A stretch of 64,000 nucleotides of DNA from Epinephelus fuscoguttatus (lineage: Eukaryota > Chordata > Actinopteri > Perciformes > Serranidae). Shown here piece by piece: positions 1 to 64,000 of this stretch; within the stretch, counting starts at the first letter, position 1, and the number at the start of each line of letters is the position of its first letter. The notes below the pieces were generated by a model that was given only the letters and a program-made list of their open reading frames with translations, searched no databases and had not been told where the DNA came from. The DNA is taken from NCBI RefSeq assembly GCF_011397635.1, contig NC_064758.1:18134513-18198512 (forward strand), given 5' to 3'. The position numbers were made by a program, and so were the translations under genes.

Positions 1-268
1 GACGTTCGTGTCAAATTTACAAAATTCCCTCTTGATGTTCTTGAGATATCACGTTCACATGAATGAGACAGATGCAAGGTCACACTGGCCTTTGACCCTT
101 GACAACTAAAATCTATTCAATTCATCTTCGAGTCCAACTGAACATTTGTGCCAAATTTGAAGAAATTCTCAAGGCATTCTTGAGGTATCATGTTCACAAG
201 GAAGGGACGAAAACAAAAAACATAATGCCTCCAGCCACGGCTACTGCCGGTGTAGAAGCATAAAAAAG
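1..268. repeat. Interspersed repeat inserted in intron 6 of oxidoreductase copy A
   Basis: Copy B has only about 175 bp between its exons 6 and 7. In copy A the matching intron matches copy B only from about position 267 rightwards, where both read into an AAGTGTT stretch. Everything to the left is unrelated to copy B. The stretch has the look of a dispersed fish repeat, with short phrases about 'ttcaca' and 'tgacc' repeated at intervals and an A-rich end. The insertion pushes exon 7 of copy A beyond the left edge. I cannot name the family. Confidence 0.45.
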
Positions 269-373
269 TGTTAAAAGCAGGAATACTGTTACTGATGGAT
301 GTGTGAGTTTAATGAGGAGCCCTGAGGGTTTGCAGCATTACTGTCTTTATCTCTATTCTGTTGACATTTTTAC

Positions 374-3300
374 CGGCTCAAAGTGCTGAATGTGCATCAC
401 GTCACCTATGACTCCAGCATCTATCAGCTCCTAGAAAAGAGAAGAAAAAGAAAAGGGGATAATCCTTGTTTGGACTTTGTGATTTTCTTCACCAGTCTGG
501 GTGATATAAAGTTTCTGTGTTCAGAAATCTAAACAATCAAACTATACTTTGCTCTCCTTGATAATTATCTGAATAAAACTTATATAATCAGGTACTCATA
601 TAGATGTCTTTAAACCCAAAACTGTGACTCATGCCTGGTAAAGAAAACTGTCAAGTGTTTTCATAAAGTGTGACAGAAAATGTTCACCTTAATCATGTGG
701 ATGAGAGGATCATACCGGAGAACATGGCCCACTGATAGTATCACTCCACTCTGAGTGCAAGCCTCCACAATCGCCTTGCAGTCTTCAGCAGTTGTCTTCA
801 GTCATGTGAGGACATTGGTGCACAAATGCAAGAGATGATTTTGTTTTTGTTCCGAAACTGACACAAAAAAGCATCTTTTGTCCGAAGTCTGAAATGTGCT
901 TTAAAGAAATACAATGTGAAATGTGATGAAAAAATGTAGTATTATGTGAGCATGATTTTTTTTTTTTTTTTGGAAAGGATAATTTGTAATAAAAATACAG
1001 AATTACACACTAACATTAAAAAACAATCTGTAGGATGATAACCCATATTACGAGTCTATGTTGAGATAATTTATGTTTATTAACAAAGCACTCACAGCCA
1101 TTGGTTTCTCCAGCAGAATATGGTAGCCTTTCTTTGCAAAGGCCACTGCAGGTTCCTGAGGAACAGAAACTAGTTTAAGAGAATGACAAGAAAAGGACTA
1201 TGACAAAGTTAAATAATTCAGACTGATAATGAGGTGTGTTCACAGAGCTAAACAGTAAATGTATATAAATATCTATAGTGTTTACCTTATGAAGGAGGTC
1301 TGGAGTACAAATTAACACTGCATCTGCAAACTTCACTCTTTCGATGACACTGGGCCAGTCTAGTTTGAAAAAAAAGCACATTTAGTATGCAAATATTAAC
1401 AGATATAAACATTTCAATGCATTTTTTTCCTTTTGATGTTCACCTTCAAATATGTTTTCATCTACAATGTTGTGCTCTCGTTGAAGTTTAGTGCGAGCAA
1501 ATTTCCTTGGATCAGCTACTCCAACAATCTAATGGGAAAGATGAGTTGAAGAAAGGCGCATAACAAGTGTTCTGTTAGAAAATAAATAGAAAAAATTAGG
1601 TTTTATATTTTTATTTTGATCATTTACTTAACGGTCCGGTGTGAAGGATTTAGGGCAGGCCAATTCAATTAGCGGCCCGCAGCCGTGGCACACAGGCCAC
1701 GTGCGGCCCAGAAGAAACCTCTGAGTGGTACTGAGACCTGTTATTAAACAGCCTGGGGCAAATTTAATCAAGACCGTAATAATTATAAGCTCCGATATTA
1801 TCAGGTCTTTTATCGTTAGTTTTTAAAGTTTTGGTTTCACGTATCATCATGAAGCAGTGTTCTTCATGCTTAGTTAACGTTACCTTTTTTTTTATTCAGT
1901 ATTGTGATGTCAGGAGTAATTTTAATTTTATTGACATGTAAGATTTGTTTCCAGTGAGATATTATTGAGTTTATATAGTGACTTTGTTGTTATAAACATG
2001 ACTGTTGCTGTCAAAGACTGTTTAAAACTGTATCCTGTGTATCTGACCTATAAGAAAAACATCTGGAAGTGAGGTGTGTGCATGTGTGTGTGTGGGAGGG
2101 AGAGGGAGATGCTGGTAGAGATAGAGTGTGTATAAATTAGATAGTAGGTTGCTCACTCCTGAAAATATGGCCCATCAACATTTTCTGGTTTTAAAATCTG
2201 GCCCAGTTGACTTTGTAATTAAATAGCCCTGATTTAGGGGGATATACTGGCAGAATTCAATATAATTCTCATAACTAGGTTGTACTAGTGTATAATCACC
2301 TGAAAATAAAAAATGTGGTGTTAATGTTACCTTACAATGAGCTGTTTATATCTACATATGGAGCAGGTCCTTTGTTTCTACAGTATTCCAGGGCGGACAA
2401 ACCAAACACTGGCTCTAGATTGGGCCATTTGTGTTTTCACGTCTGCAGTAGAGCTTAGATCGGGCCCAAAAAATCCAGCCCGACCCGGCCCAAGCCCGTG
2501 CACGTTATGTCCGGGACCGGCCCTGCCAGTCCAATTAACTGTAATTATGGGCCCGAGCCCGATTTAAGCCCGACATTTTTCAGTAAGTTGACTGTTATAA
2601 TTAAGAGTATTAAACCACAAGTCTTGTTATTTGAATGACAGAAAGATAGGATCTTAATGAACGGCGCAACACGGAAGCATGATTATGTAATAAAACAGGT
2701 GCTTATTTTAGGATCCAGGTGGTGAAGGGCTGTGCGCGCACAATGTTGCAGCATTGTAACTAAGTTTGTTGTAACTTTATGTGTCATACAAAGTGTGGTT
2801 TAATTTTATTTTTTATAATAGGCTACTGTAGCGTCCAGGACGTGTGGAAAGGATGACGTAGTTATTCGGCAATTAAACCACCGTTTTTTACTGAACAGTA
2901 CAGGTTACTGTTGGCCATAACCACGCCAAAACAACCAACAAACAACAACTTAGCTGTAACTCCATGTGTGCACTCCTGCTCTCTCCTCCAGCTCGCTCAT
3001 AGACACACCAGCACGCGCACTCACACAGCCCTCCTCATCCCCGTCACACTCGCACTAGAGGGCTGCATTGGGACTGGGTATGGCAAGCCATTTTAACATT
3101 TAATCGCTAGACTGGATATTCATTGCTGATATCTGCAACATAATTTTGCCTAGTCAAAACTCTTATTCAAGATATCTGTAATTAGATTTTGCCTAGTCAA
3201 AACTACAGTTACAGATATCTGTAATTCAGTTTTGACTAGTAAGATTCAAACTATTTTTGCCATTCATGTGTATGGGGTTTGTCATTATAGATATCTCCAA

Positions 3301-5333
3301 TGTAGTTGCGGATATCTACAATTGTTATTGCGGATATCTGCAACTGAATTGTGGATATCTGTAATTCCAGTTTGAGATATCTACAATTTAATTTTGACTA
3401 GTCATAATTCGAGTTCAAGACATCTTTAATTATCATCAATTGAAGATATCTACATGGTCCTTTCTAGATATCTTGAATTGAGTTTCAGATAGTCAAAATG
3501 ACGTTGTAGATATCTGCATCTGAATTATGACTGTAGTCAAAATGACGTTGTAGATATCTCAAACTGGAATTATAGATAGTCATAATGTAATTGTAGATAT
3601 CTATAATGACAAACCCCATACACATGAATGGCAAAAATAGTTTGAATCTTACTAGTCAAAACTGAATTACAGATATCTGTAACTGTAGTTTTGACTAGTC
3701 AAAATGACATTACAGATATCTGTAATTCAGTTTTGACTAGTCAGAATGACGTTACAGATATCTTAAATTAAAATTCATACTAGTCACAATGACATTACTA
3801 CTAGTCAAAATTACATTATAGATATCTATAATGGTAATTCCGGATAGTCGGACTTAGTAATTAAATGTTAAAACGGCTTGCCATAGACTGGGTCCCGCCG
3901 GGAATACTGCAGGAGCGGGCGGTTTGGACTTTGCTGCGGGCGGGAACGGGCGGCTAAAAAAACCACTGCGGGATCTTGGTGCACATGCATAAGCGTTTCC
4001 ACTCTATATTTATTCATAAATGGACGAATATGCCCTGAACCAGCTTTCACACCAATTTGCCGCTTGCTCCACCTGTCTGTCTGTGTGCAAGCTCCATCTG
4101 TGATGAGACAAACATGAAAGAAGACGTGCAGTTTATTGTGTTTCACCGGCGACAAGCTGTCATTACGAGCGACAATTACGCACGGCTGCGCGCTCTTTAT
4201 AACTCACTGTGAACCTATGTTGCATAGCTAATAAAGATTTGCCCCCTCTTAATTTTTAACCGCCCCCTCAGTAACTTCATCCTGGCGCCAGGCTTGCCTT
4301 AACCTCATTCACTGTGTGATTATATAAAGGTAGAAAAATAAATAAATACAGAGGAGGAGAATAGAATATGAAACAGCCTTTATTTCATTAAAAACTAAAT
4401 GAAAACAACGAAATAGGAGCGCTATTCTTGACCAGTGCGTCAAAAGACATGCAGGCCAGGGAAACGAAACAAACAACCCCATGAATCTCTTTATTAATAG
4501 CCTATAAAATGACGTGTTTTCTCCTGCGGGATGGGAGAAGACACAAAATCATCGATCTCTATTATTGTGCGGGCATAAATTCTCAGAGTTTTGCGGTGCG
4601 GGTGGGAGTGTAATACACATATTGCAGTTGCGGGCAGTAATGGTCAGAAATTCAGCGGGAGTGGGCAGGAGCGGGTTGAACAGTGCCGCGCAAGGCTCTA
4701 ACTCGCACCCCGCACCTCATTCAATCCCAAACATGCCATTAACTCACAGAACATTGACATTATAACAGAACAGCCGGGCCGAGCTCGGGCTTGGGCAGAG
4801 AATCTAAGCTCTAGTCTGCAGACATATCTCTCCTACTCGTTTGCCACACAGGAGAAGTTTCAGTTCTGCAGCCTCACCACTAGATGTCACTAAATTCAAC
4901 ACACTAAACCTTTAAATAAAGAAGCAATACATCAGGGAAAATACAAATAATACCACTCAAATCATAATAACAATAAGCATAATAATCATAATGAACCTAT
5001 ATTGTTGCAGGAAACATGGATTTGAGGATCTTCTTGTACTGTGACAAACTTTTCTATTATACTTTACATGTTTCTGTCATGAATATCTTGTCAGTGATCT
5101 CATCTGGGATCATTTAGCTCACAGGTTTTACTGTGGAAGAATATTGTTTATAGATACAGTAAATCAGCAACACAATCCACAAGAAATACGGAACTGTGTC
5201 CTTGATGACAAGTTCAGGCTGCAGAGCAACCTCTCCTGACCTTAACTCGTTCAGGGTGGATCCATGCAAACTGGGTTAAGCACTCCCCACGACAACCAGC
5301 ACCCACCACGATGAGACCGACAGGGGTCGTCAT
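374..5333 (-). CDS. Gfo/Idh/MocA-family oxidoreductase, tandem copy A (first six coding exons; 3' part off the left edge)
   Basis: This is a predicted NAD(P)-dependent sugar or cyclitol dehydrogenase-type enzyme; the substrate is unknown. Coding exons on the minus strand are 5241-5333, 1444-1528, 1286-1359, 1096-1155, 688-795 and 374-430. All have GT-AG borders and the phases join without error. Exon 1 starts MTTPV and carries the Rossmann GxGxxG loop as GAGCRG. Exon 4 ends with the EKP motif, whose lysine is catalytic in this family. Exon order and lengths equal those of copy B, so exon 7 onwards should lie left of position 1. Intron 1 is 3.7 kb because of nested transposons, against 0.5 kb in copy B. 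Exon 1 differs from copy B at 11 of 31 residues, while exon 6 is identical. The reading frame is intact throughout, so I see no sign of a pseudogene. The family call is firm; orthology is not. Confidence 0.85.
1656..2231. mobile_element. Non-autonomous hAT element with 8-bp target duplication
   Basis: The 576 bp element begins CAGGCCAATTCAATTA and ends with the imperfect inverted counterpart TTAATTA-x-ATAGCCCTG. It is flanked on both sides by the 8 bp ATTTAGGG (1648-1655 and 2232-2239), the duplication size typical of hAT transposases. Copy B shows the empty site, with one ATTTAGGG running straight into GGATATACTGG. No transposase reading frame is present. Confidence 0.8.
2449..4813. mobile_element. 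hAT-type element of 2365 bp, itself interrupted by a foldback element
   Basis: The termini are a perfect 12 bp inverted pair, TAGAGCTTAGAT at 2449-2460 and its complement at 4802-4813. The 8 bp GTCTGCAG flanks both sides (2441-2448 and 4814-4821). GC-rich sub-terminal stretches rich in GGCCC and GCCCG lie just inside each end. No transposase ORF of meaningful length exists, so it is non-autonomous. Removing the nested 807 bp element and its 7 bp duplication leaves about 1.55 kb. Copy B lacks it, so it arrived after the duplication or was lost from B. Confidence 0.8.
3079..3885. mobile_element. Foldback transposon built of alternating GATATC and TAGTCAAAA units
   Basis: The 807 bp element starts TATGGCAAGCC and ends GGCTTGCCATA; the inverted termini extend about 26 bp with one mismatch. 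Both sides carry the 7 bp GACTGGG (3072-3078 and 3886-3892). The interior holds about 17 GATATC palindromes and about a dozen TAGTCAAAA-like units, spaced every 25-45 bp. A long inverted repeat pairs roughly 3193-3298 with 3594-3700 and includes a shared ATGTGTATGGGGTTTGTCAT phrase. No protein is encoded. I do not recognise the family, and a 7 bp duplication is not diagnostic. Confidence 0.75.
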
Positions 5334-5843
5334 TTTGCCACCCTGTGAGCACAAATCAAAACTTGTAAACGCACCTTTTACAATGGCTGAAGTAAAACAC
5401 ACTAATTATTAGTCAGTCAGAGGTTGACGTCAGGGATGTCAGGGACATCATATACTTTATACTGTTACAGCTACCTGTTACAGATGGACTTGTCATGGAG
5501 ATGAAAGTCCACAGAGTTGACTCTAACTGAGGGACTCAATACTTTTATTTAACACACACAGTGCTCTGTTACAGACAGCTTCCCTATCTACACCAGACCA
5601 CACACACTATGTGTCACTCCACCCATCACACCTAATCTGGGTTATTATTCACAACATCTAGTTCTCCAGACAGAGATTATCCGTCATTTAAATTAACCAT
5701 TTAAAAACACCTGAATCCTTCCAAATATACTGAATAAGGATAATAACAGACACGGTATATGAAAGTATGTAGCTAGCTCATTAAAATACTGTCTCTGGTC
5801 AATAATATTTGTCAGTTAATGAATTGGTTGTTTGGCTCAGTAC

Positions 5844-5990
5844 CTGTTTTGTCCCATACAGCTGTCAAAACCTTCTGTCTGTCCTCCGCGTCTGTCCACT
5901 TCTGTCAGGAAACGACTACAGGCACATCCAGAGTCCACTGAAGCTGTAGCCAAATGTCCACCCTATGGTCTTGTGGACTTCAGTTGTAGG
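5844..5990 (-). other. Probable non-coding first exon and promoter area of copy A
   Basis: On the minus strand a clean splice donor, AACAG followed by GTACTGAG, lies at 5844. It is conserved with the homologous site at 16512 upstream of copy B. An acceptor (TGCTCACAG) sits nine bases before the ATG at 5342/5343. The start of transcription cannot be seen, so the outer end is a guess. Between this exon and coding exon 1, copy A carries roughly 180 bp (about 5440-5640) that is unlike copy B. Confidence 0.45.
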
Positions 5991-6224
5991 AACGTCATCA
6001 CGTAACGTCATATAAAATGCTGCCTCAGAGGCTTTTCACCTGACCATAATACAGTTCTCTGAAAAACTGTGGATAGCCTACTTATGTGCTCATATCTAAA
6101 GTTATCAAACACTGAGCTGAAAATATTGTTAATCAGCAGCTGTATCAGACTCCTGTCTTAAAACAATATTGGTAGAACCCTGTTGCCAAGGTGCTGCCAA
6201 AACATTTGATTTGTAAATGATCTG

Positions 6225-6420
6225 TAAAGGCCAAAACACACCGGCGGCGTCATTGACGTGAGTCAAGTGCCGCCAACACACAGAAACACAAAAACCGTAG
6301 CGCTGCGGGGCATCAAACAAATTTCTATTGCACAATCCAGCCCGCTAGGCTGGGGAGTAGCCTACAAAATAGCACTTTTTCAAGGGCGGCGACGTGGGGA
6401 AAATGGGACAAAAATATGAC
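6225..6420. repeat. Truncated copy of the 34789-35109 MITE
   Basis: It opens with AAAGGCCAAAACACACCGGC and carries the same GTGCCGCC, GCGCTGCGGGGC and TTTTTCAAGGGCGGCGACG phrases as the complete element at 34789-35109. The right terminus is missing. The rest of the interval up to about 7250 shows no exon, RNA gene or recognisable element apart from a GAAGGTT-rich, partly self-complementary patch at 6770-6860. Confidence 0.65.
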
Positions 6421-7258
6421 ACAGCAAAAAAATCTCCAGGTGCACAATTTGACAGTGTCGAGTGACAAAATGCATCATTTCTATATCCACACTCATCAAA
6501 GTGTCGAGTGTCCTCAAATAGATTAGGCTTTATATTGTTTACATAATGTTGTTGACAGAATGGAGGGCTGTCTTTTTAAACCCCCTTCTTCCCCGCTGGC
6601 CACCTCTATTCATGTTTAATAGTGTCATAAACCTGTTTGTGACGAGTCTGTACACATAAACACAGAAAGGTTGGCAGTTGAATAGGGCTGGGAATCTCCA
6701 GGAACCTCACGATTCCTTTACGATTCAGAGGGCAGTGATTCTGATTATAAAACTTCTCTAAAGGGTTTTTTAAAAACCTTTGGAGCACCTTCGGTGAACC
6801 TTCAGGGATTGTTCTCTGAAGGTTCTCTGAAGGTTTTTTTTTCCTAAAAACCCTTGGACATGTAAAAAAAGGAAGTTTCTATTATTTATCCCCCAGATTC
6901 ATAAGAAAAAGAAAACAGACTGACCTGATGTTTACAGTCAATGCTGCTCCTTAGAGCTGCCATGAGCAGCTGCACACTGAGCCACCAGAAACAAGTCAGT
7001 GCTGAGCATTTCAATTTTCTGAAAGATACATTATACTGTATGATTTTTACATGATGTTAAGATTAATGTAATATGATGTAAAGCTTCAATGTAGTAGTCT
7101 CTCAACAAGAAATAACAGTGTGAGAGCTAATGGCATGTTTATGTTTATTGTATATTAGAGTGCATTTCTTCACAGCTAGTGGTACCTATAAATTCAATAC
7201 ATTTATTTTCAATATTTTAAGTATTGTCTCCATAGCTCAGTAGTGTAGCTCAGTTTCA

Positions 7259-9238
7259 TCCAAATCATCAACGTGTCTCTTAGACCCCATCCCAACTAGG
7301 CTACTTAAGGAGGTCTTACCTATAGTTAACACTCATATATTAGATATGATCAATATATCCTTATTAACAGGTTATGTACCACAGTCTTTTAAGGTAGCTG
7401 TAATTAAACCTCTACTAAAAAAGCCCACCCTGGATCCAGAGGTGTTAGCCAACTATAGACCAATATCTAATCTTCCCTTTATGTCAAAGATCCTTGAGAA
7501 AGTAGTCGCAGACCAGCTGTGTGATTTTCTCCAGGATAATAATTTATTTGAGGAATTTCAGTCAGGATTTAGAGTGCATCATAGCACTGAGACAGCTCTA
7601 GTTAAAATTACAAATGACCTTCTGATTGCTTCAGACAAAGGACTGCCTCTGTACTTGTTTTATTAGATCTTAGTGCGGCGCTTGACACAATTGACCATCA
7701 AATTCTGCTGCAGAGACTGGATCACTTAATTGGCTTAAAAGGTTCAGCACTAAGCTGGTTTAAATCTTATTTATCTGATCGCTTTTCAATTTGTTGACGT
7801 CATAATGAACCATCCTTACGTACTAAAGTTTGTTTTGGAGTTCCGCCAATCCTGTTTACTCTATATATGCTTCCGTTAGGTAACATCATTAGAAATCACT
7901 CTATAAATTTCCATTGTTATGCGGATGATACTCAGTTGTATTTATCAATGAAGCCAGAAGAAAGCAATCAATTAACTAAACTCCATAATTGCCTTAAAGA
8001 CATAAAAACTTGGATGAGCACCAATTTCCTGATGTTAAATTCAGACAAAACTGAAGTTATTGTTCTTGGCCCCAAACAACTCAGAGACTCTTTATCTGAT
8101 GACATAGTTTCTCTAGATGGCATTGCTCTGGCCCCTGCCACTACCGTAAGAAACCTCGGAGTAACATTTGATCAAGATTTGTCTTTAATTCTCATTTAAA
8201 GCAAACCTCACGGACTGCATTTTTTCATCTGCGTAATATTGCGAAAATTAGGCCTATCCTGACCAAAAGATGCAGAAAAATTGGTCCACACTTTTGTTAC
8301 CTCAAGGCTGGATTATTGTAACTCTCTATTATCAGGTAGCTCTAGTAAGTCCTTAAAAACTCTCCAGCTAATTCAGAATGCAGCAGCACGTGTACTAACA
8401 GGAACTAATAAACGCGATCATATCTCTCCTGTTTTAGCTTCTCTGCACTGTCTACCTGTAAAATCCAGAATTGAATTTAAAATCCTACTGTTAACTTATA
8501 AAGCTCTAAATGGTCAAGCTCCATCATATCTTAGAGAGCTCATAGTGCCATATTATCCCACCAGAACACTGCGCTCTGAGAACGCAGGGTTACTCGTGGT
8601 CCCTAAAGTCTCCAAAAGTAGATCAGGAGCCAGAGCCTTCAGCTATCAGGCTCCTCTCCTGTGGAATCATCTTCCTGTTACGGTCCGGGAGGCAGACACC
8701 GACTCCACATTTAAGACTAGACTTAAGACTTTCCTCTTTGATAAAGCTTATAGTTAGGGCTGGCTCAGGCTTGTCCTGTACCAGCCCTTAGTTAGGCTGA
8801 CTTAGGCCTAGTCTGCCGGAGGACCCCTCTATAATACACCGGGCCCCTTCTCTCCTTCTCTCTCTCTCTCTCTCTCTCGTATCCTATTACTGCATCTAGC
8901 TAACCCGGCCATGCTGGATGTCACTAACTCGGCTTCTTCTCCGGAGCCTTTGTGCTCCACTGTCTCTCAGATTAACTCATATCACAGCGGTGCCTGGACA
9001 GCGTGACGTGTGTGGTTGTGCTGCTGCCGTGGTCCCGCCAGATGCCTCCTGCTGCTGCTGCCATCATTAGTCATTAGTCATACTTCTTCTGTTATTATAC
9101 ACATATGATTATTGTCACACATGTATACTGCCAGGTATTAATACATACTTTCAACATATTGTACCGCAGTAACCAGAACTATAACTATAATATTATTACT
9201 TCCATTAATGTTGTTGTAAGATACTGTCATTACCTGAA

Positions 9239-9290
<52 letters not shown>

Positions 9291-9580
9291 ATTGTGTCAT
9301 GTGGATTACTGCTAATTTATCATGTTGATCTGTTCTGTACGACATCTATTGCACGTCTGTCCGTCCTGGAAGAGGGATCCCTCCTCAGTTGCTCTTCCTG
9401 AGGTTTCTACCGTTTTTTTTCCCCCGTTAAAGGGGTTTTTTTGGGGAGTTTTTCCTTATCCGCTGTGAGGGTCTTAAGGACAGAGGGATGTCGTATGCTG
9501 TAAAGCCCTGTGAGGCAAATTGTGATTTGTGATATTGGGCTTTATAAATAAAATTGATTGATTGATTGATTGATTGATAG
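7259..9580 (+). mobile_element. L2-clade LINE retrotransposon, 5'-truncated and frameshifted
   Basis: A reverse-transcriptase reading frame begins near 7259 ([10 protein letters not shown]) and runs through [20 protein letters not shown] and FQSGFR. After a frameshift near 7640 comes [16 protein letters not shown] stop follows near 7796, then the catalytic YADD box (7918-7929) and DLSLILI. The C-terminal region (8281-8757) reads [10 protein letters not shown] through LWNHLPVTVREADT. A long 3' UTR follows, with (CT)n tracts, a CCCCGTTAAAGGGG hairpin and an (ATTG)n tail at about 9550-9580. The N-terminal endonuclease is missing. It lies in the gap between the two oxidoreductase copies and cannot be active. 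Confidence 0.85.
9240..9286. repeat. (TC)n microsatellite in the LINE 3' UTR
   Basis: A near-perfect 47 bp TC dinucleotide run. A shorter one lies at about 8856-8878 in the same element. The related LINE at 10978-11676 has lost this segment. Confidence 0.9.
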
Positions 9581-9904
9581 TGTTTTTTACTTACTGCTGT
9601 ATTTCAAGAAGCTGTTCAGAGTGACGGCAAAAACAAGCAACAAAACTTGAAGCATTCATGAATATCCTGAGATGTATTCTACACGCTGACACAGATGGGA
9701 AAGAATTTTGTGTTTGTTGAATGACATTTAGAGCAAACAATGATTCAAAAATAATTTCAATTTTCAGGTTTTTAGTAGAAATTATGAGGATGATTATATG
9801 ATCTAGTTAACCAACAATGATAACAATGTGACGTGCTGAGCAATAAATGATCAAGTTCTTGGCATATTACTTATAATTCAAGACTTAACAGGTTCACTCA
9901 CACA

Positions 9905-9908
<4 letters not shown>

Positions 9909-9960
<52 letters not shown>
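9909..9960. repeat. (CA)n microsatellite downstream of copy B
   Basis: A perfect CA run of about 52 bp, preceded by an imperfect CACACTCACACA stretch. It lies about 130 bp beyond the copy B stop codon on the minus strand, probably in or near its 3' UTR. Confidence 0.9.
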
Positions 9961-9965
<5 letters not shown>

Positions 9966-10088
9966 AAAATCCCTGAGCAATATGAACTACACAATCAGCT
10001 TCAATACACTTGGCCATAAAATGAATCAGTCTAACTGTCCCTGAATTTCAAGGCGCGATCATTTTCAAGTCAACGGTTTTTCAGTCTT

Positions 10089-10228
10089 CTAGCTCTGGCC
10101 AATGTCGCCACAGTACACCACCCTGCTCTCCAGCCGCGACCGCTCAGCTTCAAACACCAGCAAATGGCTCTGCAGTGTCTCCTCAGGACCTGAGCGGATC
10201 AGGGACGGATCGTTGTTCTGCACTCACA

Positions 10229-10267
<39 letters not shown>

Positions 10268-13200
10268 CTAATCAACCATCACAATCAGTGTTTCCAAATC
10301 TAGATATAAATTTAGTTTTAGTGCCTACTCCACATGTACAAGAATGCAAATTAAGTGAATATTCTTTATCTGTCCTAAATTTGGCCAAACAACTGCAAGG
10401 ACAGGTCAGCTGTCACTATAAGGTGAACTGTTCACACACAGCAACAACCAAATGAGTTGATTCTGGAGTGGGCAGAGGAGGAAAAGAAATCAGAAAACCA
10501 TACATTGACAAAACACATGTAAAAATATTATGTAGAAGCTCTCACCGCCACAGCAGAAATAAAAGCATCCATAAGATGGTAGTCTGCTCCACTATGTCCA
10601 TGAATGCCAAAGTGCTTAGGGGCATCATTGCGTGCCGTGTGCGTTGTGGATCTTTGGGTCAGAAAGTCAAACACACGGATTTCACGGCTGTCATATGACA
10701 GCTCCCCCTGCAAGGACACAGTTCATTATATAGCCAGTATTTAACAGATGCATCAGCTCTTAAAGGCTTACAGAACTTTAAGCTGTGTAATCACCTTAAA
10801 GTAACAAGTGTTGCTTCTAAATTGTGCCACACTAGATCAATAGCATATCAATATCAAGGTATACTCTATAGCCAGAAGTACTAACACCCTACATACTCTG
10901 TGTACTAATGGTCTGTGGCTGTGTTTCATGGTATGGACAAAGCTCCTTAGATTTATAAAAGAGAGCACTTAATGTAAATTAGGCCTATCCTGACCTGAAA
11001 AGATGCAGAAAAACTGGTCCACGCTTTTGTTACCTCAAGGCTGGATTACTGTAACTCTCTATTATCAGGTAGCTCTAATAAGTCCTTAAAAACTCTCCAG
11101 CTAATTCAGAATGCAGCAGCACGTGTACTGACAGGAACTAAGAAACGAGATCATATTTCTCCTGTTTTAGCTTCTCTGCACTGGCTCCCTGTAAAATCCA
11201 GAATTGAATTTAAAATCCTACTCTTAACTTATAAAGCTCTAAATGGTCAAGCTCCGTCATATCTTAGAGAGCTCATAGTGCCATGTTATCCTACCAGAAC
11301 ACTGCGCTCTGAGAATGCAGGGTTACTCGTGGTCCCTAAAGTCTCCAAAAGTACGGCATCTTCTCCGGAGCCTTTGTGCTCCACTGTCTCTCAGGTTAAA
11401 TCGTATTGCAGCGGTGCCTGGATAGCATGATGTGTGTGGTTGTGTTGCTGCTGTGGTCCTGCCAGATGCCTCCTGCTGCTACTGTTATCATTACTCATAC
11501 TTCTACTGTTATTACTGTCCCCCCCCCCCCTCCCCGTTAAAGGGGTTTTTTTGGGGGAGTTTTTCCTTATCCGCTGTGAGGGTACTAAGGACAGAGGGAT
11601 GTCGTATGCTGTAAAGCCCTGTGAGGCAAATTGTGATTTGTGATATTGGGCTTTATAAATAAAACTGATTGATTGAATGTTGCAGTGTACAGTAATATTT
11701 CAGGTGAGAGTGTGCTTCCCAAAGTTTTTCAGAGTGTCTGTTAGCTCCCCCCTTAGAGTAGTCACACTGCAGCTACTTAGCTATTTACACCCATCCCTTC
11801 AACACAATATTATGGATTCCATTGCATGCTGTGATTGGCTACTACTCGTCCTGTTGACGCATCCAGGCTGGAAGCAGTTAGGATTAAGGCAAAGAAGTCA
11901 TGGTTAGGGCTAATACTAGCCAATCTCAGATTTTCTCTGAGATTAAAGTGGAAAATTTACAAGAAAAAACATACAGATGTACTGCCAGTCAAGTGACATT
12001 GTTTAAAGAGCAACTTAGAACATGGTGGGTCAATGGGTCAAGCACAGGACTTTAACACAGGAGACTGGTGTCTGATTCTTGTGGGAATCAATGTTGGCAT
12101 ATTATTTTTAAATGTAGCTGACTTATTGTTTTCAATTTTTAGGATGTACAAAGCTGCTGCATGTACACTGTGTACATAGGCTTTAGCAGAATAATACCTG
12201 TTCATGTTAACGTCATATTTTGATGTTGCTAGGATGTCTATTTTGTCTTTTTTTCTAATTCCAGGCCTTATCACCCAACATCAGCGCTCAACCTCACTGA
12301 TACTTCTGTGGATGAAAGGAATCTAATCTCTGCAGACAGATTTCAAAATCTTGTGGAAAGCCTTCTCTGAAGAGTGGAGGCTTGCGTGTTATAGCAGTAT
12401 GTTAATGCTCGTGATTTTGGAATGATATCTTCAATTTCTTGGCATTTGCATTTATTTGTCTTTTCCTTCCTGCAACGCACATTCCTTCCAGTCCTACCTT
12501 GCTGCCATAGATGGTTGTTTTTCGGTTGCAAATCTCCTCAGTGAAAGCCACCATGGAAAAGGCTGCTGTCAGACCCCCTTCAAACTCCATGTTAACAACC
12601 TGGGCAAACAGAGCAGATAAGCTGTAGGGAAACACTGGAGAATCAGCAGCAGTCTGGACATATTAGCTGAAATGATCAGACTCTGTAGTTTATTTTGACC
12701 TAATGACTGATACATAGAAATGGTTTGATACTACCATGGATACTGGTGTATCCAAGTTATATTTAAGCAACAATAAAATTTGATGGGCTAGAGAGGCACT
12801 CAGCTTGTGGTGCTCAAAGCACCAAATAAATCTTAAAAATTCAACAGCAATGTCTCTTGCCAGAAATTATGACCCGGTACCTCAAGATAATTCACAGACC
12901 TTGTTGTGGGCAGTTAAACGTAGGAACTATTTTCTTTCTACTGAACTACACCCACCAACTGTATCACTGCACTGAACCCATCCCACTGAAGGAAAGAGGA
13001 ATTTAAGAGTTTTACTGAGCTAGCTAACGATACAAATCAGCTGAGGAGGAAGTGATTTATGTTTACATCTCATACTGTCACAAACACGAGTCTCTCATCC
13101 ATGAGTAGATGCACGCTTCTTATGCATGGTCATACGGTTGGTGGATGTAGTATGTATGAAGTATGGTTCCTACATGAAACTGCTCGCAACAAGGTCTGTG

Positions 13201-16168
13201 GATTATCTTGAGTAACCGGGTCATGATTTCTGTAGACGTTGTTGTGAGTTTTTCAAGTGTATTTTTGGTGCTTTGAGCTCCACAAGCTAAGTGCCATCTA
13301 GTTCCATTATACTGGAGACAAGGCAGACATCTTAACTGCCGATAAACGCACACCAAAACTATCTTAACTGATAAACAGCACTACAGGGAAGAGAAGAAAA
13401 ATATATATTTTTGATTTTGAGGTGAACTGTCGGTTTATAAAGCCAGTGTTTTCTAACCTGGTTACTGCAGACGTCATTGTCACACTCGTAGACACAGCGG
13501 CCATATGGTCCAGTCTTCAGGGCCTCAGTTACTGACTCGATGTCTGGGTCCGAGCTCTGGCAAATGACTGATACAGGCCAGCCAGTGTGACCCTAGCACA
13601 CATACAGCACATATGAAATCATGTACAGCAAGTAAAGTATTCATGTTCACAGAATCCATAATTGGTGAAACTATTATGTTGAAATATTAACCTGTTTTAC
13701 TCTATCCAGGTAGATTTTGCGTGCTGAGTAGGGACAGTCTTTTTCTATTGAACAATCCAGGCAGCGATCTCCAGCACCTGTTGGCTGACAAAAAAAAACG
13801 AGCAACGTCACTTTTATATTCATGCTTAGTATTTCTTTTTGCAAAAATGCAGAGAACTTTGATGGATGTAATACATCTTAATGACACAAAAATATAACTC
13901 AACAATGTTGAAAAGGATTAAAGTGCTGTAATGTTATGTGCTGTTTCTCAAAAAATTTATAGATCTACAATAAAGTCATGATTTCTTTGTATTAGGCCTC
14001 ATACGGTGAAGAGTTCACAGACCTTGTGTTTTTTTCTGAAGTGGTTTACAGATCCAAATGATGACACTTTCAAACACCTGCTGAGCACAAAGTTAATGAT
14101 TCATCTTAGGCAAAACAGGACGACCTCACAGAAAACAACCTCGCCCACGTGAAAACAGAGACTGTGGTCCAACAAATGTGTTAAGTGTATATACTTCTGA
14201 ACATCAGCTGAGCTGTTGGGTGATATTAAGAGCAGAGTTTTACCTGCGTGCTCCAGCCCAGTGATGTATTAGGTCGATGTCGTGGCACGATTTAGCCAAA
14301 AGAGAAAACGAGCTCTCTGCTTCATTCCTCCAGTTCCCTCGAACAAATGAGTGAGCAAAGTGATAAAACCCAACCTGCAACAAGAGGTTGACAAGACAAG
14401 TCGGTAATCTGTTACAGTAATGCCTTGAATTAAAAACAAAAAAGTGTTTAAAGCAGGAATACTGTTACTGATGGATGTGTGAGTTTAATGAGGAGCCCTG
14501 AGGGTTTGCAGCATTACTGTCTTTATTTCTATTCTGTTGACATTTTTACCGGCTCAAAGTGCTGAATGTGCATCACATCACCTATGACTCCAGCATCTAT
14601 CAGCTCCTAGAAAAGAATAAGAAAAAAAAAGAGGTAGAAATCCATATTTGGACTTTGTGATTCTCTTTATCAGTCTGCGTGAGAAAAAGTTTCTTTGACA
14701 TGTTTAATTTATAAGTATCCATACAGACGTCTTTAAACCCAAAACTGTGACTCATGCCTGGTAAAGAAAACTGTCAAGTGTTTCATGAAGTGTGACAGAA
14801 AATGTTCACCTTAATCATGTGGATGAGAGGATCATACCGGAGAACATGGCCCACTGATAGCATCACTCCACTCTGAGTGCAAGCCTCCACAATTGTTCTG
14901 CAGTCTTCAGCAGTTGTCTTCAGTCATGTGAGGACATTGGTGAGCAAGGAAGGCATGAGTGTCACACAAATGCAATCATGGAAAGGAAAAGACAGAGGTG
15001 GTTTTGTATTTCAGAAACTGACACAAACTAGCAAAAAAAGAAATTAAGAATTACAAACTAACATGAAAGATAGTTTATGTTTATTAACAAAGCACTCACA
15101 GCCATTGGTTTCTCCAGCAGAATATGGTAGCCTTTCTGTGCAAAGGCCACTGCAGGTTCCTGAGGAACAGAAACTAGTTTAAGAGAATGACAAGAAAAGG
15201 ACTATGACAAAGTTAAATAATTCAGACTGATAATGAGGTGTGTTCACAGAGCTAAACAGTAAATGTATATAAATATCTATAGTGTTTACCTTATGAAGGC
15301 GGTCTGGAGTACAAATTAACACTGCATCTGCAAACTTCTCTCTTTTGATGACACTGGGCCAGTCTAGTTTGAAAAAAGCACATTTAATAATTTAGTATGA
15401 GGCAAATATTGACAGATATAAACACTTTAATGCATTTTTTCCTTTTGATTTTCACCTTCAAATATGTTTTCATCTACAACTTTGTGTTGCTGTTGAAGTT
15501 TAGTGCGAGCAAATTTCCTTGGATCAGCTACTCCAACAACCTAATGGGGAAGATGAGTTGAAGAAAGGTGCATAACAAGTGTTCATAACAAGTAGAAAAA
15601 AGTATTCAGATCATTTACTTAAAGGTCCAGTGTGAAAGATTTAGGGGGATATACTGGCAGAATTTGATACAATATTCCTATCTTTTTTACTATGTTCTGC
15701 AGTCTCACCACTAGATGTTGCTAAATTCACCACACTAGACCTTTAAGTAAATAAGCAATGCATCAGGGAAAAATATGAGTAAAACCACTAAAATAATAAT
15801 GATAATAAAAAGCATAATAATCAAAATGAACCTATATTGTTGCAGGAAACATGGATTTGATGATCTTCTTGTACTGTGACAAACTTTTCTATTGTACTTT
15901 ACATCTTTCTGTCATGAATATCTTGTCAGTGATCTCATCTGGGATCATTTAGCTCACAGGTTTTACGGTGGAAGAATATTGTTTATAGATACAGTAAATC
16001 AGCAACACAATCCACAAAAAATACGGAACTGTGTCCTTGATGACAAGTTCAGGCTGCAGAGCAACCTCTCCTGACCTTAACTCGTTCAGGGTGGATCGAT
16101 GCATAGTGGGAGTAGTTATCCCCTCGATTGCCAGCTCCTATCACGATGACACGGACAGGGGTCGTCAT
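10089..16168 (-). CDS. Gfo/Idh/MocA-family oxidoreductase, tandem copy B (complete, 427 aa)
   Basis: Thirteen coding exons, all GT-AG and in phase: 16076-16168, 15456-15540, 15290-15363, 15100-15159, 14810-14917, 14550-14606, 14244-14374, 14023-14077, 13692-13784, 13458-13592, 12498-12599, 10546-10707, 10089-10217. The protein has an N-terminal Rossmann fold (GAGNRG, residues 11-16), the EKP motif (residues 100-102) and a D-x-x-H catalytic region (HDIDLIHHW, about 190-198). The C-terminal half has a cysteine cluster, C229-x2-C232-x5-C238, that bacterial StrI/YteT-like members also carry. No signal peptide is seen, so it is probably cytosolic. It should oxidise a sugar or polyol with NAD(P); the substrate is unknown. 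Mammals keep GFOD1, GFOD2 and DHDH from this superfamily, and this protein looks like none of them. The 55 nt exon 14023-14077 is easy to miss but is required by phase. Confidence 0.9.
10232..10265. repeat. (AC)n tract next to the last splice acceptor of copy B
   Basis: On the coding (minus) strand this reads (TG)n and ends about 14 nt before the acceptor AG of the final exon (10217). It therefore occupies the place of the polypyrimidine tract. Confidence 0.85.
10978..11676 (+). mobile_element. Second L2-clade LINE fragment, internally deleted
   Basis: It matches the LINE at 7259-9580 closely, starting at TTAGGCCTATCCTGACC and running through [10 protein letters not shown] and [11 protein letters not shown]. 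It then jumps at about 11355 over roughly 310 bp present in the first copy and resumes in the 3' UTR. A further segment holding the (TC)n run is also missing, replaced by a C-rich stretch at 11519-11530. It ends with GATTGATTGA. It lies in intron 11 of copy B in antisense orientation. Confidence 0.85.
12014..12110 (+). repeat. Possible tRNA-derived SINE head
   Basis: GGTGGGTCAATGGGTCAAGC could be a worn A-box region, and a GTCTGATTCTTGTGGG about 30 bp on resembles a worn B box (consensus GGTTCGATTCC). A T-rich body follows. The arms do not fold into a functional tRNA by eye. The call is weak. Confidence 0.3.
12782..13316. mobile_element. Palindromic (foldback) element in intron 10 of copy B
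   Basis: The left arm (about 12782-12960) contains GCTTGTGGTGCTCAAAGCACC and TATGACCCGGTACCTCAAG. The right arm (about 13130-13316) carries the reverse complement of the same phrases in mirrored order. Arms of about 170 bp enclose a central segment of about 170 bp. No coding capacity is seen. It is not in the partial copy A sequence available. Confidence 0.65.
15613..15754. repeat. Short MITE (TTAAAGGTCC family) in intron 1 of copy B
   Basis: The inverted ends ATTTACTTAAAGGTCCAGTG and CTAGACCTTTAAGTAAAT are nearly perfect. The element is an internally deleted relative of the split element at 1622-4920, at the orthologous intron position, and still has the uninterrupted hAT target site. Confidence 0.75.
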
Positions 16169-16511
16169 TTTGCCACCCTGTGAACTTTAACACAAATCAA
16201 AACTTGTAAACACACTTTTCATAATGGCTGAGATAAAACACACTGATGACCAGTCAGTCAGAGGTTGATACAGCCGGTCCCTGTTCGGGACATATACCTC
16301 ATGTAATCTGCGTTATTATTCACAACACCTAGTTCTCTAAGTATAGATTATCCGTCATTTAAATTAACTATATAAACACATCTAAATCCTTCCAAATATA
16401 CTGATTAAGGATAATAACAGACACGGTACATGAAAGTATGTAGCTAGCTCATTAAAATACTGTTTCTGGTAAATATCTGTCAGTTAATGAATTGGTTGTT
16501 TGGCTCAGTAC

Positions 16512-16600
16512 CTGTTTTGTCCCATACAGCTGTCAAAACCTTCTGTTTGTCTTCCGCGTCTGTCCAATTTTGTAGGAAGACGCCCACAGACACGTCCAGA
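16512..16600 (-). other. Probable non-coding first exon of copy B
   Basis: The minus-strand donor AACAG/GTACTGAG at 16512 matches the copy A site at 5844, and the flanking sequence is conserved between the copies. The acceptor lies at 16177/16178, nine bases before the ATG. The outer boundary is inferred only from where similarity between copies fades. Confidence 0.45.
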
Positions 16601-16619
16601 GTCCACTGAGGTGATGACT

Positions 16620-18560
16620 ACAGCAGCATCAACGGTGTTTCACTTCTTCGAACAAAAAAGCCTGCAGCGAAGCAGTCACAAGATGACGTAACGCCCCCTA
16701 GAGTATGTACAAGAACTTTCTGCTGCATTCACTGCCCCTCGTTAACTCTTATTCACTTGTTAGAAAAGAGAAAGATGCACATACGACTGGACATATTAAT
16801 CAGTCATCCATATGATAGGATATCTGGAAGTAACGTGTAGTTGGAGTTGTTGTTTCAAAGACCTTTAACACCTTTAACAGAGCTTAATCAATTCGTTTAT
16901 TAATCATCCTCCTGGGGTTGCAAACATGCTTTTTTATCGTTTCATGTTCAATCTATATTATTATTATTATTAATTAATAAAGATAGTTATACAATTCGAC
17001 AAGCAAACAAACAAACAAACAAACAAAATGAAACCTATATGCACAGGAGTATCATTTAACAAGTGACAAAGACATTCAAGAATATATTTAAGGCTTTTCA
17101 AATATGTGCTATTGAGTTGCTTTACTATGTAATGTTTCAATATAATATCTGATATCTATTTTCAGTTGTTGTATGTGTAGCACCGTTTTAGTCCGTTTGC
17201 ATTTGTGAATACAGACTTTTCCATATAAAACAAAGAGGTTCAAAGTGTACTTTTTTTTTTTTTTACAATATAATTCTTAGAATAAAAAATATAATGTCTC
17301 TAATTTCTAGATGAACAAATGAACAGGTCAACGTCTTACAGAAGTATTCAAAATCTAACCAAAATAATTTCATACAGAGGCATTTATAAATTAATGATAA
17401 ATAATTTCAATTTCAGAGTTACAAAACACACATTTTCCATCAATACCATCTCTGAATCTTGAGAGTACCTGGTTTAGAGGGTGAATCAAATATATAATTT
17501 TAGATAAGACTTAACTGACTTTGTTGGTGACAAATTCCAAAATGGCTGAACAGGAGGTCTTGTGGACCCCTCCTAAGATAGCTGTACATTTTTGTCTGTG
17601 ATGCATATTCCATCTAACATAAGGTTATATTTACACTGTGGATTCACACCAAGCATCTTATTTACTCACATTCAATTCAACAGAGCATAAAGTTTTGCAT
17701 CAATAATTATGGCAAATTCTTTAGGAGTTTAGGATTTTGTATTTATGGAGAAATGCTGTTTAGGTAAAAAGAAGTCCGTTTTCATTCAATAATTGCATCA
17801 CCAACAAGGTGTCAATTTTAACCCAGCTGTCAGTAAAATCGTTTTATATTTAAACCTTATATCTTCATTAGTCCACATTAAACATATATGTGGAGAAAAT
17901 TTGGTTTCTAAATGGGGTAATGCAAAGTATGGGTAATGCAAAAATATTTCCGACCGCACCCGAACGCAACATTGTAGCTACATCTTCATATCTATCTATC
18001 TTTCATGTATTTCTTGTTTTCAATAAGGACAAATGTGTTATACATATCAGAGTGACTCATCACAATGTGCAGTGAGTTTATGACGCATAACGTGGTTTTA
18101 GTTACGTCGCTAAATTACCAAAGTTACACGTTATTTCTTAGCCATACTGTTGTCTACCTCGTTAGCTGCTGTCACAACTCAATAAAAGAAGTCTAATACA
18201 CAAAAAAACAAATGACAAACAAAAAAAAGACCATGAATATTTATCACATTATCACAAACAGTCCGCCCAAACATGCAAACCAAACGTAACTTCAGAGGGT
18301 CTTCGGGAATCTTCGGCTACATCCGTCAGTTCCGATCCATACATACAGCTCGGGTCACATGACGCGATTAGCGCTCTGCAGCATGAGCTCAGCTTTCTGC
18401 TGCTCGTTAGCTACAAACATTTCTGATGCTAACTAGCGCCTGATTTTGCCATCTAAATATCCTCCGAGTTAGAAAGTAGCGTAACTTCATAATTAGATTA
18501 ATAGAGTATTTTGTAGAAGACCAATCTTAGAGCTATATAACACGGAATCGCGCTTTTAGG
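16620..18560. other. Intergenic region between copy B and taf10
   Basis: The two genes are divergently transcribed from this 2 kb stretch. It holds an (AAAC)n run at 17003-17027, a T12 tract at 17253-17264 and AT-rich DNA. No exon, RNA gene or known element was recognised. The last 200 bp before taf10 are more GC-rich and contain several GCTAGC and TTAGC motifs, so this is probably the taf10 promoter side. Confidence 0.5.
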
Positions 18561-18626
18561 CATATTTTGAGACCTTGTCTGTGCTAGCTAGCTAAGGTTA
18601 GCACGTTTGCTAACGTGAACACCAAC

Positions 18627-21600
18627 ATGAATATTGACAACGTTAATCAGTCTGTCACAACCGGGGTGTCTTCTACGACGTCTTCAACTGCAAGTAATTG
18701 TATCGCAAATGATAATGCAACAACTAACGTCAGCAGCATCCCTTCGGTCACAAGTAATGGTAACGTTATGTGACTTTTACTGATGTTACTGTACATGTTG
18801 TGCTCAACACTAGGATAGCTAGCTAGGGTATGTTTCAATGAAGTTAGATGACTGGTCAGGCAGTCTCATTGTATGTGCAAGTACATCTAACACTTGTTTG
18901 CATCCTTTCTTCAGGCAATGCAGCTTGACACCCTTTCTTTTATGTATAAACTGTAACACCTCTTTGTGCAATGCACAAGGTAGCCATACACCTTTGTTCC
19001 TTTCGTTTATCATGACTTCATCCTAAATATTTCTATTACAGCTTCAACCTCAGCGGCCATGGTGACACCATCAGCAGACTCATCTGTCTCCAACGGCGTC
19101 TATGTTCCTGGTGGCATCACCAATGGAGATGTGAAGCCTGCCCTCTCCACCACGCCTCTGGCAGATTTCCTCATGCAGCTGGAAGAGTACACTCCCACAG
19201 TAAGTCAATTTTAGGCAGTGAGCTCACTATACACTGCATTTATAGGACACGTTGTTGGTCTCACGACAAATTCAAATAGGCTATATGTTCAAATTATTAA
19301 CAGCTAAATTTTATTTAATGTTGGAAACACCTGGCAGGTTTGTCTCGCCTGCCAGTCACATTTACAGTTCACTGTAGCAAATTCAATTGAAATTCAGTCA
19401 AAAAATATGTATATTCAAGTAAAGATATATAAATTCAAATACCCAGATGGGTACAATTACAATATGTATGTTTCTCATCCAGTGAATCACACTCATTCTT
19501 GGGAACTGAGGTAAAACCTTATTTTTCAGGGGATATACATTTTTCTCCACTATTAGGCTGGGAAAATATGTTTTAAAAGACCAATGTCCTGAATATTAAA
19601 CCTTGTAATGGGCCAGCCTTTCAGGGATTAAAGTTTTTGCTCGAACAGCAAGCATGATTGATGTCAGAGGTAAGATCCGACAGAGTTGACAAAAAGTTAC
19701 ATATTTATTAATTTCACAGCAGTTGTAGTGAATTTATTTTTTTGAAGTTGCTTAGAGTTCTCTTAATGCTAATCAAATTAGTCTTTTAAAATCATAATTC
19801 TTATTTAGTTCTGATTTAGAAGGGCTACAGAGTTGATATGTTATGAATTGAGACTTAACAAATAACAATATTATTTAATTAATTTATTAAAAAAAAAAAA
19901 TAGAGGGCTTACCAGTACTTGAACAGAATTCCTGCCTTTGTGGAAACCAAGAAGTGAGACAGGAGTCCTTGAGGTATAGATAACCTTTTATGCCTGGTTG
20001 AATGATGTTTTTGTAGAAATCTGATGGAGCTGACAAAAATCTGGGACACATCCTGTAAGGGCCGACATTTTCACAAAAATATATATTTTAAAGTAGATAA
20101 AACAGTATATTTTTACACTTATGTTATCAGTACGTTTTGAAGGCTTTTACCGCATATTTTAATTGTTTAAAGTTGTGAATTCTTTTCCGGGACAAGCTTT
20201 TTTCCTGGCACAGTGCAAGTTCAAAAGTTTAAAAAAAAAATGGAAGCAAATCAAAGTATTTTCTAAATATATTATATTTGTTTATTTCATATGAATAAAT
20301 CCTTTAAAAATAATGTGTAATGGAATGAGTGTGTTTGTGAGTTAAAATTTAAAGTTGTTGTGTTTTTGTTTTTTTGTTTGTTTGTTTTTTTTTTTACATG
20401 ATTTCAAGACTGGGTGATTATTTAATTAAAAAGTGAGGCACTCAATCACATTGATGCAAAAATCCTGTAGGCCTAAATTTAGTATTGCCATAAAGCAACT
20501 TAATGAGTTGCCTCTGTACAAACAGTGAAATAAAATCACAATGTAGTCAACAATATTTATTGGACATTCATGACATCACACAGTATATCCCCCCTGCCCT
20601 TGGTACACATGACATTTTGTTTTTTATATTCCTAATATTCCATATTCCTATATTCCTTAAACAATGCTGTTAGTTTCCTGTAGTGGCCAGTGTTCCTGCT
20701 GCAGTTCATTTGGCTGAACATCCTTGAATGGCAGACATACTGTAATATTGCTCTACATAGATGGGTGTCAGTTGCAGTAAAAGCAGGTTATGTGATTTTG
20801 TTTCTTTTTGCCCCCCTCAGATTCCTGATGCAGTTACAGGCTACTACCTCAACCGGGCTGGCTTTGAGGCTTCTGATCCAAGAATGTGAGTGCATCATTG
20901 ACTGACTCTGTAGCTTAGGCTTCCCTCAAGCTTCAGTGTTACCAGGTCTTTCAAACACTTATTGGGACAAAATGACACAAATCACAGTGCTGTTACATTC
21001 AAAAGTTAGTCAATATTAGCGCTGAGTATCATTTAAAAAATTACAATGCCAGTGCCAATACCAGTACCCTTAAAGTGATACCAATACCAGCAGAGTACTT
21101 CATTTGATATCATTTTTTTCCTACTTCATTTGACACCCATCATGTGAATGGAAGCATTCATTTACATAAAATTCCACCAGACGCCTCAGGTGTGTAGTAT
21201 AGCTATACTTTCGAATGTTTTGGTGCCATCTTGGCAAGCTGAATTTCTAACTCCATCACAGACACTGTGTTCGAGTTGACCACAGGGTTGTAGCTGCTGT
21301 GGTAGTGGGCCAATCACAGGTAGCATTAAATGGAAGAACGCTTATGGTGATTAGCTACAAGCAAAATCTTATAATAGTAAGATCTGGGTACAAAGAAGAT
21401 TGAATGCAGGTATCATTTGACTGGAGAATTTTTTTAGACGTCTTGGTGCGGGGTTATTTCAGACGATATCTTAAAGGTATTGAGTACCGATACCCAGCCC
21501 TAGTTAAACCACCACAGCAGGTATAAAGGGAGTGCAAGTGGAGTGCTTTTGAAGGTGTTAATGAGAGGCACATTGTAAGGCCCTTGGTTAAAAGTGCTAT

Positions 21601-22691
21601 ATAAAAGCAGTCCATTTATCAGTCTATTTGGCTTTTTAAATTATTTGTTGGGAGTTTAAAGATCTGAGAAACTGAATCTGAATTAAAAGTTTAAATTATG
21701 AATCCAAACATCTTTTGTAAGTTAGCAGGCAGACCATATATGGAGTTTTAAAAAGGATGATGTAACTCTTTGCTGTGTGTTTAATCATTAACCCGGGACA
21801 GGCTGTTTGGTATGTTTCCTTATGCTCATAATGATTTGTGGAAACAAATGTAGCTTTGTGCCTGAGTAGTTTAGATAAATTGATTTTATTACTGCTTGTG
21901 AAGATGACTATTGTCTGACTTTAGTTCAGCAGCTTTCAATCAGGTAATGTGCTTGGTAGATTATTATGGGGTTTGCTGAATGATAATGCTAATGTAAATG
22001 TCTTTTACTAACTAAAACTGGCGTATACTAATATACAGTATACACCAGTGCTGCTACTAATCCTCCATACTTGCCTTCATTGGCATGTGTGAGCATGAAG
22101 TACAGACACGTTAGCCTAGTCGACCATTTACAGTCATCTTTATGATTGTTGTAATTGGCAGTAAAAAGTGTAAATGAGATCAGATGAACTCTCGATCTGA
22201 CCTTGTAGTTTGTTTTTTCCATGCGAGATATGGATAGACAGAAACATACATGCTGGCTGAGTACAGACAGTAAAAACCACAATATTGATTTTTCTTTTTC
22301 ATTTCTTTAGAATCCGTCTGATCTCCCTTGCTTCTCAGAAGTTTATCTCAGACATTGCCAATGATGCACTGCAGTACTGTAAAATGAAGGGCACGGCCTC
22401 AGGAAGCTCAAGGAGTAAGACAAAGGTCAGTGTTTCTCTTGTTTTTAACATGTGCTTCCATATGCTTTTCTGACGGTGCGGTGTGTGAGAAAAGAGGAGT
22501 GTTATCAGAAGATGGTGACAGAGGTCAACTGTCTTTAATTGCTCAGATCATGTTGATCATTTATGGTTTTGTATTTTTTCCTTTTCTCTCTCTATATATA
22601 GGATAAGAAGTACACTCTGACTATGGAGGACCTGACTCCTGCCCTCACAGAATACGGCATCAATGTCAAGAAACCATATTACTTTACATAA
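18627..22691 (+). CDS. taf10: TAF10, TATA-box-binding-protein-associated factor 10 (TFIID/SAGA subunit, 186 aa)
   Basis: Five coding exons join in frame: 18627-18759, 19042-19199, 20821-20885, 22311-22425 and 22602-22691. The N-terminal ~85 residues are low in complexity and rich in Ser, Thr and Asn, as in other TAF10 proteins. The conserved core starts near TPLADFLMQLEEYTPT and continues through IPDAVTGYYLNRAGFEASDP, RLISLASQKFISDIANDALQ and YTLTMEDLTPALTEYGIN, which make up the histone fold. TAF10 pairs with TAF3 or TAF8 in TFIID and with SUPT7L in SAGA, in the nucleus. The protein is somewhat shorter than human TAF10 (218 aa), all of it in the variable N-terminus. The first in-frame ATG after the promoter was chosen; an upstream one was not found. 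Confidence 0.95.
21017..21502. mobile_element. hAT-like MITE in taf10 intron 3
   Basis: The left end TAGCGCTGAGTATCATT and the right end ACCGATACCCAGCCCTA are imperfect inverted copies of the TAGGGCTGGGTATCGGT terminus common in fish hAT relatives. No clear 8 bp target duplication survives. No coding capacity is seen. Confidence 0.6.
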
Positions 22692-22769
22692 ACCTGTCTT
22701 CCTTTAAGGCTTTTTGCTAGTTTTATCTCCCTGCTGACCCACTAGAGTCCATCGACACGCTGATTGCTA

Positions 22770-22801
<32 letters not shown>

Positions 22802-22929
22802 CATGGTGCTTTAGTACAGCTTTGGCACATTTTTGTAGTCACTTTGCCATTTGTTTTTATTTTTTTGTTTTGTTTTTGTGGAGCCACCATTGCATTATGT
22901 TATATTGTATTATTACGTTTTATTGTGAA

Positions 22930-22935
22930 AATAAA
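22930..22935 (+). terminator. taf10: taf10 polyadenylation signal
   Basis: AATAAA about 240 bp after the taf10 stop codon, downstream of a 26-nt T run (22771-22796) in the 3' UTR. Confidence 0.7.
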
Positions 22936-23039
22936 ACCCTTACGAAAACCTTGATATATGTGAGATGTTGCATCTTTCCAACACAAGTAGATATGCTATA
23001 CATTTTTTGGCATTCTGACATTGACTGATTGATGACTTA

Positions 23040-23560
23040 TTCAGATTTTTTGTGTGAGAAAAACTAGTCATACTACTGTGTAGAAATACTCTGCTACAAG
23101 TAAAAGTCCTGCATTCAAAATCTTAAGTCAGTACAAGAGTACAGTATCAAAGCATCAAAATGTATACTTAAAATAATGTGAGTAAAAGTACTCATGTAGA
23201 TAGGCCAATTTCAGAATCATATATTAGAATTATTGTTAAATACATATGTTCATCACTTGACTGTGGCTGCTGGTAAAGGTAGAAATCATTTAAATTGTTC
23301 TTTAAACTTCTGGGTGGCTTAACCTTCAAGAATATATCATAACCTATTTGCAAATTTGGATTATTAATAAAAAATAAAGTAACTAGCATTTCAGCTTTAA
23401 AAATATATGTAGTGGAGAAAGACAATATTAACCTCTGAAATGTAGTGGGGTAGAAATAGAAAGTAGCACAAAACAGAAGTACTCAAGTAACGTACTAATA
23501 TCTCAGATTTGTACTTAAGCACGGTACTTGAGTAAATGTATTTAGTTACATTACAGCAAT
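23040..23560. repeat. Interspersed repeat with GTACTCAAGTAA motifs
   Basis: The stretch between taf10 and ppih is full of AAGTACT, GTAGTGG and TGAGTAAA phrases, ending TACTTGAGTAAATGTATTTAG. A related, partial stretch with AATGTAGTGGAGT lies at about 24650-25080 inside ppih intron 1. The phrases suggest one dispersed fish repeat family. Exact ends are unclear. Confidence 0.5.
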
Positions 23561-24081
23561 GCGTTTTTCAGACAGTTTAAAAATGTTACTATGCTCGGGG
23601 TAGACATAGGTCACTTATTAGAAAAAATAATTGTAAATATTGATTTAACATAGAATTTTGGTGAATACTATAAAGAAAACATAATGTTGCCAGTCTACTG
23701 TCACCTTTGTTTATTGTCCTGTTAACAGGAGTACTGCTTTTGTCTGCAAAGCTGTTGATATTCTACTGCAGTAAAAATACCACTGCCTATACACGCTAAG
23801 TGTAGAACACAAGTAGACAAATGTAGATAAATGTTAGTTGTTCTTTTTACATCCGAAAGGGTATAGTTAGGTTACCATTAGACGATAAACTAGTGGATTT
23901 CTTCCAGTATTTTCTCTCGCGCTTTTTCGCGAAGGCAGTGTTTTGTCCGTAGCTGCGAGCCGTAGCTTGTCTCTCCTGACCCGCCGTAGGTGCTAGCAGC
24001 GCATATGCTAGGCATTCAAACTACTCGTGTGCTGTGAAGTAGTGCTTTAGTTTTTGCTTAAAGAGCGAAGAAAGTGTGAGA

Positions 24082-27000
24082 ATGTTTCTTCAATCAACAA
24101 ATCCCGTCAACCCCATTGTCTTCTTCGACATAACCATCGCGGGGCAGGTGAGTAGAAGAAAGATTTAGCTAACGTCGATTTTCCTTTCCTGCTAGCTAAC
24201 GGTAACTGTTAACGTTAACGTTAGCATGTCTCACCAACATATCGTGTTTTGATTAATTGTTGTGATCCAGTAAACTACGTCGGTGGTATTTAAACGCCCT
24301 CAGTTTAATAGGCCTACACGTGCCTGATACACAAAATGAACCAAGTGTAGATTCTCCATTCTCTCCCGGTTTATATTGTGGTCTTGTAGTGTACTTACGG
24401 TTAAAGTGGTGGTCTGAGTGTTCTGCTCTTTCAACATTGAGCCCATATACATGCACACAATAATCAGATAACTGTGTATAATCAGGTAATGGTAATAATC
24501 CGGTCTGACGTGTTTACATGCACTTCAGTAATCTGATAATAAGAAAAACCTGGTTTACATGATTCAGTCCTTTAGTTGGATTTCTTCCCAAGTACATGAC
24601 ATACACCTCAAACTTTCTGTTATAGTAGGTACGCATATCCTTGAAAACCCCTACTTAATTTAAAGTACACATGTAATATTAGCAAAATAAAGTATTAAAA
24701 GTAAAAGTACTCATCATGCTGTATTCTTACTGTAGTGTTTGTTTTTATCATTAACAAATACATGTGAGAGCATTCTAATGTGTAGTTTATCAATGTGGAG
24801 CCAATTTTACATACTTTGGGTAGATTTATAGTAAAAGTACTGCAAACTGTAATATACGAGTGTATTGTATATAAACTTTACATAGCACCTGTCACACAAA
24901 GGGGCATAGTATATACGTAAGATAAAATAAAAGTGACAATTTAAACACTGAGAATATAAAATATATTATTTTATGTAAAATCTTTATCTGAAAGGAAACA
25001 AAAGCTGTCAGATTAATGTAGTGGAGTAGAAAGTACAATATTTCCCTCTAAAATGTAGTGGAGTGGGAGTATAAAATAGCAAAACCAGAAAGAAACCAGA
25101 TTAAAGGATATACATGCACCGAATAATCTGACTGTTGGGGAAAAGCTAGATGTGTTTATCCGATTTTTCATATTCAGATAATGGCTTTTATCTGATTAAA
25201 GCATATCGGATCATGCTGTTTACATGACCTGTTGAATAATCTGGTAATTCCAGAAATCAGATAATGATCGGTTTATTGGTGTGCATGTAAACGTGCTCAT
25301 TGTTTTTGACATACTGGTTTATTTTAAATAAGATACTTAATTCGGGTTATGATCTTTAAGGCGTGAGTTATTTTATAAACCATATCAAGGGCTAAACAGA
25401 GTTAACTTTCTTTCAAAGATACTATGCTTAGATATAATTGACTTATATCACGATGTTGTCCATTGCGTAGTTAAAAAAGCTTCATTCACCCTCTGGGTCA
25501 ATCTGTCCCCACACTGACATTTAGCTGATTACATTTTTACAATCTTACCTCTCTTTCTGTTTATTGTAAACTCTTTTCTAAGTTGTTAACAAAAGTAAAA
25601 TATCCTTCACTTGGCCTCCTCACTAGAAACCCATTTCTGGTATTTCAAAAAACTGCAAAATTAAATTCATCTAAAATCTTTGAGGCCATATCAGCCATCA
25701 GCAAGTTCATCAAATAATAGCTACATTAAACCTGAACTGTCAGCCTCTTCGCCTGGTTAACAAAAATTCCCTTTTAATAGAACAGCTGTTTCAGTCTGTC
25801 AAGTTTAGAAAAAATGCATCACTTTACTGTAATGCAGCCTTTAAAAAACAGGAAAGGCAACACTGACAGTACTACAATATTCAAAATCTAAGACGATATC
25901 TTGTCTCATATCACAATATCGATACAATGTCAGTATATTTCCCAGCCCGGAGATGACTTGATTGATTGAATGTAATTGTTACTTCAACTTTAGGATGATT
26001 GAAGTTGCATTCTCCACGTTACATATTCTATCCATGGTCACGTCCAGTTGTGTTCCTCTGTAATCAGCCTCGACATGAAATCCCTTTGTCTCAATTTATA
26101 ATTAATGCAGTTACTAGTTGCCATTTGCCAAAATTATTGGTGTATTGCATGTTGAAATGCATGTAGCAAACTTAATACAGTAGCCCATCCACAACACCAT
26201 TTTTCGTCCCACCATTGGTTTAAATGAGTGGAATGCAGAGGGAAACATAACATACATAACACAGCATAAGCAGACTGTCATCAGTCTGGGATTTTTCTAT
26301 TGGATTTTAAGACACATAGAAACTTTAAAATTCACAAGTGGGGTATTAACTGACATATTTTTTATTTAAGTGTCTTAAGCTTGTGTTATCCACAGACCTT
26401 ATTTCAGCCAACCAACCTAAAACCCATTCAAAAAACCCATTGACTTTGAGACAAGAGAACAGGGACTACAAAATGTTAACTCATTTCCAGGTTTTAGGAC
26501 TCATTACAGGGGCACTCTATAACCTACAGTGACCAAGACAGCTCTGTACTGTCAATAACGCTTTAGTGGTATAAGAAATGTAAGATTTCACTTTGCTAGG
26601 CGTAATAGTTTTAAAATTATTTGTAAAGTACTGGTAAAGCTGAGATTGGTACAAGTTACCATGGTTACACAATGACACAAGTCATTTGGCTGATAATCGA
26701 TACAGAGATAGACATATTTACTTTTCCCCCCCCGCCTAATTTTAGTGATCATCAAGTCTCTTCTGTAGTGGAATTTACATCCTATTACATATGTGTACTC
26801 TCATCATGATGGCCCACCAGCAGATGGAGACACGAAATACCATGTATATAATATTAATTCATTGTGCAAAATAAGAAAAAGCATGTTGGCTGATTCTGAT
26901 TTATTTATTTTATTTATTTTATATTTATTTTAAAGCCACTCTCAGCTGATACCGATGACTTGCTGATATTATCGCTCATCCCTAGTGACAACACTAATGC

Positions 27001-30000
27001 ATACAACTGTATATGTACATGAAAGCATATTAAACGATAGTATGCATATTGTACATTTGATGATTTCTTCATTAGCAGGGGTTTGCGCAGTTGTCATGGA
27101 AGTATACATCACAAAACCCTGAGCACTTTTAGGTTCAGTCATCCATGTTGGACTAAAAGTGGAGGTTCAAAGTTCCTTCTTGACCTTGGAAACAATGTTT
27201 GGGAAAACTATCTCATTAGAAGGTCCATTAGCTTTTGATCATATCACATGATCATCAAGGTCAGGAATAAACTTTGAGCCTCTTCAAATAAATCTATTCA
27301 CATTTAATGTATGTGTAATTCATGTTTTCAAACAAAAAGTAGAAAAATACATGGTTCAGTCAAAGAAAAATTAAGGACTTTTTAAAAAGATATTTGTTAA
27401 ACAGCATTTACACCTGTTTGGGACAGAAAATCCAAAAAGAATAGCTATCAATCATAAGTCAATATAGTTTTTCCCTCAAGACCAAAATTATCTTTGAAAA
27501 GCCTGTACAACAAATATACAAATGATCGTACAAAAAGAATATTTGTGGTGTGATTTCTGCAAATATTTACATAGGTTTAGCATAATGATCACAGCTTTCA
27601 GCAAAACTCCAAAGTACATTTGGAAGTCCAGTCACAGTGTCTGGTTAGCTGCAGCATGTACAGTTTAATTCTTTCCCAAAAGCCTTTCTGTTTGAGCTGA
27701 TGAAGAGCTGGGACATTCATGTCTGTGTCCAGGCTTCAGTTTAAGCATCTAACACACAGGTGAACCACTTACAGATGCTAAGTCAAGTCTTTCTTTACCT
27801 TCTCCTATCATGCTTTTCAGTTGATGTTGGCTGTTGGCTCTTAGGTGTAACAGGTTTATTGTTGACCTCTTCTTCTGTCACACATAGAGGAGAGTGTTTC
27901 TCTTTGCTTTTGATGGGTTAAACACAGCTACAGGCAGTTGCTGCTGTCTTGTTCCTCTGCTCAAATGCCAGTAAACATGCCACAAGCACACGTTTTCTGG
28001 GAGCTGGCTGTATGGTCCTTGCGACTTGCTATTTACCCAAAATACCACACCCATCAGGAAACTGTTGGCGCACTCCAACCACAGAAGGTTAACAGTGATG
28101 TAGGCAGGTACTCCATAGCCTAAGATCAAACAGCCCACAGATACGGTGAGATAAGGCATCCAAAATATACTGAAGCCCAGTGTTAGGCTGAACCACAGAG
28201 GCGGGTACGGCTGGACTGTCTCCTCCAGATTGTTCTCTATGCCACTTTTTGTCTCAGTGCAGTTGGTTGAAGTGAACAACAAATCGCTGCTCTGGTTCTC
28301 TTGTTCTTCCCTCGCTTCAGATAATCTGTCAGCCTCTTTCAACCACTGGGGAATCATTGACCAATAGGGCAGCATGGTACAAATAACTACTGCGAACAGC
28401 CCCAAAATGAAGTAGGTAATCAGTGCAGACTCCTCTACATCACACACAAGGGCCCTTACACCTGTCACATAATCCAGCTCCATCAGATCGGAAGTGGCAG
28501 AAACAAAGGAGTAAAAAACAGCTAGCATCCACACCAGCAAAGTCAGGACAGCATTCCTTATGTATTTACAGGGCATGCTCTGTTTGCAGAGGTTGCTGTC
28601 TTCTAAGCAGTAGTCTAGAAAACCCAAGCATGTCATGGGCAGCGGCAGTGCTTCATATGTTTTCGAGGCCTTAGCCAAGATGAAGCACAGTGACACAAGA
28701 TACCTCTCAGGCCCAAGAAACCACACACCTGCCAATAATAACACCATCACCAAGTCAGCCAAGACGATGGACAGGCTGCACATGCTTAAAAAGGAGGTAA
28801 ACCGCTTCCGGCAGCACAAGTGAAGGGCCACTGCATCCAGTCCTAACTTGAAAAGCATGAGTAACAGGTACTTGTCAGTGTTGTCTGTATGATTGCCAGA
28901 CGCTGCATCCCATTGCTCTATGATGCCCAGCATTTTGACGGTATGGCTACTTTCTGGAGATGCCGCCAACTCAGGCAGCATTTACGATACTGCAACAGCA
29001 CTCGGTTCAAGATGCTCCAGGAAATGCTGTGAATGACAAGATAATATTGATTAGGAACTTAAGCTGTACAAATAATAGACTGCAAGGAATGATTAGAAAA
29101 ATGATGGATGCATGAGTCCACAAGCTTTGGCTGGTCTCACAGGGAGTGAGAAAAATGTAATATATTACATATCACTAATAATCTTCATTTTATAGTAATA
29201 AGTCACTTTAGAATATTACTCTCTGAAATAAGTTATTTATTACACTAATTTTGTATTATTTCCCCCAAAATGATCTCAGAAGAACAAACAGGCATGTTAA
29301 ATGGATTAGGGTCATGTTGTTTCACAGCGGGTAATCAAAACACAGAAGTCCCAGTTTATTACAGTTCATTTTAAATCCAGTGCTACAGTGGTTACCACTT
29401 TGTATTCAAAGGCCCTGCTTGTATTAATAATAGCGTGAAGATATACAACCATTAAATAGCCCAGACCGTTTAAAATAAGGGAACAGCCCTGGACACAGAG
29501 AGGGTCATGCAGGCAGACAATCAAAGTCTAATAATTATGAGGTATGGATCAGTATTTGTAGGCTTATGAAACACTCTGAAAAAATAATTATGTAAGCACA
29601 GCAAACAGAATGGTGGTGCGATTTAGTCACCATGACGAGCCCCAATTAATACACTGGAGCTGAAAGACACACCTGTCAGTTCCCACAAGTTGCAATGGTC
29701 AGCTACAGCAGCACCAGAGAGAGTTATGCATAAGGACAGGATGGTGTTGCTCTGCAGTTGTACGGGGTGTTAATGAAAACCCATCCAACTTATACTGACA
29801 TCACCCAGAAGTGCCGATCACAGGGATGAGGAAAAAACAAACCGCAGGCCAGTTTCTTATTACCGCTGCTTTCAAGCAGCCGTGGGACGCAAAAGCAGAA
29901 TAGGATATGTTGTAGATGTTGCAGGTATATTAATTGAAACATGATAACGCACAGTCCCTGATGTGCTGATCTCTGGCACCCTTCTGTGCCTATAATGTAG

Positions 30001-33000
30001 CGTTTAATGACACAACAACCGTCAAGGGATATTTTTGCTGTTGGCACACTGGCTGGAGCGTAGTGGTTTGGATCAGTGTGGATGAATGAAAAATGAAAAC
30101 ACGTAATGTAATATTGTAAATGTAATAATATCAGTTGGTAATGTGTTATCCCAAACACTGCCAGTGTGTAGGATTTAGTCTAGCGGTGAGGTTGCAGAAC
30201 TGAAACTTCACCCATGTGCGAAGTATATAGGAGAACTACTGGAGGTGTTCTGATACTGATACCAGTATTGGAAATACCTCCTATACTGCCCAAAATGCTG
30301 GATCGGATATCAGCGAATGCACAAGTCTATGCACCAATTCGATACCACGTAATTTAGAGATGAAGTTTAAAGTAGTTTCACACCAGGATAAAACCGCTAG
30401 TTGTGCTGTGCAGCCACTGGCAACTACTGTTAGAGAAATTGTAATGTTAGCCGTTAGCAAAATGTCAAACTAGATGATATAAGAAAAGTTCTGTTATGTT
30501 CACTCTCTGTATGTTTTGTTCGTATGTTGTTGTTGTTTTAACTCAGTGGTACACAATGGAACATCTCTAAGAACTACAGTGGCTGACTTGAAAATGCAAA
30601 TGGCCCTATCTAGAGCCAGTGTTTCATTTGTCCATTCTGGGCTACTGTAGAAACAACATGGTGGATACAACAATTCTTATTTTCAGATAAACTAAATGAA
30701 AACATAGTTATGAATGCTATTTACCATTTCTGCAGATAGATGCCTCTAAATCCAACACAGTGGACCTTTAAGGTTGTAAAAAAAAAAATCTGTATTTTTT
30801 TGGTGGATCTAAAAAGATGTATTTACGTTTTGAAAGATAAACAACTATAACTTTTTGCCTCACAGACAAAATTTAGCTATTGTGTTGAATTTATAAAACT
30901 TGTTGTACCAGTTAAACAATGTGAGATTACATGAAGTTGGTTAGTGTGCTACATGTACATTATCATCACATGTGTAGTATTTATTACCAATTAGTCCTGT
31001 TTGTTATTACACCCCACATGTAAACAAGGGGTGACCAGTGTAGAGCAAATATCACAAATGTCCATCCATATTTGTTTGCCACATTCCCGCCTTACAAAAT
31101 ACAGTAAAGCACTGATAATTCCACTGAACAGTACACTGACAATTACTCATTTGTAAAAGTTATTTCTTGGAAAGTTATTTTCTTTTTTCCCCTGCAAAAG
31201 AAATTCATTGCAGTTTTGAGACACACTTTGGTTCTGAAGTGTGTGTCTTTAAACAGAAACGTGTCATTATCTCACCTATTAGGGCTGACGATATGAAGAA
31301 AATTTGCAGTACAGGACGTTATTGTTGTTAAATATCACCATAATTATATTACTTGCGATAAAATAAACAGATATTTAAGTATAATCAGTTTGCCTTCCTG
31401 CTGCTCTCAATTTAATGCTATAGTCTCTTTCATAATCTTGCGTGACATGTTTATCACACAAGTTGACATTGCAATAACGATGCCGCTTTATTTTTTGCAG
31501 CCCTATCACTTATAAAATCTGGCTTCCTTTTTTTTTATGTTGCATGTTGTCATTTCCATGTCAACATCTTGTAGCAATGGTAATTATTCCAGCAGCATTA
31601 ACACCATCCTGAATTTACAGCATTTTATATTGTCACACTGATGACAGGAGAAGCTAGTTCGAAGCATGTAGCATTTACTTAACAAGTTAAAAGAAATAAG
31701 TGTGACCCTAAACCGTACCTCTGTACTCAGGGTGTCCTAGTCCAGAGAGTCTCAGTAGAGATCCAGTCAGAGGCCCTGCACACTTTCATCAAGACTTGTC
31801 AGTGGACTGTTGTCAGGTGGAGCAGCTCGCTTTGAGGCAGCTCTTGATGGCTCCACCTGCCCATTGTGAATGCAAACAACCAATGGGACACACCTTCTCT
31901 CTGTCTTTAAGGAAGCCTGCTTGTTGACCCTCCTATATGCCCCAGAGGTGGCTGCCTCTTGTGATGTTGATGTACATGTCCTGTAACAGATAATCCAGAT
32001 TGGAAACACAGGTTCTTCAAACAATACTCGTAGCTGAAACCACACCCTGTGACTGGTTTTGTTCACCCTCACCAGATCCCTATACCTTTACACTAGAATT
32101 AGAAAGAAACTGCATCACATGTTATATGTTGAAGGCCTATGGTTTACTAAATACTTCCCTGCCAGACTATAACAAAACCAGCTGCCATACCATGCTTTTA
32201 ATGAAGTCTTCAGTGTGTTGAAAAGTTGGCTCAGTCAGGGTTTTGACCAGCTACTTGCATATACTTCTATGCATGCAGAATTACTTACATTCAGTAGCTA
32301 AGGGGAAGTTGGAAAAGCAGTGTTATGATTCCTTAATAAGTAAAAGCATGTAACTTTTATATTTCCTTCTAATCCAGTCATTTATTTTGATAATACAAAA
32401 TAGACTTAGAAAAAATCTTAATCAAATATAAAGGATGATGAATACTTAATACTTGTCACGAGAGCTTGGCTTGATTTGTTTTCTATGTGCGACTGTTTGC
32501 TCTCAGTGTGAATGTTTACATCCTTATACTTCTAAGTACAAGGAATCTGCAGGGGAGTTAAAGTCCATGTGATAGAGTCGGCTGTTACAGTGTTCCTGTA
32601 GTTTCTTCTCTTGAACATGACTGTTAAATGAAACCTTTCGTTGTGCATCTCAATCAGTTCAGCGTAGGGGTGGTTGATTATATTTGATGTAATGTGGCTT
32701 GTTCCACGTGGGATGTATAAAATGACTATATCGCAAACAGTAATTAGAATTTATGTCCTTTTTTTGTTTTGTTTTTAAAGCCACAGGCACCAACATGAGT
32801 GGTCACACACACTCTCCCGCCCATCCAGACCAGTCTTTACTGGGCGTTGGTGTGTAAGCAGGTGTGGCATGTGTTTTTGTATCGGCAAGGCTCCAGACAG
32901 CGTCTATGAAGCAGCAGTGCAACTTAAGTAATGCGTGAACTGGAGAGCTGGTAGTTTGTTTCTCACTCAGAGTGGATAAATTCATATTTAATGGTACCAC

Positions 33001-35593
33001 TGGAACCGTTTCACTCTACGTTAACTATTAACATATATATGTTGTTCCGCTTTGATATAGTTAATTATAACAATACTTAATTTAACGTTATTATAACAAT
33101 CATTTTACTTCCTTTTTTACTACTTTTCATAACAGTACTTTGACTTCATTATAAAAGTACTTGGTTTAACTTCATTGTAACAGTAGTTTATTTAGTAGTT
33201 TAGCATGTAGCAGTCTACAATAGTTAAGAGCAGATTTCAAAATATCGAGATACATTTTGTGATATAACCTCAAAATATCCTTAGTAACCTCAAGTTCAGT
33301 GCACTTGTCTCATCTTCCTTCCAGTATTTGTTTCTTTTGACATGAAATGTGACACCCTCATTCCAGCATTACAACAAAAGTAGTTCACCACTATGCGTTA
33401 ATCCAAATATAGACATTAGACCCTTAAATCTGTGTATTATCTGATAAGAAACAACATTTTTAAATGTTACACACCGTGTTACCTGTTGTTTGGCACGCCA
33501 CCCTCCAGCCAGAGAAATCCCTCAGCAGATAAAATGTTCTGTGGCTGATGTTTGCTCTGTACCAGCGCTCAGCTTCTGTATTTAATTTCATTGCCTGGAA
33601 ACTAAAAACACACTGTATTGTCTATATGGCAAAGACATGAGAGCCAGTGGGTGCTTGTGCTTGTTTTACTGTGAGTTGTGCGCGTGGACCGTAGGGAGGG
33701 CTGTGCAGTGATGTCATGTGGACAAACCTCTCTTTTTACTGCAGCACAATGTTTGTTTTCACGCACAGATACAGACACCCGGTCATTGTTGTCACAGTCG
33801 GCACTTGCATGTCCGTGTGGGTTGTGGGAGGCCGGGGTGGACAAACACCCATGCTGCCAAACGCACACATGCACACACAGCTCATAGAGGATTTAATGTG
33901 TCGCATCAAGATTGTGGCGTTGTCTCATTTACATCATTCTATTATGTATGCTTTGACCACTGGGAATCAGAACTGAGACAATATAGCTTGTATTGCTGAG
34001 ATGAAACAGAGTCCACTTGATGTTCCCAGCAAAGTCCAGAGAGAACTTGAAGATGTACAAGGATTAATAAAACGTGCGTATGTGCGTGTGTGTATGCAAA
34101 GCCAGAAGTCGGGGGAATAGAAGACTAGAAGAAATCCTATACCAGTTATTCAGTAGAAGTGATATATTTTTGAGCTCAGCGTTGTCTGAGTATAACTGGT
34201 TAGTCCAGATGAGGCCATCGGTGTCATGTAGAGGAGCCTCTGGCAACAGGAATGACCAGTTTCTGTTCACTCTTTGTAGTTTTGACCTGGGGCAACTATG
34301 CGTCCATCTTTTTAGGTCGTCATTGTTTTGTATGTTCACACAATGTTTTGTCATCTGTTTTCCAGGATGTCGGACGCATGAAGATGGAGCTGTTTGCTGA
34401 TGTGGTTCCAAAGACGGCAGAGAATTTCCGGTAAGGGGGAAAATCTGATTATTGGATCACATGGTCTGTTTTTAAAAAATTGAGAGAAAAGAGATTACCA
34501 CAGGTGATATATTAACACAAATTTGACAATTTGACATTTGAGTTTTTGAAAATGTTTCTTACACTTTTCTCATCTTTTACAGGCAGTTCTGCACTGGAGA
34601 GTTCAGGTAAGGCAGTGAAGGGCTGTATTCTTCGATGGTACTCAAACACTACATCACCATCCTGCACACATCGTCTTAACGAGCACTTAAAGTGACTAAT
34701 GGGAGCATCCGTTTTTAAAATTGTTCCAGTATTAAGCAAAACAGTCTGAAATTTATTAGTCGGGGTTAGCGTCCATGTACGCCCACTAAAGGCCAAAACA
34801 CACTGGCGGCGTCATATGACGGTGGCGTCATTGATGCGAGTCAAGTGCCGCCCCCAACACACACAAAAAGCGTCGCGCTGCGGGGCGTCAACCAGATTTC
34901 TATTGCACACTCCAGTCCGCCAGGCTGGGAAGTACAAAATAGCGCTTTTTCAAGGGCGGTGACGCTGGAAAAACAGGACAATAGCGTGAAGTGCCGCAGC
35001 GCAGCACGTTGACGCACGTCGAGCCCCCGCTGGTGTGGGTTTGTAAATAGAAAATAATGGGGGCAGCTGTTTTGACGCGTGTCGTACGCCGCCGGTGTGT
35101 TTTGACCTTTAGAGTGCTTGCTTTTGACACTGACATAAGCGTCTGACACCATAATGAAAAGACCTTACAAAGAGATCTAATGTTTTGTCTTTACCTTTTG
35201 CTTGATCCAGTCTGTCTGTTATTGCGTCTAACCCAGTCTTGGTCAAGAGGAAGTCTCATTCTGAAGTCTTGTGAGTTAAGTTGTTGGATCAATGCGATAA
35301 CAAACAGACGGGATCAAGCGAAAGGTAATGAAAAATGTTTTATATTTCCTTTTAATAATATCATAATTTCAGCACAATTCCCAGTTTGAAAACTAAAGAA
35401 GTTTCCCCTCAAGAAATCTGATTGGTCCCAGCATTTGGTAGCAACCAGATTCTTCAACCATGAAAATGAGAAACTGGTTTTCCTTTGCCAGATTAAAGGA
35501 TGGGGAGAAACCTGATTGACATAAAAGGTTTCTGCTGGAGACGCCTACTTATTTCACCACATAAGTGCTTAAACAGGTCTCTGAAGGGTATTT

Positions 35594-35652
<59 letters not shown>

Positions 35653-38600
35653 TGTGACAAAGAGCCAGGACAGGCACAGTATGGCTGTGGCAGGAGTGCA
35701 GCAGGACAAAAGGAAAATTAGTTACTTGGAGCTGTGCCTCCTTTCATCGAAGCTAAGTCAAGTTTGTTTTTCACAGCTGAACAGTAGGATTATTTTAAAA
35801 TTCAAACTCATATTATGCAGTAAAGAAATGATGTGCTTCAGTTGGTTGTCACACCTTCCAGATGCTCTGCAGATTCTTTGAAACCAGTGTGTCATATAGT
35901 GCAGTATACACTGAGCCATAGCCTGCTGTAAGAAGCACACGTCCTTTACAAAGAAAACAAAGAACAATACTCTAATGAGCAGTCTTTCTCTATTATTCTA
36001 AATCTAAAAGGGATTACCTGGAGGAAGCCAAAGCAAGCTTTTAACCAACACTGCATGGTAGGATCTGCACTGGTACTGGCAGCTATTTTGAGTCACTGAG
36101 GCTGATATAATGCTCTGTGTGGTCACCAAACATGGAAGGAATATGAGACCATTCAACAGGACCAGGAGGTCTTTATGCAACCAATAGTATTCCTTCATTG
36201 CACACCTATATACAAAGTTGATCGTCTCTCCATACACATTAATATTCAAACCAAAGGCCATTGTAATATACACCTCAGTCAGGGACAATAGAACAGGATC
36301 ATTTTAATGACGGTCTAAGAGCTGCCTGCGGCGTGGTATGTACCCATACCTGCTGAACTGTTAATGATGACCTATATACTGTCGGACCTTATATGACATA
36401 CCTCGACAAACCAGCTTTGCGAGAAGTTAGTGCTTGTAGTACAGTACAGCTTGATTGTGACTGTCTCCACCACCAACTTCATTTTGTTGTCTACCGTCTG
36501 TCCTACAGGAAGGATGGAGTCCCGATTGGTTTCAAAGGTTGCACATTCCACAGGTAAACAACTTGCTGGCTTGGTTTGTATAGCTAACATTATACTCCCA
36601 TGTCGTAAAGATTTTTAATCATGATTTGTATATTCAAGTAGAAACCCACACCGACTGATGGCCTTGAGTTATTTAACCTGGTTGTCTCCTTGGTATCCAT
36701 TGTTAGCCCTGTTTTTCTTAATATTCATAGTTCTGGAGGCTGAGCTACTCATGAACAAGTATGATGGACACAGAATGAAGTACTGGACCTTGGATGAGAC
36801 AACGATGAGCTATTTGTGCTAACCATTGAAATCCAGGATTGGCCCTTGATGTTGGCTTATAGAATACACAACATAAAAAATGGACCAAACAGCAACTTGT
36901 GTTTTATGGGAACTATGGTGTCTGTGAGCCTGTTTACACCTTGTATTACTATAGGTCTTGGGTTATCCAATCACATGTGGGCAGCTCAAAGTCTTGTTCA
37001 CGCCACAGACTGTATAATAAAGATAGACGTAAGAACAGCTCCCCAAAAATGAAGCCAAACCATCTCCATTGCCCCCTGATGGCTGGCTGCAGTATAGGCC
37101 CCCTCTGTGTTAGCGGATAGGACATAGGCCAAACTAAAAAATCAAAGTACACGTCAAATAAAGTTTTCCCAAACATGGTTTCTATCATTTTAGGTTCTTA
37201 TTATGCTGATGTATGCTCAGTGTTAATTTTTTTTGATGAGTTTGGTTTTAATTAGTTATTCGATGCTATAAAGGAAGGGGGTTTGATGTCATGATTGACA
37301 GTTGTGCGCACCAATTGGTGTGCTGCGAACAATGGCGCTGCTCGTGATTGGTCGGACAGGTGTGTATGAGATGGAATTTGATACCGCAGAGAACACTTAT
37401 GTGCAGAGTGGCTCCAAATGATGTCACCAATGAAACATGGCATCAGACATATCTTTGATATTTTGGCTTCATGTTTGTACAGTGGGAGTAAGTGGAGACG
37501 AGTTGTCTATGTTTTATCTACAGTCTCTGGTTTACACCTGACATTAGAATGCGTCACATTCGTCTCGAGTGACCACTTGTGATCTGATTTCACTTTCCCG
37601 CTTAATATGCACATACACAATTTCTATGCACAAAAATGTGAGGTTTTCCATGCTATACCTTCGCTGATGAGAGTCCACACATGCACACACACAGTGACAG
37701 GGCTAACAGTTAGCATCACACAGCTGTTACATAATGAAAGAGTCGTGCAGTTTCAGCATCAGTCAGTTTGTTGGGACTGTTTAACAGCTGGTGCTATGTT
37801 AGCTTATGCTAACTGGGCAGATGTCAAACTACCCGTTCACTGGAGGGACGCCAACTTAGGGGACGGTCCTTCAGCACTTTGTCTATTGGTGGGAAGTCAA
37901 TAAGCGAGGACTTAAGTGTGGGGTCCTTCAATGTGGCCCAGGACACATGAGTGTACACACTACTGAAAAAATGTGGCCATATACCACCTCTGAATGTGGT
38001 CTGAGCGATTGGATCTCAAGATGCATTGAGGACTCATTTCATGCAGTCACACTTGTACTTTAAGCTGTCCACTTGTGATAAACAGGGCCTGTAAAAACTG
38101 TTCACCTCTTTTTGTGTGTTGTTGTAGAACAGCATGTTATCAAGTAGCTTTAATGTATATTTTTATAGGCTCTATATCAGCATGTGTTACCCAGTCAGAC
38201 TGTCTGCCTATATCTGCTTTTTATTTACCTTAGCAAATCTGACTGTACTGATGTGTTTTCATTGTTGATTGGCAGGGTGATCAAAGACTTTATGATACAA
38301 GGAGGAGACTTTGTAAATGTAAGTACATCTACAACATGTGTTCTGCATCTGTCGTTTGTATTTAGGGCTTGGATTAAGGCTATGGTAAACTGACGGTCAT
38401 TAATCTTGCACTGTATTAACAAATGTTCTTGTAGGTATGCACAATGTATTGAGTATTGCCTTTTTGGAGAGCCTGTATCTGAGCAGAACAAACAATACAT
38501 TTTTGGTTGATGTGAGTGGATAAAAAGGGATAAATGCAAATTCATGTGGAGAAATTTGAAAAACCAACAATTATCTCTGACAAGATTATTGCTCGGAGAA

Positions 38601-40686
38601 GAAGAATGTTGGATAGAGCTGTGTGTTGAAGGAGGTAATGGAAGATGTTCCCCATGAACAATATAAAGAAGGTGATATTTTAAAAGCTGACCAACTGCAG
38701 TTGTAGGCCCTTTCCCCTTTTTATTTGCACTTCTTGTCTTCATTAAATTAATAAATCTTTACATGTTTTGCAGCTGAGTTTTGAACTGAGCAGGACAGTG
38801 CTTCAGTGTTGTGCTCCCTGGTGGGCCTGCAGTGAATTACAGCACAAGTTATATGGCTTTCTCATTGCACTTTGTTAGCCCTGTCTTATGCACTGGTTTT
38901 TGTCTTTTTGTGAAGGGTGATGGGACTGGTATTTGTAGCATCTACAGAGGTCCATTTGCAGACGAGAACTTCAAATTAAAGCACAGTGTGGCTGGTCTTC
39001 TGTCCATGGTATGTATGCAGATCAGTGCTCAGATGTCAGGGACGCCTTCTAATCAGCACAGATTCTCTTTACATTGATGTTATCTTAATCAAGATTCCCT
39101 GCAATCAGTTGTATATATCCTCTATTATACATTATAAAATATTACGTTAATTAAGATTTGATTAATCCACTTAAAAATTGATTGACCCCAACCTCTAACA
39201 GACAAGAGGATTTGATTGATCCATTCAAAGTGAATTAACCCTGACCAATATAGACAAACAGATTTTTAACACTGCCATTCTTTCTCAATAATGTGTGTCT
39301 TACTCAGGCAAACAGTGGCCCAGGGACAAATGGCTGTCAGTTTTTCATTACCTGCACTAAATGTGACTGGTTAGATGGGAAGCATGTTGTTTTTGGTGAG
39401 TAAGTCTACAATATTAATTGTGCATTTATATTTATGTAGAGCGATGATTTGATCTGTTTATGTGCCTGAGGTAAACTGTCTTGTTTACGACTGTTACAGG
39501 GAAAGTGGTCGACGGTTTGCTGGTCATGAGAAAAATTGAGGTAAAAATACATTGCAAAATTAATTTATTGGGTTCAGACCACTTGTAATGATGAAAATAA
39601 GAAAATGTATTCAGGCTTAACGGAATACCTTACCCACAAAATTACCATTTATATATCAGCTATTCATTGTGTGTTACCTTGAACTTGCTAAGAAAACTTT
39701 GTTTTTCTGTCATGCCTCTGGTTAACGAATAATCCAAAAACAGCAAACATTGATAAATTAAAGTTAAAGGGGACTGGGTTTAACAACAGCAAAACTATAT
39801 CTAATATCTGTCTACAAACTCTCAAACACCTCACGCAGTATAATCCAAGACTCATTTATCCAGTTTTATGCTCAGTACTTCCCAAACACATTGCATTACT
39901 TTGCTGTTAGCACTTTCTGAAAGGGACTGAAAGTGAAAGCATAGGTCTATTTTACTTTCAGCCTGCGTCAGAAGGGTTGAGGCAAGCCCTTTTTACACAG
40001 AGATCCTCTGATAGTGCTGCAGTAAAGTTCCTTTCAATAAGCTGCATTTGCTTTTTCATACTGAACAAAACAACACAGGCATAATGCAGCGTCAGTGTGT
40101 GATGTTAGGTAGCATGCCGGCATTCCAGAAGCAAAAGAGGCGTGATGGGCGTGACGTGTAACACAACAACATCTTCCTGTAGTGTGACATTTAGCATACG
40201 GGTCGGTGGAATAATATGGCAATAACAAGAGTTTACGGTCCCTGTGATGTGGCCGTTGATCCTCTGTGTGGAGGGTTAAGGAGCTCCCAGACCTCATTGT
40301 CTCCCCAATTTGCAGACATGTTTGGTTACTGTTCTTTTTCTTCTTCGAGTTAGCTGCTAACTGCTATCAGCTGCTTTTAAAAGCTCGCTGCAGTGGGTGG
40401 CACACATAACATGTCATCAAATGTCCCTTTCATCCCATCCTGCCAGCTGTCCATTTCACGTAGATGCCAATTTGACGCCACTACTACCCACTCTGTCAGC
40501 TTAAAGGCAAGACAGCTGCACTGTAGTAAAAAAAAAACATGGCTGTACTGTTGGATAAGGATAATTTTGTCTGAGTGTAATGTCTACATGACAATTTGTG
40601 CTCCTTCCTGCCAACAGAATGTTCCTACGGGACCCAACAACAAGCCCAAACTCACCATTGTCATCGCACAGTGTGGAGAGATGTGA
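24082..40686 (+). CDS. ppih: Peptidyl-prolyl cis-trans isomerase H (cyclophilin H, 177 aa)
   Basis: Nine coding exons join in phase: 24082-24147, 34366-34430, 34583-34606, 36509-36553, 38276-38318, 38916-39008, 39308-39395, 39500-39540 and 40618-40686. The 177 aa length equals human PPIH. The cyclophilin active site is intact: R67, F72 and Q75 ([13 protein letters not shown]), F125, W133 ([12 protein letters not shown]) and H138. The protein is part of the U4/U6-U5 tri-snRNP, bound to PRPF4/PRPF3, in the nucleus. The third exon is a 24 nt microexon encoding QFCTGEF. Intron 1 is 10.2 kb and hosts an antisense receptor gene. The start codon gives [16 protein letters not shown], so the first residues differ from the usual MAVANS-type start. 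Confidence 0.96.
24436..25308. mobile_element. MITE-like element with GTTTACATGCACA termini in ppih intron 1
   Basis: The left end, TTGAGCCCATATACATGCAC, pairs with the right end, GTGCATGTAAACGTGCTCA. Near each end are repeated ATAATC and GATAAT phrases. The middle (about 24600-25090) looks like a different repeat inserted into it. Boundaries are approximate and no target duplication was confirmed. Confidence 0.55.
27878..28981 (-). CDS. gpr160: GPR160-like orphan G-protein-coupled receptor (single exon, 367 aa)
   Basis: An uninterrupted frame encodes seven hydrophobic segments at about residues 37-56, 63-88, 93-124, 141-161, 187-208, 260-287 and 293-317. An N-glycosylation site (NHT) lies at residue 30. 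The usual DRY box is replaced by LDYCLE at the end of TM3, and NPxxY by WVNSK after TM7. Both are GPR160 features, as are [10 protein letters not shown] and [20 protein letters not shown]. An acidic intracellular loop 3 spans about 213-258. Human GPR160 has been proposed as a CART peptide receptor, which is disputed. Residue 17 is a second possible start. A minus-strand acceptor (TCATTCACAG) at 29026/29027 suggests an upstream 5' UTR exon. The gene lies inside ppih intron 1 on the opposite strand. Confidence 0.8.
   Translation of the reverse strand: MLPELAASPESSHTVKMLGIIEQWDAASGNHTDNTDKYLLLMLFKLGLDAVALHLCCRKRFTSFLSMCSLSIVLADLVMVLLLAGVWFLGPERYLVSLCFILAKASKTYEALPLPMTCLGFLDYCLEDSNLCKQSMPCKYIRNAVLTLLVWMLAVFYSFVSATSDLMELDYVTGVRALVCDVEESALITYFILGLFAVVICTMLPYWSMIPQWLKEADRLSEAREEQENQSSDLLFTSTNCTETKSGIENNLEETVQPYPPLWFSLTLGFSIFWMPYLTVSVGCLILGYGVPAYITVNLLWLECANSFLMGVVFWVNSKSQGPYSQLPENVCLWHVYWHLSRGTRQQQLPVAVFNPSKAKRNTLLYV
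30161..30771. repeat. MITE (TTAAAGGTCC family), with internal insertion, in ppih intron 1
   Basis: It starts CCAGTGTGTAGGATTTAG and ends CCAACACAGTGGACCTTTAA. The internal phrases GTTGCAGAACTGAAACTT and ATGGCCCTATCTAGAG are shared with 54464-54764. About 330 bp in the middle (about 30240-30570, including GATACTGATACCAGTATTGG) are foreign to the family and look like a worn hAT relic. Confidence 0.65.
31280..31505. mobile_element. hAT MITE, 226 bp
   Basis: The termini are TAGGGCTGACGATATG and GCAGCCCTA. The flanking 8 bp are TCACCTAT (31272-31279) and TCACTTAT (31506-31513), a target duplication with one mismatch. No ORF. Confidence 0.7.
34789..35109. mobile_element. Complete CpG-rich MITE in ppih intron 3
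   Basis: This 321 bp element has long inverted ends (AAGGCCAAAACACACTGGCG against CGCCGGTGTGTTTTGACCTT), flanked by TA on both sides, as for Tc1/mariner-type insertions. Its interior is unusually rich in CpG and GACGC/GTCGAG phrases. A truncated relative is at 6225-6420. It lies about 180 bp after the 24 nt microexon of ppih. Confidence 0.7.
35596..35650. repeat. (GT)n microsatellite in ppih intron 3
   Basis: A perfect GT run of about 55 bp. Confidence 0.95.
36985..37440. repeat. Unclassified interspersed repeat in ppih intron 4
   Basis: Phrases such as ACAGACTGTATAATAAAGAT, AAAAATGAAGCCAAACCATC and CCCCCTGATGGCTGGCTGCA are ones I associate with a widespread fish repeat. The right end is taken where the AAATGATGTCACC phrase fades. 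No terminal repeats were found and the class is unknown. Confidence 0.45.
37521..38094. mobile_element. MITE-like element in ppih intron 4
   Basis: The left end CAGTCTCTGGTTTACACC and the right end GATAAACAGGGCCTG form a worn inverted pair resembling the CAGGCCCTGTTTACACC terminus of dispersed fish elements. GAGTGACCACTTGTGATC near the left end is echoed by CTGTCCACTTGTGAT near the right. No target duplication was found. Confidence 0.4.
39600..39960. repeat. Half of a palindromic element in ppih intron 8
   Basis: It shares ACTCATTTATCCAGT, CTCAGTACTTCCCAAACACA, CAACAGCAAAACT and ACCCACAAAATTACCATTT with the fuller elements at 53525-54288 and 56553-57562. Only one arm is present. Confidence 0.6.
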
Positions 40687-41126
40687 TCCAGAACCGCACC
40701 ACCTCAGTGTCCAGGAAGTAGTGTCTCACTCTAACTTGATACACCTCAACAAACATCAACCCATATAGTTTTTCCTGTATGGATGACTTTATAAAGTAAT
40801 GACAGTATAAAGATCGGCAGTACATCATTTCTGCAATTTTCTGAGTTTGGTATAACTTACACCACATTCACTGCTGCATCCAAACCCAGATAAGATTATT
40901 CTTATCTCAGGTGGGTTTTGGAACTGACAAAATGTGCTAACTATATGGATTTAAAATTCAGTTTCCAAAACTTCATGTTCAACACTTGTTGTTTATCTTA
41001 TTCCAAATGAAGACAAATTTGTGTATGCTGTTGTAAAAAGACAAACAAGAAAGTCTAAGTCTGAAGAAAATTATTCTTGGCATGTGACGCATTCTTATTC
41101 AGTCACTCTGTGTGTAATTTGTGATC

Positions 41127-41132
41127 AATAAA
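41127..41132 (+). terminator. ppih: ppih polyadenylation signal
   Basis: AATAAA about 440 bp after the ppih stop codon; the first good signal downstream. Confidence 0.65.
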
Positions 41133-41149
41133 TTGTTTTGCATTTTTAT

Positions 41150-43380
41150 AAACCCTTGGATGAGATCTTGTTTCTTTGAAAAAGGAAAAAAAATCTGTGA
41201 TGGGCATCATGTGTGTGTTTTTTCGTGGTTGAGCTGTTTTTATTTTCAGATTCAAACGTTCTCTGAACCTCAGGCATTAAAAGTCTATATACTATTTAAA
41301 GTATGCCTGTGTAACAAAGAATTATTTTTTGCCATCAGACAGTTTCACAAAATAAAAGTATTTATTAAAATGTTAACAGAAGCCATGGAGTGTAAGACCA
41401 GCTACAAATAACACAAATCAAAAACTTACTAATGATCCATCAGGCCCTTTTTCATATTTATATTTTAATCCACCATTTTATCAAATTAATATCTAATGAA
41501 GAAACTGGTCATGTATGTTTTGCAACTGCTTCAAATTTAATTCTGTGAGGCCTGTGTATCCAGTGTAATATGCAGTGTTTTTGGTAGCTCATTTCCCCCT
41601 CCTCATATGCTTCTGACCTTGAAAAACTCGGTATATAGCTTGAAAAAATATATTTTATCAGTAAAGAATTGTGTGTATTTGGAAGCTGAAGTGATAGCGC
41701 ATGCTAATCAATTTCAACCTCATCACCAGGGCAAAGGAGGGAAACACTTTACAGTGAAAAGCACGAGAGTCCTCCAAATCACACACTCCAGTGCCAAGCA
41801 ATCCTCTGCTGAACTTATGGCTACCTCTTCCTATCCCAGCCATCCATACAAATCCAAGCCACCAGACCCCCTCCCCCATCCACACTCTCCCTCTTCTGCC
41901 TTGGACCTTGTTCCCTTGGCACAAAAGAATCCTTTCAGATGGAGACTCTGTTCTTATGGAAGCAGGAAGAAGGTTTTTTCTTTTTCTTTTTTATGGGGGG
42001 GGGGGGGGGGGGGGGGAGAGAAGCCTCTTCGTGGGGAGGCTTTCTGGGGTCAATGCTAAAGCCTATCTTTGTGTGGGAGAACGGGGCTCGGCCATTAACA
42101 GCGAGCTCTTCACACATCAGCCAGTGCTCATAAACAGTGCCAGTGGAGCATTAACATGACAATGGAAGGGGGGGCTGCAGTGGGGTTGCCTCGCACTCAG
42201 TCTGGGTTTGTCTGCTCCGTGCTACTGAAAGTGGCATTGGGATAATGACTGCATTTAACCAGTTTATTGAGCAAGGCAATATGATTGAAGAAAATAGTAT
42301 GTTATTACATCAGGATGTCACTATTTAAGCTTTTGCGTGCCCTTGAAATTTAAGAAATGTATCCATCTCAGCAAGAATTTACAGAAAAGTATGAGAGACA
42401 ACATTTTTTAATGTGCTCTCTCTGAATACTGAATCATTTCAGGACATGAAATTTGCTTGGTCTTTGAATTATGAAGAAACATTATGGCCATTGTTGGTTG
42501 TGGCTGTCTTGTCCTGAGATGACCTTTATTCAAAACAGTCATGTAATGGTTTTGGGCTAACCTCTTACAAAAAATATCACATTTCAACTGTAATAATAAG
42601 GTTATTTACAGTAATTTGCTGTTATTGAATAGTGCATTCAGTTGTTTGATGTTTAGTTGTTACAGGATACAGCTTTCAACACTGACAGGTTGTGTAAATG
42701 CTGCTGGGAACTTGATGTTCTTTACAGCACACCAAAGTGAGCTCTGTCCCTAAATCTGTGTATCAGTGTATGTATGAGAGGCTCGACCGCAGCAACTGTG
42801 ACAATGCAGTGAAAACGATTAATATAACATTTACACAATGTTCTGTACATGAAATATTGAGGCATTCTTAATCCTTTACTTAAATTAGGTCAGTGATCCC
42901 TCAATGCATTTCCACAGGGCTGCACTCAGTGCACATGGGGCTGCACACAGTGTGCAATGTCTATAGGAATTTTAGATATTGTCAGTAGTGATGGCAGCCA
43001 CACAACGTTTTCATTCCACCTCAAGCAAACACCCACTTTTCAAAATAACGTTTATATCCCAAGGCTTAAGAGACGTAAATGACATCTGGTTCACAGTCAA
43101 AGTCAAGAGACAACTCAACTGAATGTCTGTTTTGCCCAAAGATTTAAACATGAAATGAAAATAATCTCAAAGCTGTGTTGTGTCTTTTTTATGACGCCAT
43201 TTTATTTAAGTACGACATGGTAATAATAATTCTAGCGATCATATTTTGCAGCGTTTGTACATTTTGTTGAAATCCGTCAAAAGACTGACACACAACCAGG
43301 CAGACGCTCTGTTCCAAAAAATCCACGGTTATCTGTCTGACTTGTCTGGCTTTGACATCACTATGGGGCGGTGACAATAG
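41150..43380. other. Intergenic region between ppih and ybx1
   Basis: No conserved exon, RNA gene or recognisable transposon was found. Overlapping short frames around 41600-42160 disagree with each other and run through a homopolymer, so they are not genes. The notable item is the G22 tract at 41995-42016. Confidence 0.5.
41995..42016. repeat. G22 homopolymer
   Basis: Twenty-two consecutive G on the plus strand, preceded by a T/A-rich run and followed by GAGAGAAGCC. Such a run can form G-quadruplex DNA and is also prone to length error in sequencing. Confidence 0.85.
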
Positions 43381-43400
43381 ACAGGTACATTCTCCCTCAG

Positions 43401-43496
43401 CCAATCACCTTTTGCAAACTGTTCTCTCGATCGAAATTGGCAGTTGTCTCAGCCAATGGGAGCGCGTTTTGTTGTTCGTTACAGATTCCAACCAAT
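43401..43496 (+). promoter_or_regulatory. ybx1: ybx1 promoter with four CCAAT boxes
   Basis: CCAAT occurs at 43401-43405, 43453-43457 and 43492-43496, and in inverted form (ATTGG) at 43436-43440. All fall within 100 bp and 210-310 bp before the ybx1 ATG. No TATA box is seen, and the following 200 bp are GC-rich with many CpG. NF-Y is the usual factor for such sites. Y-box proteins were first described as binding inverted CCAAT elements, so autoregulation is possible but is inference. Confidence 0.65.
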
Positions 43497-43708
43497 CCGA
43501 AGAGTAGCTGGGCGGACCCCCGAGCAGGAACATTCCCCGGCACAGTATCTCATTCTGCCCAGTTCGATCGGCAACGGGAGCGGAGAGAGGAACGCAGAGA
43601 GCCCGAAGGCAGTAGCCCCCACCACCGCCGGCCCAGGTTACCATCTAGCACCGGGAAACATAGCAGAGAGCCGCCGCCGGCAGAAGCCATTACCAACCAG
43701 TAGTAACC

Positions 43709-46700
43709 ATGAGCAGCGAGGCCGAGACGCAACAACCGCCGCAGCCTGCTGCCGATGCGGAGAGCCCATCCAGCCCGGCAGCCGCAGCTTCCGCGGGGGA
43801 TAAGAAGGTCATCGGTAAGACTACTGGAAATGAGCTAGTTAGCTAACGTGGTTTGGGACACCGTGGAGGCGATGCGCAAAAGCGGCGGTCGCAAACGTGA
43901 ACTAGCAGATCACCGGCTCATTTAACCGTTTGATAACTAACGTACACTAACAGTCTAATAAAGCCATCAATTCGCGTAGAATATTTGAAATTGACATAAC
44001 AGTATACGCTTTTTTTTGTTAAAGCGCCTCTTAAATTTCTGCCTGTTAAGGTAATATTTTCATTAAATTGGATATTGACATTGAGAAGTTTTATCACAAG
44101 TGAGGTAAAATAGCATTACATTTCCTTTTGCTGTCAATAAGCAAAACGGTTGGTCCTGACGTTAGCTAACGTTAGCAACACTCAAATTTAAAAATGTCAG
44201 TTGGAATATGGGTCGTTATCAGTTATAGCTTTACATATCTACTGTTGTGCAAATAGTTAAATACTAGTTGTAAATTATGAACTGTGTCTCCAAGTGACAT
44301 TTATTTCAGATCAGAATATATGGTTGGCACAAGTAATCCTTCTATTTCAACCGGTTAATCTCTCCGTTCACCGGCCTTCTATCGTCCAGCCACAGTATGC
44401 CATGTTGCCGATCGGCCGTCACACGCGCTATCGTTGAGGTTGTTTCAGGACGCTTGTCCCTACGCTAACGTCGGTGCCACTGTCCAATAAAAGTAGTCAT
44501 ACAATACGACTTGACGTCGAGAGGTTGTAACGTTATCGTTTACTGTAATTTGCACAACAGTTTATCATACATCATGGTGGAACACGAAGTTATTTCACAC
44601 TGCTCACTAGCCGGCTACGACTACTGTAGTCAAAGGCAAGCTAACGTTAGCTGCTGGCCGTCTCTTTGTTCACAGCAAAGCGGCTGGTTCCGCATTAGCA
44701 GTATTTTCTCCAAAAATAATCGAAACACGTCCGCAAACGTGTCCCTTAATTAGTCGTCTGAAAAATCATCGCGATTCTGGTTTATAAATCTAACTGTCAA
44801 CGGTTGTTGGATTTTCTTCAAATTTCTGGGCCTAGCTACTTATCAGCGCTGGTAGCTCGTTAGCTAACGAAGCTACGTTAGCTATTTACATGGCTGAAGG
44901 GGCAACCCAAAATGTCCGCCCTGTGATTCCATGGATATCTTTCGCCATTTAGTTGTTTGTTCGATGAAAACAATTGTAACACCGTCATATTTCTATTCAG
45001 TCTTGCTTAAGGTTTGGCCTCAATAGATACTCTCTGATGTACTACGATAGTTTTCGCTTGCTGGCTTTAATCCAACCACATGGTTGAGACCCTGCTAGCT
45101 ACCATGCTAACAAGCCAGCTGAGCGTACGGCTTGCTAACGTATCCGGGCGCGACTCTACCACGTGTGAACGCTCAAGTCCTGAGCAGTGCGGCTTAAAAT
45201 GGGGCAGTAGGTCTGTCGTAGTTGAACATTGAAATGCCAGCGACCTCAACGTAGTATCTATTACCGCATCCACCCTTGATATACCGTACTACGGCGGCTC
45301 CATGTGACAGAGGCACTGATAATTTACATGATGAGATGTCTTGAGTTCCGCACGAGAAATAGCGCAGTCATTACTGGGTCATGAAGCTATTGGTTCATAT
45401 CAAGTGCAGCTGGCATAGGGTACCCCCTAAGCATCAGGATCTATAAACGGGTGACAGTTGGAAGTTAAATATAACTTCCACGTTATCTGGGCTTGGTTAG
45501 TTTGTCATCATCTGTCGTTATTTGATTCCTTTACTGTTTCTCATCAGTAGAGGTCTAGTGAAACATGGGGCAGCTGGTTAGGGGCTTTTCATTTATCCTA
45601 CATCTCAGCAGTATAAGATTGAAATGACTGAAACTTAATATCTTAGTTAACAGTTTTATTTTATTGTATGTTATTGCAGCAACAAAAGTCCTGGGTACAG
45701 TCAAATGGTTCAACGTCAGGAATGGATATGGTTTCATCAATAGGTAAGTGGACCCCACCCCCATCCCCACTTCTTAAGTACCCTGATATCATCTTTGTGT
45801 GTGAAGGAACATTCCCAATCCTATTATGGCTTTGATTTGCTTACAAAGCTGAGTAGACGATTTGTCTGCTGGTCTCTCTGCTGTTGTTACACACAGTACT
45901 TATCCTTACACTCTAGTTAAGTTGCAATCTGTCTACAGATACACTGATGCATTCTGCGGCTCATCATAGTACTGCTTACTAGAAGTAACTGACAGTATTT
46001 TCCTTTTTTCTCTCCAGGAATGATACAAAAGAGGACGTTTTTGTACACCAGGTAAGTTGTAGTTAGTGTTATTTTCCTTTGTCGTTTCTCTAAATATTCA
46101 TGAATATAAAATCTCATCTGAACTATTCCTGTTTTTAGACAGCCATCAAAAAGAACAACCCGAGGAAATACCTTCGCAGTGTTGGAGATGGAGAGACTGT
46201 GGAGTTTGATGTAGTTGAGGGAGAGAAGGTAAACTGCTTTAATATGTAACTCAGTCTGTTATGTGACTAGGTCCAAAGTTTTGGGATTTAGTTTGGAGCA
46301 ATTGTTTGTTCCTCTGATCATTAATTTGTAATGTTATTTATCAAAAAAAGGGAGCAGAGGCGGCAAATGTCACCGGCCCAGGAGGCACCCCAGTCCAGGG
46401 AAGCAAGTACGCCGCTGACAGGAACCGCTATAGGCGCTATCCCAGAAGAAGGGGCCCTCCTCGTGGTGGAGACTATGAGAACTACCAGAGTGACGGAGAG
46501 GGTGAGCCAAGCAGTGGAGGTCGAGACAAAGGCAGCCGAGAGGGGGGAGAGAGCGCCCCTGAAGGAGACTCGCAGCCACAGCAGCGCAGACCCGCATACC
46601 CTGGCAGACGGCACTACCCGCCATACTTTGTACGTAGACGCTACGGCCGCCGGCCCCCGTACACCAACGCACCACGCGGAGAGATGACTGAGGTACGCCA

Positions 46701-47730
46701 TCACAGGGCTACTATCCTGAAGCAGGCACCCAGCCGTCCCAGTCGGGACCCTTGATATGTTGATGTCATACACAACACCCTCTCCTTTTAACACTCACGT
46801 GGTTGTGAACAAAAAAATCTTGGTGTATCGGGGGTCTGGCCAGTATCTTCCAAAATGACTCCAATGAGACCCTAATCTCAGCAATGTTGGAGCCACCTGA
46901 AGTCGCTCTTTGCTCAGCCTCAACATTACAAGGACTGTACATTGCATAACTACTGTTATAAAATGTTGTTTGCTTACGTGTTGGCTTTGTAAAAAGCTGC
47001 ATGTCAGTTGTCTGATCTATTTGCTTTCAGGGAGGTGAGGGTGACGAGAGCCAGGGAGGTCCTGACCAGGGCAACAAACCAGCGAGGCAGAGCTACTACA
47101 GAGGCTTCCGACCAAGGTTCAGACCAAGGTTTGCATGTTGGCTTCATTGAAGCAGGGCTGCAACAAAGGGAGCGTAAAACACTGGGCTGTTTGAATCCTA
47201 GCCCAGAGTGCACTAACTTAAATACACCTCTTCAAATGAACATGATAAAGCAAATGCCACCTGTTTTGGCCACTGACGCTCTCCTTTTATTGCAGCCTAA
47301 CCTCAAATTGCAGCTGTGCATTCAAATTTTGATCGTGTACATTTTTTTTATATTCACAATTGCCTGCGACTTTAAAACTGCATCTCATCTCACTGGATGA
47401 TATATTTTTTGCATGATATCACCACTTCTTGGTTGCTGTATAAATCACAATTGCTTATCCCCCCTTTGCTTTTTGCTTGTTCACTCCAGGGGTCCACCAC
47501 GTCCCAGACCGGTGCGGGACGGCGAGGAGGACAAGGAGAATCAGGGCGGCGAAGGTGGTCAGAACCAGCAGCCCCGCCAGCGGCGCTATCGTCGTAACTT
47601 CAACTACCGCCGCAGACGCCCACAGACTGGTGGCAAACCCGGCCAGGAAACCAAGGAGGCCAAGACAGGAGGTGACCCATCTGCAGAGAAAACGTCCGCT
47701 CCCGAGGCCCAGCAGGGTGGGGCTGAGTAG
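43709..47730 (+). CDS. ybx1: Y-box-binding protein 1 (324 aa)
   Basis: Seven coding exons join in phase: 43709-43814, 45680-45743, 46018-46051, 46139-46228, 46351-46692, 47031-47128 and 47490-47730. Length equals human YBX1 (324 aa). The short Ala/Pro-rich N-terminus ([11 protein letters not shown]) is followed by the cold-shock domain at about residues 36-104, with RNP1 (NGYGFI) and RNP2 (DVFVH). Next comes the tail of alternating basic and acidic clusters, with [26 protein letters not shown] and [11 protein letters not shown]. The end, [10 protein letters not shown], is family-typical. It packages mRNA in cytoplasmic particles and acts in translation control, splicing and stress response. 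The acceptor of the 46351 exon has an A-run rather than pyrimidines. The ATG has a good context (AACCATGAG). Confidence 0.97.
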
Positions 47731-48224
47731 GAACAACCTGCCCACCGGCACCTACCATCTTTTACCATCGTCCGGGTGAGTCTGTAGCCTCATGATGACT
47801 GACCTGAGTCAGACTTGATTATTTCCATTAACTTAAACCTCGCACAAATCTGTATTCAGACAGAGCCGACAGTAAAGGATAATGACATTAAATAAGCTTA
47901 GCTCTTGTATTTAAATGTAATAGCTAAGCTAGCTAAATAAGGCTGTCATTTGCACTTTTTAGGCTCTGTAGTGGATGATCCAGAGCATGAGGTAATGCAG
48001 TGGATTTGATAAAGCAAACTGTCTGGCAGCATAGAGCCCTCTCACTATTGTCTCTTCTCCGTAAGAGCAGCAGCTTTAGGCTTTGGATTGTTTTTCTATC
48101 TGGTGATGATGCACATTTGTAGGCAATCCATGCTGCAGCATGCTACATGACTAAACTCAAATGGCTGAAAATGTATCAAACAGTTGAACAATTCACTAAT
48201 TTTCCAATTTTCTTCTTTTACAGT

Positions 48225-48565
48225 TTTTTTGTCAACAAGATGAAACATCAAACAAGATCTGAGCAATAAAGATTTGACTTGACGATCGTCACAAGCTTGC
48301 ACCATGCATTTGACCAGATTACCACCGATTGCCTGCAGAATCTATGCAGACTTGTTTTTTTTCCATTATTTTTATGTGACAGCTACAAAACGTTTTGGGG
48401 AAACAGCAAATGTTTTTCTAAATCTGTCCTAAGTTTTTACACCAAATGGTTTTTAAAGAAAAAATGGAATTTGATATCTGGTCAGTTTGACATTTTTAAA
48501 TAACTTTTTATGTATTCAAACATTTTAACAAAATGCAAGCTCAAATAAAAGTCCAGAAACCAGGA
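48225..48565 (+). other. ybx1: Probable 3' UTR exon of ybx1
   Basis: A donor (TCCGG/GTGAGT) at about 47776, 46 bp after the stop, and an acceptor (TTCTTTTACAG) at 48224 would join an untranslated last exon. This matches the eight-exon layout of vertebrate YBX1. Poly(A) signals AATAAA lie at 48265-48270 and 48544-48549, so short and long 3' ends are possible. Confidence 0.65.
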
Positions 48566-48584
48566 GCGTTGTCTGTGTGTTGGC

Positions 48585-48590
48585 TTTATT
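48585..48590 (-). terminator. arhgef16: Candidate arhgef16 polyadenylation signal (minus strand)
   Basis: TTTATT on the plus strand (AATAAA on the minus) about 1 kb beyond the arhgef16 stop. It is about 36 bp from the distal ybx1 signal on the other strand. Other AATAAA-like sites closer to the stop may also be used. Confidence 0.45.
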
Positions 48591-49591
48591 TTTATATTTC
48601 AAGTATATGGGCTCTAAACAATGACACAAACCATATTATTTCTTTCAGTTACATAGTATACTGTTAAGTTGGGGTGTTTTTCATCCCAAATATGAATACA
48701 TTCAGACAAATAAAGCCATGTAGTTGAGTTTTTTTCAATCAACTAAATTTAACAATGGCATTTATAATGGTAAATGTTTTACTTTGATAATTCTGTCACA
48801 TTTTCTTTTACACCAAGATAACAAATAAACCCTGCACAGCATCTTTAAATGACATCACAATGCAATACAATAAGAAATGCAACCAACTTTTAGCACTATA
48901 TCAAGTTCCTCATCTTGAGGTCAGGTGGCAAGACTCAAGAAACCAAAGTGTAGGTAATACACTTAAATTGTTCTGCATGCAACTCCTCATACAACTCTGT
49001 ATGTAGACAATAAAATAAAGTTTGTAGCTCCTAGATTCCACATTAAATCCTAGGCTGATTTTGAGGCTCATTGTTAACTACAGCTATTGAGTTTAAATTT
49101 ACATTCACACCAAGGAAATCACAGGGTTGTACTGTACAAGTAAGTATGTCCACTGACGGCCACTAAGTCCTACTATTGAAAATGTCCTTTCTCTATTGGC
49201 TGCACTTAAAGGTGGAGAAAAACACCCTTATACACAGTAGCTCTTCAACAAATCGCTATTGGCTGAGATTTAACTGTCACTTCAACCTGATGGTCAAGTT
49301 TTAAAACAACTGGTTTGAACAGTCTTGACAGCGGAGATTAACATGAAACATGGCCGGCCCAGAAACCTCATGGTCACATGGTGTTCATCATAGACCACTG
49401 GGGTACCAGGACAGCACAAGTGGCCATTTTTGAGGCTTTTCATATCCTGGTAAATGTCTTCCAGTGTGATGTTGATGGACTTCTGGACCACTGTGTTGAG
49501 TCTCAACAAAAACCGAACCTTATGAGCATCACCAATCTACTGGAAGGTGTTTCTGATATTTTGTCCACTCCCTGTGCATCCTGGGAGTCAC

Positions 49592-49834
49592 TCAAACGTT
49601 GGTCTCTTTGCGCAGACGCTTCATACGCTGCACATTGTTCTCCATGGCGGTGGGATTGGTGATCTCGGTGGCACAGGTCGAAGGAAACCAGCCTCTCACT
49701 CCATCTCGCATCCTCTCCCCATAGCACCAGGCTGGGAAGAGCACACAGTTTAAGATGCCTCTCTAAGAATTCTTGTATGCTTTTATATGAATTTATATGA
49801 TGTTGTATTAGTGGTGATGGAGCTAAGTGCTCAT

Positions 49835-49869
<35 letters not shown>

Positions 49870-52800
49870 GCCTCACCTTCCTCTTTCTGCATCACGATGA
49901 CGAGCTCAGCTTGTTTGAGCCCCAACTCATCTGGCTCCTTTGGCATGTAGGCTTTGGTGGCCTCATACTGCGGCAGACCTAAAACACATTCCCATAATGC
50001 AATGTGATTCATAAAACCAACAACTTTTACATTGGGTGAAGTATCGGTGCGTTCCATTGCAACAGGAAGTCAGAATTTATGAGTTCCCAGTTGGAAATTT
50101 TAACTGGAACGCCCCCTTAAGTCATATTTCAGAGCAGGAAAGTCTGAGGAACCTCACCAACCACCAACCTCATAATCCAATATGGCTGTTCGGCCCATTA
50201 ACAATAGTTAACTCTGAAGTCATATACTACATACTGGGTTAGTACAGTGTGTGTTAGTAGTCAGTAATATACTTCTGTCTCATGTATGTCTCATTAAATC
50301 AGCCAAGTACACAGTACTGTCCAACTCTTATGTGTGGAAATTACAGTGTAGTACATTCTTATCAACTGGTATTATTAACTACATCTTGGTTTTCCCGCTT
50401 GCTGTACTGGAATGCGGTCAACTTGTGCGTGACGTCATTCCCAGCTCTAACCCCCAGCTTCCGAAGTAAATGGAATGCAGCATAAATTTACCTTTGTTTC
50501 AAGTTTCCGTTCTTTAGCACTTTGTACGTTGTTCATCTTACTGGTGGAGCGTTTGCAACCCTGTACTGTAAAAACACTACCTGGGCCACACTGCTGAATA
50601 TCTACCACACATTACATCACTTCCTGGATTGTGACATTCTCCCTGAGAGGGCACACCCTTTGATAAAGATATCAAACAGATAAATCTGCTCTTAGAACAA
50701 CTGCCATTTCACAAACAGCCTGTGTTTGCTACTCGTGTGATGGTTCTGTTTTTAATAATGTATTTGTATGAACGAGATCATGGCTTTAATTCAAACAAGA
50801 TCTCATTTAATATCCAAAATACTGTTCATGTTATGTGGACTACAGATCTATAGGACACTATGGTCCGGTACACATAAAACTAAATGATCGCTCCAAGTCT
50901 GTCTTGGTTTTGAAACAGTTCTGTGCATGTCCAAGGCACGTTTGGCACACACTGTGGGATCGTATAGACTTACATCTGTTTCACATACAGTGTACAAGCA
51001 GTAAGGTTAAAGGTGCTGTACTAGAATGCTGTTTTCATGTGCTGCATTTGGAGTCAAATGCAAGTACGTACAGATTAAAATCTTGTTTTTAAGTGTTTCT
51101 AAAACATTGTAAACCCAAAGTCAGGATTCACATAGATCAAGAAAATACTGGTAAATAGTTTATTAGTCTGAAAAAGAGGGGAGAACCTGTGCAGCTGTGA
51201 TATGTATATGAATAAAATTGCATTTGAAACAGCTGCAGACTAATTTGAAATGGAAAGTGAATGTGAACCATCTGCTTTCTGTGCAGCACACAAGTTAATA
51301 ATTTACACATGAAAGGTAAAGGACCAGATTCATCATTAGCTGCTGCTTTCAAAGACTGACATGTACACACTGAAGACAGGTCGAGCTCAGAGTTAACTCG
51401 GAGTGTATTTTAAAGAATGACACCCTTGGTAAATACAGCATGCTGACTTACCATCTTTACAGATGAAGACTCCTGCCTGCTTGTGTTCTGTAAGTGCGAC
51501 TATCCAACGTGCCCGGTCCACCCTGAGTAACAGAGACCAAAAGAAGTACTGTCAAATATGACTCCAAAGCCAGTGTTGTGTATTGTACATGTGATACCAG
51601 TGGACTAAATGCACAGGGACATTTTAGGTTGCCATTAACAGTTCTGCCAGTAGAGGGAGCCAGACACAAAACAATTGATTTGGGTTGCAGCAGGAGGACA
51701 TGAGGTTCCACTACAGCCTCACAGCAGGGGATAGCTGCCCCCAGCTGCAGTGCAGGACCACAGCCAACCCCTGATGATATCCTCCCCTCAACCTTAAAGG
51801 GTAATTTTCTGTATTTTTCAACCTGGACCCTATTTTCCCACATTTCTGTGCTGAAGCGACAAATGGGAACGGCAATTTTTGAAATTGGTCCAGTATTTAG
51901 GAGACTTCTGTTTAACCAGAAACAGCCGCGGAATCACCACTGCCAAACGCACCAGACTCCATTTAAATAAACAGTGATTTTAGCATGCATAGATACAGCC
52001 TATTCTCACATCTAACCTGGTGTTAAGGGTTTGTTTCAACCAAACCAGAGTTGGTGATAGTTAGGAGTAAAAAGACGAACCAAGATGGCTTTTGTGAGTT
52101 TTATTTTGTGTCTGTTGATTTGTAACGGAGTGTGTTTAACAATAATAAAATTACTGTTTATTTAAATGGAGTCTGGAGGGTTTGGCTTTAGCGATTTTGA
52201 GACTGTTTCTGGTTTTCAGAAAAAGGATCTTACTCTTTACCAAAAGGTCTATCTTTGTCGGGGTCCTTTCCATAATTTTGTCAAACACTTATAATAATCT
52301 GAGCGTGTTAGTGGCAAAAACAAGCACTTTTATTGGATGGAAAATGCACAAATGCCATGAGTGTTTACACTGCAGCCTGTTTTGTGGCTGCCAGCTGCAG
52401 AGCTCTTGCACAATACTTGACACAAAAACACAGAGATAAAGGGCACAGCTTGAAAAATACCTGAGTTACCATTTAAACATGACCATCAATATGAGGTAAA
52501 AGGAAGGCTATTTGCATTTATGTATCCTCCTCCCTCCCTCTAGATGAAATCATACCTAATGTCGCCTTATAATATTTGAATCTTGTGTTTCAAACATACA
52601 TCCCCCACTTAAGGGATAATAACTGCACTTATTATGTGCCGCTCATGGCTGATGGGAGGTGAGAGTGGCCGTACCTGGACTCAGCCTGCAGGATGATCTG
52701 CACTGCTCTGCCCTCGCTGTTCCTGCTCATCAGCAGCCTGAAGGAAAGATCGTAGCTGGAGCCATTCCTCGGCGAAGTCGCCCGGCCCTCTGTATCCCCT

Positions 52801-55800
52801 TCGATCTCCACCTCCACATTCTCAAGGGTGGCGTAGTCCATCACCACAAAGCTCTCATCACTGGACAAACAAATAGTTTTTATTCATATGTTCATTTACA
52901 GAACCATTTTTAATCAACTTGTGCAGGAACATTCAGAGGAATAATATGATTTTAAATGATCATTTTGTGCATTATAGTGTAGCGTAACCCAGCAGCTGTT
53001 TTACTGTGTATGTGTGTGTACTATTAACACATTCAGACCACATTCCTTGACTATCTGCTAATAGCATTTCGTAGATATTATCACCTGACAACTGGGTCAC
53101 AGTCTCGACTTAACAACCCTGAAAGTGACTCCAGTGTTGTGGGCAGCTCCTTCCTCTGTGCTGACATTGTTTGCTTTCTCCCTAACTCAAAACAGAGAGC
53201 CGTAGTCTGTCGAGCTGACATGCTGAATGCAAGATTGAAGAATCTCAAGTATGCATGCACCACATCCATGCTCTCCTTTCTCCGTCCCTGTCCTCTCCTC
53301 ATTTCACTCTGTTTCTCACGTCTCCTGTCCGCCAGCAGCAGCTGGATCTACTCAGTGTCCACGGGAGTCACCCGGAAAAGACCACAAAGCCCATGAAATG
53401 CTGCAAAATCTGGTCGTGGATCTGAAGTTTGTCCCTCTCCAGCAGTCTCCATTTTAGCAAATGACACAACTAGGTTATTTTATTAATGAAAGTGAGAGTG
53501 ATTTGATCTGTAAGAAGCCTACAAGGAGTACTTCACCCACAAAACTATTTGTAAATCAGTTAGTCATGCTGTGTCACCTTTTTTTCTTGCATGCTCCCAC
53601 GGAAAACGGCGAACATATTGATCTACTGACTGATTGAGAAACACATTAAACAACAGCAAAACTGAATCAAGGGCAGGGCTGAAAGTCAATCAAGTCTGGC
53701 TTTGAAGAGAGCAAAGATAAGTTTCACTTTTAGGTCAGTTTTAAATAGTTAGGTTTTAGAAAATAGCATGAGTTTGGGAAGTACTGAGCAAATGACTGGA
53801 CAAATAAGACTATACTAACGGTAAATGGACCTGCACTTGTATAGCACCTTTCTAGTCATCTGACCACTCAAAGCACTTTTTACACTAGGAGTCACATTCA
53901 CCCATTCCCACAGTACCAGAGGTAGTGAGAGGAGGCAGAGGCTACCCTACAAGGTGCCACCTGCTATTCAGATTTTAACACGCTCACACCCTGATGGAAC
54001 AGGCATCTGGGGCAATTTGGGGTTCAGTATCTTGCTCAAGGATACTTCAAGATGCAGACTGGAGGAGCTGGGGATCTAACCACTGATATTCCGATTAGTG
54101 GACAACTCACTCTACCTCTAGTTGTGCTGTTGTTAAACGTGGTCCCCCATGAATCAATAAATCAATATTTTCATCATTTTCCGTGGAGGCATGTGAGAAA
54201 AACATTTTCTTCACGATTTCAAGGTAAAGCTGCATGACTAATTGATACATAAATGATCATTTTGTGGGTGACGTATTTCTTTAAGTTTTGAAATCAACAT
54301 ATACCAGAGGTCACCAAAATTAGCTTCCTGCTCTGGCTTCTTTTTTCTAATGCCAGACTACTTTTCAACAGGATACTACAGGAGGCTGAAAGCATCTGAA
54401 TTATTGTGTTTACGTTGTTTTGTAAAAACCTTTTTCCACAAAATATTACATTTGACTTTACAGGTTTAGAGTGTAGGATTTAGTGGCATTCGGCAGTGAA
54501 GTTGCAGAACTAAAACTTCTCCTGTGTGCCAAGTGCACAGGAGAACTATGGTGGCCGACACAAAAAGCGAAAACATAAATGGCCCTATCTAGAGGCAGTA
54601 TTTGTCTGTACATGTATATGGATATGAACAGCTCATTTCAAGGTAATGAAAACACAACAATTCTTATTTTCAGGTGATTATAAACTAATGTAAACATACC
54701 ATCGTTATTAATATTATATACCATTTCTGCCAATAGATGCCCCTAAATCATACAAGCTGAACCTTCATCCATCCATCCATCCATCCATCCATCCACCCCA
54801 GACATCCCTCTCCCCAGCAATGCTTTCCAGCTCCTCCTGGGGGACCCCAAGGCGTTCCCAGGCCAGACGAGATATGTAATTCCTCCAGCGTGTTCTGCAC
54901 CAGGGCCTCCTACCAGTGAATAAAATTCAAAAGGAACTCTGTATTTTAGTCCGACTGACCTCTTCTTCTTGGTGACGATCAGTACGTCATTGAAGAGAAA
55001 CAGGTAGTAGGTCCTGCTGCTGAAAGCCCTCCAGATGCTGAGCTCTTCAGTGTAAAAGGCCAGCTCACCACGCTTCTTCAGCCACCGCGATGACGACACC
55101 AAAGGAAACGGCTGTGAGGACACGAGAGTTATTAATCCAAGTCAGCAGAGTGGATCTGCATCAGTACTAAATGAGGGGAATCCACCCAAAGCCTCATCCA
55201 AGTTCAATTATTTTCCTTGCTTTTTGTTTTTTCACCAATAGCCAACAATAACAAACACAGCTTACCTTGATTTTACCAAAATCCATCTGTTTCTGGATGG
55301 TGTACATCTGCTCCGTCCTCTCCATCCGCTGAGCTCCATCATTGCAGCTGGTGACCAACTGTTGAAATAATAATCACATCATAATCATGACCTTAAAAAC
55401 ACATCATCATCATCATCATCATCATCATAGCAAATGAGAGGTCGGGGCTAAAGAGTGCTTTCTCAAACATCTCTACCTTGCTGATGGCGTTCAGCGCCCA
55501 AACAGCAGCAAAGTACTCCGCTGTCTTGTCTGGAGTTTTCTGACAGATTGTCTGTGAGGAGGGAACAAAGAACCAGTTATAAAATTCTGTCAGCAAAACA
55601 ACCTTCTGCACCACTGAACATGTCATGAAGCTGTATCTGGAGTTCCTAAATCATCAGTAACTTATTAACTTTCGTGTACATGTGCATACTGTATTTGCAA
55701 AGTTATAGTATAGTGCAGATATATAAATGATTTTTATTCATGCGTTCACTTTTTTTCTAATTTTCTAATTTCTCTCCAAGGCTCCTTTTCTAGCTGCTAT

Positions 55801-58800
55801 GTATCTTTTAAGATGTTGTTCATCTAGTCAAGTAAAGGTTAAACTGACATCCAGCAGCAGCGGCAGTCTGGTGACCCTCTGCATGGGAAGGATGAGGAAA
55901 GAGATCATGGGCAGGCCTCCACATTCATTGCTCCCTTCAATCTGCTTCAGGGTCTCTTTAAATGCAGTGTTACTGGTTCTAATAGATGCAAAGAAAGAGA
56001 AAAGTTGAGCTCATCCTGCCGCATTACTGCAGAAACTCAGCTTGTTACGGGTTTTTGTTGTGCTACTCACATCAGCTTCTGCAGCGTCCTCTGTTGGAAG
56101 GTCTCGTTGGAGCAGTAGACAATGTAGGGCTCAAAGTGGTGGGCAGCGTGGTTCTGAACAATATCACTAATGTCCCGGATCACTGGGTTGTCATAGTGAC
56201 GCCGCTCAAGGTCCTCAAAAAACCTGGAAATGGAGAGAGAGGGGGAGGTTTAGTAAAGAAGTGAGAGGACTGTGTTTCCCTCCCACAGAGTGATTATCTG
56301 AGCAGGACACACAGCTGTGTGAGCGCACAGCATGTTGAGGCTGAACTGAGTGTGGTGACTTATAGGTTTTAAGTGTCAGGTGAGTAGTAGGGCTGGGCGA
56401 TATGGGGAAAATCAAATATTACGATATATTTGACCAAATACCTCAGTATCGATACTGCGACGATATTTTTGGGTTGACTATTGGTGCTTTCACAAAATAT
56501 TTACACAATGAGATTTAATACGATGTTGGGCGACATTGAGAAGACATGTTGATGGAATACTTCACCCACTAAATAATCATTTGTATATCAATTAGCCATG
56601 TCATGTTCCATTGAATTCATAAAGAAACTTTTTTTTTTGCATGTCTCCTTTGAGAACACTGAGCATATTGATATATGGATTGATTGGGGACCATGTGAAA
56701 AAACAGCAACTACAGTGGAACCCACTTATAGTGATCACGATTACAGTGATCAGTCAGCCCTGGTTCTAACCCAGGGTGGGGGAACCCCTTTTGTGTGAGT
56801 TTGCATGTTCTCCATGTATCAGTGTGGGTTTTCTCCAAATGCTCCAGCTTCCTCCCACAGTCCAAAGACATGCAGGTTAATTGGTGACTCTAAATTGGCC
56901 GTAGGTGAGTGTGAATGGTTGTCTGTCTCTGGAAGTCTGGCAGATTTTTCTTGACGCCCATGATACTGTACCTGGAAGGAAACACACTTTCTCTCAATGA
57001 AAAACAGTCTCCTCGAGCCAGTGAGATGCAGCAGCGTTACCTAGTGTTCTCAGGCTACCTTGTATAGTCAATTCTAGATTGCTTATAGCCATTGATTTGA
57101 CACACACATGCATCATCACTATCAGAGCGTCCCTCTGTGTATCAAAACATCTATTTACAAACTCTCATGTAACTCGTGCTGTATAACCCAAGTCTCATTT
57201 ATCCATTCGTAGGCTCAGTACTTCCCAAACACATTCATTTTCACTAAAACCTTACTATTTAAAACTGAACTGAAAGTAAAACTTATCTTGCTCTCTTCAA
57301 AGCCAGACTCCGATACTAAAGACTGGATAAACAAGACTTTGATTATACTAGATGAGTTGTGTGAGAGTTTGTTAATGGATGTTTGATATAGTCTGTTGTG
57401 TTAAACATGGTCCCCAATCAATCAATATATCAATATGTATGTCCGTGGAGGCATGCCATTTTCCGTGAAGGCATGCAAGAAAAACAAAGTTTTCCTTAAG
57501 GTAACACAACATGACTAATTGATATACAAGTGGTCACTTTGTGGGTGAAGTATTTCTTTAATATACTAAAATACTAAACCTATGTACAGTTTAAATATTT
57601 CCTGTAAGATCCAGGTGGTTGCTTCTGCCAAAGCACTGTAAAGGCTTTGCATTACTATCACAACTGGATAAATGACTTTCAGCCCTGCCCTCGCTGAGTG
57701 CCTTTTTAACAAAAAGAAGTAAAATGACACCTGGAAAACAGCCCAACCCAGGAAGCATCTCCAGGACACACAATCACACACAGCCACTGTCAGTCACATC
57801 ATACTGCTGCTACTGAGGCCTTCTAGTTTCACAATCCTGTTTTACTTGGAAACAGAGAACAACAGGATGAAAGATAGGGTGACACTTCTTCTCTTGCTGC
57901 GTCAAGTGGATCTATTTTCATTTAAAATAGCACAGCCAGCAATGTACAGAGCAACGCAGGCTGCTCTCAAGCACATTATCATCCTAAAGCCTGGGAATAC
58001 CACTCAGGGCAGCTAGGCAGCAGAACCAGTTTGGTTAGCGTGTTTTAACATGTTGATGGAGCCTACAGGATACTAAACACATGCTCAGGGCAAATACTCT
58101 ACCTGAAACTTTAAATCAACACACCTACTGCTTGAAAACATCTATGTGGGTAACTGGGTATACATCATTAACTATATGACACACACACACACACACACAC
58201 AAAATGACTCAATGTGCAGCCCCATTTAAAATCTGTACACACTGTATGTGGATAATCAGACCATTACCTTGCTTCACACACTGATAACATCATCAGATCC
58301 TTCTTTTACAAGGTGGTGAACCTCCCCCAGCACTTGTTTTCCATCACACACACAAACACACACATGTAAGACTATCAGAGAGTTGTGCCCACCGTTTGCT
58401 GACTTGGTGGATGACAGAGATGTTGGAGAAGAGGTGATGGTGCTCTGTGGCCGTCATTGTTTTCCTCAGAGCTTCACTACTCTTAAAGTGACGCACCAGG
58501 ATGCCCAGACTGTGCAGGTACGAATGCTCCGATGTGATGATCTCAAAAATGGCCTGTTAAATGACCACATAAACCAAAATAAGAGTGCATGTGAAGGAAC
58601 AACACCCTGTTGCAGCATGTACTTTCTTTTCAAGCATCAAACTTTAAAAAATAAAAACCCACCCTGTGATGCTGCTACTGTTAGATCTCTGATGGTCTGT
58701 ACATTTTTGATGAAGGTTTTTGATTTACTTCTTTTTTAATTCAAAAAGACTTGAAAGAGATCACTGACTTGGCCGACCCAATTTCCTCAGGCAGCCTGTT

Positions 58801-61800
58801 CCAGAGCCTCTGGGCCCTGATAGCAAACACTCTGTCCCCTTTAGTTTTCAGCCAGGCCTCTGGAACAGACAAAAGACCTCTGCCTGAGGACCTCAAAGTA
58901 TGTCCTGGCATGTACGGCACCAAGAGGTCTTAGATATAGCAGGGAGAAAGACCATGAAGAGCCTTAAAAGTAATCAGTAAAATCCTAAAATCTATTCTAA
59001 AACATACTGGGAGCCAGTGTAAAGAGGCTAAAACTGAGTGAACACATCACTCCAGGGTCTGTGGGTCCAACGGGCAGGTACATCTGTGTATCATCAGCAT
59101 AAAAATGAAGAGACACCATGTCTCAGAATAATGTGCCCAAGAGGAAGCATGTACAAGGAGAATAAAATTGGTCCCCAGATCTGACCCCTGCGGCACACCA
59201 TACTTACGAGATAAACATGAAGAGAAGTGGTTATTAACAGAGACACAAAACATCCTTTTCATCATATAAGATGATTTTTGGGTTAAAACCAGGCAGTTTT
59301 TGATTGAATTGTAAAAGTATTATATTGTGTATTGTATTTGAATATTTCTGCATACTGGGGACCCTAAACAGTCTTGCAATTGCATAATTTGGGTATGACT
59401 GGAGAGCTGAGACTCCTGTGGATTCAATGGGCTAAATTTTGTTAATGTGTGTTGATATTAATTCCCACAGTAGCCATGTCATTGTAGTGAATACATTTTT
59501 GGAAAGTGAGATCACTGTATAAAAAAACCTTTTGTGACCTCTAGGATAATCACAGCCTCATGAAACTTTACAGCTACGGCTTAAGGTGTCTACGGGGGTT
59601 TCTGAACAGTTCCACAACAGAAGTGCTCGCCATCAAATTGCTGAAAAATGCATTGCTTACAGAAATCTCCAAATGCCAAATGTTTTGATATCAAATCACA
59701 ACATGGATTTTTCTTTAGTGTTCCTCAAATTCTTGGTGTTTTAATGAGGTATTTTGGAGGGAATTTTGACCATTTTCGTCAATTTTCGAGTGGTAAAATA
59801 AACTTTAATGCAAAAAAATCTGTGAAACAAATGGTATCAACCCAAAAATGTCTGCCACAACTTATTAAACTTAATTGAGCATGAGAATGGCCATCATATA
59901 CTTCCAACATAATGTTCTAAGCTCTAATACTCTCTAAACCTTAAACTTCGAATAGGTGTTTAAAGGTAGGGTCTGGAGGATTTTCCAGTTGCTGTTTGTA
60001 AACACACATTCAAATTCGGCCCCTCCTATCAGGCTCAACTCTCCTGGGTGTACAGAGCCCAGAGGTATGGAAGAAGGCTTCACAGAAGAGGTTCAGGCAA
60101 GGCTCGCGCTGGTGCACGCTCGGACACGCTCGGGCACGGTACCTGCGCTCTCTCATTGGCTGGGGAAATCTCCGCCCAGAAGCGGTCCGAGCTCACAAAA
60201 ACATCAAAATACAGTTAAAGGGCAGGAGCTCTGCAAACACAGTCACCACCACACATGAGTAAAAGCCCATAGGTGATGATTAAGCAGGATTTCATTTGTA
60301 TATGTCTATATTTTGTTTTGTTTGAAAATCCTCCAGATCCTACCTTTAACCAAAACATAGTGTTTATTAAACTTCATGACCAGAAAAACTTGACACAACG
60401 TGCTGTGCTGCATTTCAAATTAATCGTCAGGTTTCCTGTTTTCAGGTGATGTTTACTGCTTCTTTGTGGCATTTACTGTTGACCTGCTGTCTCCCCTGTC
60501 CCTCCCAAAAAAAGACAAAAATGGGTCTATGTTGAGTCTCTAGGGGTTAATAACATCCAGAGAAATGGCCTTTACTTTCTGTATTCAAATGTGGGTTTTA
60601 CTCATAGATGAACAGAGCAAAGCATCAAATAGGTTTTTCAAAATCATTGACATGTAACATATGCTGTGGCTGCAATGCATTCTGGTCCTGTGAGGCTGCT
60701 GTTGGTTGGGAAATACACATTTCTGCTCTCCTCTATGACTGACTTCTCCCTACATCTTAAATATTGGAGCACAGTGGTGAATCTAAGTTCTGATTTGTAT
60801 TGACACTACAATCTGACGTTTACTGGTATTGTTTTAGACTCCACTGAAACTTAGACTATTCTCTACACACTGTAATATAATAGTTTACCAGTTATCTTCA
60901 GGAATCAGAGGCAAATAGCAGCAGACAACAAAACATATAAGCAGTGGTCAATTTGTAGCAGTGTTCAAAGTATTGTTTACTGTATGACAGTATGAGTATT
61001 TTGAAATGGAGGGCTTAGTTAACCTCTGCTGTTTGTGGTCAGGAGGTGAGCCATCAGGTGGTGCTGACACATCTTCCACACCCCTTCACTTCCTGTGAAG
61101 GTGAAGTGGCTCAGACAGGACCAAAGTGCACTGACTGAGCTCAATCAAGAACTATACTTCCTGACAATCTCAAACCAGCTTTCATGTTTTGGAATAAAAG
61201 CTCAAAATATCACTATTGAACAGTAAATAATGATCTGTCTGGTAAAGCCCTGCTTTGTTTGAGTTACAGAGCACACTGCTCGGTCACAACAACTAAACTC
61301 ATGAGGTGACTTATGGTACAAAAGAGCAAGACGAGCACCTGCTCAGCATACGGGCTGAGTGTGATCACATTGACAGGGTGTGGCTTTATTCAGGGACTAG
61401 AGTGCACACAGGGTGGACCTTTGGTATTGACACAACATCTGTTGTCATACTGCTGCTGCAGACTCATTACAAAAGGGGAAATCCACCCTCAGACAGAGTT
61501 ACACTGTAAGATGGTACTGCTCTGTGGTGTTCAGTTGCTTTCTAGGACTTTTTGTTTTTGTATTGAAATGTAACTGGCTTTGTTTTTTATATCTAAATTA
61601 CCCCTGCCTGTTTTATCTACATCTGCTGCTGCTCAGTGACTTCCTTCATTTCCTAGAAAGCCTTCTGACACAAAAGCTGAGAATGAGTTTGAACTTGTTG
61701 CCAGACAATGTTGGCAAGTATGGGATGGAAATCAATATGACTGTAGATTATTTATTTCTATGTTAAGACACACTTCATGACCCTTATGATGTCATCTGAG

Positions 61801-62968
61801 CAATCTTGGCTTGGGTCTGAGTCTTAAACTTTTAACAGATGCTTTGGAACTGCATTGTGGGAAATGTAGGATCCTGTGTTGATTCAACCAAACCACACCT
61901 GCAGTCAAAGGCATTTTTACTTGGGAAGGTTCCTAATTGAGTGAAATGACCTGGAAGTATCCAAGTGTCAGTCATGACAGGAGCTGTTTGAATTCTCTTA
62001 AAGCTAGGAAAGGTGCTTCAATGCTTCCTTTATTGTCTCCTTTAGCATAGGACACACTAGACCACCCTTCCCACAATTCCTACAGCAGCAACATCTAAAG
62101 CAACGCACTGGTCAGCTGTTCTTTTGGGAAAAACTTTTTTTCAAAAACATATTGCTTCTTATATGCTTATTCTTTCATTATATTTCACATGTACTTATAT
62201 TTCCAATCTACCATTTTCTTCAATGGAGCCTTTCAGAGAAAATGTTTAACATGATTGTACTTGTATAACTGGAGCGACAATAAACATCTCACCAAGATCA
62301 TAATCAGGATATCAACCATAACAAAGACGTCTGTCTTTTGAGAAAAAGGGATGCTTTTAAATTCAACATGTTTGAAACTTAAGAATGATGATATGTAAAG
62401 TAGTGGGCCTAACCACTGCAATGATGATGCGCTTTGAGTAGTCCATCTTTGGTACATTTTAGTTTCATCACAGCAGACCCACATCGATAACATCTGACGT
62501 TGCATAATTAGGGAGCCTAGTGTAAGTGCACTCGGACTCTATTAGCACCATTGCTGTCTTTTCTTAAGTCCTTATAAAATGTCCTTGACCTCATGATGAT
62601 TTTCATCAAGGTCAGACAACAGTGGTTAGGAAAGGAGATTTTTTGACTCTAGTCTCTTTACCTGAACTTTTGTTGCTGAAATGTCATGATGTCATTTTCA
62701 CCCCAAACCTTAAATGCAACACATCTTAGGGCTGCATTGCATTCTAGTGTATATGAAAAAGTTATTACATTATAGTTATTCTCCCTGTGTGACTGCTGGA
62801 TGTTAATGAAAAATACAATTTAGAAAGAAGACTGTGTTTAAATTGGGATTTTTTTTTATAACTGAAAGATGTTCAGTCATTGAGTTGCATCAGAGCTGCT
62901 TCCTGTAGCACCTTAAATCCACTCTAAGACATATCTGTACGCATAGTTGATATGCATGTGATGCCTAT

Positions 62969-63026
<58 letters not shown>

Positions 63027-63523
63027 TCCTACCTCTTGTCTCTTTCTCTCCTGAGGTGAGATCAGTGTCAGGATACCTGTGTTCTTCACCTTTGAAAGAG
63101 ATAGAGAGAAACTATTGTTAAGCTCCCCATTCTGCTGTATATTTGAGACAGAGGTTGTTTTGAAACCGGTAAAAATTAAATGTTAATGACCCCAGCCTGT
63201 CAGACAGGCTCGGTGGATATTCTGACTTCCATAGCAAACTTAGCTGTTCTCTCTACACAGGCTCATAAAGTGTGGGAGTTAACGCAGCAGCATGTAAGAC
63301 TGTAAGCATTTAAAAAAAAAGAAGATTTTAGTTGGATGTCAGTTCAGCTACAGGTTTACCTGCGGCAGCTGGCTCCAGGTGAGCTGTGCCGGCCTGTAGC
63401 TCTTTACCACGATGCCCTGATCCTCCACTGGAGGTTCCACCACCACAAAGTCGTCCAGCAGCTCATCCTGGTTGGTGGAGTGCAACCCTCGCTCACGGAT
63501 CTCCTGGTAGAGGCGTGGCGTCG
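49592..63523 (-). CDS. arhgef16: Ephexin-family Rho guanine nucleotide exchange factor, ARHGEF16-like (C-terminal 492 aa; 5' exons off the right edge)
   Basis: Twelve exons join in phase: 63360-63523, 63033-63083, 58393-58553, 56071-56223, 55849-55978, 55477-55551, 55266-55358, 54960-55111, 52675-52860, 51452-51522, 49877-49978, 49592-49731. The first visible exon holds [10 protein letters not shown] and [15 protein letters not shown]. The DH domain runs from [12 protein letters not shown] through [17 protein letters not shown]. The PH domain begins [11 protein letters not shown] and continues through [15 protein letters not shown] to RARWIVAL. An SH3 domain follows ([26 protein letters not shown]). 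The protein ends ETNV, a class I PDZ ligand. Such GEFs act on RhoG, Rac or Cdc42 at the cortex. ARHGEF26 is the close alternative: RNSEGR and RMKRLR favour ARHGEF16, while ETNV recalls ARHGEF26. Confidence 0.85.
49838..49867. repeat. (AC)n tract just after an arhgef16 splice donor
   Basis: On the minus strand this is (TG)n starting 9 nt after the donor of the exon 49877-49978. Confidence 0.9.
50043..50488. mobile_element. MITE-like element in an arhgef16 intron
   Basis: The left end, TGCGTTCCATTGCAACAGGA, pairs imperfectly with the right end, CTTCCGAAGTAAATGGAATG. GAGTTCCCAGTTGG at the left is mirrored by CATTCCCAGCTC at the right. The element lies in the 1.5 kb intron between exons 51452 and 49978. 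No ORF. Confidence 0.5.
51790..52478. mobile_element. Element with TATTTTTCAAxCTG inverted ends in an arhgef16 intron
   Basis: The left end, TTAAAGGGTAATTTTCTGTA, followed by TTTTTCAACCTG, pairs with the right-hand GGGCACAGCTTGAAAAATAC and CTGAGTTACCATTTAA. ATTTAAATAAACAGTGATTT and ACTGTTTATTTAAATGGAGT inside it are inverted copies, so the body is also partly palindromic. No coding capacity. Confidence 0.6.
53525..54288. mobile_element. Palindromic element with a nested repeat (about 53818-54119)
   Basis: The left arm starts ACTTCACCCACAAAA and carries GTTAGTCATG and CATGCTCCCACGGAAAA. The right arm carries TTTTCCGTGGAGGCATG and CATGACTAATTGAT and ends TTTTGTGGGTGACGTATTTC, the mirror image. 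In the middle sits an unrelated stretch (GGTAAATGGACCTGCACTTG to GTGGACAACTCACTCTACC) that resembles a widespread fish repeat. Related palindromes are at 56553-57562 and, halved, at 39600-39960. Confidence 0.7.
54464..54764. repeat. MITE (TTAAAGGTCC family)
   Basis: It starts TTTAGAGTGTAGGATTTAG and ends near AATAGATGCCCCTAAATC and GAACCTT. Internal phrases match 30161-30771 and the split copy at 1622-4920. Confidence 0.65.
54765..54915. repeat. (ATCC)n plus adjoining dispersed repeat
   Basis: A CATC tetranucleotide run (about 54765-54796) leads into GCAATGCTTTCCAGCTCCTC and AAGGCGTTCCCAGGCCAGAC, phrases typical of a fish retroelement 3' region. It ends about 45 bp before the arhgef16 exon 54960-55111, on the donor side. 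Confidence 0.6.
55402..55429. repeat. (CAT)n trinucleotide tract
   Basis: A short pure CAT run of about nine units in the arhgef16 intron between exons 55477 and 55358. Confidence 0.9.
56395..56530. mobile_element. Fragment of a hAT-like element (GGGCTGGGCGATATGG end)
   Basis: It begins TAGGGCTGGGCGATATGG, a common fish hAT terminus, followed by ACGATATATTTGACC and ATCGATACTGCGACGATAT. The other terminus was not found. Confidence 0.55.
56553..57562. mobile_element. Palindromic element interrupted by a dispersed repeat
   Basis: The left terminus (GGAATACTTCACCCACTAAA) and right terminus (TTTGTGGGTGAAGTATTTC) mirror each other, as in the element at 53525-54288. The segment at about 56765-56940 (GTTTGCATGTTCTCC, AGTCCAAAGACATGCAGGTT) is a different, very common fish repeat inserted into it. 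Confidence 0.65.
58738..59275 (-). mobile_element. LINE reverse-transcriptase fragment on the minus strand
   Basis: Read on the minus strand, 59265-59047 encodes [11 protein letters not shown] followed by a worn continuation toward the YADD region. After an internal deletion, 59030-58741 encodes a stretch like [13 protein letters not shown], then [20 protein letters not shown], the C-terminal signature of fish L2-type RT proteins. It carries stops and frameshifts. It differs in sequence from the two copies near the left of the window. It lies in a 4.5 kb arhgef16 intron, in the same orientation as the gene. Confidence 0.8.
59964..60345. mobile_element. MITE with TTAA target duplication
   Basis: The ends AGGTAGGGTCTGGAGGATTT and AATCCTCCAGATCCTACCT are an inverted pair with one mismatch over about 20 bp. 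TTAA flanks both sides (59960-59963 and 60346-60349), as for piggyBac or Kolobok-type elements. It is 382 bp and has no transposase. Confidence 0.7.
62972..63024. repeat. (AC)n tract just after an arhgef16 splice donor
   Basis: A 53 bp AC run. On the minus strand it is (TG)n beginning 8 nt after the donor of the 51 nt exon 63033-63083. Confidence 0.95.
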
Positions 63524-64000
63524 CTGAGGATGGCATCGATTAACAACACTTAAGATTCAATTCAGAGTCTCAGTGTGCAGCAGTTTTAGAATTTGGCTTC
63601 ACGTGACTTTTTATGTCTCATAGGGAACATTTTTTTATGACTACAGAAGTTCAGAGGGCAAAAATTGGTTTCTAAACTGAAATATTTCTGTCACAATGAG
63701 CTTATGCATGAGGAATTCTGATGTTATTTACCCAAGAATCTGTCACATGCATTGAAAGAAGTTAATTGTAGGTAATTTGTTAAGTGTGAAAATTGAAAGG
63801 CGAAAGCAGAGCTGGAATCTGTCAACACAATAACACGAGCCACTCTGAGAATGAAAGCGTGGGAGGTGAGAACGCATCTGTTTGGGAAAAAAAAGCTGTT
63901 AGTGAGTTTGATTTAAACGCAGGTTTCTGCCTGCACTGTGTCGTTATGAGAATAATACAGAGACCACTAAGTTAATGAAAGGACACAGGTTTGATTCCTG

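Follow-up and report, generated by a model that had tools for sequence, protein, structure and literature searches.

Divergence of coding exon 1 within a mosaic tandem pair of oxidoreductase genes in Epinephelus fuscoguttatus

The 64-kb stretch of DNA analysed here (the window) carries on its minus strand two tandem copies, A and B, of one sugar-oxidoreductase-like gene, and coding exon 1 of the two copies differs far more than their other coding exons and the adjoining part of intron 1. The explanation that we lean towards is that gene conversion acted in patches and spared exon 1, which would be an island of old divergence that has evolved fast in copy A; less certainly, conversion over the island may be selected against. 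The contrast with the neighbouring intron lies within a mosaic of two levels of divergence along the whole duplicated unit.

Each copy has 13 coding exons that together make 1284 nt with the stop codon, corresponding to 427 residues without an internal stop, and GT/AG boundaries were read by eye at all 12 coding introns per copy, 24 in total. The source assembly comprises 1.05 Gb in 26 contigs, of which contig C7 carries the window. The NAD-binding domain PF01408 is matched at 71 bits by copy A and 84.4 bits by copy B (curated cut-off, 24), and both copies pass the cut-offs of the C-terminal domains PF02894 and PF22725. They share the motifs GAGxRG, in the dinucleotide loop, and LLEKP; the loop glycines and the EKP motif are presumably marks of GFO/IDH/MocA oxidoreductases. 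By domain membership, the two predicted proteins are GFO/IDH/MocA-type oxidoreductases, and when copy B alone was scanned against NCBIfam, none of the curated cut-offs was reached. Sequence matches in the PDB are distant relatives of the same NAD-binding family, such as YjhC (6o15) and inositol dehydrogenases. The prokaryotic matches, 68 loci scattered among Thorarchaeota, Ktedonobacteria, planctomycetes, and others, range from about 50–55% identity for the best full-length ones to 33% for the weakest. The relevant features are given below in window coordinates.

5241–5333, minus strand: copy A coding exon 1, 31 codons, with a divergent island at about 5260–5324 (18 of 65 sites)
5361–5720, minus strand: divergent stretch upstream of copy A exon 1 (24 of 170 aligned sites differ)
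4981–5259, minus strand: low-divergence tract covering the end of copy A exon 1 and the start of intron 1 (6 of 279 sites differ from copy B)
374–1528, minus strand: copy A coding exons 2–6 (1444–1528, 1286–1359, 1096–1155, 688–795, and 374–430)
1461–1483, minus strand: second short coding island, in copy A exon 2 (6 of 23 sites differ)
1156–1285, minus strand: copy A intron 3, identical to copy B 15160–15289 over 130 bp
Outside the window, in the flanking sequence past its start, minus strand: copy A exons 7–13
10089–16168, minus strand: copy B coding span, with exons 2–13 within 10089–15540
16076–16168, minus strand: copy B coding exon 1, nearer to the profile of the prokaryotic relatives
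15456–15540, 15290–15363, 15100–15159, 14810–14917, 14550–14606, and 14244–14374, minus strand: copy B coding exons 2–7
14023–14077, 13692–13784, 13458–13592, 12498–12599, 10546–10707, and 10089–10217, minus strand: copy B coding exons 8–13

All 59 gap events in the alignment of the two units fall among the 3736 aligned non-coding sites; the 1284 coding bases contain none, an outcome with a chance of about 2e-9 at the non-coding gap rate. Both copies are therefore apparently constrained, judging from their intact frames without coding gaps; this evidence is strong but not final, because conversion could spread intact sequence between the copies. The open frame, the GT/AG splice sites, and the absence of coding gaps rule out copy A as a plain pseudogene. 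The copies also differ by large insertions. Copy B carries an element at about 7247–9577, downstream of the gene and reverse-transcriptase-like by eye, which is absent from copy A, as is a fragment at 10976–11679 in intron 11, three pieces of which match that element at 87–97%. Intron 1 of copy A contains an insertion of about 2.6 kb (about 2276–4889) absent from copy B, with GATATC-rich repeats at about 3120–3860. The insertions specific to copy B suggest independent loci rather than haplotypes.

Exon 1 of copy A and that of copy B differ at 18 of 93 sites, all inside the 56 bp from 5318 to 5263, and 11 of the 31 residues are changed, including the loop itself (GAGCRG in copy A, GAGNRG in copy B). 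These counts had been proposed in a sequence-only reading of the window, together with about five differences in the adjacent part of intron 1 and complete identity of intron 3; our recount agrees throughout, with 5 differences in the 250 bp adjoining exon 1 and 130 of 130 bp alike in intron 3. The divergence of exon 1 is much higher than that of the adjoining 250 bp of intron 1 (Fisher P = 1.7e-7) and of the other coding exons (37 of 1191 sites; P = 9.7e-9), and the clustering of 18 differences in 56 bp of coding sequence compares with a mean of 6.7 and a maximum of 12 in 2000 shuffles. The same reading placed exon 1 inside near-identical flanks, which is correct on the intron 1 side but fails on the 5′ side, where 7 of the 60 bases upstream of the ATG and 11 of 105 aligned sites in 5334–5603 differ. 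Its statement that coding sequence has changed faster than the introns is likewise true locally but not over the aligned unit, in which 55 of 1284 coding and 231 of 3736 non-coding sites differ. Among non-overlapping 56-site windows, two intron windows hold 17 differences, both touching gaps, and an ungapped window near the downstream end of the unit holds 16.

A gap-aware alignment of both units gave 286 differences at 5020 aligned sites, and these are distributed in a clear mosaic. A two-state model, in which about 70% of the aligned sites differ at 1.3% and about 30% at 16%, has a log-likelihood of −985.6 compared to −1097.1 for one rate. A three-state model reaches −979.3 with rates of 1.1%, 8.9%, and 27.8%, the highest state including the core of exon 1 along with numerous, mostly non-coding, short stretches. 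In ungapped non-coding sequence of the high state, 132 of 786 sites (16.8%) differ. At the other extreme, the copies are identical, with gaps ignored, over two runs spanning 319 and 272 aligned sites, whereas 1000 shuffles gave no run longer than 227; just 29 and 37 of these sites are coding. From the mosaic and the over-long runs we infer that the runs are gene-conversion tracts. Introns other than those putatively converted are old in whole or part. Recent duplication combined with only local hypermutation is ruled out, since the non-coding sequence itself has two divergence levels.

The exon 1 island sits 36 bp from the divergent 5′ flank, with the putative converted tract on its intron side. 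The sequence-only reading compared exon 1 with introns that were probably converted. The alternative offered at the time, a short conversion tract from another paralogue, is partly borne out in that conversion appears to be involved, but mainly in the opposite sense, the neighbourhood being homogenised, and no donor of exon 1 was found in the assembly. Besides the exon 2 island, a further short one was observed in copy A exon 12 (window coordinates about −2565 to −2597), where 7 of 33 sites differ beside an otherwise near-identical stretch.

Taken over its full length, exon 1 diverges by 19.4%, which is ordinary when set against the old-state rate (P = 0.29). Nor is its densest stretch unusual: within 919 old-state sites, 18 differences would be expected to fall in some 56-bp window with P = 0.26. 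Selection is therefore not required to explain the rate. In exon 1, dN is 0.244 and dS 0.167, a ratio of about 1.5; the core codons 6–24 give 0.453 and 0.295, and the other exons 0.029 and 0.043, with dN/dS about 0.8 over the whole gene. In the 19 codons of the core, 3.5 synonymous differences at 14.3 sites compare with 11 at 265.3 elsewhere (P = 0.004 rounded up, 0.03 rounded down), and the core value is compatible with the rate of old ungapped non-coding sequence. Since the synonymous sites of the core are raised too, the data suggest a tract older than its surroundings rather than selection on replacements alone.

The proposal of diversifying selection on exon 1 is neither shown nor excluded by these data. 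The dN/dS of exon 1 is about 1.5, but the ratio of non-synonymous to synonymous counts, 14.5:3.5 in exon 1 and 26:11 in the other exons, draws no distinction between them (Fisher P = 0.75, rounded counts). Core replacements, at 14 of 43 sites (rounded), lie above the 16.8% of old sequence with P = 0.009, post hoc and uncorrected; over all of exon 1, 14 of 70 gives P = 0.28. Transitions outnumber transversions by 86:46 where old non-coding sequence is ungapped and by 27:10 across the remaining coding exons, but exon 1 reverses this at 5:13 (P = 0.004 and P = 0.003, respectively; both tests post hoc and uncorrected). This transversion excess separates exon 1 from ordinary old-state sequence. The replacement excess in the core, the richness in transversions, and the concentration of changes on copy A would count in favour of selection, all of them picked after the fact.

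The polarity of the changes was taken from the prokaryotic relatives, a distant outgroup whose full-length matches reach about 55% identity at most. Residue counts and profile scoring used 63 of the 68 prokaryotic loci, and branch lengths and bootstraps used 60 of those 63 together with A and B, on a tree derived from the remaining exons. In exon 1, the branch lengths are 0.567 for copy A and 0.025 for copy B, compared to 0.048 and 0.012 in the other exons. The copy A branch in exon 1 exceeds that of copy B in 60 of 60 bootstraps, and none of 60 samples of 28 other columns reaches 0.567. With this prokaryotic polarity, nearly all exon 1 replacements are shown to fall on copy A. The residues kept there include G11, G13, and G16 (63 of 63 relatives) and R15 (62 of 63), and three synonymous changes lie at G11, G13, and R15. 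At residue 19, by contrast, 59 of 63 relatives have tyrosine and copy A has leucine. Copy A has also lost R217 (arginine in 35 of 63 relatives, lysine in 18) and has cysteine at codon 284 in exon 10, where copy B and 58 of 63 relatives have arginine. The loss of Y19, R284, and R217 from copy A could reflect relaxation. Copy A agrees with the relatives better than copy B does at 3 of 4 changed residues of the exon 2 island; the exon 12 island leans to copy A in the same way, but weakly, and just outside it a glycine at residue 370, found in 53 of 63 relatives, is lost from copy B. Some of the remaining sites favour copy A and most favour copy B. Scored on the profile of the relatives, copy A falls short of copy B by about 20 bits in exon 1 and by about 16 bits over the remaining exons.

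The explanation that we consider somewhat probable begins with an old tandem duplicate pair of a GFO/IDH/MocA-type oxidoreductase, in which repeated interlocus gene conversion would have homogenised about 70% of the aligned unit, as suggested by the mosaic and the over-long identical runs. The exon 1 core would have been missed by the last conversions and would retain its old divergence because they did not cover it. Judged by the prokaryotic outgroups, nearly all replacements within the strand-loop-helix of the dinucleotide-binding domain occurred in copy A, where the loop glycines and arginine were kept. Less certainly, the island may persist as conversion over it is selected against, copy A having an altered N-terminal helix; selection would then keep it as at the exon 5 peak of the primate red/green opsins. 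Several observations speak against this explanation: the rate of exon 1 is ordinary for old-state sequence, a divergent 5′ flank lies 36 bp away and keeps the island from standing as a peak of its own, the residues lost from copy A could reflect relaxation, the transversion excess is unlike ordinary old-state sequence, and the polarity depends on distant prokaryotes. That copy A is a distinct enzyme is a doubtful extension: positive selection would have remodelled the loop residue and first helix of the dinucleotide-binding site (C14, E17, C18, L19, and W24) while the core glycines were kept, and selection would block conversion from copy B over exon 1 while much of the gene is still homogenised.

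The same mosaic could also have arisen with no selection for difference, the exon 1 island being a chance remnant and copy A being under relaxed constraint. The ordinary rate of exon 1 for old-state sequence, the whole-gene dN/dS, and the lower profile scores of copy A in exon 1 and elsewhere are consistent with this possibility; we regard it as unlikely, as the 1284-base frame of copy A has neither gaps nor stops, its core loop residues are intact, and its exon 1 branch is about 12 times as long as the one it has in the remaining exons. An import of the exon 1 core into copy A from a third, more divergent paralogue, possibly lost or missing from the assembly, would fit the odd transition:transversion ratio and the crowding of changes within codons (of 10 codons with at least two differences in the whole coding sequence, 4 are in exon 1, compared to 2.2 expected). 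However, dN is not below dS, unlike in a constrained paralogue, and the searches of the assembly argue against a donor. Exon 1 DNA and both exon 1 proteins returned A and B alone from the 1.05-Gb assembly among the best candidates, which were those scored, and the full protein gave, on the same basis, 26 matches, all within copy A or B, and no third copy. A PF01408 family search found six places besides the pair, which match exon 1 at chance level (E 0.15 or weaker); this is a weak control, as the search missed A and B themselves and can miss genes split into short exons. Such an import is accordingly improbable. By eye, we take the six places to resemble dihydrodiol dehydrogenase and GFOD relatives. 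On contig C2 (16810200–16817311), two PF01408 matches lie about 6.6 kb apart and may be another tandem pair, from a different subfamily.

It is very improbable that much of the cluster arose at once from a few complex mutations, such as template switching or a compensating pair of a short insertion and a short deletion. A shift of TAAC by five bases would explain 6 of the 18 differences with two gaps (by eye), but this leaves 12 differences elsewhere unaccounted for. There is no signal of template switching from the surrounding 1.5 kb, where the longest match to the core is 8 bases; 200 shuffled cores average 8.0 and reach at most 12. In the search for a donor, a 24-base piece occurred, within the window, in copy A alone.

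A divergent coding island amid twins homogenised by conversion is a kind of pattern already known. Human and macaque red/green (L/M) opsins are reported to show a divergence peak at exon 5 (PMC3924837), conversions in gibbon opsins are described as mostly within introns (PMC3213168), and islands of divergence are reported between the enzyme paralogues GOT1p1 and GOT1p2 of Tigriopus californicus (PMC3728101). As the L/M opsins are described (PMC3924837), they and the present pair are tandem duplicates, conversion-homogenised, with low-divergence introns and a short high-divergence coding stretch containing replacements. They differ in that the colour difference is attributed largely to the opsin replacements, whereas copies A and B are known from sequence alone, and in that the flanking introns of the opsin exon are reported as low (PMC3924837), whereas one flank alone is near-identical here. 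The GOT1p1/GOT1p2 pair is similar to copies A and B in combining enzyme paralogues with divergence islands amid conversion-homogenised sequence; unlike them, it is described as intronless, with population data and a low Ka/Ks (PMC3728101), compared to dN/dS of about 0.8 over the gene here. A keyword search of the fish literature gave, judging by the titles listed among its loose matches, no paper on this gene. It is plausible that copies A and B are a further member of the cases in which a divergence peak stands under conversion.

If selection keeps the island, it would mark the residues that separate the two enzymes and would provide a compact case of new function under gene conversion in a cofactor-binding site. 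If the island is not selected, the pair is a caution that comparing one exon with a freshly converted intron can make ordinary old divergence look like a hotspot.
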